Shown piece after piece: positions 1-49,445 of a stretch of 49,445 nt of DNA. A program made the position numbers and the translations under genes. The notes beneath the pieces were generated by a model. The model was given only the letters and a program-made list of their open reading frames with translations. It was not told the DNA's origin and made no database searches. Source of the DNA: a virus; the IMG/VR virus record IMGVR_UViG_3300021963_000190, positions 1-49,445 of that record, one strand, 5' to 3'. How positions within the stretch are numbered: position 1 is the first letter of the stretch; each line of letters begins with the position of its first letter.

Positions 1-959
1 AATCCGTGGTCATAAGCGTTACCTTTGATTCCCAACTCTTTAAATATCGCCTGAATAATCTTTTGTTTAATTCCACTTACAGGTCCGTTCTTTTCGTAAC
101 CCATATTTGCACCATTACGTTCTCTTTCATCCATAATGTTTTTCTTATACCATTCAGAACGATTTTCTTTAATCCATTGATGCCAAGGATTATAAACCGA
201 ATCATCTGGCTTTGTTGAAATCTTACCCTTAGATTCTCCCAATGTTTTGAAATGTGGGATACCATTATATTGTGAATGGATACCATATAAAGATGTAGTT
301 CCTACTCCAACTAATGGATTATCATATTTAGTTTTCCAATATGCTCTAACTTCAGGTGCGGTTGCCAATGCTGCAATTAATTTGCCTCCTAAAAAGTTAT
401 AACCAAATGGTTGAGTCGATACAATGGTGGTGGCAATTGATGTACAATTTAATTTACCTTTTTCAAACTTATCCTCTTTAGTCCAACCAATATATTCATC
501 TCTAACACCTAATGATGTAATATCAGAACCTAAGCAAATTTGTCCTAATATTTTATTACTTACTCTATCCTTAACATATATTTTTACATTTCTGCCAGGG
601 TTAGCTGAAAACTCCATAGTATGTATTAACTTACGAATTTCAGTCCAACGAGTAGATTCTTTTGGGTCATCTTCTACGATTTCCACATAAGGGTCTATTG
701 CTTCTATTTCAGAAATAGTTAATTCTTTGTTAGTAATATCGGTAGGCTTCCATAGTGAATCGTAATACGATTGTAATACTGGCAAACGTTTCATATGCGA
801 AACTCTATCAGCATTCCACTCAATCCATTTCTTATATAGAGTTTGCTCCTCTACTGACATTTCTTTAAGATAGTCCAAATTCTCAATGAACTTCTTTTTC
901 ATCACATCATAATCGAATGTGATTGTGTTTGTTTCTTCTCCTGTATTCCAAAATTTCAT
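1..959 (-). CDS. DUF4338 (DruA-like) protein, 3' end beyond window
   Basis: This open frame starts at the ATG at 959 and runs without a stop to the left edge, giving 319 codons of a partial protein. Around residues 125-150 it reads LGQICLGSDITSLGVRDEYIGW. Further on come FLGGKLIAALATAPEVRAYW and then VGVGTTSLYGIHSQYN. These blocks match what I know of the DUF4338 family, the family of DruA from the Druantia anti-phage system: an RDxxIGW block, a LLGGKLLALLA block and a TTS-GxSxYN block. The molecular role in phages is not established; a nucleic-acid-directed enzyme is an inference. Two Mom-like DNA modification genes lie directly upstream, which suggests a shared DNA modification or defence-related job. 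A strong host-type promoter ends only 4 bases before the ATG. An internal ATG at codon 20 is an alternative start. Confidence 0.6.
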   Translation of the reverse strand, partial: MKFWNTGEETNTITFDYDVMKKKFIENLDYLKEMSVEEQTLYKKWIEWNADRVSHMKRLPVLQSYYDSLWKPTDITNKELTISEIEAIDPYVEIVEDDPKESTRWTEIRKLIHTMEFSANPGRNVKIYVKDRVSNKILGQICLGSDITSLGVRDEYIGWTKEDKFEKGKLNCTSIATTIVSTQPFGYNFLGGKLIAALATAPEVRAYWKTKYDNPLVGVGTTSLYGIHSQYNGIPHFKTLGESKGKISTKPDDSVYNPWHQWIKENRSEWYKKNIMDERERNGANMGYEKNGPVSGIKQKIIQAIFKELGIKGNAYDHG

Positions 960-963
960 ATTA

Positions 964-995
964 CAAATATAACAAATTAATTTTAAATTACCAAA
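964..995 (-). promoter_or_regulatory. Host-type (Bacteroidota sigma-A) promoter, probably leaderless
   Basis: On the minus strand a TTTG box (992-995) and a TATATTTG box (964-971) are separated by exactly 20 bases. This matches the Bacteroidota -33/-7 consensus TTTG and TAnnTTTG. Only four bases (TAAT) separate the -7 box from the ATG at 959, so transcription should start at or next to the start codon. Confidence 0.75.
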
Positions 996-1791
996 AATTG
1001 GTAGTTATTTCGGTTTCAGGTTCTATTGTAGTATGCTCCTGAATGGTTTTGTTGAATGCTCTCGCATCTTTTGGATATTCTCTAATTGCGTGCTTTAATC
1101 TACTTTTTAATTCCTTTTTTTCTTTCTTATCGGCAGCTAGAATTTGAACATATCTATGTTTTGGTGGTTCTTCTCTTCTCCAAAATTGCTTATAACCATC
1201 CTTACCAATTTCTCTACGAAGATGTTCCAAATTACCACTTCCCCATTTACTAAATACAGTTCTACTATGAATCCATTTATATGGGTCGTTTGATAAGGAG
1301 ATACCATAATTTGGCATTAATGCAATATCAGTATTTAAACCTTGATAAATCCAATTAGTTGCCTGATAAATTCCACCTAAATGTTCTTGTCCGTTATCAG
1401 CGTATGATATCAATACCTTAATTGCTTTATCGTTTTCCTTTAACCATTTAAAAGATTGCCCCAATGCAAATGATTCAATATTAGAACCATATCCATCATC
1501 GCAATATAAACGAGTCAATTCCAAAATGTTATCTTTGGTTAATCCCTCACATACTGATGTGGATGCTCTAGCTCCTACGGGAAATCCATAAATTAGACAT
1601 CCGATTAATTTATCACTTTCACCAACTGCGTTTACTTCATCCATTTTATAAAATATACCTAATGCATATCTACAAGCTGTCCAAGCGTGTGTGTAGTGTT
1701 TCTTTACAATTATATCTTTCGCGATATCTTTTGATATTGGTGAAAGATATACTCTGGAAGTATCACAATAATTTTTGCCTTCTACTTTCAT
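988..1791 (-). CDS. Mom-like DNA modification protein (copy 1)
   Basis: This 267-residue protein resembles the phage Mu Mom family, which has a GNAT acetyltransferase-like fold and converts adenine in DNA to a carbamoylmethylated form that resists restriction. The family blocks visible are an early HYT (residues 32-34), ELTRLYCDDGYGSNIES (91-107), and SYADNGQEHLGGIYQATNWI (129-148). A C-terminal PPKHRYVQIL segment is also present. It is a paralogue of the next gene (1796-2551), with which it shares the N-terminal MKVEGK and all these blocks. Only four bases separate the two, so they are probably cotranscribed. Whether this copy uses the same chemistry as Mu Mom cannot be read from the sequence. 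A promoter for the downstream DUF4338 gene overlaps its last codons. Confidence 0.72.
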   Translation of the reverse strand: MKVEGKNYCDTSRVYLSPISKDIAKDIIVKKHYTHAWTACRYALGIFYKMDEVNAVGESDKLIGCLIYGFPVGARASTSVCEGLTKDNILELTRLYCDDGYGSNIESFALGQSFKWLKENDKAIKVLISYADNGQEHLGGIYQATNWIYQGLNTDIALMPNYGISLSNDPYKWIHSRTVFSKWGSGNLEHLRREIGKDGYKQFWRREEPPKHRYVQILAADKKEKKELKSRLKHAIREYPKDARAFNKTIQEHTTIEPETEITTNFW

Positions 1792-1795
1792 AACT

Positions 1796-2551
1796 TTAAT
1801 TTATTGGCTCTAATTTAATTATCTCCTCCACAAAATCCACATTAAGTTTTGGATATGGTAGAGATGGGTATTTTAATGATTTTAATAATTTTTTTCGTTC
1901 TCTTCCACTCAATAATATGTAAACATATCTATGCTTTCGTGGTTCTTTTTTAATCCAAAATGGTGATGTTACCATTGTTTGAATTATCTTTGGGTCATTT
2001 GTTCCATACTTAACGTATGAAGTTCTACTATGATGCCACTCATCAATTTCACTCCATCTAAAACTCCAGCTATCATTTGGTCGTATTTTATTACCCTGAT
2101 ATATCCAATTCGTTGCTTGATATACAGTCCCTAAATGCCCTACCTTTGGGTCTGAATATGATACTAATGCTTTGATATGTGGTGCGTTTTCTCTTAACCA
2201 TTCAAAGGTTTTACCAACAAACCAACTTTCAATATTACTACCATAACCATCAAATACAAATAAACGAGTCAGTTCTAAAACTTCCGTTCTATCTAATAGT
2301 TCCGAAATGGATGCGCCGGAGTGTCTACCAATTGGGTCGCCATAACAAGCTACACCAATAAGTTTTTCGTTTACTCCACCAAAGAATTTGTGTTCATCAT
2401 TAGAAACATAAAACAAACCAATAGCATAAGATACCTTTGTCCATATACCACTATAATGGTTATTAACGATGATATCTTTTGCTATATCTTTACTTACTAA
2501 TCTTATTGAAAGTTTGGATATATCGCAATATTCTTTTCCTTCTACTTTCAT
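1796..2551 (-). CDS. Mom-like DNA modification protein (copy 2)
   Basis: This 251-residue paralogue of the following gene belongs to the same Mom-like family. It contains NNHYSGIW near residue 30, ELTRLFVFDGYGSNIESW, then SYSDPKVGHLGTVYQATNWI, and a C-terminal PRKHRYVYIL. The same blocks are conserved in copy 1, but the regions between them differ strongly, so this is an old duplication rather than a recent one. A phage with two Mom-like enzymes may modify two sequence contexts, or one copy may have a different substrate; this is inference. The start ATG at 2551 lies four bases after the stop of a 52-residue gene. Confidence 0.72.
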   Translation of the reverse strand: MKVEGKEYCDISKLSIRLVSKDIAKDIIVNNHYSGIWTKVSYAIGLFYVSNDEHKFFGGVNEKLIGVACYGDPIGRHSGASISELLDRTEVLELTRLFVFDGYGSNIESWFVGKTFEWLRENAPHIKALVSYSDPKVGHLGTVYQATNWIYQGNKIRPNDSWSFRWSEIDEWHHSRTSYVKYGTNDPKIIQTMVTSPFWIKKEPRKHRYVYILLSGRERKKLLKSLKYPSLPYPKLNVDFVEEIIKLEPIN

Positions 2552-2555
2552 ATAA

Positions 2556-2714
2556 CTATTTTACCCATTCATTGAATGCCTCTTCGAACGCAGATACTCT
2601 ATCTCTCTTTGGGTCTTTATCCATAATAGAGCTAGCTGTATCTAACACTTCTTTCCACAATCCATAAGAATGAGCTTCTAATAAAATCTCTTCGATTTGC
2701 TCTTCGGAAGTCAT
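2556..2714 (-). CDS. Small hypothetical protein, 52 residues
   Basis: A complete short frame begins MTSEEQIEEILLEAHSYGLW and ends in NEWVK and TAG. It is acidic at the N-terminus and looks wholly helical, with a DKDPKRDR turn in the middle. It fits tightly between the HTH protein upstream (three bases) and Mom-like copy 2 downstream (four bases), as expected for a real gene in this packed block. I do not recognise a family. Confidence 0.6.
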   Translation of the reverse strand: MTSEEQIEEILLEAHSYGLWKEVLDTASSIMDKDPKRDRVSAFEEAFNEWVK

Positions 2715-2717
2715 AAC

Positions 2718-2915
2718 TTATTGCTTTTCATATGGCCACTTAATCATATGTGTCCACGTTTGGTTAGTAACTATTTTTTTGATGTTAGCAGGAGATACTC
2801 GGTAGTTCCTAGCAATAACATTAATATTTCTATGACCTACTTTATATAGTTCTCTGATTTGCAATATTTGCTCTTCAGTTAATTTGTGCATTGGATGCGC
2901 TTCTCCTCTTAACAT
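2718..2915 (-). CDS. Small helix-turn-helix DNA-binding protein
   Basis: A 65-residue protein if started at the ATG at 2915; a GTG at 2948 would add 11 basic residues. It reads RGEAHPMHKLTEEQILQIR, followed by ELYKVGHRNINVIARNYRVS and ANIKKIVTNQTW. This matches the short HTH module often found alone or fused to HNH endonucleases in phages: a G-E-H-P-KLT lead, a first helix, then an IA-x-VS-x-I-x-I turn-helix. It may regulate the neighbouring modification genes or be the remnant of a homing endonuclease's DNA-binding domain. No nuclease motif is present. Confidence 0.62.
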   Translation of the reverse strand: MLRGEAHPMHKLTEEQILQIRELYKVGHRNINVIARNYRVSPANIKKIVTNQTWTHMIKWPYEKQ

Positions 2916-2955
2916 ACGTCTAATATAACACTTTTTTTTGAGAATCACAAATATT

Positions 2956-3219
2956 TTACTTTAAATTTTCGTTTATAGCGTTAATATATGCCATTTTTGA
3001 TGATGTTCCTGTAAATCTTTCAACTTCTTTACCATCTCTTTCAATGATTACCGTTGGTACTGAACGAATGCCATATTTAGTTGCTTCATTATAAGCCTCA
3101 TCTACATCATAATCTTCAAACACAACGTTTGTAAATTGTGTTTTTACTTCATTCATTACGGGCGCTAATGCTCTACATGGTCCACACCACGCTGCGCTAA
3201 ATTTCTTAACTGTTACCAT
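2956..3219 (-). CDS. Thioredoxin
   Basis: An 87-residue thioredoxin-fold protein, counted from the ATG at 3219. The active site WCGPC is at residues 11-15 and the cis-proline loop SVPT is at 53-56, with the usual C-terminal RFTG. It is shorter than host thioredoxins (about 105 residues) because the first strand is trimmed. A start at 3249 is possible but would add residues that overlap PhoH coding sequence by 44 bases. The likely job is to reduce the C-terminal cysteines of the phage ribonucleotide reductase encoded nearby, or to act in redox control during infection. Confidence 0.88.
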   Translation of the reverse strand: MVTVKKFSAAWCGPCRALAPVMNEVKTQFTNVVFEDYDVDEAYNEATKYGIRSVPTVIIERDGKEVERFTGTSSKMAYINAINENLK

Positions 3220-3931
3220 TTGTTTTATTTTTAAAATCATCATATGCATCCAATAAGGAGTCTACAACCGGATGTCTATGATTTGTTAATAATGTTTGTG
3301 AATCCATATCTTTAATCTTCTTTGCAGCTGATAATAAGAATTTAAATCCACTATCTCCTCTATATTTTAAATCGACTTGCTGTGTATCACCGCATACAAC
3401 CATTTTACTTCTTAAACCCAAACGAGATGTAATCATTTCCATTTGGTCGTTTGTACAGTTTTGAGCCTCATCTACGATAATAAACGAATCTAAAAATGTT
3501 CTACCTCTCATAAATGCAAGGGGAACGATTTCCACTTGTCCACTTTCTAAAATCTTATCAATTTTTTCTTTGTTATACAATTGATAAAAGTTAGAATAAA
3601 TTGGTTGCATCCACGGCTCCATCTTTTCTCTTAAATCGCCGGGTAAGAAACCAATCTCTTCTTTACTTACAGTAGGACGAGTAATAATGATTTTATTTAC
3701 CGTCTTTTTAAATAACATATCTAATGCTACTTGACATGCTAAAAGTGTTTTTCCACTTCCGGCTTTACCACTTAGGATTGTTATGGCGTTATTTAAAATC
3801 TTTTCTTTAGCTTCTTTTTGTTCTTCATTTAACTGAATTTGGAACTTAATAGGTCCTTTTGGTTTATCAGTTTTTTCTTCTCTAATTTTTTCTGTCAATT
3901 CTTTGAATTTTGTAGATTGATTTTCTGCCAT
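3206..3931 (-). CDS. phoH: PhoH-like P-loop ATPase
   Basis: A 241-residue PhoH family protein. It has a Walker A motif GKAGSGKT at residues 55-62, a Walker B motif IIVDEAQN at 151-158, the family block ITRPTVSKEEIGFLPGDL at 83-100, and CGDTQQVDL at 180-188. PhoH proteins are superfamily 1-like ATPases, often joined with RNA metabolism or phosphate stress, and are very common in marine phages; their exact role in infection is unresolved. The 3' end overlaps the thioredoxin start by 14 bases, suggesting translational coupling. Confidence 0.93.
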   Translation of the reverse strand: MAENQSTKFKELTEKIREEKTDKPKGPIKFQIQLNEEQKEAKEKILNNAITILSGKAGSGKTLLACQVALDMLFKKTVNKIIITRPTVSKEEIGFLPGDLREKMEPWMQPIYSNFYQLYNKEKIDKILESGQVEIVPLAFMRGRTFLDSFIIVDEAQNCTNDQMEMITSRLGLRSKMVVCGDTQQVDLKYRGDSGFKFLLSAAKKIKDMDSQTLLTNHRHPVVDSLLDAYDDFKNKTNGNS

Positions 3932-3939
3932 AAAATTTA

Positions 3940-4065
3940 TTATTTACCTCTGCCGGATTTCTTAATCTGATTTTGTTTTGGTACTATTTTAGTTTGAGAG
4001 GTTTTAGTTCCTTTCGAAGCTATTGCCTTTTTATCATTCTTATTACTAAAAAACTTACTACTCAT
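3940..4065 (-). CDS. Small lysine-rich basic protein, 41 residues
   Basis: A complete short frame starting MSSKFFSNKNDKKAIASKGT and ending KKSGRGK and TAA. It has about a dozen lysines and no acidic cluster, so it could bind nucleic acid. It sits between NrdA upstream and PhoH downstream, with 20 bases or fewer free on the NrdA side and 8 on the PhoH side. Its fit in the gap supports it as real, but there is no recognisable family. Confidence 0.5.
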   Translation of the reverse strand: MSSKFFSNKNDKKAIASKGTKTSQTKIVPKQNQIKKSGRGK

Positions 4066-4085
4066 AATATTGATTTTTAATTAGT

Positions 4086-5867
4086 TTAACCTTCACAACT
4101 TACACAAGTCTCATCCATTGCTCTTGCTGCTATATCACCTCTCAATACCGATTCGGTTCTCATATAGTAAAGAGTCTTAACGCCTTGCTTCCACGCTTCC
4201 ATATGGATTTGATTAATCCACTTTGGTTCGGCTGTTGCAGGAAATGCTAAGTTTAGAGAAACTGCTTGGTCGATATATTGTTGTCTTACACCAGCCTGTC
4301 TTACCAAATCTAACTGATTAATTTCCTTAAATGTTTTGAATACATCTTTAACTGAACTACATCTATGTGCTCTTTCATCAATCGATACTTCTTTACATTC
4401 AACTAATTTTCCTTGTGAGAAACACCAATCATCTAAAAATTCCAAATCTTGTACCGAACCACCATCTGCGAGTATTTTATCCCATACTTCTTTGGTGTTT
4501 TTATTCATCTTCTTTAATACTTTTTCTAATTCTGGATTCTTACGGATAAATGTACCTTTTGATGTTTGTTCGGTGAATACGTTAGCTGCCCAAGGTTCGA
4601 TACCACTACTTACGTTACCACTCAATTTAGAGTTTGATACAGTAGGTGCTACCGCTCTTAGGTGTGTGTTTCTGAATCCACTCTCTTTACACCACAGTGG
4701 TTCGCCATATTCATTTGCTAAATCTCTACTTGCTCTTTCAGATTCAATCTTTAATTGAGAGAAAATCTTACGAGTTTCGAATTGTGCTTGTAATCCTTCA
4801 AATGGTAATCCCTTTTGTTGTAAGTAAGTGTGCCATCCCAATACACCCAATCCTAATGCTCTACCTCTTTCTGCTGAACGAACTGAATTCTCAAATCCTT
4901 TCATATTCTTAGCTCTTTGGATAAACTCTTCCAATACACCATCTAAGAAAATAGTAGATGTGTAAACTAAGTCGGTATCTTTCCACTCATCGTATTTTGC
5001 TAAGTTTAAAGAACTCAAACAACAAACGAATGAATGTTGCTCATCGGTATGTAAAACTATTTCAGAACAAATGTTAGTCATATGAACTTTTAATCCGTTC
5101 TTCTTATACATTTCGGGATTTTGTTTGTTTACATTCCCCTTATACATAATGTAAGGTTCACCCGTTGCTTTACGTTTCTGAAGTAACTTTCCCCACTTAC
5201 GTCTAGCTTCAGAATCACCTTCTTCAACTTTCTTCATAAATCTATCACTAACCACAACACATTGGTGTAAGTTAAGCGATTGGCGATTTACATCTCCCTT
5301 CGGTTCTCTAATTTCTAAGAAATCTTCAAAATCCTTATGTTCAATTTTAATGTTTACCGATGCTGCTCCTCTACGAACACTACCCTGATTGGTTGCAAGT
5401 ATCGTAGAATCGTAGATTTTAGCAAATGGTACAATACCATCGGATGTTCCGTTGCCGGTGATTTTAGAACCTGCTGGTCGTATCATATTGATTCCAATAC
5501 CAACACCACCACCATGCTTTGCCAATAACATTAGTTCTAAATTCTTTGAACCAATTTCATAAACACTATCACCCACATCGATACCGAAGCAAGAGATTGG
5601 TAAACCTCTATCGGTGCCTGTGTTGGATAGTACCGGCGTTGCCAAACATAGCCACCCCTTCCAAATATAATCAAAGAATTTTGTTGCCATTTGTGGTTTA
5701 TCCAATCTCTTAGCAACTGCCGTAGCAACTCTCCAATATGCATCTTTTGGCTTTTCGCCAGCCTGTAAATATGTTTTGGATATAGTTTTTACATATATCT
5801 CATTGTTTCCCCACGATGGGAAATCAACATCCACTTCCCATCCGTATTCTTCTCCGTAATTTTTCAT
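4086..5867 (-). CDS. nrdA: Class I ribonucleoside-diphosphate reductase, large subunit
   Basis: A 593-residue catalytic subunit that reduces ribonucleoside diphosphates to deoxyribonucleotides for phage DNA synthesis. Visible motifs are the first redox cysteine in PISCFG (C93), the NxCxE radical site NICSE (N265, C267, E269), partner cysteines C282/C283, and a C-terminal CVSC (588-591) that would be reduced by thioredoxin. The signature SNSKLSGNVSSGIEPWAANV is also present. The chain is much shorter than the roughly 760 residues of E. coli NrdA and starts directly at the catalytic core. The N-terminal ATP cone is therefore missing, and dATP shut-off by that site should not apply. NrdB lies immediately upstream. 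Confidence 0.95.
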   Translation of the reverse strand: MKNYGEEYGWEVDVDFPSWGNNEIYVKTISKTYLQAGEKPKDAYWRVATAVAKRLDKPQMATKFFDYIWKGWLCLATPVLSNTGTDRGLPISCFGIDVGDSVYEIGSKNLELMLLAKHGGGVGIGINMIRPAGSKITGNGTSDGIVPFAKIYDSTILATNQGSVRRGAASVNIKIEHKDFEDFLEIREPKGDVNRQSLNLHQCVVVSDRFMKKVEEGDSEARRKWGKLLQKRKATGEPYIMYKGNVNKQNPEMYKKNGLKVHMTNICSEIVLHTDEQHSFVCCLSSLNLAKYDEWKDTDLVYTSTIFLDGVLEEFIQRAKNMKGFENSVRSAERGRALGLGVLGWHTYLQQKGLPFEGLQAQFETRKIFSQLKIESERASRDLANEYGEPLWCKESGFRNTHLRAVAPTVSNSKLSGNVSSGIEPWAANVFTEQTSKGTFIRKNPELEKVLKKMNKNTKEVWDKILADGGSVQDLEFLDDWCFSQGKLVECKEVSIDERAHRCSSVKDVFKTFKEINQLDLVRQAGVRQQYIDQAVSLNLAFPATAEPKWINQIHMEAWKQGVKTLYYMRTESVLRGDIAARAMDETCVSCEG

Positions 5868-5877
5868 AACTTATAAT

Positions 5878-6891
5878 TTAAAATATATCATCCCAATTTT
5901 CACCTTCTCCTGCTTTTGAGTAATCCGTTGGTCTCATTGCGAAGAAATCGGTGTGTGTAACTCCTCCTGTAAGATGATAGAACCAATCTAATTCGGATGC
6001 TTTTACTTCATCAAATTCAAAGTAATCATCTCCTCCTTTAATTGGATTGTAACCTAATTCTGCTAATTTTTCATTTACTCTTTTTGAGATAAATTCTTTT
6101 AGGTCATCTTTTTTAAGATTATCCAAATCGCCCATTTCAAAAATTTTATCAATGAATTTATGCTCTAAATCTCTAATGATTTCAGCTGCTTTGTAAATAT
6201 CCGATTTAGCTTCTTCCAATAATTCAGGATATTCATCACACATATGTCTAAATAATTGGCAACCCATTTTTGAGTGTAACGATTCATCTCTTACACTCCA
6301 CTTCATTTGTTGACCGATTCCTTTTAGGAGATTTCTCATTTGGAATGAATACAATACAGCGAATGAAGAATACAATGCTACACCTTCTGCAAATGCAGAA
6401 AAGATAGCAAGTGAACGAGCGACCTCAACTCTAGCCTTATGATTTGTTTGTAAATCTTTAGGACTCCAATCTGCGGTTGTATTTGTTAGTAATTCGAATC
6501 TTTCTTTCATAACTTCATCATGCATAAAGCCTGCGAAATCATCTAATCCTAATGTTTCATTTAAGTAAGAATATGCAACTGAATGTATTGTTTCTTGTGA
6601 ACCAAATGCCATTGCCATTTGTCTAATCTCATGCTTTGGAAACCATTTAGTAACCATACCTGTCCAATAGTCTGATACTGCACATTCGGTTTGCGCAAAT
6701 CCTAAAAGAATATTTCCAACCAAATGCTTTTCGGATGCGGATAGATTTTCATTCCAATCCTTAACATCACCTTGCATTGGAATTTCCGTATGTAACCAAA
6801 ATGCTTGCATTTGCTTCAACCATCCTTCGTTATAATAATCCGGATATTCAAATGGTTTGAATGGGATTCTTTCTGTAAATAATTTGCTCAT
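5878..6891 (-). CDS. nrdB: Class I ribonucleotide reductase, small (radical) subunit
   Basis: A 337-residue ferritin-like subunit that holds the dimetal cofactor. Probable metal ligands are E69 (in FAQTEC), E100 and H103 (in QETIHSVAY), E169 (in FAEG), and E203 and H206 (in RDESLHS). Y107 sits at the radical tyrosine position. The first ligand is Glu rather than the Asp of E. coli NrdB. The acidic C-terminus ENWDDIF is the tail that docks on NrdA. It is 10 bases upstream of nrdA and surely in the same operon. The 97 bases between this gene and the helicase hold no promoter that I can defend. Confidence 0.95.
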   Translation of the reverse strand: MSKLFTERIPFKPFEYPDYYNEGWLKQMQAFWLHTEIPMQGDVKDWNENLSASEKHLVGNILLGFAQTECAVSDYWTGMVTKWFPKHEIRQMAMAFGSQETIHSVAYSYLNETLGLDDFAGFMHDEVMKERFELLTNTTADWSPKDLQTNHKARVEVARSLAIFSAFAEGVALYSSFAVLYSFQMRNLLKGIGQQMKWSVRDESLHSKMGCQLFRHMCDEYPELLEEAKSDIYKAAEIIRDLEHKFIDKIFEMGDLDNLKKDDLKEFISKRVNEKLAELGYNPIKGGDDYFEFDEVKASELDWFYHLTGGVTHTDFFAMRPTDYSKAGEGENWDDIF

Positions 6892-6988
6892 CTTATATAA
6901 ATTTTTTGTTAGAGTTGTAGGTATAACTATTCATCAAAAATTAAAATTTTCTCTTTTCTTTAGAAAACTTTATATGACATTTTTTCGG

Positions 6989-8344
6989 TTATCCCATATT
7001 CTCTACATACTTTTTGTGTAATAATTTTTTCTCTAAATTCTCTCCGTTTTTAGAGTCTTTGGTAGCTATAACACCATCAGCCGAATTAGCAGCAAACACA
7101 TCCATAACTCCGTGGAATGTATCAATTTTAGCAGGGAAAGTCATACCATCAGGCCCAAATCGATTCTTAACGATGTGAATACGGCCTGTGTTTGATAGTT
7201 TATCTTTTGTTTTTCTACTAACACTCATAATAAAGTCGGCGGTTTGAACTTTTTTATACGAATCTCCAACCGAATCCGCTTGAATAACCTCGTGGTCAAT
7301 TGCTGCTCTATTTGTTTGTGTTGCTGTCCAAATTGGAATGCCCGTTTCACCACTTAAACCCCTAAGTTCTTCATATATACCACCCAATTCGGCATACAAA
7401 CCATCTCTACTATTGCCAGATTTTAACAAATCAGCATAATCGATAATGATTAAATTTGGATTGAATCCACTTGCTCTTAACTTTTCGATATGAGCTGATA
7501 AGGTTTTTGAAGATGCGAATTGTGGTGGATAGTATTTGATACGAACTCTACCCGGCGTATTCTTAATCTTACGAACAATTTCATCTTTACGTTCTTTGTG
7601 TTCGGATGTTTGGATACCCGTAAGGATTGTAGTGTATCTCTGTCCTACATAACTTTCGGATAATTCCAAAGTATAGTGTAACACATTTAATCCTTTTTGA
7701 ACCGCTGAACAAGCTATCTTTGATAAGAACCAACTCTTACCAATTCCGGATGGCGCCATTACAACTCCTAATTCGCCTGGTCCTAATCCGCCATCCATTA
7801 ACTCATCAATAACTTCCCATCCGGTCGATACTGAATTTCGTTTGACATCTTCCATAATCAATTCGAAATTATCGATGTAATCTAATCCTAAATCGTTTTC
7901 TACACCGACTTTGGATGCTGCCATCATTGTATCTATAATCTTGTCGTAGTTTCCTGCTTTGAGTAAATCTACCGATTTTAGAAGGGCATCTTTAACTTTT
8001 TGATTTTTAGCAAATGTAAGATATTCTTTCTTAACATAAGGTAAATCTTCAGAACCAACTTGTAAGTAAACATTTTTTAATTGTTCAACTACGGTCTGCT
8101 TTAGTACTTTATCCTCAACTTCGCCTACCTTTATTTTAAACACTTCCATAGTAGGAATTGTACGGAATTCATTGAAGTAGTTTTGAACTTCTCCAATAAT
8201 CCATTGGTTGGCTTGTGATTCAAAAAAAGCTGGTTTAGTTATTTCAGTTACCTGTTCTAAGAACTTTGCATCTGATATAAGAGAAGCTACAACTTTAGAT
8301 TGATACGATTGGCCATATTTGGTTAATGTATCTACTGCTTCCAT
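6989..8344 (-). CDS. Replicative DNA helicase (DnaB/T4 gp41 type)
   Basis: A 451-residue RecA-fold hexameric helicase. It has a Walker A motif APSGIGKS at residues 197-204, a Walker B motif IIIDYADLL at 299-307, and a TQTNRAA segment that fits helicase motif H3. The N-terminal 160 residues are helical, as in DnaB and gp41, and would contact primase or loader. It unwinds the replication fork. The start ATG overlaps the stop of the 78-residue gene as TAATG, indicating translational coupling. No primase was recognised in this window. Confidence 0.9.
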   Translation of the reverse strand: MEAVDTLTKYGQSYQSKVVASLISDAKFLEQVTEITKPAFFESQANQWIIGEVQNYFNEFRTIPTMEVFKIKVGEVEDKVLKQTVVEQLKNVYLQVGSEDLPYVKKEYLTFAKNQKVKDALLKSVDLLKAGNYDKIIDTMMAASKVGVENDLGLDYIDNFELIMEDVKRNSVSTGWEVIDELMDGGLGPGELGVVMAPSGIGKSWFLSKIACSAVQKGLNVLHYTLELSESYVGQRYTTILTGIQTSEHKERKDEIVRKIKNTPGRVRIKYYPPQFASSKTLSAHIEKLRASGFNPNLIIIDYADLLKSGNSRDGLYAELGGIYEELRGLSGETGIPIWTATQTNRAAIDHEVIQADSVGDSYKKVQTADFIMSVSRKTKDKLSNTGRIHIVKNRFGPDGMTFPAKIDTFHGVMDVFAANSADGVIATKDSKNGENLEKKLLHKKYVENMG

Positions 8345-8580
8345 TATGCTTCAGCTTTTTGTTTCTTTAATTGTTTTTTAGATTTAACCTTAACTTGGTC
8401 GGTGGCTTGGTCGGTGGCTTGGTCGTTCTTTGGTTTACGAGTTGCAAGTTTCCATTCCGATTTTGGACAGAATGCCCAATAGCCCGTACTTACTTTAATA
8501 TCCGCTTCTGCGTTATCTACTCTGCGAATATCACCTAATTCATAGGATTTTGCTGCTTTAATTACTTTAATACACTTCAT
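8344..8580 (-). CDS. Hypothetical 78-residue protein with tandem repeat
   Basis: The protein begins MKCIKVIKAAKSYELGDIRR, has a central segment with TGYWAFCPKSEWK, and ends in a lysine-rich tail. The front part looks like the small beta-rich modules found in many phage proteins. Before the tail there is an ATDQATDQ repeat encoded by two perfect 12-base units plus a partial third. It lies between GroES and the helicase and is coupled to the helicase by TAATG. Function unknown. Confidence 0.65.
   Translation of the reverse strand: MKCIKVIKAAKSYELGDIRRVDNAEADIKVSTGYWAFCPKSEWKLATRKPKNDQATDQATDQVKVKSKKQLKKQKAEA
8395..8425 (-). repeat. 12-base tandem repeat inside the 78-residue gene
   Basis: The plus-strand unit TTGGTCGGTGGC occurs at 8395-8406 and 8407-8418, followed by a partial TTGGTCG to 8425. 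It encodes the ATDQ repeats. In-frame copy number changes would be tolerated. Confidence 0.9.
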
Positions 8581-8607
8581 AGTTTTTCTCCATGTTTAAT
8601 TTAAAAA

Positions 8608-8913
8608 TTATTTTAATACCATTAAGATTTCTGATTCTCTTAGTAAGGTATATTTTTCTCCATTGATTTTAACCTCATTACCTTGGTGGTATGGTGGTAA
8701 AATTACTTCATCCCCTTCTTTTACACTCATTGGAATTAATGTTCCACTTTGTGTGTAAATACCAGGTCCTACTTTGATTACTTCCGCACGCTTTACATCT
8801 TCCAATTTTGCACTATCTGGAATAATGATACCACCTGCGGTTCTATCGTTTTGTTGTTCTACTTCTTTTAGGAGAACTCTATCTCCAATTGGTTGTGCTA
8901 CTTTGTCTGCCAT
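8608..8913 (-). CDS. groES: GroES-like co-chaperonin
   Basis: A 101-residue Cpn10 protein. It begins with the IGDRVLLKE strand, has a mobile loop containing TAGGIIIP that would contact host GroEL, then GPG and EGDEVILPPYHQG, and ends ESEILMVL. It is much closer to bacterial GroES than to T4 gp31. Its probable role is to replace or supplement the host cap so that the host chaperonin folds the major capsid or other phage proteins. It sits in the replication block rather than with head genes. Confidence 0.93.
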   Translation of the reverse strand: MADKVAQPIGDRVLLKEVEQQNDRTAGGIIIPDSAKLEDVKRAEVIKVGPGIYTQSGTLIPMSVKEGDEVILPPYHQGNEVKINGEKYTLLRESEILMVLK

Positions 8914-8922
8914 AACTTATTT

Positions 8923-9981
8923 TTAAAATTTACTTATATGTGAAAATGTTGATTGTAACCAATCGTTAATATTTGGGAATGCATCTAACATACGATGCTT
9001 TAATCCTAACTTTAAAAACGAATGCTTATCAAACTTCGGAGTTGGTTCATCAAATCTATCCATTATTTTCAAACGTAGATTACCACTAAACTCTGGCTCC
9101 GATAATTGCATCAATTTACGATTTCTTTTTAAGATTTCCAAATTATTCTGAAATAAATCATGCGCTTTTGATTTCTTTGGTAGAGTTTCAATATACTCCA
9201 ACATAGATTCGGTTGTATGAACAGTTTCTTCAGTTAATATAGGAAATGCTTTAATAATCGTTTTTGCTCCTAAGCCCGTAATACCTTCTACATTATCCGA
9301 TTTATCACCATCAATCATTCTGAAATTAATGAAATTATGTGGATGAAATCCATATTCTTCTTTTACCTCATCGATTGTGTAAATCTTTTTCTTAGATGGC
9401 GAATATGCGCTCACATCTTTGTTTACCAATTGAAGAAAATCTTTATCCGAACTCATTATAACCACCTTTTCATTCTCTTGCTTTAATGTGGTAGCAATAT
9501 ATGCCATAACATCATCAGCTTCGATTCCATCATAAATCATAATAGTTACGGGTAAAGCAGATAGGAGTTCTCCCAATGCTGTCATTTGACGTTTCATTGA
9601 GATACTCTCTTCTTCAGGATTCATTTCAACGGTAGCGGCACGATTTAATCTCATTTTGATTTTATTCTTACCTCTTTCGGATTTGTATCCTGCGTATATT
9701 TCTTTTCTGCTATTTGAACCCCCCTTACCATCAAATACGACTACAACTCGTGTGGGGTTAATAAGACGGATGGCGTAGCCGATACTTTTTAAAGTACCGA
9801 CTATTCCTCCAATGTGGTCACCATTATCATTGAGATTTGGTGCAGTTGACCAAGAACGAATGAAGGTATTAAGACCATCAATAACTAAGGTTTTTGAATT
9901 ACGATGTAAATCACCGAAACCTTTATGTTCTTCATCTATTTGTTTTAGTATATCTAAATACTTTTTGTTAATCTGACTCAT
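8923..9981 (-). CDS. 5'-3' exonuclease / RNase H (T4 Rnh or FEN type)
   Basis: A 352-residue PIN-like flap nuclease, counted from the ATG at 9981. Metal-binding acidic positions are seen in VIDGLNTF (D35), VVFDGKGG (D84), GIEADDVMAY and SSDKDFLQL. A helix-hairpin-helix region follows, with RMIDGDKSDNVEGITGLGAKT. This matches phage RNase H and Pol I 5' nuclease domains, which remove RNA primers from lagging-strand fragments. It overlaps the recombinase gene by 14 bases. A non-ATG start at 10005 would extend it into that gene and is less likely. Confidence 0.88.
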   Translation of the reverse strand: MSQINKKYLDILKQIDEEHKGFGDLHRNSKTLVIDGLNTFIRSWSTAPNLNDNGDHIGGIVGTLKSIGYAIRLINPTRVVVVFDGKGGSNSRKEIYAGYKSERGKNKIKMRLNRAATVEMNPEEESISMKRQMTALGELLSALPVTIMIYDGIEADDVMAYIATTLKQENEKVVIMSSDKDFLQLVNKDVSAYSPSKKKIYTIDEVKEEYGFHPHNFINFRMIDGDKSDNVEGITGLGAKTIIKAFPILTEETVHTTESMLEYIETLPKKSKAHDLFQNNLEILKRNRKLMQLSEPEFSGNLRLKIMDRFDEPTPKFDKHSFLKLGLKHRMLDAFPNINDWLQSTFSHISKF

Positions 9982-11074
9982 TTGCTCCGTCCGTTGTAAC
10001 TTCAACTTCTTCCGAATTCGAATTGTTTTTGTATAATAAAATTGTTGCCTCGCAAATTCTACGATAGATTTGGTCTTTTAATTCCTCATTCTCTAACATC
10101 TTAGCGAAATCCTTAGATTGGAATTTAGAAATTTCACCCGTATCGATATCGATGTATTCGTACCAAGCTCCTGCTTGCTTTACGATTTTTGCATCTTTCA
10201 TTACGGCTAACCAACCACCATAATTATCAATACCTCTATCAAAGTAGATATCAAAATCTGCGTGTCTTAATGGTGGCCCCATTCTATTTTTAATAACTTG
10301 TGTACGAACTTTGATACCAACGATTCTATCACCAACTTTCAATTGTCCCATACTCTTTAATCTCAATCTAACAGATGCGTGGAATGCTAATGCTTTACCA
10401 CCCGATGTTGTCCACGGGTCACCAAACATTGCGTTCATTTTCTGTCTTAATTGATTTGTGAATATAAGTGCAATCGATTGTCTACCAATCATATTGGTAA
10501 TTTTTCTCATTGCTTTCGAAATGATAATAGCTTTATCAGTTGCGTAACCATCTTTATCATAATCAGCTTCCATCTCTTTCTTAGAAGATGCTGCTGCTAC
10601 TGAATCTACTACGATTGTAACTAATCTATCTTTATCACCCGTTCTTACTTTCTCAATAATTGTTTCACATGCTTCAAAGATACCTTCAACAGTATCAACT
10701 GAAACGTAAAGTAGTTTTGAGATATCTACTCCAATTGCTTCTAAAAATTCTCTACTTACTGCGGTTTCCGTATCGATTAGTACTGCAACACCACCCTTCT
10801 TTTGGGTTTCTGCTAAGAGATGGGCGGAGAGCAGAGATTTTCCACTCTGCTCTAAACCCGTAATCTCACTAATACGACCAACCGGCAAACCACCATAAGG
10901 GCGATTCGAAATTGCTACGTCTAACATTGCGTTACCCGTAGATAGCCAATCCTTAACGTTGGTAGGAGCATCACCCCCATCATCATCTAAGAAATAGGCA
11001 ATCTTACCATCCTTATTTTGTTTGTTTAGAGAATCGGCGAGGATACTCGCTAAATCTTCTTCTCTTTTGGCCAT
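9968..11074 (-). CDS. uvsX: RecA/UvsX-type recombinase
   Basis: A 368-residue strand-exchange ATPase with Walker A GLEQSGKS (73-80) and Walker B TIVVDS (153-158). The DNA-binding loop region reads FTNQLRQKMNAMFGDPWTTS followed by GGKALAFHASVRLRL, which is closer to bacterial RecA than many UvsX proteins are. It should drive recombination-dependent replication and repair with the ssDNA-binding protein encoded just upstream. The C-terminus is short and acidic (SEEVEVTTDGANESD). Its stop overlaps the start of the exonuclease gene. Confidence 0.92.
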   Translation of the reverse strand: MAKREEDLASILADSLNKQNKDGKIAYFLDDDGGDAPTNVKDWLSTGNAMLDVAISNRPYGGLPVGRISEITGLEQSGKSLLSAHLLAETQKKGGVAVLIDTETAVSREFLEAIGVDISKLLYVSVDTVEGIFEACETIIEKVRTGDKDRLVTIVVDSVAAASSKKEMEADYDKDGYATDKAIIISKAMRKITNMIGRQSIALIFTNQLRQKMNAMFGDPWTTSGGKALAFHASVRLRLKSMGQLKVGDRIVGIKVRTQVIKNRMGPPLRHADFDIYFDRGIDNYGGWLAVMKDAKIVKQAGAWYEYIDIDTGEISKFQSKDFAKMLENEELKDQIYRRICEATILLYKNNSNSEEVEVTTDGANESD

Positions 11075-11086
11075 TGTAACCTAATT

Positions 11087-11938
11087 TTAGTTGTTGAATA
11101 AATCATCGAATGCCGATGCTACATCATCTTTTGGTGCTGCTACTTTTGGTGCCACAGGTGCTTCAGTTTCCCAAGGTAAATCTCCGATTTCGGTAGTTCC
11201 ACCTAAGTCTGCCGATGGTTGTGGTTGTGCTTTAGGAGCTTGTTTAGGAGCTTCTAATTCTTCAACTACATCATCAGTTGATACAGCTGCAGATGGGTTT
11301 AACCAATTTTCTAATACACCTTTTAATTCAGCGTAAGATAACTCTGAATATAATTCAGTAATATCCTTTTGGTTTTCCAAAACACTTTGAATTCCCTCTG
11401 CTGTATCGGCTACTTTTGATTGAGAAGGTTTAACACGAATTGTTGTTGTTGGATAAGCCGCATTAGATTCTTCTGCTGAAGTGATTTCTAATACGATATC
11501 TCTACCATTCATTGGGTCGGTGATATCTCCGTAATCCGGGTCAGCGATGTAACCTAAGATGTCCTGATAAACAGTCTTACCAAATCCCCAAAATTTAACA
11601 CCTTCATTCTCCTTACCTCTTACGATAACGGGTGCGAATGTTCTTAATTTTGGCTCCATCTTCTTACCTGCTTTCCAATCATCGGTATCGCCTGTACGTT
11701 TAAGTTTTTCTGCAAACTCAACAATAGGGTCAGGTCTACCAAACGAAATTGGAGATAGATAAGTTTTGTTGTTAATGTTGTAGTGAAAGAATAATTCAAT
11801 GAACGGAATATCCTTATTGAATTTGTAGGGAACTAATCTAATTTGATGTTTTCCCGGTGTTGGCTTCCAAAGTGAGTCTGATTTTTTGGAAGTGTTTTGT
11901 AACGAATTGAATCGTTTCAAGGCTAATGAAATGTCCAT
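11087..11938 (-). CDS. Single-stranded DNA-binding protein (T4 gp32 type)
   Basis: A 283-residue protein. It begins with a basic segment containing LALKRFNSLQ, then has an OB-fold-like core with GKHQIRLVPYKF, an aromatic IELFFHYNI segment, and KFWGFGKTVYQDILGYIAD. A flexible Ala/Pro linker leads to an acidic tail ending SAFDDLFNN. That layout is the gp32 plan: an N-terminal cooperativity arm, a DNA-binding core and an acidic protein-docking tail. The zinc-binding Cys/His set of T4 gp32 is absent. It is the first gene after a strong host-type promoter and probably leads the replication operon. Confidence 0.85.
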   Translation of the reverse strand: MDISLALKRFNSLQNTSKKSDSLWKPTPGKHQIRLVPYKFNKDIPFIELFFHYNINNKTYLSPISFGRPDPIVEFAEKLKRTGDTDDWKAGKKMEPKLRTFAPVIVRGKENEGVKFWGFGKTVYQDILGYIADPDYGDITDPMNGRDIVLEITSAEESNAAYPTTTIRVKPSQSKVADTAEGIQSVLENQKDITELYSELSYAELKGVLENWLNPSAAVSTDDVVEELEAPKQAPKAQPQPSADLGGTTEIGDLPWETEAPVAPKVAAPKDDVASAFDDLFNN

Positions 11939-12035
11939 TTGTCTTACGTTTTAAAGTTAATAATTGTTGTTTAATGTTTAAGGTTGTATCGATATTACCT
12001 ATATCTAAATATAACCTTTTTATCTTTTTGTTCTA

Positions 12036-12067
12036 CAAATATAGAGTATTTTTTTGGTATTTCCAAA
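12036..12067 (-). promoter_or_regulatory. Host-type promoter for the ssDNA-binding protein operon
   Basis: TTTG (12064-12067) and TATATTTG (12036-12043) on the minus strand are separated by 20 bases, a full match to the Bacteroidota consensus. The predicted 5' leader before the ATG at 11938 is about 90 bases and AT-rich. The promoter begins just inside the last codons of the dCMP deaminase gene. Confidence 0.8.
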
Positions 12068-12511
12068 TTATTTTTCAAAGTATTTCACATCTATCCCAGC
12101 TTCTTTGAACATCTGAATAGAACGTTCTGCTGATTGCTTCCATTCTTCTCTCCAAGGTTTATCGCTTTTACTAAATACCACATTAGCTATCCCAGCATTA
12201 ATAATTGCTCTAGCACAATCAGCACAACTGATATCACAAGTCATATACATTGTAGTATCTAAAGTAGATACTCCGATTCTAGCTGCATTATAAATTGCAT
12301 TTCGTTCGGCGTGTTCAAACCAATAATATTTTTCAGGTCGTTCTTGTCTTTCTTGCAAATCATCGTTTATACCTCTCGGAAATGAGTTATACCCAGTTGA
12401 TACAATTTCATTATCTTTACCAACTATTACAACACCTATTTGTGTTTTTTGGTCTTTGGATTTTAATTTGATTTGCTGAGCTATGTTTATAAAGTATTCA
12501 TCCCAATTCAT
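12068..12511 (-). CDS. Deoxycytidylate (dCMP) deaminase
   Basis: A 147-residue zinc deaminase that turns dCMP into dUMP for thymidylate synthesis. The zinc site is the HAE of EHAERNAI (H67, E69 from this start) with C96 and C99 in DISCADC. The phage-type substrate region YNSFPRGINDD is present. The ATG at 12511 forms a TAATG overlap with the preceding gene; an alternative ATG at 12523 would add four residues. No thymidylate synthase is visible here. Confidence 0.92.
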   Translation of the reverse strand: MNWDEYFINIAQQIKLKSKDQKTQIGVVIVGKDNEIVSTGYNSFPRGINDDLQERQERPEKYYWFEHAERNAIYNAARIGVSTLDTTMYMTCDISCADCARAIINAGIANVVFSKSDKPWREEWKQSAERSIQMFKEAGIDVKYFEK

Positions 12512-12867
12512 TACTTTGCCCATTTACCTCGTTGAACAATTTGTGCGATTACACCATATACCGATAAATCTTCATAAGTGTCTTGAATCGATTCACCTAC
12601 CTCATCTGGTTGACCTAATACTACTAATTGTTTTAAACGTTGAACTTTATCATTTATTCTAAACCACAATCCAGTCAATGATAACTTAACATCATCTTTA
12701 GTTTCCAATGCCGTTCCTACGGAAATATTTCCAGGTCCATAATTACGTTGTTTTTTACAAAACGTAACATACATCTCATCTAAAATGTTTTTGAATTCCT
12801 CACAAGTTTGAGGATATGTGTGTTCGCAATATTGAATTGCCGATTCTGCTTTGATTTCTTCTGCCAT
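12511..12867 (-). CDS. DUF1599 / nucleotide-modification-associated (MazG-like) protein
   Basis: A 118-residue all-helical protein with the pattern of the DUF1599 (Nmad1) family: KKQRNYGPGNIS, a basic LWFRINDKVQRLKQL segment, then ESIQDTYEDLSVYGVIAQI. The E-x3-D-x3-D arrangement resembles MazG-type NTP pyrophosphatases. Such proteins occur in phages beside nucleotide and base-modification enzymes. It is coupled by TAATG to dCMP deaminase. An action on nucleotides is inferred. Confidence 0.72.
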   Translation of the reverse strand: MAEEIKAESAIQYCEHTYPQTCEEFKNILDEMYVTFCKKQRNYGPGNISVGTALETKDDVKLSLTGLWFRINDKVQRLKQLVVLGQPDEVGESIQDTYEDLSVYGVIAQIVQRGKWAK

Positions 12868-12872
12868 ATAAC

Positions 12873-13523
12873 TTATTTATCTAAATTTAAATTGTCTGCT
12901 TCCACTCTTTGTAAGATTATAATAGAACCCACATTTTCTCTAATATTTGAAAATGAATAAATTCTATATTCTGGATTCTGTCTTACGAAATCCAATACTG
13001 CATTTTGTAATTCTTTTTGAGTCCAAAAATCATCAATCATAATAAACTTAGCTTGTAATGATTTGGTTAGCATCAGTTCTTCTAATAGCATATCATATGT
13101 GTGAGTACTATCTAACCAAGCTAAATCAACTTTGATTCCTGTATTGTTTAATTGAGTAAGTAATTGAATACTATTAATGTTTTGATAAAACACTTTGTTA
13201 TCATCATAGTATTCGTTAATGAAGTTTACACATCGTATCGATTGATTATCGGAATGCGCATCGCATGTGAATAATTTGAAATCGTTTAATGTTTCATATA
13301 AAACGTAACTGAATGAACCATAATTGGTTCCCGTTTCTAAAATTGTAAATGGTTTTTGCTCAATGAGAAATTCTCTCATAAATGTAGTACCACGTCTAGA
13401 ATTATTTAAGTCGTAATCCGAAATACCATCGATACTTCCGGCGTTACCACCCCAACCCATTCTATTGTTAAGGCTTTCATTTATAAGGAATTCGTAAACT
13501 GGTCCTTGGTAAATATCCTTCAT
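12873..13523 (-). CDS. SAM-dependent class I methyltransferase-like protein
   Basis: A 216-residue Rossmann-type protein of the Methyltransf_24 kind. Motif I is FTILETGTNYGSFS, an acidic strand end follows at LFTCDAHSD, and the later block DLAWLDSTHTYDMLLEEL leads to FIMIDDFW. Members methylate small molecules, sugars or proteins; the substrate here is unknown. It has its own host-type promoter with a short leader of about 20 bases and is followed by the MazG-like and deaminase genes, so it may be the first gene of a nucleotide-related operon. Confidence 0.78.
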   Translation of the reverse strand: MKDIYQGPVYEFLINESLNNRMGWGGNAGSIDGISDYDLNNSRRGTTFMREFLIEQKPFTILETGTNYGSFSYVLYETLNDFKLFTCDAHSDNQSIRCVNFINEYYDDNKVFYQNINSIQLLTQLNNTGIKVDLAWLDSTHTYDMLLEELMLTKSLQAKFIMIDDFWTQKELQNAVLDFVRQNPEYRIYSFSNIRENVGSIIILQRVEADNLNLDK

Positions 13524-13546
13524 AATTTATTAAATTGTTTGATGTA

Positions 13547-13578
13547 CAAATATAATAAATTAATTCGGAATTTCCAAA
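13547..13578 (-). promoter_or_regulatory. Host-type promoter for the methyltransferase operon
   Basis: TTTG (13575-13578) and TATATTTG (13547-13554) on the minus strand are separated by 20 bases. The ATG follows at 13523, giving a leader of about 20 bases. Confidence 0.8.
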
Positions 13579-13995
13579 TTAAAAAGTATCAATATTTAAA
13601 TCACTAAGATTTAAATTTTTGTAAACTTTGGTAGGGATTTTTTTGTATCCGTAATTTGATGTAGTGATTATACAATTTCTAAATTCATTCCAATCCAATT
13701 GATATGAATTATCCAATTGGCCGCCTGTTTTAGATTTGATAACTTCATTTAATGCATTGATTGTATAAATTGTATTTGATTGTTTCTTTCTATGCACCAA
13801 TATAGTTTTCCATTGAGAATCTATTGGAGCAGACCCTTTCTCTACATTGTATGTTATAAACAAATCATTTTCGGTAGCCTTACTTTCTAATACAAATATA
13901 TTAGGATTTATAAGTGTATAGTTTTTTAATACAAATTCTAACGATGTATCTAATTCATTTCTATATGTAAATAAACATAAAAGCTGTGTATTCAT
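13579..13995 (-). CDS. Hypothetical protein, 138 residues
   Basis: A complete frame beginning MNTQLLCLFTYRNELDTSLE and ending LNLSDLNIDTF. The opening strand followed by FTYRNE and later LVHRKKQSNTIYTINALNEV suggests an alpha/beta fold. It could be a degenerate nucleotide-sugar or glycosyl-type domain, but no diagnostic motif is present. It follows the 713-residue gene by six bases and may be cotranscribed with it. Confidence 0.6.
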   Translation of the reverse strand: MNTQLLCLFTYRNELDTSLEFVLKNYTLINPNIFVLESKATENDLFITYNVEKGSAPIDSQWKTILVHRKKQSNTIYTINALNEVIKSKTGGQLDNSYQLDWNEFRNCIITTSNYGYKKIPTKVYKNLNLSDLNIDTF

Positions 13996-14001
13996 TTTTT
14001 A

Positions 14002-16143
14002 TTATCTTCTTTTTTTATCACACGACACTATATGCGATGGGTTAACATTATTTGGTGTCATCCATTTTTTACCGCCAAACGAACTAAATTTAAAACCTGG
14101 GTTGTAAGACCATCCCATACAACATTTTTTAATAATACCATCCAACTCCTCATTAACAACTACACCTGTTTTCTCATTAACTTTACTTCTTTCATTTGAG
14201 AAATAATTAAAATCGGTATCGTTGTTATTTATAGCTTGAACAGATGCTCCGGATAATGTATGCAATCTTAATAATTTTTTATATTCAGCTTTTTCTGATT
14301 CCGAAAAAGGTCCTACTCCATTTCTCATAGCAGTTTGGAATGCATTTTCAGATTGTCTATCAGCCATTTCCATAATACCTTTATATTCATCTTTTGAAAT
14401 GATATTATTTTTTACTGCCCAATCTAAATGAAACATTATTTGCTTTTCTCTTTTTGCAACATCTTGGGTAGATGGTGGGTATTTACCATCTTTACTCTTT
14501 CCATATACAAATTGATGTGTACTTAATAAATTTTGTAGTACTACCTTTGTTTCTGGATGTCTATATTCTGTTTGTTCTACTTTAGAATCACTTTGACCTG
14601 CTCCACCTTCTGCAAATTTAACACTTTGACCACCAACTAACACCATTGAGGTTTTAATCATTTTAAAATTATCAGCAATTGACTTAGCAACATTACCATT
14701 TTTGGATAATTTTAAATTTGGTTCTTTAAATGCTATTACATCAGATACCTTAAATGTTTCAGATGATGGTAAGAATGCATGATAACCTCTACCTAGCATT
14801 TTTGCAAATACTAATACTTCCAATAAATCAGGTACAGCGGTTCTAAAATCTTTATTAAGAGTCATTGCACCTAATACATCATCTACTTCTTTTTCAAAAT
14901 TAGGATTACTTCCGTTTTGATTAAACTTAATACTATTAAATTTATCTAAAATAGCTTTTTGTTCTTTAGTTATAGCTCCGTTTCTTTGAAACAATTCTGA
15001 AAACTTATTTGTGTAAAGTTTTTTAACATTATCAAATGTTTTAACTCTTCCTTCGGGTGTAGATGTATCACCAAAATCAACTACCTCAAATTTACCGGCA
15101 GTTGTCATCATTTCTAATTGTTTATTATATCTTCTTAGAGCAGCAATGGCTGTTTTGGCTTCAATTTGAGCATTTGGTATTCCCAATTTATTAAGCTCTA
15201 ATGCCAAATCTTTTTCTTTTGGTATAGAAATTGGCTTATGTACAACTCCTTCCAACGTAATAGAACCATCCTTACCCTTATCGGCACTAATAGTTTTTCT
15301 AGCTTTTGTTATTTTATTTGCTACAACTTCCTTTTTACCCAATGCACCTTCTTGTGCTTTTGTAGTTTGTAAGCCAAACGATTGTGATAATTGTTTAAGG
15401 GCTTCTCTTTTTGTAGCACCAAACTCAACCTTTTTATGCTTTTTAAACTCACCAGGTGTTACGTTTGCTATATATAATGTAGCTTCACCTTCTTTATCTT
15501 TGAATGCTACAAACTTTTGTAGTAAATCCTTTTCCTGTGCATTAACCTTTTGGCCTGATATCATTTTTTCAAATCCAGCCACCAAAGTTTTTATACCTCT
15601 ATCTCCTAAACTCTTCTTTAATTCAGTTGTAAAATCTTTTTGAATAACTTGCGATAAAGCGGCTGTTCTTTTTGATACTTCATCTGCCTTTAAATTCAAA
15701 CCATCTGCATTAGTTGTAGCGGGTTTTGTAGAAACTTTTGGTTTAGGTTTGGATGGAAATACATTACCCCCTTTATCTTTACCAAATACATTAGGCTTTT
15801 CCTCATCATCGGGTCCAGCATCCACTGTTGTTAAATCATCCTCACTATATCCACCCTTATCAAGCATACTATTAGCTATCTTGTAGGCTTGTGATGATTT
15901 TTTGTATCTTAGAGCACTATCTACTTTTACTAAATTTCCCGTTTCAGGGTTTTTAAATGTTGTAGATAATAATTTTTCTAAACTTTGTTTGGCTTCCAAT
16001 GCTAAACCTTTAGCGTTAGACACACCATTTTCTTCTAATATATTGATAAGTTCGTTTAGATGTTCTTCGTTAGTTAAATCAACTATTCCTTCTGGTATTC
16101 TGTAACTTAATTCCAATAATATTTCTTCGAAATTTGGAGTCAT
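14002..16143 (-). CDS. Large protein of unknown function, probably late or virion-associated
   Basis: A 713-residue soluble protein. Its N-terminus (FEEILLELSYRIPEGIVDLT, then NEEHLNELINILEENGV) resembles a short helical module I associate with large structural proteins of marine phages. A low-complexity linker rich in Lys, Pro and Thr covers about residues 110-145. The middle is helical and lysine-rich. The C-terminus has ELDGIIKKCCMGWSYNPGFK and FGGKKWMTP, with four cysteines overall in that region. A copy of the putative late motif lies 37 bases upstream, which supports a virion or injected protein. No enzyme motif is visible. Confidence 0.65.
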   Translation of the reverse strand: MTPNFEEILLELSYRIPEGIVDLTNEEHLNELINILEENGVSNAKGLALEAKQSLEKLLSTTFKNPETGNLVKVDSALRYKKSSQAYKIANSMLDKGGYSEDDLTTVDAGPDDEEKPNVFGKDKGGNVFPSKPKPKVSTKPATTNADGLNLKADEVSKRTAALSQVIQKDFTTELKKSLGDRGIKTLVAGFEKMISGQKVNAQEKDLLQKFVAFKDKEGEATLYIANVTPGEFKKHKKVEFGATKREALKQLSQSFGLQTTKAQEGALGKKEVVANKITKARKTISADKGKDGSITLEGVVHKPISIPKEKDLALELNKLGIPNAQIEAKTAIAALRRYNKQLEMMTTAGKFEVVDFGDTSTPEGRVKTFDNVKKLYTNKFSELFQRNGAITKEQKAILDKFNSIKFNQNGSNPNFEKEVDDVLGAMTLNKDFRTAVPDLLEVLVFAKMLGRGYHAFLPSSETFKVSDVIAFKEPNLKLSKNGNVAKSIADNFKMIKTSMVLVGGQSVKFAEGGAGQSDSKVEQTEYRHPETKVVLQNLLSTHQFVYGKSKDGKYPPSTQDVAKREKQIMFHLDWAVKNNIISKDEYKGIMEMADRQSENAFQTAMRNGVGPFSESEKAEYKKLLRLHTLSGASVQAINNNDTDFNYFSNERSKVNEKTGVVVNEELDGIIKKCCMGWSYNPGFKFSSFGGKKWMTPNNVNPSHIVSCDKKRR

Positions 16144-16179
16144 TATTTATTTTGTATTTGTTCCTATATAATTATATGA

Positions 16180-16188
16180 TATAAATAT
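16180..16188 (-). promoter_or_regulatory. Putative late promoter motif upstream of the 713-residue gene
   Basis: An exact ATATTTATA on the minus strand, 37 bases before the ATG at 16143. A TTTA sits 20 bases further upstream (16210-16213), so it also looks like a weakened host promoter. Confidence 0.55.
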
Positions 16189-16194
16189 AAAGTT

Positions 16195-17460
16195 TTATTT
16201 TATAACCTCTAAATTATCGTAATTTGTTCCCTCATACGATTTGACAGGAAACCCACCCTTCTCTAATATTTGCTTTAAATCTCTTAATACCGAATTTCTT
16301 TCCGATGGATGTACATCAATTAAGAACGCATCGTATGTATATAAAATCATTTTTGAACTTACCCCACTCAAATATAGTAGCACTTCCTCAATCTTCTTAT
16401 AATTCATTTCAGTTTCCAACGCCTGAAGTAAATAGTTAAATACCTTTTGTTCATTCGCCGCTTCGATTCGTTCAAACGGAATTTCCCTCTTATATAGAGG
16501 AGTCGTCAAACGGCCCGAAATTATGAACTTTTGGTAAACGGATTTGATGTACTCATCTACCTTTTGAAAGAATGGAATCCCCTTAGCAAATTCATCCAAA
16601 CCACCATAAAGGTATTTAAATGATAGAGCCTTCGATTCTTCTGTCGTAACCCCATAATATTTTGATAAGTGTTCGTGCGCAGTTTCACCATTTGGGAATT
16701 CGTATCCCACCATTTTACCGATGATACGGATGTGATAGGACTCGTAATCGAATTGAAGTAGAGTACCCCCCTTAAACCTACTCACCACATTGGCTCTACT
16801 ACCATCTGATTTATTCATCGCAGCCCAATTCACATTAAGATGGCGATTGCTCGGTCTACCTGTTACCGTATATGGATTGTATTTGGTGTAAGCAAATCCG
16901 TTTGGTAAATACTCTTTATTGAAATGAAATCTATCAATAAATTTTTCTTCTTCGACTTTCACCCCAGCCCCCTCCAGCCTCCCCAATGTTTTGATGGAAT
17001 CTGAATATAATCTATACCAATGTTTGATTTCTGATATGATGGGGATTCGTCTTAGAACTTCGTACCATCTCATTATGGGTACACAATCATTTAGATATTT
17101 AAAATCGCTTCTGTACCCCTTATAAACCTCCTCAGCGAACTCATTGAGTATGAAGGGTTTACCATACTCTTCAAAATAAACCCACTCATAATCGAGTCCT
17201 TTAGTATCTAAATAACGATTGCCGAAAACCAATGTATCGTTTGAAATAAGTTTATCAAATTTAATCAAATTACACGTTTGTGCATCTATATGGTTAAAGT
17301 TTATAATATAATCGGAATCGTTGGTTCTAAGATACAAAAACGAAATCGATGTATCATATTCGTGTGCTCTGGGTGAACTCCATATAGGAACAGCCAATAC
17401 AACTGAATGATTGTCGTTATAAAACGATAGTAGGGCTTTATTTGTTTCTATTAGATTCAT
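16195..17460 (-). CDS. Divergent family A DNA polymerase
   Basis: A 421-residue protein that fits the polymerase core of DNA polymerase I. NPYTVTGRPSNRHLNVNW (195-212) matches the region before motif A. Motif A is FDYESYHIR (237-245, catalytic D238). Motif B is reduced to ESKALSFKYLYGG (275-287). YLLQALETE (343-351) matches the QGTAAD helix, and motif C is LYTYDAFLIDV (373-383, catalytic D377). Both metal-binding aspartates survive. However, the Glu in motif A is His, and the HDE of motif C is YDA. The N-terminal 120 residues look like a degenerate 3'-5' exonuclease fold without its acidic sites. It could be the replicase or a specialised polymerase. It has its own near-leaderless promoter. 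Confidence 0.82.
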   Translation of the reverse strand: MNLIETNKALLSFYNDNHSVVLAVPIWSSPRAHEYDTSISFLYLRTNDSDYIINFNHIDAQTCNLIKFDKLISNDTLVFGNRYLDTKGLDYEWVYFEEYGKPFILNEFAEEVYKGYRSDFKYLNDCVPIMRWYEVLRRIPIISEIKHWYRLYSDSIKTLGRLEGAGVKVEEEKFIDRFHFNKEYLPNGFAYTKYNPYTVTGRPSNRHLNVNWAAMNKSDGSRANVVSRFKGGTLLQFDYESYHIRIIGKMVGYEFPNGETAHEHLSKYYGVTTEESKALSFKYLYGGLDEFAKGIPFFQKVDEYIKSVYQKFIISGRLTTPLYKREIPFERIEAANEQKVFNYLLQALETEMNYKKIEEVLLYLSGVSSKMILYTYDAFLIDVHPSERNSVLRDLKQILEKGGFPVKSYEGTNYDNLEVIK

Positions 17461-17466
17461 ACCCTA

Positions 17467-17497
17467 CAAAGATAATAAAATTTTTTGAATTTACAAA
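17467..17497 (-). promoter_or_regulatory. Host-type promoter of the polymerase gene, nearly leaderless
   Basis: TTTG (17494-17497) and TATCTTTG (17467-17474) on the minus strand are separated by 19 bases. Only six bases (TAGGGT) lie between the -7 box and the ATG at 17460, so the mRNA should have a leader of zero to about three bases. Confidence 0.7.
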
Positions 17498-17498
17498 A

Positions 17499-18260
17499 CT
17501 ATTCTCCCCAATATTTTTGTCTTAAATCGTAAATATCGATTGGTTCTCTTTTCATATGCTCTCCTTGTCTAAGGAAACCGCCTTTAACCATATATCCACT
17601 TAAAATGGAATATCTCGAATTTTTACCCGTATTAGTATCAGAACCATGTACTAAATGAGAATGAATTAAAAACGCTTGTCCTTTTTTAAGTGTAGCATAT
17701 ATTTTTGGGAAATTATGTCCTTCGGGCATCTTAGATGCTTTACCTCTTTCGTTTCTCCAATTGCCTGGGTTTGTTTTAACTCTCTCCTCATCAACTTCGA
17801 TATCCAATAATGGTAAGTAGTGCGAACCTTCGTATGCCCATAATCCACCATTACTCTCATCGGATGGGTCTAATGATATTGATATGTTTGCAATTTTATT
17901 CCAACCCGCTTGTGAATAGAATCCATCTTGATGTGCATCTCTACCCAATTCGCCAGATGGTTTAAAATATGCCCACGTTTGCACACCCTGTACTTCTGAA
18001 CCAAATAATAATTCCATCATCTCAATGGCTTTTGGATGTGCTAACATCTTATTAACTAATTCCGATTCTTTATGTGGATGCATATATGGTTCGTATTCTC
18101 CCCACTTTGTATCGGATTGATTTCTATTAATTCGTAATCTATCCAATTCAGCAATTATTTCATCTACTTCAGATTCAGTAAGAAAATCCACAATTGCATA
18201 TCCTTTGTATTTCCAATCGTGTAATAAGTTTTCAGCTTCAGTTTGGGTAACGTGCTTCAT
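17499..18260 (-). CDS. Phytanoyl-CoA dioxygenase (PhyH)-like Fe(II)/2-oxoglutarate oxygenase
   Basis: A 253-residue jelly-roll oxygenase. The iron ligands are H110 and D112 in DAHQDGFY and H205 in HLVHGSD, and the 2-oxoglutarate-binding arginine is R216 in KNSRYSIL. The block SLDPSDESNGGLWAYEGSH is typical of PhyH. Family members hydroxylate varied small molecules and lipids; phage versions are known but their substrates are not. It starts one base into the stop region of the next gene upstream (18260-18634). A weaker host-type promoter lies inside that gene, so it can be expressed apart from the baseplate genes. Confidence 0.87.
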   Translation of the reverse strand: MKHVTQTEAENLLHDWKYKGYAIVDFLTESEVDEIIAELDRLRINRNQSDTKWGEYEPYMHPHKESELVNKMLAHPKAIEMMELLFGSEVQGVQTWAYFKPSGELGRDAHQDGFYSQAGWNKIANISISLDPSDESNGGLWAYEGSHYLPLLDIEVDEERVKTNPGNWRNERGKASKMPEGHNFPKIYATLKKGQAFLIHSHLVHGSDTNTGKNSRYSILSGYMVKGGFLRQGEHMKREPIDIYDLRQKYWGE

Positions 18261-18634
18261 TATTTATGAAATTGTTTTAAGTTTGGTAAATATAATGAAA
18301 TATTTTTAATTTTCAAAGAAACTATCGATAAAGATGATTTGTTCGATTCAATTACACCCTTATCTATTAAATTACCATTTGAATCATATACCATATTTAA
18401 AGGACCGGATATTCTCCATCTCATAGTAGCTACTATCCAATATGGATTTTCAAAATAGCTTTCATATTCGGATTCCGAAATTTCATAAACAAATCCATTA
18501 TCATCACTAACTCTCTGAATGAAGTATCTAACCAAATATGCCGATGCATAATCATTATTAGATGGTTTAGGGACTATTGTTTTTGGAGTTTGTAATGAAA
18601 ACGATTGATTATCTTTTATTAAATCTTTATACAT
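18260..18634 (-). CDS. Hypothetical protein at the end of the baseplate operon
   Basis: A 124-residue protein with SAYLVRYFIQRVSDDNGFVY, an ISESEYESYFENPYW segment, then MRWRISGPLNMVYDSNG. This beta-rich pattern, in which rows of residues end in RWRISGP, appears in small tail-associated proteins of marine phages, but I cannot name the family. It is two bases downstream of the hub-like gene, so a baseplate or tail role is suggested by context. Its coding sequence contains the promoter for the dioxygenase gene. Confidence 0.6.
   Translation of the reverse strand: MYKDLIKDNQSFSLQTPKTIVPKPSNNDYASAYLVRYFIQRVSDDNGFVYEISESEYESYFENPYWIVATMRWRISGPLNMVYDSNGNLIDKGVIESNKSSLSIVSLKIKNISLYLPNLKQFHK
18287..18317 (-). 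promoter_or_regulatory. Host-type promoter variant for the dioxygenase gene
   Basis: TTTG (18314-18317) and TATATTTA (18287-18294) on the minus strand, spacer 19. The last base of the -7 box is A instead of G. The ATG follows at 18260. Confidence 0.5.
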
Positions 18635-18636
18635 AA

Positions 18637-20862
18637 TTATGTTTTTGGTAAAACTGCTTCAACATTTACTCTATATCCAGCTTCTATCGTAGTTTTCCAA
18701 CCACTTTCATCTATACCTTGCTTTACATTTGTAATTTGGAATATACCATTTCTATTATATATTTCAGGTATACCATCTATTTGAAAATATTCACCACAAC
18801 TTAATCCAGCCATTCCATCTATTGATAATGTTACATCCAAATATGTTAAAGCCGAACCTTTTTCTTCTTGCCCTATTTTTTCTTTAATTACCCCTTGGTC
18901 TAAGAATATATATGTTTTAATGGTATCTTTACCATTTTGTTTAACTTTAAACTTAACGGATTTTTTCTTAATAACTTCTTCCAAATTTTCAACTTCCACA
19001 TCGGAATCAACTTTTGGTTCATCAGCCTTTACACCAAATGTTTCAGTTTTTTTCTTATTATTTTTTGCAGATTGTATAACGATTGCTTTTTCAACTTCAT
19101 TTATAGAAAACCAACCATCTGCATTTTTTGCATAAGACATATCAAATAATGTGTATGCATCATCTTTCAATTGTGCATCCGAACCACTTACGAATTGTTC
19201 TCCTGCTAATATACTATTTAAATTCAATTGGGATTGATATAGTGCTTGTGCTTGAGCCAATGTACTCAATTCCATTGAAAAGTTAAATTCTTTTACAATG
19301 CCACCAACTGGTCCTACTTTGAATCTATATGGCTTTTGATTCTGAATATCAGATGGTGCTTTTGTAAATAATTTATAGTCCATTATTTGTAATAATTTAC
19401 CACCAACATCCGAAGTATCCGATGTTGTCATTATTTCCAACTTACACAATCCGTATGTATTATCGTTAACCATCCCCAATATGGCGTTTATAAAATCGGC
19501 TTGAGTAAATGATTGATTATATGCATTTAATACAGATTCATATCTAAAAAATAAGTTTAATAAATTACCATAAGTTTTTGTAGAATCCATTGGATAATCG
19601 ATACCATTTAAGGCATATAACTTATCAATTTTTGTTTTATTAAACATCTTATCATTCACTTTACAATCTTCCCCTATACCAGCTATAACCAATACGTTTT
19701 TCTTATTAGGGTCAGTTGAAAATTTGAATTTAGGTATTTTATTTGGTATTATAATATCCTCCGAAGATGAAACCATAAATTCATTAGAATTCATTGGTAT
19801 AATTGGTTGGGTTTTAGCTGAATCCAAATAATAATTTATTTTAATTTTATCTTTATTAGCTTTAAATATTTGAGAATTCTGAAGTAGTTCTAATATCAAT
19901 TTAAAAGATATATAGCTATCATATGATGCTACTTTATCTTTTTCCTTAGCGTTCATCATATCCCAATTGAAAAATTCAGGCTTCCAATCTTTTTCAGATA
20001 ATGATAGCATTCCGGGTAAATTAAAATCTGCTGCAATTTTTCTCAACCACGTATTATATGGTGCTTCCGGATTCTTACTTTTTTTCCCTACCTGCGAATT
20101 ATTATTAGATTGCTTCATTGGCATCCATAATTGTAATTCGTTTCCAGCGGATATTTCTAAATCTATATCATATGTACCATCTTCGGATGGGCTGTAATTG
20201 AAATCAGTAACCTTTCCAGCCATATAATCGTAGTTACCATCCGTCTTTACTAAATTATCCAAATAAGTAGTTTTGGCAACTTTAGCATCATCAAATAATT
20301 CGGCAAATGCTTTTATATAATCTTCCGATTTCTTTTTTGCAAATAATAGAGAATCTATATTGGTTTTACCAACTATATCTGTATTCCATCCGTATTCTAA
20401 TATAACATTCATAGATGGTCTTAAAAAGAAAAGGTCAAACATTTCCAATTGCTTCAATGAAAAGCATTTGATTTTAACTCTTGCACTTTTTAATGTATTG
20501 TTTCCACCATCCGTATCAATTTCAACCGATTCAATTATTGGGGTAGAAATCTTTCTATTTGTTTCTCCTTCAATTGTAATAGGTTTTCCATCTAAATCAT
20601 AACCCAATATGGAATTGGATGTTTGATACAACTTTGAAAATTCACTTTGATTTGATACAACACAGCCTCTAAAGGAATTACCTTCGTATGTACCCGTTTT
20701 AATAACAGATTTAATATTAGAACTACTTGCCTTTGTAACAGTTGCACCCGATGATAAAATGACAAATGGAGATAGTCTAAATTCTTCATAGGAAAATTTT
20801 TCCCTATTTTCTAATTTAGTTTTAATCCAAGGTTTCAAAGGTGCTATAAATGGAAACGACAT
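18637..20862 (-). CDS. Baseplate hub-like structural protein
   Basis: A 741-residue protein between the gp53-like gene and a small hypothetical gene. The N-terminal part has IIESVEIDTDGGNNTLKSAR followed by VKIKCFSLKQLEMFDLFFLR and MNVILEYGWNTD, a block typical of large baseplate proteins of marine contractile phages. The C-terminus (SIDGMAGLSCGEYFQIDGIP, then FQITNVKQGIDESGWKTTIE) is the pattern seen at the end of gp27/gpD-type hub proteins, with a DG-GI-G turn, an F-I-NV-H strand and W-T-I-A-R. It likely forms the hub or an inner baseplate ring at the tip of the tail tube. Confidence 0.66.
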   Translation of the reverse strand: MSFPFIAPLKPWIKTKLENREKFSYEEFRLSPFVILSSGATVTKASSSNIKSVIKTGTYEGNSFRGCVVSNQSEFSKLYQTSNSILGYDLDGKPITIEGETNRKISTPIIESVEIDTDGGNNTLKSARVKIKCFSLKQLEMFDLFFLRPSMNVILEYGWNTDIVGKTNIDSLLFAKKKSEDYIKAFAELFDDAKVAKTTYLDNLVKTDGNYDYMAGKVTDFNYSPSEDGTYDIDLEISAGNELQLWMPMKQSNNNSQVGKKSKNPEAPYNTWLRKIAADFNLPGMLSLSEKDWKPEFFNWDMMNAKEKDKVASYDSYISFKLILELLQNSQIFKANKDKIKINYYLDSAKTQPIIPMNSNEFMVSSSEDIIIPNKIPKFKFSTDPNKKNVLVIAGIGEDCKVNDKMFNKTKIDKLYALNGIDYPMDSTKTYGNLLNLFFRYESVLNAYNQSFTQADFINAILGMVNDNTYGLCKLEIMTTSDTSDVGGKLLQIMDYKLFTKAPSDIQNQKPYRFKVGPVGGIVKEFNFSMELSTLAQAQALYQSQLNLNSILAGEQFVSGSDAQLKDDAYTLFDMSYAKNADGWFSINEVEKAIVIQSAKNNKKKTETFGVKADEPKVDSDVEVENLEEVIKKKSVKFKVKQNGKDTIKTYIFLDQGVIKEKIGQEEKGSALTYLDVTLSIDGMAGLSCGEYFQIDGIPEIYNRNGIFQITNVKQGIDESGWKTTIEAGYRVNVEAVLPKT

Positions 20863-20865
20863 TAT

Positions 20866-21168
20866 TTATTTATTTATCTTTTCTAAATCATTTAAAATTT
20901 GAGATAGATTAGATGGAATTCTAAGTTGTAGTCCTTCGTTTATATAAAATGAAGCATCATTAATATTGTTTGCCACAGCTATAACCCACCATAAACTTCT
21001 ATCACCATAGTATTTATGTGCTAGCAAATCCAATCTATCGGTAGATTCGGATATAATATACAAATCATTATCAGTAGCTTTTATTTTTGGATAGATAATA
21101 CTTCCTAAATATTTTCTCTTTGTTTCAGATTCTGTATAAACGTTTGAATGTGTATATCTATTTGCCAT
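20866..21168 (-). CDS. LysM-like baseplate wedge protein (T4 gp53 type)
   Basis: A 100-residue protein with DRLDLLAHKYYGDRSLWWVI followed by AVANNINDASFYINEGLQLR and IPSNL. This is the LysM-like core of gp53 and gpX-type tail proteins: D-LD-LA-YYGD-WW-IA-N and then G--L-IP. In T4 gp53 joins wedges together around the hub. It is coupled to the gene upstream (21168). Confidence 0.78.
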   Translation of the reverse strand: MANRYTHSNVYTESETKRKYLGSIIYPKIKATDNDLYIISESTDRLDLLAHKYYGDRSLWWVIAVANNINDASFYINEGLQLRIPSNLSQILNDLEKINK

Positions 21169-22439
21169 TATTTAATAGTGTATTTTTGGTCATCATTATT
21201 TCCATCAAAATTGTATCTATAAGTTTTTGTTTCGTTAGATGCAATAGTATGGTTTTCTATAATCTTCAAAGAAAGAGATACATCTACAATCGATGGATAT
21301 AAAAATGCTTTAGTATCCTCATCGTACATGTCAACGCTTGGCCAAGATGTATTATCTTCTATTGTAAATGATAAACTCTCTATATAACCAGGAATTTGCT
21401 TATACAATGAACCAATTGTTATTTTAACTAAATTTGGAGCCATTGCATATTGTGAACTTGGTCCTTTATCTCCTCCAAATTGAATCGTTCGTATATCGCT
21501 ATCTGGAAAAGCTAATGATTTTAAATAATTTATTTTAGAAATCATTACATCTCTTTCCTTAGAACTTCTATAATACAGTTTTAAATTAAATTTTAAACTC
21601 CTCTCAACTCCACCATATCTGTATATATTGAATGGCGAACCAATGTATTTAAATGAGTTCCAAGTTGGTGATACATCTTCCGATATACCATTAATAGAAC
21701 CTACGAATGGAACTTTTATAGATGTTTTATTTTCAGCGGGAATTGTTTCAAATATTGTTACAATATGATTTGAATACTCTTTTGATTGTAGTTCGGTATC
21801 TGTTATGGTTAAAGATTCCAATAGTTTAGATTGAGCGGTATCCCAAGGAGTTCCTTTACCAGCCATATCTCTTTTTTGAAGTTTTCCATTTTTATCTCTA
21901 TAATGAGTAGAAAACTTTTTATCTTCTATTAAAACCGTTGGTTTACCCGTTTCATCTTTAGGACCAAACTTTGCTCCAAACTTTTCATCGGTTGAATAAT
22001 CTTTTAAATCTTTCGATAATTTTTTTAAACCGCCTTTTGTAAATGCTTTTATGGCCAAATTGGTAGCCATCCCACCAATGGTAGAACCTCCCTGCTTAAA
22101 AGATGCAATTAAAGATGCGGGTGCGGGTGATTTTTTTACATAATATGCCGTATCTTTTTCAATAGCATATTTTAAACTATCTTGCGTTTTTAGTAAAGAT
22201 ATGGGTTTAGAGAAAGGGGTGTTATTTTTGAATATAGTATCAGATGGTCTATTAGCTGAACCACCCAATGCACCACCAATTTGATTACCAATTAAATCAG
22301 CAATAGCATTTGGCGATGATGCCAACAATGCTGCACCTCTTGGTGGATTTAGTAATCCTCTACTTTCTATTCTGATATTTTCAGATTTTCCGTAAAGGTC
22401 TTTCTTTTGTGATTTAAAAAGGTCTAAAAGTGTTGCCAT
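21168..22439 (-). CDS. Baseplate / tail-tube junction protein (gp48/54-like position)
   Basis: A 423-residue structural protein directly after the tape measure. The first third is glycine and alanine rich with hydrophobic stretches (GAALLASSPNAIADLIGNQI). The C-terminal half has WNSFKYIGSPFNIYRYGGVE, then RSLKFNLKLYYRSSKERDVM and IGSLYKQIPGYIESLSFTIE, ending with SWPSVD. That row of features recalls tail-tube initiator proteins of contractile tails, which start tube growth on the baseplate. The T4 order (gp29 tape measure, then gp48 and gp54) supports this. A putative late motif lies 20 bases upstream. Confidence 0.62.
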   Translation of the reverse strand: MATLLDLFKSQKKDLYGKSENIRIESRGLLNPPRGAALLASSPNAIADLIGNQIGGALGGSANRPSDTIFKNNTPFSKPISLLKTQDSLKYAIEKDTAYYVKKSPAPASLIASFKQGGSTIGGMATNLAIKAFTKGGLKKLSKDLKDYSTDEKFGAKFGPKDETGKPTVLIEDKKFSTHYRDKNGKLQKRDMAGKGTPWDTAQSKLLESLTITDTELQSKEYSNHIVTIFETIPAENKTSIKVPFVGSINGISEDVSPTWNSFKYIGSPFNIYRYGGVERSLKFNLKLYYRSSKERDVMISKINYLKSLAFPDSDIRTIQFGGDKGPSSQYAMAPNLVKITIGSLYKQIPGYIESLSFTIEDNTSWPSVDMYDEDTKAFLYPSIVDVSLSLKIIENHTIASNETKTYRYNFDGNNDDQKYTIK

Positions 22440-22458
22440 TTATAGTCTATGTATTTAC

Positions 22459-22467
22459 TATAAATAT
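22459..22467 (-). promoter_or_regulatory. Putative late promoter motif before the gp48-like gene
   Basis: An exact ATATTTATA on the minus strand, followed by GTAAATACA. It lies 20 bases before the ATG at 22439 and between the tape measure stop and this gene. Confidence 0.6.
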
Positions 22468-22489
22468 CTCTATTGTAAATTTATAAGAA

Positions 22490-25273
22490 TTATTGTGTTC
22501 TAGCTACTCCGTAATTTTTACGAGCCTGATTTAATAAACTACCACGTATTGACCTACCATCCAATGTGATATCTTTATCACCTGCGGTATTTTCCATAAT
22601 TTTGGAAAGAATTTGCGTAGATAGTCCAAGCATAGCAACCATCTCTTGGTTTAGTTTTGTATTATATTGAGTTTCGGTTAAGGTTACTTTTGCTTTTTCT
22701 GCTGCCATCTTTTGTGCCTCAACTTGCTTTTGACCCATAGTATTAACCGCATCAACAGTTGGTTTTGTACCCGTTTCAATTGGTTTTGCCTGTTGTTCTT
22801 TTGAAACAGGGGCTGAACCTCTATCTTGTGCTTTGTACATATCTCTACCAGCCAATCCAACATCTATACCCGCAGATACGGCAGTTCCAATTCCTGGTAT
22901 TGTAGATGCTACTCCCGATGCTACTTCACCTGCGGCTCCTAACCAATCTCCTTCAGCCGCTCTTTGCATTGCAAATCCAATTCCGGCTAAAGCTCCAATT
23001 ATTGGTATTTTTTTAAGTATAGCCTTCCCCATACCCTTTGCACCAACTTTAGCAATAGCTTTAACTCCGGCTTTTTCAGCTACCTTTGCACCTGCTTTTT
23101 CAGCTACCTTTGCACCTGCTTTTTCAGTAACTTTAGTTCCTACTTTTTCCGTAGCTTTTGTAGCCACAGATGCAGTAGCCTTTGTGGCTACTTCTGGAGC
23201 ACCTTTACTAAATAATTTACCAAAGAGTCCACTACCTTTACTCATTAAGAATGTAGTAACAATAGTTGCGACCGTACTTATTAAAGCTGTCGTTAACATT
23301 GTTTCTGCATTTTTTAAGAAACCTTGCTGGTCTCTTTCATTCATTTTATCAGCTATACCACCTACATTTTTTATAATGGCATCTTGCCTTTGTTGTTCTT
23401 TTTCAGCCTGTAATGTTATAGATTTCAATTCTGCTGCTGCCGATATCATAGCGTTTGCCGCTGTTAATCCAGCTTCGGCAGATTGTCTAGCCGCTAAATA
23501 TGTTTTGTTACCAGCTTCTGCACTTCCTTTACCTAACGCTCCACCAGAACGACCCGTATTTTCACTTATCTTTTGTATAGAGTTTAAATCCATTCCACCC
23601 AACGCTTGTGATAAAGCCTGTTGTTGGAACATATTCATATCTTTTGGATTTAATCCCTGAGCCTTCAATGCTTTCATAGCACCTTCTTGGTCTCCAGACA
23701 TAAACTTAGCTCTAACTTCGGATAAGTTTACATTTTTACCAAGCATCGCTGATAAACTCATTTCGGATTTGATACTATCTTTATAATTTAGTACCATATT
23801 TTGACCAGCTTTAGCTACTTCATTGAAACTAACTCCCAATGATTTTGCATATATTACTTGCTTAGCTAATTGGCTACTTCCTTTTATCTGATAACTTAAT
23901 GCATCTTTGGATGCTTCGGCTATTTCAGCCATAGCACTACCCAAATTCACACCAGCTTTATCAGCCATTGCTCTAACTCCTTCTTGTAAATTTAAAGCAG
24001 TTTTTTCACTAACCTTATCTAATCTTTGGAAAGTTTCATTTATAATTGCAATATTTTCAGTAGATTGACCCGTTCTTTGAGCCATTATAGACATATCGGC
24101 TGCCATTTTGCCCGTTGGCATTTTACCCGTTGCATCCGATGCGGCCTGCATTGATTCTGCGATATTTTCGGCAGATATACCAGCTAATTGTAATTGAGCC
24201 CCACCATAACCAACTGAACCCAATCCTTTACCAAACAATGCAGTTTTAGATGCGGCTTGAAATTCTGCACCCATTTGTTGTAGAGATGTACTGAATTGTA
24301 GCATGGCTTCCTCCATTACGAAGTTTCTACCACCAAACATACCCATATCAACTTTCTGATTGATTGTATCTATTTGACCACCCAACTTAGCTATTTTTTT
24401 ATCATAGCCAGCCATAGTACCTAATTTATTACCAATCAATCCAAAGTTATAAGCCATCCCGGCTGCTACACCTGCTAAAGCGCCTAATGCTAAAGATAAT
24501 CCTTTACCACCATTTGTAGCACTTTTTAAAACATCCCCCAACTCCCTAACTCCTTCTACACCGCTTCCCGCTATACCATCTATTGAACTCTCTACACCCT
24601 TTAATGCCGATGCGGCTAATTTAGCTGATTTAGCGAATGAATCGATTTCCGCATCCATATTAGCTATGTGCTCTCCTAATAATTTAGCGGCATCTTCTGA
24701 TAATTCTATTTCAGACCTTATATCCGAATATGCTTCTTGCGATTTTTTAACAGTTTCAAGATATTCTAATTGAGTGATTTTACCTCTAACTTTTAATTTA
24801 TTAGCTTCGAGTATAGAAGAGTTGTTTTGCTTATAAGCTTTTAATAATTTAGCTACACCCTCATTATCTTTATCGTTGATTTTAGAGTTCTTATTTATAA
24901 CTGTACCAATACTCTCTAATAATCCTTTAGTTTTGTCTAATTTTTCTTTTTGAAATTGATATGCTTTATTATTTTTACCGATGGTATTTCCGATACTAAT
25001 TAAGCTAGTATCCATATCATCGTAATCTTTCAATTCAGCCTTTAATAACTTATTCTTTTCCTTTTGCAGCTTTAATAATAACTCATACTGCTTTTTAGAT
25101 TTTTCAAATACTTTATTTGCAGCCTCTAGCGATTCTATTTTTTTAAATTGAGCTTCAGTTATTTTATCTTCTAAAGCATACAATTTTTCCAACTGCTTCT
25201 CATTTGCTTTCAGTTGTTCGACTTCTTCTTTCAAAGAAATCAATCTAGCATTAACGTTAGTTGCTTTAGCCAT
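22490..25273 (-). CDS. Tape measure protein
   Basis: A 927-residue protein with the standard tape-measure plan. Residues 10-220 form long lysine/glutamate-rich coiled coils. A hydrophobic Gly/Ala segment lies at about 258-282 (LSLALGALAGVAAGMAYNFG). A long helical middle follows, then a hydrophobic stretch near 660-680 (LISTVATIVTTFLM). Lysine-rich AEKAGAK repeats lie near 705-735 and a third hydrophobic segment near 755-775. It would line the tail tube, set its length and possibly form a channel in the host membrane. It follows a small gene and the gp26/gp51-like pair, as in T4 where gp29 plays this role. Confidence 0.88.
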   Translation of the reverse strand: MAKATNVNARLISLKEEVEQLKANEKQLEKLYALEDKITEAQFKKIESLEAANKVFEKSKKQYELLLKLQKEKNKLLKAELKDYDDMDTSLISIGNTIGKNNKAYQFQKEKLDKTKGLLESIGTVINKNSKINDKDNEGVAKLLKAYKQNNSSILEANKLKVRGKITQLEYLETVKKSQEAYSDIRSEIELSEDAAKLLGEHIANMDAEIDSFAKSAKLAASALKGVESSIDGIAGSGVEGVRELGDVLKSATNGGKGLSLALGALAGVAAGMAYNFGLIGNKLGTMAGYDKKIAKLGGQIDTINQKVDMGMFGGRNFVMEEAMLQFSTSLQQMGAEFQAASKTALFGKGLGSVGYGGAQLQLAGISAENIAESMQAASDATGKMPTGKMAADMSIMAQRTGQSTENIAIINETFQRLDKVSEKTALNLQEGVRAMADKAGVNLGSAMAEIAEASKDALSYQIKGSSQLAKQVIYAKSLGVSFNEVAKAGQNMVLNYKDSIKSEMSLSAMLGKNVNLSEVRAKFMSGDQEGAMKALKAQGLNPKDMNMFQQQALSQALGGMDLNSIQKISENTGRSGGALGKGSAEAGNKTYLAARQSAEAGLTAANAMISAAAELKSITLQAEKEQQRQDAIIKNVGGIADKMNERDQQGFLKNAETMLTTALISTVATIVTTFLMSKGSGLFGKLFSKGAPEVATKATASVATKATEKVGTKVTEKAGAKVAEKAGAKVAEKAGVKAIAKVGAKGMGKAILKKIPIIGALAGIGFAMQRAAEGDWLGAAGEVASGVASTIPGIGTAVSAGIDVGLAGRDMYKAQDRGSAPVSKEQQAKPIETGTKPTVDAVNTMGQKQVEAQKMAAEKAKVTLTETQYNTKLNQEMVAMLGLSTQILSKIMENTAGDKDITLDGRSIRGSLLNQARKNYGVARTQ
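23070..23141 (-). repeat. 24-base tandem repeats inside the tape measure gene
   Basis: Two identical 24-base units (23070-23093 and 23094-23117) and a diverged third (23118-23141) encode eight-residue EKAGAKVA-type repeats. Copy number changes here would alter protein length in steps of eight residues. Confidence 0.88.
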
Positions 25274-25284
25274 TTATAAAACTA

Positions 25285-25542
25285 TTAATAATTATGATAT
25301 TGCTTTAATAGTTTATCTATTTTAGAAGTACTTGCTCCGGATTGTTTTAATAGATTTCTAGTGCTTAATAATAGCTTTTCACTATCCGATTTCCAAGCTT
25401 TATATGCTTTATCAAAAGTTTCATTATCAGATGCATCAATAGCTTTTTCCAAATCATCTTCTTTACCTTTTGATTTTTTATCAAAAAATAAAGATAGTAA
25501 TCTGGCAAACATATCAACTTCTACTATTAATTTTTTAGGCAT
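25285..25542 (-). CDS. Small helical protein before the tape measure
   Basis: An 85-residue charged helical protein beginning MPKKLIVEVDMFARLLSLFF and ending KLLKQYHNY. It has a KKSKGKEDDLEKAIDASDNE central part. Position between the gp51-like frame and the tape measure suggests a tail assembly helper, but this is context only. A putative late motif is 28 bases upstream. Confidence 0.6.
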   Translation of the reverse strand: MPKKLIVEVDMFARLLSLFFDKKSKGKEDDLEKAIDASDNETFDKAYKAWKSDSEKLLLSTRNLLKQSGASTSKIDKLLKQYHNY

Positions 25543-25569
25543 AATATTGTATAATTATTTACATTCTAC

Positions 25570-25578
25570 TATAAATAT
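25570..25578 (-). promoter_or_regulatory. Putative late promoter motif before the tape measure operon
   Basis: An exact ATATTTATA on the minus strand followed by GTAGAATGT, 28 bases before the ATG at 25542. It overlaps the last base of the gp51-like stop codon. Confidence 0.62.
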
Positions 25579-25754
25579 CATCTTCTTTTAGTTTTAGATG
25601 AATTTGATGCTTTAGATGAATTATTTACTTTCTCTATTTGTTCTTTCTCATCCTCTTTTGCTTTTAATAACTCTCTCCAATAGAAATCTCTAAGTTTAAT
25701 TGGCATAAAATATAAGTCATGCCAATTGAATCCACCATTGGCATAATATATCAT
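25578..25754 (-). CDS. gp51-like tail/baseplate assembly protein, possibly made by frameshift
   Basis: From the first ATG after the preceding gene's stop, this frame gives 58 residues: MIYYANGGFNWHDLYFMPIK, then LRDFYWRELLKAKEDEKEQ and a Ser/Lys tail. The GGF--DLY-MP--LR-FY pattern is known from small proteins next to gp26 in T4-like phages (T4 order 26, 51). However, the same frame stays open upstream and contains a sensible amphipathic helix (SNYAVTLHQKIFQ) before this ATG. That suggests translation enters the frame earlier, for example by a +1 slip from the gp26-like gene at a run of seven T. Out-of-frame starts at 25865 or 25871 look like shadow coding. Confidence 0.6.
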   Translation of the reverse strand: MIYYANGGFNWHDLYFMPIKLRDFYWRELLKAKEDEKEQIEKVNNSSKASNSSKTKRR

Positions 25755-25788
25755 TTGAAATATTTTTTGATGTAATGTTACTGCGTAA

Positions 25789-26607
25789 TTACTCGGCAGG
25801 ATAAAAAAAGTCAACCCCAAACGGGATTCGGAGAGCCTCCTTCTCACCGGTGAATGGAGATTCATATTCAAACTTCAAATCCAAATCTGGAGTGATTTCT
25901 CCCATATATTTTCTTAAACCTTTGGAATCGCCTGCTAATAATCTATTACTAACGAAATTACTAATGTATCCAATATCTCTGTTACCATCTACTTCAACGA
26001 TAACTCTTCTATATCTTGCCGTAATTTCATTACTTTGTTTTAGATTTTTCTCAGCTGCTTCAATATCTTTTCCAATGGCAATCTCATCACCATGTGTAAG
26101 TAATTTAAATTTGATTGGAGTTTTTGAAATAGGTAAAATAAAATCATATTCATTTTTTCTATTTAATCTGCTCTCATCGATTTCTTTTATTTGTATCTTA
26201 GATAAATCAATTGTAACTTTAACCGGCTCATCTTCTTGCGGGTCATTTACAGTTATATCATATTCAGGTCCAAACGCTAATACTCTAGAAGATACCAATA
26301 ATGCATTCTTATCACCAATCAATAAATCATTTGGAGATACGCCTGGTTCTACTAAAATAGATTCCATTAGTTTATCAATGTGAATACCTTTTCTGATAAG
26401 ATTAGTTGAAGTAAGAATATCCTCTTCTTTAGCTGTCATTAATTTAATTGTAACTTCGCCTTTAGATAATGGATGGCTTTCTGGATATACCAATCCTTTT
26501 GATGGTAAACTAATAACCTCTGTTGGGAATGGGTAATTTCTTTGTTCATTCGATGAACCCACGCCTAACCCTCTTGTAACTTGTTGTTCTACGTTTTGTT
26601 GTTCCAT
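25789..26607 (-). CDS. Baseplate hub protein of the T4 gp26 family
   Basis: A 272-residue protein with the family layout: VISLPSKGLVYPESHPLSKG near the start, then IKLMTAKEEDILTSTNLIRK and LIGDKNALLVSSRVLAFGPE, and in the middle FILPISKTPIKFKLLTHGDE. The LPSKG-Y, LT--DE-IL and LP-S---KF-LLT-DE blocks match the T4 base plate family that includes gp26. Family members act in hub or central baseplate assembly. The C-terminus GVDFFYPAE spans a seven-T run just before the stop, at which a frameshift into the gp51-like frame is possible. Confidence 0.78.
   Translation of the reverse strand: MEQQNVEQQVTRGLGVGSSNEQRNYPFPTEVISLPSKGLVYPESHPLSKGEVTIKLMTAKEEDILTSTNLIRKGIHIDKLMESILVEPGVSPNDLLIGDKNALLVSSRVLAFGPEYDITVNDPQEDEPVKVTIDLSKIQIKEIDESRLNRKNEYDFILPISKTPIKFKLLTHGDEIAIGKDIEAAEKNLKQSNEITARYRRVIVEVDGNRDIGYISNFVSNRLLAGDSKGLRKYMGEITPDLDLKFEYESPFTGEKEALRIPFGVDFFYPAE
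25803..25809 (-). promoter_or_regulatory. Run of seven T: candidate programmed frameshift site
   Basis: In the gp26-like frame the codons are GAC TTT TTT TAT. Slippage of the second Phe tRNA by +1 (or by -2) keeps perfect pairing and enters the frame that reads ILPSNYAVTLHQKIFQMIYY. This would give a C-terminally extended fusion, as in the tail assembly chaperones of lambda and Mu. Confidence 0.4.
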
Positions 26608-26629
26608 AATAATAACTTAATGTTTTATA

Positions 26630-26638
26630 TATAAGTAT
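26630..26638 (-). promoter_or_regulatory. Variant late motif before the gp26-like gene
   Basis: ATACTTATA on the minus strand differs from ATATTTATA at one base and lies 22 bases before the ATG at 26607, inside a longer alternating TA stretch. Confidence 0.4.
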
Positions 26639-26651
26639 ATATAAAATAAAA

Positions 26652-26675
26652 AAGGAGAACATTTCTGCTCTCCTT
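26652..26675 (-). terminator. Intrinsic terminator after the zinc-ribbon gene
   Basis: A seven-pair stem AAGGAGA/TCTCCTT with a ten-base loop is followed on the minus strand by a T-rich tract (TTTTTTATTTTAT). The loop GCAGAAATGT is identical to that of the hairpin at 27621-27646. Confidence 0.75.
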
Positions 26676-26701
26676 AGTGAATACCTTGTGATTATATTTT
26701 G

Positions 26702-27484
26702 TTAGAATTTAGTTCCGCAATGTGGGCAGAACTTATGTGTATCTTTCTTTCTTTTGGCACCACACTCACCACAATACAATACACCTAAATCTTCTTTATG
26801 GTATTTCTTTTGTGATGTTGGTAGAATTCTCCATGCTACATTGTGAAATGCATATGAATTAAACTTTCTATCCGATGATGTAAATTCTTGATTAGAGGTA
26901 TCACCCTTTTCAGTTGTACCAGTTTCAACTTTATTTGCATTTCGAATATTTGGACCTGCCAAAGTATTAGATGTTAAACTTGCATTATTGTAATATGCAG
27001 TATTAGTAATACCACTAATTCCCAATGTGTTTGTAGTGTAGGTTATATTATTTGTCCAATTTCCAATACTATTTGTAGTGATTGTACCATATCCACTACC
27101 ATATATTGGTCTATTTGAGAATGAGTGCTCTTCATTAAAGAATTGTATTTCTACATATCCATTATTATCAATAGCACCTACATTAACCGCTTCTTTACCT
27201 ACTTCATAGGTTCTGAATACAAATTTGTTATTTGAATCCAAGAAGCGTTCTAAAAACACTCTTTCACCTGGTCTTAATACAATACCACCACCTGATAAGT
27301 AATCCTTATCGATTTTGATTTTTGCTAATACGTGTTTTGGAGTTGGGTTGAATAATTCGATTTGGTATTCATCTCCATCGTTAAGATAGACTTGTCCTTC
27401 GAATTGTTTGATTCTTTGTTTACCTTTGGTGATAAACGCCTGCGGATTTGATGGACTTCCGCTTGTCCAAATTGATTGTTTCAT
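26702..27484 (-). CDS. Zinc-ribbon protein of unknown function (accessory gene)
   Basis: A 260-residue protein. The N-terminal half is a beta-rich domain (FEGQVYLNDGDEYQIELFNP, then GGGIVLRPGERVFLERFLD). The middle is a Asn/Thr/Gly-rich low-complexity stretch. The end is a zinc ribbon with two CxxC pairs in LYCGECGAKRKKDTHKFCPH and CGTKF. The N-terminal domain recalls proteins scattered in marine virus genomes, but no function is known to me. It stands alone between two terminators, with its own host-type promoter and a hairpin-rich leader, inside the tail gene cluster. That makes it an inserted accessory unit rather than a core tail gene. Confidence 0.68.
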   Translation of the reverse strand: MKQSIWTSGSPSNPQAFITKGKQRIKQFEGQVYLNDGDEYQIELFNPTPKHVLAKIKIDKDYLSGGGIVLRPGERVFLERFLDSNNKFVFRTYEVGKEAVNVGAIDNNGYVEIQFFNEEHSFSNRPIYGSGYGTITTNSIGNWTNNITYTTNTLGISGITNTAYYNNASLTSNTLAGPNIRNANKVETGTTEKGDTSNQEFTSSDRKFNSYAFHNVAWRILPTSQKKYHKEDLGVLYCGECGAKRKKDTHKFCPHCGTKF

Positions 27485-27520
27485 TTTCCTTATTTTTTTA
27501 ATGTATTTAAAACTTCATTC

Positions 27521-27577
27521 GTTGGTATTTCTCCAACTCAACTGCCAATAGGACAGTGAAGGTTTAACCACAAGGTT
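27521..27577 (-). promoter_or_regulatory. Structured 5' leader of the zinc-ribbon gene
   Basis: Three consecutive hairpins lie in the leader of about 100 bases. These are GTTGG/CCAAC (27521-27537), ACTGCC/GGaCAGT (27541-27557) and AACC/GGTT (27566-27577). Such stacked stems are unusual in this genome, where other leaders are short and unstructured. A cis-regulatory RNA or a protein-binding leader is possible. Confidence 0.4.
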
Positions 27578-27585
27578 TTCTATGT

Positions 27586-27616
27586 TAAATATACGAAAAA
27601 TATTTTTTATAGCAAA
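27586..27616 (-). promoter_or_regulatory. Host-type promoter variant for the zinc-ribbon gene
   Basis: TTTG (27613-27616) and TATATTTA (27586-27593) on the minus strand, spacer 19. The upstream box touches the terminator at 27621-27646. Confidence 0.5.
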
Positions 27617-27620
27617 ATAA

Positions 27621-27646
27621 AAAGGAAAACATTTCTGCTTTCCTTT
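27621..27646 (-). terminator. Intrinsic terminator after the 69-residue gene
   Basis: An eight-pair stem AAAGGAAA/TTTCCTTT with the loop GCAGAAATGT is followed on the minus strand by TTTATTTTGC. The surrounding sequence is a near copy of that at 26643-26676. Confidence 0.7.
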
Positions 27647-27668
27647 CTTAATTAATTATTTCTATCTT

Positions 27669-27878
27669 CTAAAACTCAACCTCCTCCGCCATAAACATCT
27701 TACGACCTACCAACTCCCACTTTGCTTTTTCATACATCTCATCGGAAATTAACATCTTCTCAAAGAAGATATCCATATTTAACTCATGAGGGTCAATCCC
27801 TAAATGAAGAGCCCTACTCTCCACAAAATTGCAATACTCATAAACACTCATTCCTCTAACATCGATTAAATCACTCAT
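27669..27878 (-). CDS. Small acidic hypothetical protein, 69 residues
   Basis: Starts at the ATG at 27878: MSDLIDVRGMSVYEYCNFVE, ending KMFMAEEVEF. It is acidic and helical, with two cysteine-poor helices and no known motif. A TTG at 27887 could add three residues, but the ATG matches the start position in the duplicated leader. It is a one-gene unit with its own promoter (27902-27933) and terminator, a layout typical of phage moron genes that act on the host. Confidence 0.6.
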   Translation of the reverse strand: MSDLIDVRGMSVYEYCNFVESRALHLGIDPHELNMDIFFEKMLISDEMYEKAKWELVGRKMFMAEEVEF

Positions 27879-27901
27879 ATCTCTCAATTTTTATTACATA
27901 G

Positions 27902-27933
27902 TAAAGTTACGCAATCCAAAGCAAAAAGTCAAG
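27902..27933 (-). promoter_or_regulatory. Accessory-island promoter A (duplicated leader)
   Basis: CTTG (27930-27933) and TAACTTTA (27902-27909) are separated by 20 bases, a relaxed form of the host consensus. The sequence from 27875 to 27936 is a diverged copy of that at 28264-28325, including an identical CTATGTAATAAA downstream of the box and AGAGATATGA at the start codon. Confidence 0.6.
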
Positions 27934-27958
27934 CTTTTTCTTAATTATTTTTTAAAAT

Positions 27959-28174
27959 TTAAAGTTCATTGATTTCATCCAACTCGCCACCATAATAACA
28001 TACATTCAAACTATACTTAGGCAAATCTACATTGTAATAATCGTTGTTATAATTAGTTAAACATACATCTAACCAATTAACATCAATTTTATTTTCTTCA
28101 CACCACTTCTCAAACGTAACTGCATCGTTGTTTTCTGCAAACTTAATAATTTCGTTTTTAGTAATAGCTTTCAT
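27959..28174 (-). CDS. Small hypothetical protein, 71 residues
   Basis: MKAITKNEIIKFAENNDAVT is followed by FEKWCEENKIDVNWLDVCL and ends YYGGELDEINEL. It is acidic, with three cysteines and four asparagine-rich turns. No family recognised. It follows a 24-residue open frame under promoter B and precedes promoter A, so it is part of the accessory island between tail tube and zinc-ribbon genes. Confidence 0.6.
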   Translation of the reverse strand: MKAITKNEIIKFAENNDAVTFEKWCEENKIDVNWLDVCLTNYNNDYYNVDLPKYSLNVCYYGGELDEINEL

Positions 28175-28192
28175 TGTTTTATGTTTTAAAGT

Positions 28193-28267
28193 TTAATATC
28201 CTAACATTTTTAAAATTCGAAAACCAATAAAAATTAAATCGTTAAATTGATAAATTATTAATTTCAT
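28193..28267 (-). CDS. Possible 24-residue leader peptide
   Basis: The ATG at 28267 occupies exactly the position that the real start codon of the 69-residue gene has in the duplicated leader A. The frame reads MKLIIYQFNDLIFIGFRILK and MLGY, then TAA, a hydrophobic peptide. It may be a leader peptide, a tiny membrane peptide, or the remains of a gene lost after duplication. Confidence 0.35.
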   Translation of the reverse strand: MKLIIYQFNDLIFIGFRILKMLGY

Positions 28268-28290
28268 ATCTCTTAATCTTTATTACATAG

Positions 28291-28322
28291 TAAATGTAAT
28301 ACATTTTACATTAAAAGTCAAG
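28291..28322 (-). promoter_or_regulatory. Accessory-island promoter B (duplicated leader)
   Basis: CTTG (28319-28322) and TACATTTA (28291-28298) on the minus strand are separated by 20 bases. The flanks match promoter A closely, while the spacer differs, as expected if only promoter contacts and leader are conserved. Confidence 0.6.
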
Positions 28323-28373
28323 CATTTTTTAAAATATTTTTAAAATTTATAATCATTCTAAATAAGACATAAA

Positions 28374-28402
28374 AAAAGAGGGTAGAAATTCTACCCCCTT
28401 TT
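28374..28402 (-). terminator. Intrinsic terminator after the tail tube gene
   Basis: A GGGTAG/CTACCC core stem, extended by G-C and A-T pairs around one mismatch, is followed on the minus strand by seven T. It closes the sheath and tube operon before the accessory island. Confidence 0.8.
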
Positions 28403-28429
28403 CGGTATTTTAAATTTTACAATTAGAGA

Positions 28430-28918
28430 TTAGTACTCAAGAATTGCGTAGTCATAAGTTAGAGTTAATTCTATTGATAATGGGTCGTTTGAAGCCCAAT
28501 CCAATTCACCAAAGTTTGCTGAAGAAATGAATGCTCCTTTTAGAGTCCATTGTTCAACTTTATCACCAACTGGTCCTAATAAGTAGAATGTTATATCTTT
28601 CTTATAGAAAGCTGCATATCCATCTCTACCTGTTAAAGATTCATGCGAACTTCTAATCCATTCCATAACTTGCTGTGCACCTGATGGTACAATTGGGTCA
28701 TATAATGAGATTGTGATATCATCCCAAGTTGATTTACCTTTAATTTTTCTTTTTACGTTAATGTGGTCTAGCTCAACTACTTCCGAAGTGAAAGTTGGTC
28801 TACTAGCCGTCTTTATCATATACGATTCTATACCGTTGATTTCCATTATAAATCTATTACCTAACTTTGGTTCAAAGTTGGTATAGAACATTTTATCGAA
28901 CTCTAATACTTCTGGCAT
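28430..28918 (-). CDS. Tail tube protein (T4 gp19 type)
   Basis: A 162-residue tube protein. The family pattern is clear: NRFIMEINGIESYMIKTASR, then PTFTSEVVELDHINVKRKIK and GKSTWDDITISLYDPIVPSG, and the C-terminal strand IELTLTYDYAILEY. Such proteins stack as hexameric rings to form the inner tube through which DNA passes. It follows the sheath gene and ends in a strong terminator. A late motif lies 27 bases upstream. Confidence 0.9.
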   Translation of the reverse strand: MPEVLEFDKMFYTNFEPKLGNRFIMEINGIESYMIKTASRPTFTSEVVELDHINVKRKIKGKSTWDDITISLYDPIVPSGAQQVMEWIRSSHESLTGRDGYAAFYKKDITFYLLGPVGDKVEQWTLKGAFISSANFGELDWASNDPLSIELTLTYDYAILEY

Positions 28919-28945
28919 TTTTTCTCTATTTAATTGTTTTCTTTA

Positions 28946-28954
28946 TATAAATAT
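28946..28954 (-). promoter_or_regulatory. Putative late promoter motif before the tail tube gene
   Basis: An exact ATATTTATA on the minus strand, 27 bases before the ATG at 28918, in the gap after the sheath stop. It would give the tube gene extra transcripts beyond those from the sheath promoter. Confidence 0.62.
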
Positions 28955-28966
28955 TTACTTTTTAAA

Positions 28967-31153
28967 TTATCCGTTAAAAGCGGCGCCAGTTGGTAAGATG
29001 TTGAAATCAATTTGAATGAATTCAGCTGTCTTAGTTGGTTGTAAATAGATAGCCCCTTTCATAATGTTTCTATCAATTACATCTGGTGTGTTATTAGTTT
29101 CATCCATTACAACACGGAATGCGTACAAACCTTGTCTTTGTTGGATTGATTCTAAATACGGATTAACGATATTTAAAAATCTATTTCTAGTCTCCGATGT
29201 GTTTTGTTCGAACACTAAGTAACGAGAAGTAGATGCAATATACTTTCTAACAGTCAATAATAATCTTCTTACGTTAATTCTATCTAATGCAGATGGTTTA
29301 TCTTGTAATGTCTTTTGTCCGAATACTACAATACCTTGTCCTGGAAATTGTACGATTGGATTTACTTTTGCTTCGTATAATGTATCTTTTTCAGATTGAG
29401 TTAATCTATTTAATACACCAACTGCTCCTACTAAACCACCTCTATTTAAACCGGCTGGTGCGAACCATTCTGCTGCTACTCTATCGTTTGCTGCAAATAC
29501 GCCTGGCAATAATACTGATGGCGGAACTGAAATTAATTTGTTTGTATTAACATCAACTGTCTTAACCCAAGGATAGTAAGTTGCTGCCATATTTGAATCA
29601 ATAGCGTCAGATTGAGTTGTAGCTTGTGAGATTGAATCACTAACTGCGTTCGTATCCATAATGTAAAAACAATCGTTTCTTTGCTCAACCATATCCAAAA
29701 CATCGGTTGTTACAGATGGGTGCAATCTTCTAATAACACCTGGAGTTACAATCATATTGATATCAAACTCATCTGCATTAGATAAAGCGGCTACATGCTT
29801 ACCATATGCTACTGAACCATTTGAGGTTGAAGTGGATAAATCAAAACCTTGTGAGTTACCTGCTACAATATCAGAACCTTTATAGATTGGAGTAGTTGGA
29901 GCCATACCATCGAATCCTTCTTGGAATGCTACAACAAATTGTGCAGATGTTGAACCTACTGATAGTGTACCACCATTTGCCGCATCTAATCCAAATACTA
30001 CGTTTGCACCATTTCCTGCGCTTGCCGGAATTGGTTTTAAATATATCTTATTATCTACATTTGAATCCAAATCAATTCCACCATATTGTGTTGCCGATGC
30101 TGTTACAAATGATACAGATGGAACGATTAAATCATAATCACCTACATTTACAGGCAATTGATATGCGGAGTGTCCGAATGGTACAGATTGTATTGGTGCT
30201 ACTTCATTTAAGTTAGCTATTCTAATATATTTTGAATTGTTAATCCAATCACCACTTTCAGTTACTTTGCCTTCAGAATTGATAGTTAATTTTCTATCAC
30301 CGATTACTCTACTAATAAAGTTTGGAGAATTAGGGTCTAAGTTTACATTACTAAATGTTTCTAATACATTCTTCTTCTTATTTGTATCATTGAAATCTCT
30401 TACAACCACAGTAAATGTACCATAATCAGTACCATTTACAGAACCGGCTGCTTTAATATTTGTAATACCAATTTTTACTTTAGTATTTGCCGCATTACCT
30501 GCTCCGATTGTTTCAAATTGGAATAATGGAGTTCTTTCGCCACTAATCAATTGAGATTGAATCATTGGAGTTAATGCTTCTTGTGCATCTAATGTAAAAT
30601 CTTGTGAATCTAATACAACTACACTTTGAGTTACATTAGATGCATTTATTGAAGATGCTATTGATGAATTAGCGAAATATCCATAAACATATCCTTGTGA
30701 AGTTCCTAATGGATTTTGTCCATATGTTCCTACTACATCTTTAAGTTCTACCACACTTTGTGAAATATTTGCATAAGTAGTAGAACCACTTAATCCACTA
30801 GCCGCAGAACCTGTTGAAAATATAAATCCAACAGATGAAGTTACTGAACCTGATGTAGCAATTAACATCAATGGTTTGGTTGCGGTATATCCGCCTATTC
30901 CACCTACTCTACAAATTGTAGCAGTTCCTGCTTCTCTTAAATATGATTGTACTGCTAAAGGAGTATAATATGTGTCATCAACTGAACCAAATAATGTTTC
31001 GAATTCCGCTTGAGAATTAACGATTGTTGGAACTAATGGTCCTTCTTTGAAAGGGCCAATGAATGCTGCACCTATTTCAGATACACCTTGTTGTAAAAAT
31101 GAAAGGTCGTTTTCTTTTGTAAATACGCCTGGTGATACTATTTTCTCTGCCAT
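28967..31153 (-). CDS. Tail sheath protein (T4 gp18 type)
   Basis: A 728-residue contractile sheath protein. The N-terminus (VSPGVFTKENDLSFLQQGVS, then AAFIGPFKEGPLVPTIVNS) is diagnostic for phage sheaths. The C-terminal domain has INVRRLLLTVRKYIASTSRY, then FEQNTSETRNRFLNIVNPYL and ending EFIQIDFNILPTGAAF, which forms the inner core around the tube. The middle is a variable, Ser/Thr-rich insertion region. It makes this a myovirus. Confidence 0.95.
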   Translation of the reverse strand: MAEKIVSPGVFTKENDLSFLQQGVSEIGAAFIGPFKEGPLVPTIVNSQAEFETLFGSVDDTYYTPLAVQSYLREAGTATICRVGGIGGYTATKPLMLIATSGSVTSSVGFIFSTGSAASGLSGSTTYANISQSVVELKDVVGTYGQNPLGTSQGYVYGYFANSSIASSINASNVTQSVVVLDSQDFTLDAQEALTPMIQSQLISGERTPLFQFETIGAGNAANTKVKIGITNIKAAGSVNGTDYGTFTVVVRDFNDTNKKKNVLETFSNVNLDPNSPNFISRVIGDRKLTINSEGKVTESGDWINNSKYIRIANLNEVAPIQSVPFGHSAYQLPVNVGDYDLIVPSVSFVTASATQYGGIDLDSNVDNKIYLKPIPASAGNGANVVFGLDAANGGTLSVGSTSAQFVVAFQEGFDGMAPTTPIYKGSDIVAGNSQGFDLSTSTSNGSVAYGKHVAALSNADEFDINMIVTPGVIRRLHPSVTTDVLDMVEQRNDCFYIMDTNAVSDSISQATTQSDAIDSNMAATYYPWVKTVDVNTNKLISVPPSVLLPGVFAANDRVAAEWFAPAGLNRGGLVGAVGVLNRLTQSEKDTLYEAKVNPIVQFPGQGIVVFGQKTLQDKPSALDRINVRRLLLTVRKYIASTSRYLVFEQNTSETRNRFLNIVNPYLESIQQRQGLYAFRVVMDETNNTPDVIDRNIMKGAIYLQPTKTAEFIQIDFNILPTGAAFNG

Positions 31154-31184
31154 TTTGTAATGTTATTTATTTTTTAATGTCTAC

Positions 31185-31193
31185 TATAAATAT
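31185..31193 (-). promoter_or_regulatory. Putative late promoter motif before the sheath gene
   Basis: An exact ATATTTATA on the minus strand followed by GTAGACATT, 31 bases before the ATG at 31153. A TTTG also lies 19 bases upstream (31214-31217). Confidence 0.65.
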
Positions 31194-31223
31194 AATCTTT
31201 TATTTCAAAACAACAAATTATTG

Positions 31224-32957
31224 TTATTTGTATGTTGGTGAGAAATAATCATATATTTTTGTTATATCTGTTGAACCCAATTGTGTATTGTAGAATAATA
31301 CCGGTCCCATTTGTCCGTTAAAATAGTAATTATTATCACCATATCCTCCACCAATTTGAATCAAAGCGGATGAAGTATAGGTTTTTGCACCATTTGATAT
31401 TGTACCTCTTGATGTAGTATCAGTATATCCAACATTTGTTCCATTCGTAGCCGCTGTGTATGAAATCATATACCAAGTATTCGTACTCAATGTAAATGTA
31501 TTACTACTATATTGTACAGATGTACCATCATGTATAAAGTATGTACCACTACCATTTGAATTTAAATATAAAGCCATTTCTCTTGTACTACCACTATTTT
31601 GTTTACCAAAAATTTGATAATATCCATTAGTCGGATGCGATGCAAATCTAACCCAAGCTACTACCGAATATGCAGATGTGTTAAATTGTGTATATCCACC
31701 ATTAATATTGGATGTACCATCTTTATACCAAAATTTATTAGTAGATAATGACCAATATTTTTCTTTTCTAGTTGCTCCTGCATTATATGTAGGATTTGCT
31801 CCTGTAATACCAACACCATTTGGTGCTCCTGCTGGTCTAACACCCGTTCCCCATCCTGTCAAATCTAACCAATCGGTACCATCAGTACCATTTGTTGATG
31901 ATGCTTTTGATGGGTCTAAGTACATTCTTAAACCTGCCGCCGGGATTGATGGTTGAGTTGTTGTTCCCTTATTATGTGAAATGTATCCGTTTGCTATATA
32001 AACGTCAGCTTGCTCTACGTTAATAGTTGCAATCTCAACATCTTCGGTTACCATTTCTATATTAGTTACTTCAATTTCTTGCGTTTCTCCTAAGAAATCA
32101 TCCCACTTAACAATCATATCACCAATGATGATATCTTCTACATTTTTAAAGTGATACTTTTCAATTTCAGAATCAAATACCCAAAGTGGGTGAGTTCCTG
32201 TAGCTTTGATTTCACCATCGTTTAGTGAATAGTATCCACTAGCGAAATTATAAACAACATCAGCTACAACAACAGTTTGTGCCGAACCCGATTGTGCTTC
32301 TAATTGATAGAATCTCCAATCAACTTGGTCTGATTCTGGGTCTTGGGTTTCATCAGGCAATCCTGCTGGCACCCATGCCTTAATTTCATCACCAACATTT
32401 AAATCTTCTACCGCAACTGATGAACCATCAGCTTTTTCTACCATTGTACCAAATACCAAACAAAAATCCGGTTGGTTGATTGTATTGTAAACATCTACTG
32501 CGTATAATGTTTTTGTAGATGTAGTATTATAGCCGGTTGCTGCCAAATTATATCCATCAGCATATTTCATTGATATTACAGAAGATGCTTCCGAATAGTT
32601 AGATGAAGCAATTGATGCGGGTGTAATTGGAAATGATGGAGATGCTCCTAATGTTGGAGAACCTACTGAAAAGTTTGCGTTATCAAATGTTACCGAATAG
32701 TTTGCAGCTACACTACCAACTTTTGTACCATGTAATGTACCGGCTGTTCCAAATGAGAACGTCGCTGCTTCCGATGTACTTTCTACTATATAAGTATAGG
32801 TTGGTAAGTTTGGAGTTACCGAATCAATTGCGAATGCAGTAAATGAACTATTAGTTGCTCCACCACTCAATCCTCCAATTGAAACTGCCTGAGTCGTTCT
32901 TGCTGAACCACTCACTGCTCTATATAAGTTACCTAACGATAAATTTGTTCTTGCCAT
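31224..32957 (-). CDS. Adhesin-like virion protein with Hint (intein-like) and LamG-like domains
   Basis: A 577-residue protein with three parts. Residues 1-160 are Ser/Thr-rich beta sequence like the fibre proteins around it. Residues 166-329 form a Hint domain: C166 starts CLVFGTMVEKADGSS, block B is TGTHPLWV (T253, H256), and the domain ends ADVYIANGYISHN (H328, N329), followed by KGTTTQ. The Cys, TxxH and terminal HN are the self-processing residues. The residue after HN is Lys, not Cys/Ser/Thr, so cleavage rather than clean splicing is expected. Residues 340-577 form a concanavalin/LamG-3-like lectin domain (SVVAWVRFAS, LIQIGGGYGDNNYYFNGQMG). It probably binds the host surface. Confidence 0.85.
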   Translation of the reverse strand: MARTNLSLGNLYRAVSGSARTTQAVSIGGLSGGATNSSFTAFAIDSVTPNLPTYTYIVESTSEAATFSFGTAGTLHGTKVGSVAANYSVTFDNANFSVGSPTLGASPSFPITPASIASSNYSEASSVISMKYADGYNLAATGYNTTSTKTLYAVDVYNTINQPDFCLVFGTMVEKADGSSVAVEDLNVGDEIKAWVPAGLPDETQDPESDQVDWRFYQLEAQSGSAQTVVVADVVYNFASGYYSLNDGEIKATGTHPLWVFDSEIEKYHFKNVEDIIIGDMIVKWDDFLGETQEIEVTNIEMVTEDVEIATINVEQADVYIANGYISHNKGTTTQPSIPAAGLRMYLDPSKASSTNGTDGTDWLDLTGWGTGVRPAGAPNGVGITGANPTYNAGATRKEKYWSLSTNKFWYKDGTSNINGGYTQFNTSAYSVVAWVRFASHPTNGYYQIFGKQNSGSTREMALYLNSNGSGTYFIHDGTSVQYSSNTFTLSTNTWYMISYTAATNGTNVGYTDTTSRGTISNGAKTYTSSALIQIGGGYGDNNYYFNGQMGPVLFYNTQLGSTDITKIYDYFSPTYK

Positions 32958-32968
32958 TGTATAATGTG

Positions 32969-33967
32969 TTATTCTCCGTTATAAATATCTAAAAGTTTTT
33001 CTTTCCACTCATCTTTATTTGAAAAGTATTTTATCATCCAATTCTTCAGTTTTTCGAATTCAATTTTACGGGTTTCGTAATCATCTTCACAAATCGTTTT
33101 GTAGGTTTGCTTAAATGTTTCCTCGTCAAACGCTTTGTATTTATAATCAAGAGGTACGTGCCATTTTTCGTGTAGTATTGGAAGCTTCCCCCAATCCACT
33201 GCTTCAAATATTCCGTATCCAAATGGTTCAAATTCAAAGCAAGAGTGAGATATTCCCCAATCAAGTCCATAGAACCTTTCTTTATAATTGTAATCAAATT
33301 TGTAAACTTTTGATTTTTCAAATTTGTATCCATATTTCTTTTTATAATATTTGTTGAATGTTTCTGAATTTGTAGAAATGAATCCACCTAATCCATCCAT
33401 ATATTCAACATTCTTTCTACCCTCAGCTCTAGCTGCATATCCCAATATGGTTGAGGTTGAAAGTTCTTTATTTTGTGTAAATTGATAAACGTTTGGTATG
33501 TGATGTAAGTTTTTTGTATTATATGGAAAATGATATAAACCAACCCAAATTTTATTTTTTATTTTATCAATCAATTCGGATTCATATTCCCAATTACCAT
33601 ACCAATGAAGATATTCATTTTTATTTTGCTGTGCCATCAAAGACACTTTGGTTAAATTATGGAAAACAATTGAATCAATCTTTTCCAAATTTTGATGAAT
33701 AGCTCTGGTTGGAGTATAATGACCATGCAATATGTGTATCCTTCTTGCACCTTCTAATATTTTTATGATTTCATCTTCCGATGTTTCCCAAATATGGTCT
33801 ATGTTGATTGGGAATTTTTCGTAGTTTTCGGGCTTATGTCTATGGAATAGAAGAAGTGGCTTAACTTCTAAGTTAGGTGCCACTTCTTTTATCCATTCGG
33901 TTACCCATATATCAGCACCGCTGTTGAACCAAGGTCCTCCAGCGGTGGTGTAATAAACATCGTACAT
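32969..33967 (-). CDS. Glycosyltransferase, GT-B fold (GT4-like)
   Basis: A 332-residue protein that matches retaining GT-B glycosyltransferases. It has GYAARAEGRKNVEYMDGL (176-193) where these enzymes start the donor-binding domain, and FEFEPFGYGIFEAVDWGKLP (244-263), the E-P-FG---EA nucleotide-sugar motif. The N-terminal domain has IHILHGHYTP and HNLTKVSLMAQ, as in acceptor domains. It starts in a TAATG overlap with the stop of an S74 fibre gene, so the two are translated together. It may glycosylate fibre proteins, or alter host surface sugars; modification of phage DNA is less likely given this location. Confidence 0.82.
   Translation of the reverse strand: MYDVYYTTAGGPWFNSGADIWVTEWIKEVAPNLEVKPLLLFHRHKPENYEKFPINIDHIWETSEDEIIKILEGARRIHILHGHYTPTRAIHQNLEKIDSIVFHNLTKVSLMAQQNKNEYLHWYGNWEYESELIDKIKNKIWVGLYHFPYNTKNLHHIPNVYQFTQNKELSTSTILGYAARAEGRKNVEYMDGLGGFISTNSETFNKYYKKKYGYKFEKSKVYKFDYNYKERFYGLDWGISHSCFEFEPFGYGIFEAVDWGKLPILHEKWHVPLDYKYKAFDEETFKQTYKTICEDDYETRKIEFEKLKNWMIKYFSNKDEWKEKLLDIYNGE
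32980..32988 (-). promoter_or_regulatory. Putative late promoter motif before the Hint protein gene
   Basis: An exact ATATTTATA on the minus strand, 22 bases before the ATG at 32957. It lies inside the last codons of the glycosyltransferase gene. Confidence 0.6.
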
Positions 33968-36060
33968 TAGTTATAACCTAATTTTGATTTTAATTCTTCT
34001 ATTTGTGATTGTTGTTCTTTAATTGCTTCAACTAATAATCCAATCATTTTAGCGTAATCTAAACCTAAGAATCCATCTTCTTTTTGTTTTACTACTTCTG
34101 GCAATACTTCTAACACTTCTTGTGCTATTAAACCAGTCTTTGGTGCTTGCTTAGTTACTTCGTTAACATCATCATTCCATTCCCAAGTTACACCATTCAA
34201 TTTAGATACCTTTTCTAAAGCGTTTGGTATGATTTGGATATTATTCTTATATCTTCTATCTGAAGAATAGTATGCTGTGATATCACCCGTTGCAGTTATT
34301 GCTCCGTTAATTGTTAAACCTGCGAATGTAGGTGAAGATGAAGTTGCTACTGCTTGTCCAATTGCTATCGTTGGAGTTGCCCCTTCACCACTATTGTTTG
34401 ATAATGTTACACCCGTTCCAGCTACTAAACTTGCAACATAATCACCCGTTGTTTGGGTAGATAATGCGATATTTCCACTTGCTGAACCTAAAGTTATTTG
34501 AGATGAACCACTCACAACACCATCAGCGTTCAACTTATTCTTAATAGTTGTGTTGATTGAAGATGTAAATGAATTTAAGTTACTAACTGAAGTATCTTGT
34601 GTATTATTTGTAGATAATGCAGTAGATGCTGATGCTTCTAATGCCGTTAATCTCGTATTTTGTGTTGTATTAGTTGTATCATTTGAACCCGTATAAGTGT
34701 TCAATGAACTTAATATTCCAATTACTTGCGAAGAACCACTAACAACTGTATTTACATCTAATTGCGTTTTAATTGTAGTGTTTATAGAAGATGTAAACGA
34801 ATTTAGATTACTTACTGAAGTATTTACACTTGCCGATGTTAATTCTAAATTATTTAATCTACCAACACTTGCGGTATAGAATGAAGCAAATACCGTATCA
34901 TTGGTTGTATCAACCGAGTTGATTAATGTTACGATTTCTGCAAATGTATCTTTATCTGCATCTGCTGCTGATAAGATTGCATCTACTCTTCCTTTTTCAG
35001 TTGCAATTCTACTATCTACCGATGTAGAGTATGTAGTAAATCCAGTAGTTGAACTTAAAGTAATTTGAGATGAACCTGAAATTACCCCATCTACATTCAA
35101 CTTATTCTTAATAGTTGTGTTGATTGAAGATGTAAATGCTTCTAAGTTAGTAGTTTCAACTTCTAATGCAGTTAATCTAGTTAATGCCGAAGAACTGAAT
35201 GTGTTTAAGCTTGTTACACTAACATCTTGTGAATTATTTGTAGATAATGCCGTAGATGCTGATGATTCTAATGCTGTTAATCTCGTATTTTGAGTTGTGT
35301 TTTCCGAATTATTGGAACTTGTATATGCTGATAATCCAATTAATCTACTATCTACCGATGCTGAATATGCTGATACGTTCCCAATACCAACAATAGAACC
35401 ACTAATTGTATTTGTTGTTCTAACTATCCCAAACGAACCAGTTGCTGCTGCTATTTCTTCTCCAGCATACAATGATTTAGTTACATATAAATTAGCAAAT
35501 ACATGTACATGCGAATCATTCAACGTTGAACCAGAATCAATACGAAAAACAGATGAACCAATAGCTTCATTATGAATACTAAAGTTTCCTCCTGCTGTAT
35601 TTTGTACATGATACGCTAAGTCGGTAGTTGTATTTCTTATTCTAAGCTCTGCCCAACTTCCCGATGCAATTTCAATTACGCTAGCGGTTATAATATTGGT
35701 GTGAACTTCGCTATATCTTTTTGTAGAACTACCAATAGTAAATGCATTATCATTTGATGGTATCAATGATGAACTTAAACTTGCGACAACATTGACAGTA
35801 TCTGCCGATGCATCACCTATTGTAATTTCACCACCAAGTATCAAATCTCCACCAATTCTTGCGTTTCCTGTGATATCTAACCCCGAACCTGAAATTGCTC
35901 CAAATGTTCCTGTACTTCCTGTTCCGGTGGATGATAGTACAATATCACCATCCGCTCCTCCAATGATTAATGTTCCTAATGTAGTGTTTACATATGGTTC
36001 TCCGAATGCTAACGAACCTGATTGTTGTGCGGTTGTCCCACGTCTAAATTTAAGTGCCAT
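33967..36060 (-). CDS. Tail fibre with C-terminal peptidase S74 chaperone
   Basis: A 697-residue fibre protein. The start (MALKFRRGTTAQQSGSLAFG) is the virion-anchoring type found in several genes here. The shaft is made of Ser/Thr-rich repeats with NLNSFTSSINTTIKNKL and VVSGSSQITL-type turns. The last 101 residues (from 597) are an intramolecular chaperone: YYSSDRRYKNNI, GLIAQEVLEVLPE and LDYAKMIGLLVEAIKEQQSQ. S74 chaperones trimerise the fibre and then cut themselves off at the serine before the SD/K block. Late motif 56 bases upstream. Confidence 0.88.
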   Translation of the reverse strand: MALKFRRGTTAQQSGSLAFGEPYVNTTLGTLIIGGADGDIVLSSTGTGSTGTFGAISGSGLDITGNARIGGDLILGGEITIGDASADTVNVVASLSSSLIPSNDNAFTIGSSTKRYSEVHTNIITASVIEIASGSWAELRIRNTTTDLAYHVQNTAGGNFSIHNEAIGSSVFRIDSGSTLNDSHVHVFANLYVTKSLYAGEEIAAATGSFGIVRTTNTISGSIVGIGNVSAYSASVDSRLIGLSAYTSSNNSENTTQNTRLTALESSASTALSTNNSQDVSVTSLNTFSSSALTRLTALEVETTNLEAFTSSINTTIKNKLNVDGVISGSSQITLSSTTGFTTYSTSVDSRIATEKGRVDAILSAADADKDTFAEIVTLINSVDTTNDTVFASFYTASVGRLNNLELTSASVNTSVSNLNSFTSSINTTIKTQLDVNTVVSGSSQVIGILSSLNTYTGSNDTTNTTQNTRLTALEASASTALSTNNTQDTSVSNLNSFTSSINTTIKNKLNADGVVSGSSQITLGSASGNIALSTQTTGDYVASLVAGTGVTLSNNSGEGATPTIAIGQAVATSSSPTFAGLTINGAITATGDITAYYSSDRRYKNNIQIIPNALEKVSKLNGVTWEWNDDVNEVTKQAPKTGLIAQEVLEVLPEVVKQKEDGFLGLDYAKMIGLLVEAIKEQQSQIEELKSKLGYN
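34529..35138 (-). repeat. 43-base exact repeat pair in the S74 fibre gene
   Basis: A 43-base sequence is identical at 34529-34571 and 35096-35138 and encodes the INTTIKNKLN-type shaft module. Copies lie 567 bases apart in the same orientation. Confidence 0.85.
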
Positions 36061-36116
36061 CTAGTTTACCTTTTTTTTAGTACGGTTAATTATTTTTATG
36101 TTATTCAGTAACTCCT

Positions 36117-36125
36117 TATAAATAT
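36117..36125 (-). promoter_or_regulatory. Putative late promoter motif before the 697-residue fibre gene
   Basis: An exact ATATTTATA on the minus strand, followed by AGGAGTTACTG, 56 bases before the ATG at 36060 and directly after the stop of the next fibre gene. Confidence 0.62.
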
Positions 36126-38717
36126 CTATTTATTTTCCAATCTGTCAATTTTATCAGATAATTCTTTTATTGCTTCAATTAATAATGGAATAATTTTTTC
36201 ATATTGAACCGCTTTGAAGCCTGTATCTCTATTTGTTACGATTTGTGGTAAAATTGTTTCAATTTCTTGCGCTATTACCCCAACATCGTTTCCTTTATGA
36301 GAATGTACCTCATCATATCCTTCTTTCCAATCATATGTGTTACCACTAATTTGTTTTATTTTTTCCAAAGCGTTTGGAATAGGAACAATATTTTCTTTTA
36401 AACGGATATCCGATGAATAATATGCGGTAATATCGCCAGTTGCTCTAATCTCACCAGCCGTTCCACTTGCGGTTGTACCAACTCCAATAGAACTAAATTC
36501 TACGTTAGCTGATGTTCCAACTGCTTGTCCAATTGCTATTGTTGGAGTTGAATTTTCTCCGCTATTATTTGTAATAGTAACACCTGTACCTTGTACTAAT
36601 GATGCTACATAATCGCCTGTCGTTTGTGTTGCTAATGTAATATTTCCGGTAGCTGAACCCAAACTTATTTGAGATGAACCCGATATTACACCAACTACAT
36701 TCAATCTCGTTAAAATACCACTTCCATAATTTGTAGTAGCGGTTAAATCGATTTGAGATGAACCACTTACAACTCCAGCTGGCAATAATGATGTTATTTG
36801 AGTAGAAGATGAAATTACGTTTGTACCTTCTAATATTTTTGCAGCAGTGATGGAGCCACCTAATGATACTGAAGTACCTGCTATTGTAATAGAATTATTT
36901 GTAATTTGCGTACCATCTACTTGAGATGAACCACTAAATATTCCCCTACCCTTAGCTTCATATCCAGCGGCAACTTCCGCATCAGTTGCAAATGTTGTAG
37001 TTAAAGATGAACTCCACGCATTTATAGATGCAGATGTTAATTCTAAATTATTTAATCTACTATCAGTAGATGCTGTCCATATGTTTGTACCACCAATAGA
37101 TGCTGTAAATGAATTTAAAGATGCAGTTGCCTTATTAATTTCACTAAATGAAACTTGCGCTCCACTTCCTAAATTTATTGATGTTGTATATTCTAATTCA
37201 TCTAATCTAGCTTCGTGATTTGAACCAGTCCAAAATAAACTAGATGTTGCCGTTATTAACGATGCGGTTACTTGTGATAATGTAGTAAATCTACTTTCCA
37301 TTGAAGCAGTTTCACTATTTAAATTAGTAATCGAAACATTTACACTAGCCGTATGTGTGTTAATATTCAAAATTGAAGTATCAACCGATGCTGATTTCAA
37401 TTCTAAATTACTTAATTCAATTTTTGCACTTGCCGACCAATCATTTAAACTCGCAGTTGTTTGATATATCGATACCAATGATGATAATACACTTGCACTA
37501 AACGAATTTAATGAAGATGTACTTGCATTGATATTTGAAACCGATGTATTTAAACTTTCGGTTGTTGAATTTAAATTAACTATCGATGTGTTTACGCTTG
37601 CAGAAGTAGATTCTAAATTATTTAATCTAATATTTGCAGATGATGTAAACGAATTTAATTCTGTCAATTGTGCTGAAGAGGATATAACACTATCCCCATC
37701 GGCTAAAAGAATTTTAGATTCTAATCCTCTTTTACCAGCTTTCCAATAATCAGTTACGGAATCCCATAATAGTGAACCCGAAGTAGTTGAAAGTCCGGTC
37801 GCATCTTTTGTGTAAATTCCAGCTTCGGTAGATGAGCCACCAAAGTTTAATTCTAATATATTTTCACCAATGTTAACTTGCGTTGAATTGATTTGAGTTG
37901 TAGTTCCTTGAACTATTAAATCTCCTTTAATAGTCGTTGTTGATACACTATCTATACCACTAACTGTTATAGCATTTTTTAATGATGCCGAATATGAATT
38001 TAATTCAGTAATCGATATTGTATTAGCCGATGCAGTTGATATCAACGAACCTGTAATAGTTGCTAAATTAACATTTTGAGTTAATTGAGAACTACTAAAT
38101 GAATTTAGGTTTGATATCGATATAGTATTGGCAGATGCCGTTAAAATCAATGAACCCGTTATAATAGCTAATGCTTCGTTTTGGGTCAATTGAGAACCAC
38201 TAAATGTATTTAAGTTTGCTATTGAAATTGTATTAGCCGATGCCGTTGAAATCAATGAGCCGGTTACAATTGATAACGCTGTATTAAATGTAGAAAATCC
38301 ACTAACCGATTCTAATGTTATTTGAGATGAACCCGAAACCACACCATTTGTTGCTGCCAATGCGCCCGATATATTTGTAGCGTATATATTTCTCCAATAT
38401 GCAGAAGTTGTACCTACATCTATACTATTATGTGGACTTGGTACTAAATTTGTTGTAAACTGACCTAATGTTTGGATAGTATCAACTGAAGCATTACCTA
38501 AATAAATGTTTCCACCAATTCGTACATCACCCGATGCTGATATACTACCACTTAAATCAATATCACCATATGCAGGTGCGTTTAATGGTAATAATGTAAT
38601 TGGGTTATTTGAACCACTACCAAATTGGATAGAACCACTTCCTTTGTGTAAATATAATTCTCCATCAGCAATACTGATGTTTGTTTCACCTCTTCTTAAT
38701 TGAAATATAGCTGCCAT
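36126..38717 (-). CDS. Long tail fibre with C-terminal peptidase S74 chaperone
   Basis: An 863-residue fibre protein. The start MAAIFQLRRGETNISIADGE is an anchoring module. The shaft has repeats such as LISTASANTISIANLNTFSG and VISGSSQISL-type turns, with many predicted short coiled coils. The last 98 residues (from 766) are an S74 domain with YYSSDIRLKENI, VGVIAQEIETILPQ and VQYEKIIPLLIEAIKELSDK. It is a paralogue of the 697-residue fibre but the shafts differ in length and order of repeats, so the two may bind different receptors or sit at different positions. Confidence 0.88.
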   Translation of the reverse strand: MAAIFQLRRGETNISIADGELYLHKGSGSIQFGSGSNNPITLLPLNAPAYGDIDLSGSISASGDVRIGGNIYLGNASVDTIQTLGQFTTNLVPSPHNSIDVGTTSAYWRNIYATNISGALAATNGVVSGSSQITLESVSGFSTFNTALSIVTGSLISTASANTISIANLNTFSGSQLTQNEALAIITGSLILTASANTISISNLNSFSSSQLTQNVNLATITGSLISTASANTISITELNSYSASLKNAITVSGIDSVSTTTIKGDLIVQGTTTQINSTQVNIGENILELNFGGSSTEAGIYTKDATGLSTTSGSLLWDSVTDYWKAGKRGLESKILLADGDSVISSSAQLTELNSFTSSANIRLNNLESTSASVNTSIVNLNSTTESLNTSVSNINASTSSLNSFSASVLSSLVSIYQTTASLNDWSASAKIELSNLELKSASVDTSILNINTHTASVNVSITNLNSETASMESRFTTLSQVTASLITATSSLFWTGSNHEARLDELEYTTSINLGSGAQVSFSEINKATASLNSFTASIGGTNIWTASTDSRLNNLELTSASINAWSSSLTTTFATDAEVAAGYEAKGRGIFSGSSQVDGTQITNNSITIAGTSVSLGGSITAAKILEGTNVISSSTQITSLLPAGVVSGSSQIDLTATTNYGSGILTRLNVVGVISGSSQISLGSATGNITLATQTTGDYVASLVQGTGVTITNNSGENSTPTIAIGQAVGTSANVEFSSIGVGTTASGTAGEIRATGDITAYYSSDIRLKENIVPIPNALEKIKQISGNTYDWKEGYDEVHSHKGNDVGVIAQEIETILPQIVTNRDTGFKAVQYEKIIPLLIEAIKELSDKIDRLENK

Positions 38718-38736
38718 TAAATACTATTATGTTTCT

Positions 38737-38745
38737 TATAAATAT
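38737..38745 (-). promoter_or_regulatory. Putative late promoter motif before the 863-residue fibre gene
   Basis: An exact ATATTTATA on the minus strand, 19 bases before the ATG at 38717. Confidence 0.62.
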
Positions 38746-38747
38746 GA

Positions 38748-39548
38748 TTAAATATTAAAATCTAAATCTCCTGCGGTTGATATGTATTTTGCCAAATGCA
38801 TATAGTTTGCAGTTATACTACCGGTTGTCACATTTATTTCCGATGTACTTACCGATAAGTAGTTAGTATTACCAATTAAAATATCAAATGAACCCGTATT
38901 TGCTACGGCTTGTGTATTTCCCGTACTATCTTCTATAAAGTTTACAGTTCCAGCCGATTGCGGGTCTAAGTTGAAATCAAATGTATTTGGTCCGGCTGCT
39001 ACACCAACTTCAGTTCCATTGACTAAAAATGAGCCTGTTATAGATACTGAACCCGTAAATAAGTGAGTATCATCGATTGTATCTCCAAATTTAGTTGAAC
39101 CACTTTGAAATAATACCGATGAAGAAATTATCGATATATTAAATTGTCTAGCATTAACTGTTCCTAAAACAGTCAAATCGTTAGTTATTCTTTGAGAACC
39201 ACTTAATATTAAACTACCACTTAATAATGCCGAACTACCCGTAATATCACCGGTAATATCGATATCTCCAGCACCTATAATATCATTTGTTACATATAAA
39301 TCTCTTTGTACATTGGCATCTTGTAATACTAATAATTCACCAAATGAACCCGTATTAGTTAGGGTTATAGAACCCGTTGTAGTTGAGTTTGTTACTACGA
39401 TTCCTTCTATTGAATCTAAATTGCCCGAGCGTTTAATAAATACCTTACCATCGTAAGTATTTATTGCCATTTCACCAATGTTTAATGAATTAGTATCGGG
39501 AACTTTTCCAGGTAGCGATGAACGCTTTAGTATAATACTTTGTGCCAT
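38748..39548 (-). CDS. Short fibre / fibre-connector protein (copy 1)
   Basis: A 266-residue protein beginning MAQSIILKRSSLPGKVPDTN, then LNIGEMAINTYDGKVFIKRS, a virion-attachment type N-terminus common in phage fibres. DLYVTNDIIGAGDIDITGDI is a beta-helix-like stretch and the C-terminus (LAKYISTAGDLDFNI) is short. No S74 domain. It is a paralogue of the next gene (39639-40277), with the same anchoring block, TTTGSI-L--TGSFGE and DLYVT-DI-G-GDIDI. Probably a trimeric connector or short fibre. Confidence 0.78.
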   Translation of the reverse strand: MAQSIILKRSSLPGKVPDTNSLNIGEMAINTYDGKVFIKRSGNLDSIEGIVVTNSTTTGSITLTNTGSFGELLVLQDANVQRDLYVTNDIIGAGDIDITGDITGSSALLSGSLILSGSQRITNDLTVLGTVNARQFNISIISSSVLFQSGSTKFGDTIDDTHLFTGSVSITGSFLVNGTEVGVAAGPNTFDFNLDPQSAGTVNFIEDSTGNTQAVANTGSFDILIGNTNYLSVSTSEINVTTGSITANYMHLAKYISTAGDLDFNI

Positions 39549-39585
39549 ATTTATGGACTAAATTTTAAATTTATATAACAAAAAA

Positions 39586-39607
39586 AAAGGTACTATATAG
39601 TACCTTT
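39586..39607 (-). terminator. Perfect 22-base palindrome terminator overlapping a late motif
   Basis: AAAGGTACTATATAGTACCTTT is a perfect inverted repeat followed on the minus strand by six more T. Its upstream end shares a base with the late promoter motif at 39607-39615. Confidence 0.8.
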
Positions 39608-39615
39608 ATAAATAT
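39607..39615 (-). promoter_or_regulatory. Putative late promoter motif overlapping a terminator
   Basis: An exact ATATTTATA on the minus strand, 58 bases before the ATG at 39548. A transcript starting some 6-10 bases downstream would contain only part of the terminator hairpin and so would escape termination. Confidence 0.6.
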
Positions 39616-39638
39616 AAAAAATATTTTATTATTGTAAT

Positions 39639-40277
39639 TTAAAATTCTCCGGCATCTGAACCTGCTTCTAAAGCTGCTAATCTATTTGCCACCGAACCAC
39701 TAAATGCTAATACATCGCCGATTCCATAAAGAGAACCACTAAATCCGTTAGTTATATCAAATGTACCTCTAACTTCATCATTATATCTGAATTCTACTGC
39801 ATCAGATGTAGTTGCTACTTTGTAAAGAGAACCACTACCCTGTATATATCCGATTGTACCTGCGAATGGTTCTGAATTAAAATCAAAATCATCGGGTCTC
39901 ATTGAAGCGGTTACACCGGTGATTCCGGAACCATCTCCAATAAATAATGATGCCGAAACAACTGATGCGGATACTGCTCCTGCAATATCTATATCACCAT
40001 TACCAACGATATCTCGTGTAACATATAAATCTTGTCCAATATTTGCATCAAAATCAACACTTGCTTCTCCAAACGAACCTGTTCCCGTCAGATAGATGGA
40101 ACCTGTTGTGGTCGAATTGGTAGTAACTAATGTTTCTATTGATTGTACTGAACCTGATTTGTGTATATAAACTTTACCATCGGCAACGTTTATACCTAAT
40201 TCACCAACTAACAATGAGCCGGTGTCAGGAACTTTTCCTGCTATAATCGACCTTTTTTGTAATATTTTTTGAGCCAT
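39639..40277 (-). CDS. Short fibre / fibre-connector protein (copy 2)
   Basis: A 212-residue protein from the ATG at 40277: MAQKILQKRSIIAGKVPDTG, then LLVGELGINVADGKVYIHKS. It is a paralogue of the 266-residue gene. The C-terminal half has IGDGSGITGVTASMRPDDFD and ends RLAALEAGSDAGEF. A start at 40328 is possible on paper but would run through the terminator hairpin at 40319-40340 and lacks family support. No late motif was found upstream; a terminator lies there instead, so its expression may depend on read-through. Confidence 0.78.
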   Translation of the reverse strand: MAQKILQKRSIIAGKVPDTGSLLVGELGINVADGKVYIHKSGSVQSIETLVTTNSTTTGSIYLTGTGSFGEASVDFDANIGQDLYVTRDIVGNGDIDIAGAVSASVVSASLFIGDGSGITGVTASMRPDDFDFNSEPFAGTIGYIQGSGSLYKVATTSDAVEFRYNDEVRGTFDITNGFSGSLYGIGDVLAFSGSVANRLAALEAGSDAGEF

Positions 40278-40318
40278 TGCTATTGTGATTTTTGATTCAT
40301 TAAAAAAGTTTAAAAAAT

Positions 40319-40340
40319 CTCCCCCCAATTACGGGGGGAG
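40319..40340 (-). terminator. GC-rich intrinsic terminator after the 950-residue fibre gene
   Basis: An eight-pair stem CTCCCCCC/GGGGGGAG with a six-base loop is followed on the minus strand by ATTTTTT. It is the most GC-rich hairpin in this AT-rich region. Confidence 0.85.
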
Positions 40341-40348
40341 TTAATATT

Positions 40349-43201
40349 TTAGAATGAACCGCCATCAATCACATTACTCATCACAAAGTCGTTACCATCC
40401 CATTGTAATAAATCACCTGCTACACTTGCTGTTGGAACTAAGTCTAAATTACCATTTGTATTTCTAAATGCTAATCTCTTAGAACTTCCTGCTGATGTAC
40501 CTAAGTTAATGGAAGCGGTAACCGCCGGTGCGATTAATGCTACTGATGAAGTAAATGATGTTGTTGAGTGTTGATATACAAAGTTTGCATTTGCACCTGC
40601 TACTTCAATACCTGCCCCATCTGCGGTTGCCGATGAAGTTGAACCACTTGCTAATGTAATTAATTTATCTTCAACTACTAATGTTGCGGTATTTAATGTT
40701 ACAGTGTTACCTTGTACTACTAAATCACCACCTACTACTACATCACCTGTCGTTGTTACTTTTGCGAAGGTTACGTTATTTCCAGTACCTAAACCTTGTA
40801 TATCACCTGTACCTTCTAATGTAGTTAATCTACTTTCAGCGTTTGATGCCGAAGCGATTAATGAACCACTAACAACCCCAATTTGAGTAAACTTAGTTGC
40901 CGCTGAAGCGGTAAATGCGTTTAATGCGGTTGTTGAAGTATTAGAAGAAGTATAAGAGTTTAATGCTGCTATTGCAATATCAACACTTGCTGATTTAGAT
41001 TCTAATTCACCTAATCTACCATCTTGCGTATCGTTTGTCGATTTTGCTGCTGATGCTGAAGAGATTAATGAACCACTAACAACTCCAATTTGAGTTAATT
41101 GTGTTAATACTGAAGAACTGAATGAGTTTAAGTTTGTTATCGAAACATCTTGCGAATCATTTGTTGATTTTGCTGCCGATGCTGATGCGATTAATGAACC
41201 ACTAACAACTCCGATTTCAGTAAATTTAGAATTTGCTGAACCACTAAATGCTTCAATACTATCCAATCTACCATCTTGCGTATCATTTGTTGATTTAGCT
41301 GCCGATGCTGAAGAGATTAATGAACCCGTTACAGTTGCTAATGCGGTATTTTGAGTTTTTATTGAACCACTAAATGATTCTAAGCTACTCAATCTAGCAT
41401 CTTGTGCATTTTGTGCAGTATCGATATCACTTAATGTACCATTGATTGTAGATATATCGCCTTCTGCTGTATTAATTCTACTTTCGTGGTCTGAGCCAGT
41501 TGCTTCTAAATTACCTAATCTAGTAAGTGCTGAACCACTAAATGTATTTAAATTTGAAATCGAAACTCCAACACCACTTCCTACATTTGCAACTACTGAT
41601 GCAATCGATGCTGAAACTGAACCACTAAAATCACCATATCCGGTTGTATCGGAAAGTGTAATTTGAGATGAACCACTAACTACGCCATTTGTTGCCGCAA
41701 TTGAACCTACAAATGAAGTTGCGTTTACTGAACCCGTTACGATTATACCACCTGCTACTGAAATTTTACTATTATCAGTTGCTTGTGTAATGATTGAATC
41801 ACCAATATGGTCTTCGCCGGTTGCAACCATAATTTTACCAGGCGTCAATGTAGCTTCATCTCCTAATGAACCACTATTTTTTGGACCTGATATCAATATT
41901 GCTGAATTATATCCTTCACCACTTGCTGATGGGTGTTGGTATAACCAGTGGTTATTTAATGAATCCCAATATAATGAACCACTTGCTCCTTCGTTACTAC
42001 CACTATCTGCTACCGAAATACCACCAAATCTAACTGCCGGTGTTGCTGTATTTAATACAATTGTGTTTTGTCCAATATCTAATGCCGATGCGGTTACATT
42101 AAATAAAGATGATGAACCATATACCACCAAATCTTGTGTGATATACATTGAACCGGTGATAACTTGATTACCTTGAAATATATTTGAACCAGTTGTTGCG
42201 TATGTTAATCCAACTGCTTGTAAATTAGCAATTGAAGTTGCTGCATTTGATGCTGAACTAATTAATGAACCACTAACAACTCCAATTTCAGTAAATTTAG
42301 AATTAGCAGAACCACTAAATGATTCGATGCTAGTTAATCTACCATCTTGTGCATCGTTTGTAGATTTTGCTGCTGATGCTGAAGCAATTAAACTTCCACT
42401 AACTACACCGATTTGTGTTAATTGTGTTTTTACTGAACCACTAAATGTTTCAACACTATCCAATCTAGCATCTTGTGTATCATTTGTTGATTTTGCTGCT
42501 GATGCTGAACTAATCAATGAACCACTAACAACTCCAATTTCAGTAAATTTAGTATTTGCTGATGCTGTGAAAGCGTTTAATGCGTTTGTTGATGTATTAG
42601 ATGATGTGTATGCGTTTAAAGCCGCTACTGAAATATTTACACTAGCCGATGTAGATTCTAAGTTATCTAATCTACTATCTTGTGCATCGTTTGTAGATTT
42701 TGCTGCTGATGCTGAAGCAATTAAACTTCCACTAACTACACCGATTTCAGTAAATCTACTATTAGCAGATGCGCTGAATGTATTTAATGCCGCTACCGAT
42801 TGACCGATAGTACCACTTCCAATTGAAGATGATAATGCGTTAATCGATGTTGCAACCGATGCACTAAATGGTTGAATGTTACCTACTAAGTTTGGTATTT
42901 CGTTCGCACCTTCGCCTAATAAATATAAGGTAGAACTACCACTTGCGTAGTAAGGTACACCTTTCATCATTCCATTGTAAGTACCCGCTGCAAATGTGTT
43001 AGGTGCAGCATCTCCTACTAAAACTCTATTTACCGCTTGTACTTGTCCATTTTCTGGAACTGCAAATACAATCGATGCTCCGTTTGTTACCGATAGATTG
43101 GATGAACCCGATGCTATTACTAATTCACCTTTTTGTAATGATGATGTTACAGCCGATAGGGATTCCAGACTACCACGTCTGTGTTTAATGATTTGTGCCA
43201 T
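40349..43201 (-). CDS. Giant repetitive tail fibre, 950 residues
   Basis: The largest fibre in the window. The start (MAQIIKHRRGSLESLSAVTS) is the IKHRRG-type anchoring module. The body holds about eight copies of a unit like GVVSGSLIASASAAKSTNDA followed by QD-RL--LESFSGS, and two NAYTSSNTSTNALNAFTAS blocks, so the shaft is a long row of similar segments. A distal part contains ITGSMYITQDLVVYGSSSLF, and the end (RLAFRNTNGNLDLVPTASVA, then LLQWDGNDFVMSNVIDGGSF) looks like a beta-rich tip. There is no S74 chaperone. It is closed by a strong terminator. Late motif 35 bases upstream. Confidence 0.85.
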   Translation of the reverse strand: MAQIIKHRRGSLESLSAVTSSLQKGELVIASGSSNLSVTNGASIVFAVPENGQVQAVNRVLVGDAAPNTFAAGTYNGMMKGVPYYASGSSTLYLLGEGANEIPNLVGNIQPFSASVATSINALSSSIGSGTIGQSVAALNTFSASANSRFTEIGVVSGSLIASASAAKSTNDAQDSRLDNLESTSASVNISVAALNAYTSSNTSTNALNAFTASANTKFTEIGVVSGSLISSASAAKSTNDTQDARLDSVETFSGSVKTQLTQIGVVSGSLIASASAAKSTNDAQDGRLTSIESFSGSANSKFTEIGVVSGSLISSASNAATSIANLQAVGLTYATTGSNIFQGNQVITGSMYITQDLVVYGSSSLFNVTASALDIGQNTIVLNTATPAVRFGGISVADSGSNEGASGSLYWDSLNNHWLYQHPSASGEGYNSAILISGPKNSGSLGDEATLTPGKIMVATGEDHIGDSIITQATDNSKISVAGGIIVTGSVNATSFVGSIAATNGVVSGSSQITLSDTTGYGDFSGSVSASIASVVANVGSGVGVSISNLNTFSGSALTRLGNLEATGSDHESRINTAEGDISTINGTLSDIDTAQNAQDARLSSLESFSGSIKTQNTALATVTGSLISSASAAKSTNDTQDGRLDSIEAFSGSANSKFTEIGVVSGSLIASASAAKSTNDSQDVSITNLNSFSSSVLTQLTQIGVVSGSLISSASAAKSTNDTQDGRLGELESKSASVDIAIAALNSYTSSNTSTTALNAFTASAATKFTQIGVVSGSLIASASNAESRLTTLEGTGDIQGLGTGNNVTFAKVTTTGDVVVGGDLVVQGNTVTLNTATLVVEDKLITLASGSTSSATADGAGIEVAGANANFVYQHSTTSFTSSVALIAPAVTASINLGTSAGSSKRLAFRNTNGNLDLVPTASVAGDLLQWDGNDFVMSNVIDGGSF
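42344..42747 (-). repeat. 71-base exact direct repeat in the 950-residue fibre gene
   Basis: A 71-base sequence is identical at 42344-42414 and 42677-42747, 333 bases apart (a multiple of three). Shorter, diverged copies recur through the gene. Exact identity at synonymous sites suggests recent duplication or gene conversion. Confidence 0.85.
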
Positions 43202-43235
43202 ATTGGGTTTTTGTTATTTCTGATTTAAATTCCTT

Positions 43236-43244
43236 TATAAATAT
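43236..43244 (-). promoter_or_regulatory. Putative late promoter motif before the 950-residue fibre gene
   Basis: An exact ATATTTATA on the minus strand followed by AAGGAATTT, 35 bases before the ATG at 43201. Confidence 0.62.
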
Positions 43245-43306
43245 TAATTTTTTATGTAACCATTCAATAAATTCAAAATTACTTTAAGATATTTTATTTT
43301 TATATA

Positions 43307-43867
43307 TTACCATTCTCCCATATCGATATTAATATTCGATTGTGATACATAAACTTCCGTATCAGTAGCGTATGTATTATCTAATGAGGAACTGAATGAT
43401 TCTAAATTAATCAATCTACTATTTACCGATGCTGAAATATCGATTGTATTTGCCGAACTTGCACTAATTTGATTATTGATAGATGAACTAAATTGTGTAA
43501 ATATTGTATTGCTTTGGCTTAGTTCATTATGAATTGAAGAACTAAATTGATTAAAGATTGCATTACTTTGTGAGAACGAAGTTGCAACACTTGCACTTAA
43601 TCCCGTTTCAATAGAACCTGTTATGGATGCCAATTCCATATAAACATCTCCAAACGAATTCGAAATCGAAGAACTAAATTCAACAAAATTTGTAGTTTGT
43701 AATAAATCAATTTGAACAGATGATGATATAACACCATCTGGTAAAACAGCGGTTACTTCAGTTGTTATGATATCGATAACCGATTGAGAAAAATCTTGCC
43801 CAATAGTCGCCGCCGTATTTAAGTACGAACCACTTTCTATTTGTTTTAATCTAATTAAATTTGCCAT
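43307..43867 (-). CDS. Small fibre-like coiled-coil protein
   Basis: A 186-residue protein from the ATG at 43867 (MANLIRLKQIESGSYLNTAA). It contains GVISSSVQIDLLQTTNFVEF, the fibre module seen in the large fibres, and a heptad-like SQSNAIFNQFSSSIHNELSQ repeat pair. Ends SNINIDMGEW. It probably forms a short trimeric stalk or connector. A TTG at 43873 is less likely as start. A motif with one mismatch (AATATTTATT region, 43872-43880) lies too close to the ATG to be counted as a promoter. Confidence 0.7.
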   Translation of the reverse strand: MANLIRLKQIESGSYLNTAATIGQDFSQSVIDIITTEVTAVLPDGVISSSVQIDLLQTTNFVEFSSSISNSFGDVYMELASITGSIETGLSASVATSFSQSNAIFNQFSSSIHNELSQSNTIFTQFSSSINNQISASSANTIDISASVNSRLINLESFSSSLDNTYATDTEVYVSQSNINIDMGEW

Positions 43868-43882
43868 TATCAATAAATATCA

Positions 43883-45721
43883 TTAAAATAATCTTTCGAT
43901 TGAAATAAAATTACTGATATAGCTAGCACCTATCATCATTGTAATTCTATAAAATCTATTATTTGTTTTATCTCTTAAATTAATTTGTACCATATCACCA
44001 TGAGTAGGGAAGTGCCAATTAAATAAAGAATTAGATGCGGTTGTTGTGTATGTTTGGTTATTTCCCGTACTACCACCTACGGCACCAGGCCTAGTATAGT
44101 ATCCACTTACATCTGCTTCAAATGTTGTTGTGACTGCACCTATACTTAACCCTCTATTATCACTCGTGGTAACTGCACATTTTAGATTATCAAGTGTTAC
44201 AAAAGTTCCTGCCCCTACCATTCCACTTGTTTTCCATAATAATTCACCTGCATTTCCGGCTGGGGTTTTACTTAAATCAATATACACACCTCTGAAATCA
44301 CCACCACCTTCATAAAATCTTAATCTGTTTTGGTAAATGTCAGCCGTAACATAGCTTCCAGTTAGAGTAGTATTAGTTTGTGCCGTTACCAATCGTAGTT
44401 CACCACCTTCATCACCACCAACACCACCTAATGTTACTTGTCCATTAAATCTATTTGTTCCGGTAAATGTATTGTTTGTAGATGGTAAGTTTGTATTAGT
44501 GTTTAATTCTACTGCCGTTAAAAGAGGACCCGTTGTTTCACCAAAATCAAAAGTTCCGGCATGCCCACTAACAGTTCTCATACTATATGTGTAAGTTCCT
44601 GCTGATGGCGTATCTATTACATTTAAACAATATGGAACATTTTGATTTGAACTATTTTCAACTTGAATAATATTTCCTATTCCAGTTTCACCTCTAAAAA
44701 TTTGTAATCTAGTCCATCCATCTACTATTGGATTTGCATCTCCTGTCACCATAATTTGGATAGGATTACCAGTTGTAGTAATACTTCCACTTATGATTGA
44801 TACACCGGTTGTTGTGATACCTGTTCTTCTATTTCCTAATACCTGTGTATAATTTGCACTTCCTGTTATGATAGATGATTCCAATGTATCCAATCTACTA
44901 TCTACTGATGTGGAGAATTCATTAAATGAAGATGTTTGTAATCTTGCATTTATTCCATTTGTAAATGCAGTGTTTAATATAGATTGTGATGCGGTAAATG
45001 AATTTAATGAAGATATATCCGTTGATGCAGATGAACTTATAAATCCAAATGCAGTTATTTGTGCAGATGAGCTTAATAAATTTGAAGGTAATGGTTGAAC
45101 ACTACCACTCAATGTATATCTTATATCGTATGATGATGTTAATTGAGATGATGAACTGATTGCTCCGTTTAAATTTCTTAAAAATGAAGCCGTTTCATTT
45201 TCAGTAATCCAACTTCCGCTTACATTTTCAATTACGTTTAATCTATCAACTAATGATGATGTAGATTGCGATGCAACATAATCATTAAAAGATGATGTTG
45301 TTAATCTACCCGTTATACCATTTGTAAAAGCAGTATTTAGTGTAGATTGTGAAGATGTAAATTGATTTAAAGAACTTAAATCCGTAGATTGAGAAACTAT
45401 ACCATTTGGTTTGTTTACAATATTATCCCAAGTTGTTTGAGTAATACTTCCACTAATCACATATCTACTATCATATGATGATGTCAATTGAGATGAACCC
45501 GATACAACGTTTCTACCTTTGGTTTCAAACGAAGATGTTACGGATTCCAAAAATCCTAATCTATCTCTATCTAATGTATTTACTCTATTAGTTACCGCAT
45601 CTGCAAGAACATCCAATTCTATTTTGTAAGTAGTTCCATTATCGACACCAACTATTGTGGTATCCAATGATGCCGAACTTAATGCTGTTAACTCTGATAT
45701 CCTTTTTCTTACGTTTGCCAT
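43883..45721 (-). CDS. Tail fibre, 612 residues, with distinct distal tip
   Basis: The start MANVRKRISELTALSSASLD, then TTIVGVDNGTTYKIELDVL is a different anchoring module from the other fibres. Two copies of a SGSSQLTSSYDSRYVISGSI-type unit and two of TSSFNDYVASQSTSSL-type follow. The C-terminal 300 residues have fewer repeats and end FPTHGDMVQINLRDKTNNRF and YRITMMIGASYISNFISIERLF-like sequence, typical of a folded receptor-binding tip. It is the first fibre gene after the neck and completion genes. Confidence 0.82.
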   Translation of the reverse strand: MANVRKRISELTALSSASLDTTIVGVDNGTTYKIELDVLADAVTNRVNTLDRDRLGFLESVTSSFETKGRNVVSGSSQLTSSYDSRYVISGSITQTTWDNIVNKPNGIVSQSTDLSSLNQFTSSQSTLNTAFTNGITGRLTTSSFNDYVASQSTSSLVDRLNVIENVSGSWITENETASFLRNLNGAISSSSQLTSSYDIRYTLSGSVQPLPSNLLSSSAQITAFGFISSSASTDISSLNSFTASQSILNTAFTNGINARLQTSSFNEFSTSVDSRLDTLESSIITGSANYTQVLGNRRTGITTTGVSIISGSITTTGNPIQIMVTGDANPIVDGWTRLQIFRGETGIGNIIQVENSSNQNVPYCLNVIDTPSAGTYTYSMRTVSGHAGTFDFGETTGPLLTAVELNTNTNLPSTNNTFTGTNRFNGQVTLGGVGGDEGGELRLVTAQTNTTLTGSYVTADIYQNRLRFYEGGGDFRGVYIDLSKTPAGNAGELLWKTSGMVGAGTFVTLDNLKCAVTTSDNRGLSIGAVTTTFEADVSGYYTRPGAVGGSTGNNQTYTTTASNSLFNWHFPTHGDMVQINLRDKTNNRFYRITMMIGASYISNFISIERLF

Positions 45722-45724
45722 TTA

Positions 45725-46273
45725 TTATATTATTATATCTAAACCATCTTCAGTTGTTAAATTATATCCATCTTCCGAAGCGATTGGTATTTCTATCAAT
45801 TTACCTATAACATAAATATCATGTATAGTTACATTATCGAAATCAATGTATTCATCATTTAATTTTATAACTACATCATTTCCAATATCCCTAATTGTAT
45901 AATCGCCGGGAATATGCAATCCAAATACTAAAATTTCAAAATTATCAACCGATGCACCTTCAGTTCCATAATCGGTATGAACATTACGAATAGTTAATGT
46001 ATTATTTACATTATCAAATTCATCTACATTTCTAGAAAGTTTTCGTGCACTAAATTGTAAAATTTCATTATGAAAATCTGATACTTTATTTTTATTATTT
46101 ATTAATTTTGTAGGATTTGGATTTAATTTAGTATTCGAATCAAATTTTGTGTTTGTAGGTATTTCAATGTTTAATAAACTCCCCGTCAAATCAGTAGACA
46201 CTAAGTTATTTGGATTTATTTTTGGTATAATCCTATTTAATTTTTTAGTGTTTGATGAAAATTGTTTAAGCAT
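45725..46273 (-). CDS. Virion-associated hypothetical protein, 182 residues
   Basis: An Asn/Lys-rich N-terminal half (MLKQFSSNTKKLNRIIPKIN) is followed by a beta domain with NNTLTIRNVHTDYGTEGASV and NFEILVFGLHIPGDYTIRDI, ending EDGYNLTTEDGLDIII. The NFEI-VFG-HIPG-Y pattern suggests a small sandwich domain like those in tail-associated proteins. It overlaps the preceding gene by eight bases and abuts the first fibre gene, so a role linking fibres to the tail or neck is plausible. No family recognised. Confidence 0.6.
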   Translation of the reverse strand: MLKQFSSNTKKLNRIIPKINPNNLVSTDLTGSLLNIEIPTNTKFDSNTKLNPNPTKLINNKNKVSDFHNEILQFSARKLSRNVDEFDNVNNTLTIRNVHTDYGTEGASVDNFEILVFGLHIPGDYTIRDIGNDVVIKLNDEYIDFDNVTIHDIYVIGKLIEIPIASEDGYNLTTEDGLDIII

Positions 46274-46595
46274 ATTTTTCTATATCTCCATGTATTTCAA
46301 TATAATCATCCGAATCTAATTCGAATTCAAATTTATTTTTAATAAATTTAAACAATAACCCGTTTGAAGATTCCTCTACTACATAATCTCTCGGAGATAT
46401 ACTTTGAGTATTTATTGTAACTAATATTCTATCTTGAGATTTTCTTAATTCAATTTCACGTAATACAGAAACAAATCTATACCCCGTTGCTTGAAAAATA
46501 TAATAAGTATTATCATCTAAATTGATTGGGGCCAATGTAGTTGATAATTTTTTTCTAAATAATTTTTGAGTTATATCTAATAAAGTTCGTTTCAT
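46266..46595 (-). CDS. Small virion-associated hypothetical protein, 109 residues
   Basis: MKRTLLDITQKLFRKKLSTT, then LAPINLDDNTYYIFQATGYR and later FELDSDDYIEIHGDIEKYA. It is a beta-rich small protein between the gp15-like gene and the 182-residue gene, overlapping both by one and eight bases. The tight coupling suggests all three act together in tail completion. Function unknown. Confidence 0.6.
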   Translation of the reverse strand: MKRTLLDITQKLFRKKLSTTLAPINLDDNTYYIFQATGYRFVSVLREIELRKSQDRILVTINTQSISPRDYVVEESSNGLLFKFIKNKFEFELDSDDYIEIHGDIEKYA

Positions 46596-47719
46596 TATAC
46601 GATATCAATGAATTTACCTGTTATAATGATTTCATCACCCGAATCTACTACAAATCCTAAATTAGCTTCAATAAAATTAATAGTTAAAGAGTTTAATGTG
46701 ATACCAACTGTGAAATGTGAAGTTTGATAATATCTTGCTCCGTTTATATAAACTTTTACATCATATGAATTTCCAGCCGCCGTAATGCCAGCACTAACTA
46801 CTGATTCTAATTGTGTAGGTGCCTTTATAAGTTTTATACCACTAAACGTTATAGTATTATTTGCAATTGGATTACCAATTTTACTATTATTTAAAGAAAG
46901 AAAATCAATTAAATCTTTATTATCATAATAAGGCGATGGCGTTGTTAATAAACCTTCCAATCTACCATTACCACTTGTAATATCAACTTCAGTTGACATA
47001 ACAACTCTTTTTGTAGATAATGATTTTTTAGTAGTCGATTCACCATCGAATTTTTCGGGCAATAAATAAGCCTTAACTACTAAAGTAAATTCTACTCTAT
47101 TAATTCTTTCAGCTCCCTCACCAACTTCATTTATTACATTATAATCTGAAATTTGTGTTCTGAATTTAAATTTATCTTTATCTCCCCAATATTGTGATGT
47201 ATAATTTAATGCCTCAATTACAACATTTAATTGTTCTGTAAACGATGTCCAACACATGCATTCATAATTCAATTCTACATATTCGGGCATCGTTATATTA
47301 TAGATTTCTAACTTTGGTTTAACGATACCACCTAAAGCTGTAAATCTATCGTATCTATTATCTTTTGAATATTTTGTCACCGATGGATACGATACGTGTC
47401 TATTTAACATTGGCATTGTATCATCTTTTGCAATAGATGTTCTTCTAAGCATCATCAATGGTAATTGTACTTTACCATGCGTATCTCTATAAACACCATC
47501 TCTTCTAGAACCTTTCCATCTTTCAGAATTACCATATATTACAGGTATTTTTATAGCCTTACCATTACCATCTTCCAATGGCGGTAATACAACATCTTCC
47601 AAATATGTCATCATCGCATAATCTATATCAAAGAGTGTAACGCTTTTTTTAACATCACCCTTTGTAGATTTTATTTCATTTGCTCTATTTGGCCCCTGCT
47701 TTAATGGATTTATTGCCAT
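46595..47719 (-). CDS. Tail sheath stabiliser / completion protein candidate (T4 gp15-like)
   Basis: A 374-residue protein with IDYAMMTYLEDVVLPPLEDG, then AIKIPVIYGNSERWKGSRRD and GKVQLPLMMLRRTSIAKDDT. The order of a membrane-free helix, VP-IYG and a LP-M---------D segment fits gp15, which caps the tail and joins it to the neck. EQLNVVIEALNYTSQYWGDK corresponds to the E-Q-----F-P region. The C-terminal 120 residues (from about 255) are an added beta domain with VYINGARYYQTSHFTVG. Neighbours are gp14- and gp13-like, as in T4 order. Confidence 0.6.
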   Translation of the reverse strand: MAINPLKQGPNRANEIKSTKGDVKKSVTLFDIDYAMMTYLEDVVLPPLEDGNGKAIKIPVIYGNSERWKGSRRDGVYRDTHGKVQLPLMMLRRTSIAKDDTMPMLNRHVSYPSVTKYSKDNRYDRFTALGGIVKPKLEIYNITMPEYVELNYECMCWTSFTEQLNVVIEALNYTSQYWGDKDKFKFRTQISDYNVINEVGEGAERINRVEFTLVVKAYLLPEKFDGESTTKKSLSTKRVVMSTEVDITSGNGRLEGLLTTPSPYYDNKDLIDFLSLNNSKIGNPIANNTITFSGIKLIKAPTQLESVVSAGITAAGNSYDVKVYINGARYYQTSHFTVGITLNSLTINFIEANLGFVVDSGDEIIITGKFIDIV

Positions 47720-47721
47720 AA

Positions 47722-48177
47722 TTATTTAATTCTTTCTTCTATATTAAGATTAGATTTAGATACCATAAATGTACTACAAACTACGCTGAAGTTGTTATAT
47801 GATTGTCCGCCCACCAATTGTATTTCATTTGTATTATCTATTTCGAAATACCCTTCGTTCCAACTAATTATATCACCAATTTCAGGATATATTCCTTTCT
47901 CTTCTAACATCCACCTATCCAATTTAAACGTTACATTTTGGTCTGTATCGGCTCCGAATCCTTCATAACGTGCAGTTTCTGCATCTTTTGCTATTAAAGC
48001 ATATACCTCTACACCGGGATACCAAGTCTTATTAGAAGATTCTCCGTATATATTTACTTTAGTTTCATTTAAATTTATTTTAAATAAAACAATTGTATTT
48101 TGTATAACTTCATCTACTAATTCTCTAGCTATTCCTTTGAAAAAAGTTACATCTCTATTTGAAATAAATTTTGGCAT
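47722..48177 (-). CDS. Neck protein candidate (T4 gp14-like)
   Basis: A 151-residue protein with FKGIARELVDEVIQNTIVLF, then VNIYGESSNKTWYPGVEVYA, FGADTDQNVTFKLDRWMLEE and EIGDIISWNEGYFEIDNTNE. The succession of YGE, E-YA, a F--FKLDR strand and GD-I---EG-FEI is how gp14-type head-to-tail neck proteins read. It lies between gp13-like and gp15-like genes with one to two bases between each. Sequence similarity is weak; the call leans on order. Confidence 0.52.
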   Translation of the reverse strand: MPKFISNRDVTFFKGIARELVDEVIQNTIVLFKINLNETKVNIYGESSNKTWYPGVEVYALIAKDAETARYEGFGADTDQNVTFKLDRWMLEEKGIYPEIGDIISWNEGYFEIDNTNEIQLVGGQSYNNFSVVCSTFMVSKSNLNIEERIK

Positions 48178-48178
48178 G

Positions 48179-49399
48179 TTATCCTACATATAATTTTAAA
48201 GGTACTTTTCTCAACATTTCTTGCTGATGATTTGATTCATGCGTTTTATTTTCCATAACATTTTTTCTACTCAATTCTTCTAAATTTTCTCTTAATTGAG
48301 TAATCAATGTATCTTTTTCAACTTGCGCTTCTGCTCTCAATGCCGCACCATCCAATGATACTTCGCCATCTGGAATAGGAATTGAGTTGTATTTTTCTCT
48401 AATAGCGCCCAATAGTTCTTTTGAAAGAGCTAATGTATATTTTCTAATCCACTGTTTACCAACATCGTTTATATTGGAATATTGAATAAAGTTATATGGA
48501 ATATCGGAATAATCGGAAAGTGAATCTGCTTGGATTATTTGAGAATCGTGCTCAAATTCATCTCTACTCATATAATCAAAATACAATCTTGTAGGACCAA
48601 ATCCAGCTCTTGGTAATGGAAATACTTCAATTTTATTATCAACTATATTAAATGTATGATGTGATTTACGGATGTGGTCATTTAATTCGATAGCTTGAAT
48701 TCTTAATACATCTTCATATAATGGCATTAATAAGAATTGTGCTGCTGGTGAATATGACCCAAACCCCATCTCATCCATTAAATTTAATGTACCTTGCCCA
48801 CCAACCGAATACGGGTCAAAAAATCTTTGAATAGCAGGAGTTGCTTCATAATAAACTTTCATTACATCTATTGTAGATGAGCCACTAAATATATCGACAA
48901 ATGATGATGAACTTTCGATATCAATGGATGCACTCATCAAATCATATTTTTGTTGACCCGGAGTCAATTCAATGTATGCTTTTTTAATGGATGTATTACC
49001 ACCAACTCCAGCCATTGTACCATATTGTTGGGACATACGAACTGTTGTAGGTAAAAACGAACCATCAACTAAAGTTTGTGAATAATTATTTCTAGCTGTT
49101 TTTGGAGTACCTTTTAAGATATCCAAATTGTTTCTAAGGTTAAATTGGTTTACTTGTGCAGAATATTCAGATACCGATTCTTCAAAACAAGCATAAAATT
49201 GCTCATCAATCATTTCAACATCTACAATAGGGTATCCCAATCGTTTTGCACACCACACAGCCGTTTTTGGCGCATCTACATAGAAATCGGTATCTAAATC
49301 ATATATTCCAAAAGGAGTTAATCCTAATGATGATGTTGTTGAGCCTGAAAATTCTACAATTGCTGAACCACTACCTGGCCATTTTAAGTTTAAAGACAT
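48179..49399 (-). CDS. Neck protein candidate (T4 gp13-like)
   Basis: A 406-residue structural protein. The N-terminal part has FYVDAPKTAVWCAKRLGYPI, then FYACFEESVSEYSAQVNQFN. The middle carries MKVYYEATPAIQRFFDPYSV. The C-terminus has WIRKYTLALSKELLGAIREK followed by PIPDGEVSLDGAALRAEAQ, a signature of gp13-type neck proteins (KYALAK--LG-IR-K---IP-PGGE--L-G). It should close the portal vertex after DNA packaging. It is the most upstream complete gene here and has a late motif 22 bases before the ATG. Confidence 0.66.
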   Translation of the reverse strand: MSLNLKWPGSGSAIVEFSGSTTSSLGLTPFGIYDLDTDFYVDAPKTAVWCAKRLGYPIVDVEMIDEQFYACFEESVSEYSAQVNQFNLRNNLDILKGTPKTARNNYSQTLVDGSFLPTTVRMSQQYGTMAGVGGNTSIKKAYIELTPGQQKYDLMSASIDIESSSSFVDIFSGSSTIDVMKVYYEATPAIQRFFDPYSVGGQGTLNLMDEMGFGSYSPAAQFLLMPLYEDVLRIQAIELNDHIRKSHHTFNIVDNKIEVFPLPRAGFGPTRLYFDYMSRDEFEHDSQIIQADSLSDYSDIPYNFIQYSNINDVGKQWIRKYTLALSKELLGAIREKYNSIPIPDGEVSLDGAALRAEAQVEKDTLITQLRENLEELSRKNVMENKTHESNHQQEMLRKVPLKLYVG

Positions 49400-49420
49400 A
49401 TTATTCCAATTATATTTACA

Positions 49421-49429
49421 TATAAATAT
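49421..49429 (-). promoter_or_regulatory. Putative late promoter motif before the neck operon
   Basis: An exact ATATTTATA on the minus strand, 22 bases before the ATG at 49399. The 46 bases from 49400 to the window end hold no other feature apart from AT-rich sequence. Confidence 0.6.
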
Positions 49430-49445
49430 AAGAATAAAAAAAGAA

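Follow-up and report, generated by a model that had tools for sequence, protein, structure and literature searches.

Why would a virus carry the same promoter and leader twice within a few hundred bases, each time in front of a different small gene? The question is raised by a stretch of 49,445 nucleotides, hereafter called the window, which comprises positions 1 to 49,445 of the IMG/VR virus record IMGVR_UViG_3300021963_000190. We consider it very likely that the two copies lie in a slot for accessory genes, flanked by the tail tube and baseplate hub genes of a T4-like myophage, and that the slot holds cassettes of promoter-leader, small gene or genes and hairpin that are recombined at these repeats.

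A duplicated promoter-leader between tube and hub

The initial annotation held that two stretches of the window match in their promoter boxes, in the bases behind the boxes and around the ATG. Pairwise comparison bears this out: on the minus strand, positions 28325 to 28264 and 27936 to 27875 agree at 46 of 62 ungapped positions. Random pairs of 62-mers from the window agree at 17.5 positions on average (s.d. 3.7), and 44 or more matches were reached by 5 of 2 million sampled pairs. The 31-mer TTTACTATGTAATAAANATTNAGAGATATGA has two sites only in the window when three mismatches are allowed, and none in 100 shuffles. The repeat continues for about 30 bp further upstream, as AAATTTTAAAAA-AT-TT...AAAA-GCTTGAC. 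The 20-base spacer had been said to differ between the copies. Its length is indeed exactly 20 bases from TTG to TA in both, but the difference is partial: the first six bases (ACTTTT) are common to the two, so only about 14 of the 20 differ.

This exact spacing between TTG and TAnnTTTA is the one expected for the primary sigma factor of Bacteroidota, whose consensus is TTTG/TAnnTTTG (PMC6847099). Judged by their match to that consensus, both copies are promoters of the Bacteroidota type (TTG-N20-TAnnTTTA), and behind each stands a conserved leader, CTATGTAATAA. To predict where transcription begins we used the start spacing of 4-5 nt measured in Flavobacterium johnsoniae (PMC6847099). The predicted first base is the G of GTAATAA or its immediate neighbour (28286 and 27897), and the distance to the ATG (28267 and 27878) is 19 nt in both copies. 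That these promoters are active, where they start and that they act early are all predictions from the consensus match. The leader itself is predicted to be unstructured (RNA fold, positive z), and we dropped the idea that it is a folded RNA element; an Rfam search gave a chance-level match only, elsewhere.

The one leader does stand before two different predicted reading frames, as first proposed: copy 1 precedes a micro-ORF and a 71-aa ORF, and copy 2 a 69-aa ORF. A P2-type promoter also precedes this last gene, family F0, at two other loci (L015 and L143). From tube to hub the order is hairpin 1, upstream block, leader 1, micro-ORF, F8, leader 2, F0, hairpin, F11, hairpin (Table 1).

Table 1. 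Features of the tube-hub slot and its neighbours in the window
Feature	Position	Strand	Evidence or remark
Tail sheath	28967-31153		PHROG match
Tail tube, left neighbour of slot	28430-28918	-	PHROG tail tube, E 1.6e-33
Terminator hairpin 1 and T-tract, left boundary of insert	28369-28402	-	RNA fold -18.5 kcal/mol, z -5
Upstream block CTTATTTAGAATGATTATAAATTT, imperfect palindrome	28343-28366	-	21 nt before -33 box
Promoter-leader copy 1	28264-28325	-	TTG 28321-28319, N20, TACATTTA 28298-28291, leader CTATGTAATAA, predicted +1 28286; kept with other cargo in relatives
24-aa micro-ORF MKLIIYQFNDLIFIGFRILKMLGY	28193-28267	-	directly behind promoter-leader copy 1
Cargo ORF F8, 71 aa	27959-28174	-	follows micro-ORF
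Promoter-leader copy 2	27875-27936	-	TTG 27932-27930, N20, TAACTTTA 27909-27902, leader, predicted +1 27897
Cargo ORF F0, 69 aa	27669-27878	-	behind promoter-leader copy 2
Terminator hairpin closing F8-F0 cassette	27624-27643	-	RNA fold -14.6 kcal/mol, z -4
ORF F11, 260 aa, C-terminal zinc ribbon	26702-27484	-	third slot gene
Terminator hairpin, right boundary of slot	26654-26673	-	RNA fold -14.0 kcal/mol, z -5.7
Baseplate hub, right neighbour of slot	25789-26607	-	PHROG baseplate hub, E 4.6e-10

Three further observations concern the neighbourhood. AT-rich, TATATA-like motifs that could be late promoters precede both the tube (28919-28970) and the hub (26608-26653), and the motif on the hub side of the slot is intact. 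Another promoter-like site (27615-27485, minus strand), with TTG-N19-TATATTTA and a long leader, lies before the 260-aa gene; its ACCTTGTGGTTAAAC is also present in L014. At 31224-32957 (minus strand) a 577-aa fibre-like protein has an internal Hint/intein-like segment (CLVFGTMVEKADG ... NGYISHNKG), for which NCBIfam support is weak.

The same site in relatives is empty or variously occupied

A search of IMG/VR with the tube protein returned at least 590 relatives. The best 80, together with loci from other searches, give 84 distinct tube-hub junctions, among which 36 are empty with both flanks present and 47 are occupied; since the tube search was cut to its 80 best loci, this share is not an unbiased frequency. 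The empty junctions of the main clade measure 97-155 bp, with one hairpin and no leader. Occupied junctions range from over 200 to 1825 bp, have two or more hairpins, and present about 20 arrangements drawn from 18 small-ORF families; the genes are nearly always enclosed by two hairpins. Hairpins nearly identical to the one that bounds the slot on the right also occur before the hub in relatives, and at one locus (L014) an F11 homologue (68% identity) directly follows the tube hairpin. Tube and hub are directly adjacent in the isolated Flavobacterium phage immuto. By parsimony, occupied and empty states have changed at least 8 times on the tube tree and at least 11 times on the hub tree.

The core motif of the leader was found in more than 119 IMG/VR stretches. 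The leader thus occurs outside the window, and the genes behind it, even at this one site, are not always the same.

A promoter class with cassettes at other genomic sites

What kind of sequence is the leader when it stands elsewhere? A TTG lies 18-21 bases upstream (nearly always 20) in 104 of 113 distinct core-motif contexts. We sampled large contigs (at least 94 kb) because they carry the core motif. Nearly all hold 3-18 matches when up to three mismatches are allowed, mostly on one strand, and one (G031) holds a single match; the reversed control gave 0-1 per strand. The sampled clusters contain 89 TTG-N20-TAnnTTT sites; an ORF follows 57 of them, and the leader is present at 41 of these 57. 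Three relatives with an empty slot (238, 145 and 101 kb) have no leader-class motif.

These counts would suit a plain explanation, in which the leaders are alike merely as strong matches to the ordinary early promoter of the group and the genes are stable residents, with nothing swapped: the class has several copies in most of the sampled contigs where it occurs, and most small genes in early-like clusters stand behind one. Within a single genome (G014), however, the two slot promoters are of the TTGACTTTT type and the five other matches of the TTGGC type. We regard this explanation as improbable, and the joints described below contradict it further.

Two genomes carry arrays of many small genes, many of which have their own promoter-leader copy (L256-L257 in G027, L261 in G029); the spacers of each array have a 'dialect' particular to that genome.

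The cargo travels too. Away from the tube, families F0, F2, F3, F5, F8, F9, F10 and F17 recur. L142 carries an F17-F10 cassette at a non-tube site, together with the promoter and a portion of the upstream block (76% DNA identity across 605 bp); the copy of the block that precedes this related cassette is degenerate. F0-F1 stands behind a leader away from the tube in L260, and a relative of F8 (68% identity) at a non-tube site in L198. In L106 and L173, a micro-ORF and a 60-aa gene follow a terminator with the same TTTTTTTATGTCT border, at other sites. L133 (112-1525; 10386-11600) combines an empty tube-hub slot with a TTGACTTTT cassette of micro-ORF and F2 about 10 kb away, which suggests a second slot. 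A conserved micro-protein of 19-24 aa, with the C-terminus G(F/L)R(I/V/L)LK(M/L)LGY, is found in seven contexts (window 28267-28193, minus strand; L106, L133, L144, L173, L225 and L237), and three different genes follow it across the seven.

Our scans of bacterial genome contigs found no promoter-leader, and an origin of the leader in the host chromosome is therefore unsupported. It is also absent from the nearest named records matched by the tube protein: Microcystis phage Mel-JY01, Flavobacterium phage immuto and LR756508.

Joints lie in the leader and in the hairpins

Two pairs of relatives display the ends of the insert. L041 (empty) and L042 (occupied) have almost identical flanks, and the insert ends within two hairpin T-tracts. 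In the other pair, L056 is empty and L020 occupied, and the insert that separates them has a joint at the base of the stem. Read from the alignments, the difference in each pair is an insertion or a loss whose ends lie in hairpins.

For the 5' joint, we aligned 30 main-clade leaders at a fixed position and compared the 328 pairs with different cargo. Identity is 0.78-1.00 from -76 to +7 and then collapses to 0.29-0.52. Where the first cargo differs, the upstream block has an identity of 0.90, the spacer 0.78 and the leader box 1.00, and successive stretches behind the box have 0.52, 0.40 and 0.29. Spacer identity is practically the same for pairs with different cargo (0.78) and pairs with the same cargo (0.79), which argues for common descent and not only for constraint on the boxes. 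In the closest pairs, for example L049/L052, L050/L177 and window/L026, identity is 96-100% as far as the leader box, and past it mostly falls to about 30-48%. An ordinary promoter in front of resident genes does not account for a non-consensus spacer and some 75 upstream bases that stay so similar while the cargo changes.

Nor does it account for L242. Upstream, this locus is P1-like (0.96 to L013, and 0.63-0.70 to P2 copies); downstream it is P2-like (0.96 to L143 and 0.94 to the window, and at most 0.44 to P1 copies). On these identities, L242 is a promoter 1 x promoter 2 recombinant whose join lies in the leader box. The pattern is the one expected from recombination between two leaders with loss of the first gene. 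The initial annotation had read the duplicated leader as a sign of repeated capture of small genes behind a shared promoter, and the collapse of identity past the leader box, together with this chimera, supports that reading.

All slot relatives are metagenomic contigs, and some joins could be assembly errors. Against misassembly as a general cause, usual assembly k-mers are longer than the shared stretches of some 15 bases, and several of the arrangements are found in more than one sample. Taken across the contigs compared, the alignments show a slot that alternates between states, cargo that changes behind a constant promoter, joints that lie in repeats and a pool of cassettes shared between sites.

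Hairpins, the upstream block and the cargo

Of the 35 leaders at slot sites, 31 have a terminator no more than 130 bp upstream, as do 18 of the 82 leaders elsewhere; in offset controls at the latter sites, 0-2 of about 75 had one. Since 64 of the 82 non-slot leaders have no detectable upstream hairpin, promoter and hairpin are not an obligate pair. The view of a shared leader needs refinement on two points: the leader is not unique to the slot, belonging instead to a promoter class, and there is a second repeated element, the terminator hairpin, at the opposite boundary of the cassette.

The upstream block is present in every main-clade insert of the leader type, at a constant 21-nt spacing, and in none of the empty junctions. 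Its palindrome, imperfect in the window, is perfect in some relatives. A reading of this palindrome as a Fur box was not adopted, as a literature search gave no support.

A precise slot, with a left border block conserved at constant spacing and similar borders elsewhere (L142, L106), could point to a mobile element with its own recombinase (a homing endonuclease, a transposon or an integron-like system) that targets the tube-hub junction. The cargo speaks against such an element. Apart from the 260-aa gene of the window, no cargo ORF of at least 30 aa exceeds 115 aa, and the cargo families scanned contain no recombinase or nuclease domain. Moreover, no target sequence is duplicated beyond the T-tract, and the joints vary between events. 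We rate a self-mobilizing insert as very improbable.

F0 is the commonest cargo, with 31 copies. It is predicted to form a three-helix bundle (model pLDDT 85); the model has no significant fold match, and the protein falls in no Pfam, PHROG or NCBIfam family. F8 has a PHROG match at chance level only (E 0.08), and F1 is weakly winged-helix-like.

A proposed mechanism and its likeness to known systems

We propose that the unit of exchange in the tube-hub slot is a cassette in which a promoter-leader precedes at least one small gene and a terminator hairpin closes the unit, with 5' joints falling in the repeated leader box and 3' joints in the hairpin or its T-tract. Co-infecting phages would recombine at these short repeats, by homologous or illegitimate recombination, so that cassettes are inserted, swapped or deleted. 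The promoter would free the cargo from the late structural operon and probably allow early expression, and the terminator would keep cassette transcription out of the hub. The small proteins may act on the host or on its defences.

Arbiol (2010) and Comeau (2014) reportedly described the PeSLs of T4-like phages as 'mobile regulatory cassettes'. In a secondary description, a PeSL is a unit of promoter and stem-loop that recurs between the small accessory genes of these myophages and is considered to mediate modular shuffling by recombination (PMC4503421). As far as that description goes, the likeness is threefold: a promoter with a terminator stem-loop lies between accessory genes (hairpins at 31 of 35 slot leaders, with fold z of -4 to -5.7), the genome is that of a T4-like myovirus (PHROG matches to sheath, tube and baseplate hub, and synteny with immuto), and different genes are shuffled at one place (about 20 arrangements, with joints in leader and hairpin). 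Unlike the T4/E. coli type of early promoter in PeSLs, the -33 and -7 elements of the window are of Bacteroidota type and are followed by an extra leader box; we therefore call the arrangement PeSL-like and not a PeSL. Compared with that description, the slot also differs in lying inside the tail structural cluster and in having a hairpin and promoter that are separable.

Morons consist of small genes, equipped with a promoter and terminator of their own, that have entered between two genes which are neighbours in related phages; their base composition usually, though not obligatorily, differs from that of the genes around them (PMC4378225). The slot inserts likewise separate genes that adjoin in relatives (the 36 empty junctions and immuto), and they have their own promoter and terminator, as far as can be read from sequence. 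In contrast to morons, they show no clear difference in base composition (GC 0.352 in cargo, 0.346 in tube and 0.314 in hub), one promoter is common to different cargos and acts as the swap point, and several genes per insert are common. By analogy, then, the slot cassettes would work like PeSL cassettes and like morons.

They also resemble integron gene cassettes, in operation only, by having exchangeable small genes behind a constant promoter. The cargo families scanned contain no integrase, no attC-like sites were noted, and the joints, unlike those of integrons, lie in leader and terminator. A broader interpretation is possible, though we hold it tentatively and with some doubt: leader box and hairpins might serve as standing recombination joints of a recombinase-free platform, which would exchange single genes behind a constant promoter in the manner of an integron and draw on one cassette pool for several slots.

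Host and significance

The phages of this group are large and aquatic and probably infect Bacteroidota. Promoter type and the relationship to immuto (tube proteins 47% identical) suggest such hosts; the named phage that best matches the tube protein (60%), however, was recorded from Microcystis.

Most inferences on how tailed phages gain and lose small accessory genes draw on gene content only. In this case the joints themselves can be seen, because one slot in close relatives presents an empty state, many occupied states and a P1 x P2 recombinant, and the same cassettes recur elsewhere. In practice, TTG-N20-TAnnTTTACTATGTAATAA is a marker for exchangeable genes of unassigned function in Bacteroidota phages, and the genes found with it may include some for host takeover or counter-defence.

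Follow-up and report, generated by a model that had tools for sequence, protein, structure and literature searches.

What does an intein-like domain do inside a phage adhesin when the residue that follows it is a lysine? The gene in question lies in one 49 kb virus record (49,445 nucleotides), the whole stretch of DNA that was analysed and is here called the window. A first-pass annotation had described its product as an adhesin with a Hint domain between a fibre-like N-terminus and a LamG-like lectin domain. We confirmed the open reading frame and the coordinates given for it; the gene is on the minus strand (577 aa; Table 1). Our preferred reading, to which we give about an even chance, is that the adhesin is a tail-module protein with a built-in Hint domain, type A BIL-like (BIL, bacterial intein-like) and catalytically competent, which would join the N-terminal domain to the C-terminal module.

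Table 1. Adhesin gene and its parts within the window
Feature	Position	Strand	Basis or remark
Whole adhesin gene: N-terminal domain, Hint and LamG, 577 aa	31224..32957	-	ORF, Pfam, syntenic homologues
N-terminal domain, residues 1-165, ends VYNTINQPDF	32463..32957	-	kept in both gene versions
Hint (intein-like) domain, residues 166-329, 164 aa	31971..32462	-	profile search and fold comparison
C166, presumed N-S acyl shift nucleophile	32460..32462	-	invariant, 130/130
Block B, T253-G-T-H256	32190..32201	-	T and H invariant, 130/130
D318, block F aspartate	32004..32006	-	invariant, 130/130
H328-N329, penultimate His and terminal Asn (block G)	31971..31976	-	invariant, 130/130
K330, +1 residue	31968..31970	-	invariant, 130/130
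Linker KGTTTQPSIPAAGLRMY, residues 330-346	31920..31970	-	predicted flexible; recombination breakpoints here
LamG / concanavalin A-like lectin domain, residues 419-565 (Laminin_G_3, PF13385)	31263..31703	-	Pfam

The gene is embedded in a tail region. The tail sheath gene (28967-31153) is the next one downstream, followed by that for the tube protein gp19 (28430-28918), and upstream lie gene 32969-33967 and then two genes for fibre proteins with S74-type ends (S74 chaperone domain). The product of 32969-33967 (minus strand; MYDVYYTTxGGPW...) is conserved and always encoded directly upstream of the adhesin, and it has no Pfam or PHROG match. Also adjoining the tail genes is 26702-27484 (minus strand), with a C-terminal zinc ribbon, CGECGAKRKKDTHKFCPHCG, recognised by a weak Pfam match. 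Within the adhesin, the lectin assignment holds: PF13385 matches with 45.8 bits, above its cut-off of 27.6. The term fibre-like for the N-terminus found no support in any family match, as residues 1-165 have no matching family in Pfam or PHROG.

Identification of the Hint domain depended on its relatives. The single adhesin sequence matched the Pfam families Intein_splicing and Hint_2 only below their curated cut-offs, and a direct PDB search with this one protein gave no match. A profile of 15 diverse relatives retrieved Tetrahymena BIL2 (6y75/6tmm) with an E-value of 8e-7 and the C. thermocellum BIL (2lwy) with 3e-5, together with several inteins; 13 of the 15 members matched Intein_splicing, below its cut-off. 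An AlphaFold2 model built from an alignment of 43 relatives (mean pLDDT 76; a single-sequence model with pLDDT 31 was discarded) gave TM scores, relative to the target, of 0.74 for 6y75 (E 1e-8) and 0.81 for 2lwy (E 6e-8) in Foldseek, and its matches in a viral structure library include Hint-domain proteins of phage NCTB and of uncultured phages. In this model both Hint junctions are predicted to be flexible, with pLDDT below 50 at residues 156-163 and 330-336. Residues 166-329 read CLVFGT...ATGTHP...NVEQADVYIANGYISHN, then K330-G331. The N-terminal Cys, the TxxH, the C-terminal His-Asn and the following Lys thus stand where they had been claimed, and profile and fold agree with the assignment. 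The role of the block F aspartate (Asp F:4) is taken from PMC4031507.

With type A BILs such as that of C. thermocellum the domain shares the Hint fold, Cys1, TxxH and the C-terminal His-Asn, as well as the lack of both an endonuclease and a +1 Cys/Ser/Thr and the location in variable, surface-type proteins. His-Asn and a non-nucleophilic +1 residue, here Lys, were each found in 130/130 relatives, and the adhesin is a variable mosaic protein. It differs from these BILs in being viral, in a tail-module gene that keeps a single constant place next to the tail sheath, and in having the invariant +1 Lys and an extra loop around residues 200-216. The closest solved relative by sequence profile is BIL2 of Tetrahymena BUBL1 (6y75, 6tmm), which is eukaryotic and zinc-linked with ubiquitin-like flanks, whereas the adhesin Hint is flanked by the phage N-terminal domain and by LamG or FN3, the only modules found there instead of ubiquitin-like ones, and has Lys as the +1 residue itself. 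Fold and blocks A, B, F and G are shared with class 1 inteins; unlike these, the adhesin Hint has Lys in place of a +1 Cys/Ser/Thr, no endonuclease and no empty-site allele (0 matches for intein-less alleles), and it is not in an essential enzyme. The presence of His-Asn separates it from type B BILs, which lack block G. Hedgehog (Hog) domains are C-terminal, with a sterol-recognition region and no C-terminal splice site; the adhesin Hint is internal, with His-Asn and a LamG domain after it.

Searches of viral contigs gave 73 loci with the Hint domain as query and 268 matches with the N-terminal domain, 80 of which were kept. When the upstream gene was used as a Hint-independent anchor, 131 distinct following genes were obtained, and Hint was present in nearly all of the complete ones. 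The remainder were cut by a contig end, frame-shifted or spurious, or carried an HNKE variant (L307, L315), which does have a Hint domain; no version without Hint was found in this syntenic slot. A search for an empty or non-Cys junction, covering only codons that do not start with T after NTINQPDF, likewise gave 0 matches. The slot gene exists in two versions, one of about 575 aa with N-terminal domain, Hint and LamG, and one of about 435 aa in which the same first two parts precede an FN3-like C-terminus (PF00041, E 4e-4, just under its cut-off). Between the two, Hint identity falls to about 36-39%. No Hint relative was confirmed in GTDB genomes, which therefore gave no sign of a reservoir in bacteria or prophages, and a search of cultured phages gave no family member. 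Among cultured phages, Microcystis phage Mel-JY01 comes closest by tail sheath (48%) and Flavobacterium phage immuto by ribonucleotide reductase (60%).

Elsewhere in the window, all on the minus strand, 988-1791 and 1796-2551 form a tandem pair of Mom-like DNA modification genes (PF25680, E 4e-44 and 2e-42), 17499-18260 encodes a PhyH-type dioxygenase and 12873-13523 a CmcI-like methyltransferase. The 421-aa product of 16195-17460, with weak, sub-cut-off similarity to family A DNA polymerases only (E 3e-4), is possibly a short or divergent polymerase.

Conservation is concentrated on the presumed active site. A total of 23 positions are the same in all 130 distinct full-length proteins. Fifteen of these fall among the 164 of the Hint domain, including C166, T253, H256, D318, H328 and N329, and K330 is the sole invariant position of the 248 C-terminal to it. 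With the catalytic residues and K330 identical in all these relatives, the sequence comparison rules out a chance pattern. Median pairwise dN/dS (Nei-Gojobori) was 0.22 for the N-terminal domain, 0.28 for Hint and 0.36 for LamG, and the codons of the catalytic His, Asn, Asp and Thr vary synonymously. As the Hint value lies near those of the flanking domains and the catalytic codons vary in this way, purifying selection acts on the protein. Among 43 representatives the K330 codon was AAA in 40 and AAG in 3, and that of C166 was TGT in all. K330 is kept although the LamG and FN3-like modules behind it are unrelated and the flank itself differs by version (KGTTTQPxIP versus KGGNSHTD). Because it is unchanged in 130 relatives despite this exchange, K330 probably takes part in the reaction; an inert or a cleavage-only domain would not need it. 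Two points tell against a special status: the +2 Gly is nearly invariant too (98%), and an invariant Lys could be structural. An overlapping gene or DNA anchor as the reason for the conserved Lys was rejected, as the only nearby opposite-strand ORF (31678-31956) ends before codon 330 and neighbouring sites vary in their synonymous codons.

The three domains have largely separate histories. Their pairwise identities are nearly uncorrelated (rho 0.07-0.13, 43 representatives), and several pairs show sharp breaks in DNA identity around codon 169 and around codons 325-337. In the pair L141/L131 the N-terminal domain, Hint and LamG are 96%, 61% and 89% identical; in L007/L015 the values are 99%, 93% and 39%. 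Independent recombination of the domains, with breakpoints at both Hint edges, is also seen in L050, L099, L084 and L114. Given these breakpoints and the uncorrelated identities, Hint lies, on the alignments, at a seam for the exchange of binding modules, and is itself exchanged too.

Hint domains in phage tails are already known. Homologous Hints occur in tail or virion structural proteins of jumbo phages (HMM E-values of 1e-10 to 1e-20), namely Dickeya phage AD1 gp108, Erwinia phages, Yoloswag gp102, phage NCTB BN7874_132/135/136 and LR756508, and some already bear the label intein or Hint protein in public annotation. Most keep Cys1 and His-Asn as the adhesin does. They differ from it in lying at the very end of the protein, with 2-11 residues behind them, in N-terminal parts that are collagen-like or other, and in a +1 residue that can be Thr, Ala or Lys: Thr with an 11-residue tail in the Alexandravirus and Yoloswagvirus jumbo phages; Ala, Ala and Lys in the three Hint proteins of NCTB, whose genes lie close together. 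The Hint of LR756508 ends HNKH, and no relatives of it were found in viral contigs. The C-terminal Hint loci of these jumbo phages are L075 (3104-4543), L077 (3017-4456), L321 (1478-2911), L320 (1960-3480 and 3480-3941), L076 (569-4483) and L079 (3119-4417). In the open literature we found no report of Hint domains in phage tail adhesins, the matches concerning inteins in terminase, polymerase and ribonucleotide reductase, and we could not find a description of a Hint placed internally in an adhesin with an unchanging +1 Lys.

The best reading of the adhesin Hint is an active, A-type-BIL-like domain that processes the protein carrying it, and for this we infer the following chemistry. C166 would attack the F165-C166 bond, leaving a thioester at the C-terminus of the N-terminal domain; N329, aided by H328, would cyclise and cut the N329-K330 bond; and an amine of K330, either the new alpha-amine or the epsilon-amine of the side chain, would take over the thioester. 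This would link the N-terminal domain, through a peptide or isopeptide bond, to the LamG or FN3-like module and expel Hint, with separate cleavage products expected as a side or even the major outcome. That ordinary splicing is not possible, as had been proposed from the missing +1 nucleophile, is correct for the Cys/Ser/Thr transesterification route and too strong as a general statement. Type A BILs form an N-terminal thioester and are cut C-terminally by Asn cyclisation, and in spite of lacking a +1 Cys/Ser/Thr they still ligate somewhat when the freed amino group attacks the thioester (PMC4031507, review); a missing +1 nucleophile therefore does not exclude splicing. The earlier proposal of a self-processing Hint between N-terminal domain and lectin in a tail-module gene otherwise stands as the best explanation, given the intact catalytic residues.

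The invariant +1 Lys fits ligation with K330 as donor of the acceptor amine, and the sequence fits the alpha-amine, giving a normal peptide bond, as well as the epsilon-amine, giving an isopeptide. Tetrahymena BIL2 reportedly splices by forming an isopeptide bond with a lysine (PMC8616854). A K330 side chain that serves as dedicated thioester acceptor, so that anchor and lectin are welded through an isopeptide at a branched junction, seems unlikely to us; for such a bond the invariant Lys is only suggestive. Lys is not needed by the fold or by every phage Hint, as the +1 Thr and Ala of other phage tail Hints indicate.

One alternative, the view taken in the first-pass annotation, has the domain do nothing but cut, at one end or both, and so part the N-terminal domain from the lectin. 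This could be a maturation step or serve to remove a cap or decoy. Phage tail modules often mature by self-cleavage, and the S74 chaperone domain is present in the two neighbouring fibre genes. In the type A BILs tested, moreover, cleavage products dominate over ligation (PMC4031507), which speaks for cutting and against joining. Cleavage would leave the +1 residue largely free to vary, yet K330 is the same throughout, and a receptor-binding domain cut from its anchor would normally lose its use; we consider cutting alone somewhat unlikely. An inert Hint, serving as structural spacer or folding module, appears improbable: structure alone can preserve a domain, but the catalytic residues are exactly among the few invariant positions (15/164).

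In Hedgehog proteins a Hint-type domain carries out transfer to cholesterol, and the thioester of the N-terminal domain might similarly be passed on to a neighbouring subunit or to a different virion protein, with a lysine or hydroxyl there as acceptor. Conjugation of a ubiquitin-like domain to different substrates has been reported for Tetrahymena BIL2 (PMC8616854), and for the jumbo phage Hints, with 2-11 residues after His-Asn, excision would achieve little and transfer of the N-terminal part would be sensible. In the adhesin a full lectin module lies behind an invariant His-Asn and +1 Lys, and pure transfer has no need of the C-terminal Asn, which makes this quite improbable here. A selfish mini-intein or its remnant, kept by homing, could account for whole Hint modules swapped between near-identical flanks, as in L141/L131, but is rejected as extremely improbable, since 164 aa leave no space for an endonuclease, no Hint-less allele was found at the junction or in the slot, and exchange also affects the N-terminal domain and LamG, as in ordinary mosaicism.

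An active site and a following lysine that stay unchanged in all 130 relatives point to a phage that cleaves or joins its own adhesin, with lysine as an unusual acceptor. If this is right, widespread uncultured freshwater and marine phages would process a tail adhesin after translation, at the very point where binding modules are swapped, and the phage tail would offer a defined structure in which to test the purpose of BIL domains. The fixed +1 Lys would represent a natural viral example of protein ligation by an amine, possibly as an isopeptide, and a source of new ligation enzymes that require no +1 Cys/Ser/Thr. Should the side-chain reading be true, lysine-based, intein-like ligation would assemble exchangeable receptor-binding modules on the phage tail.
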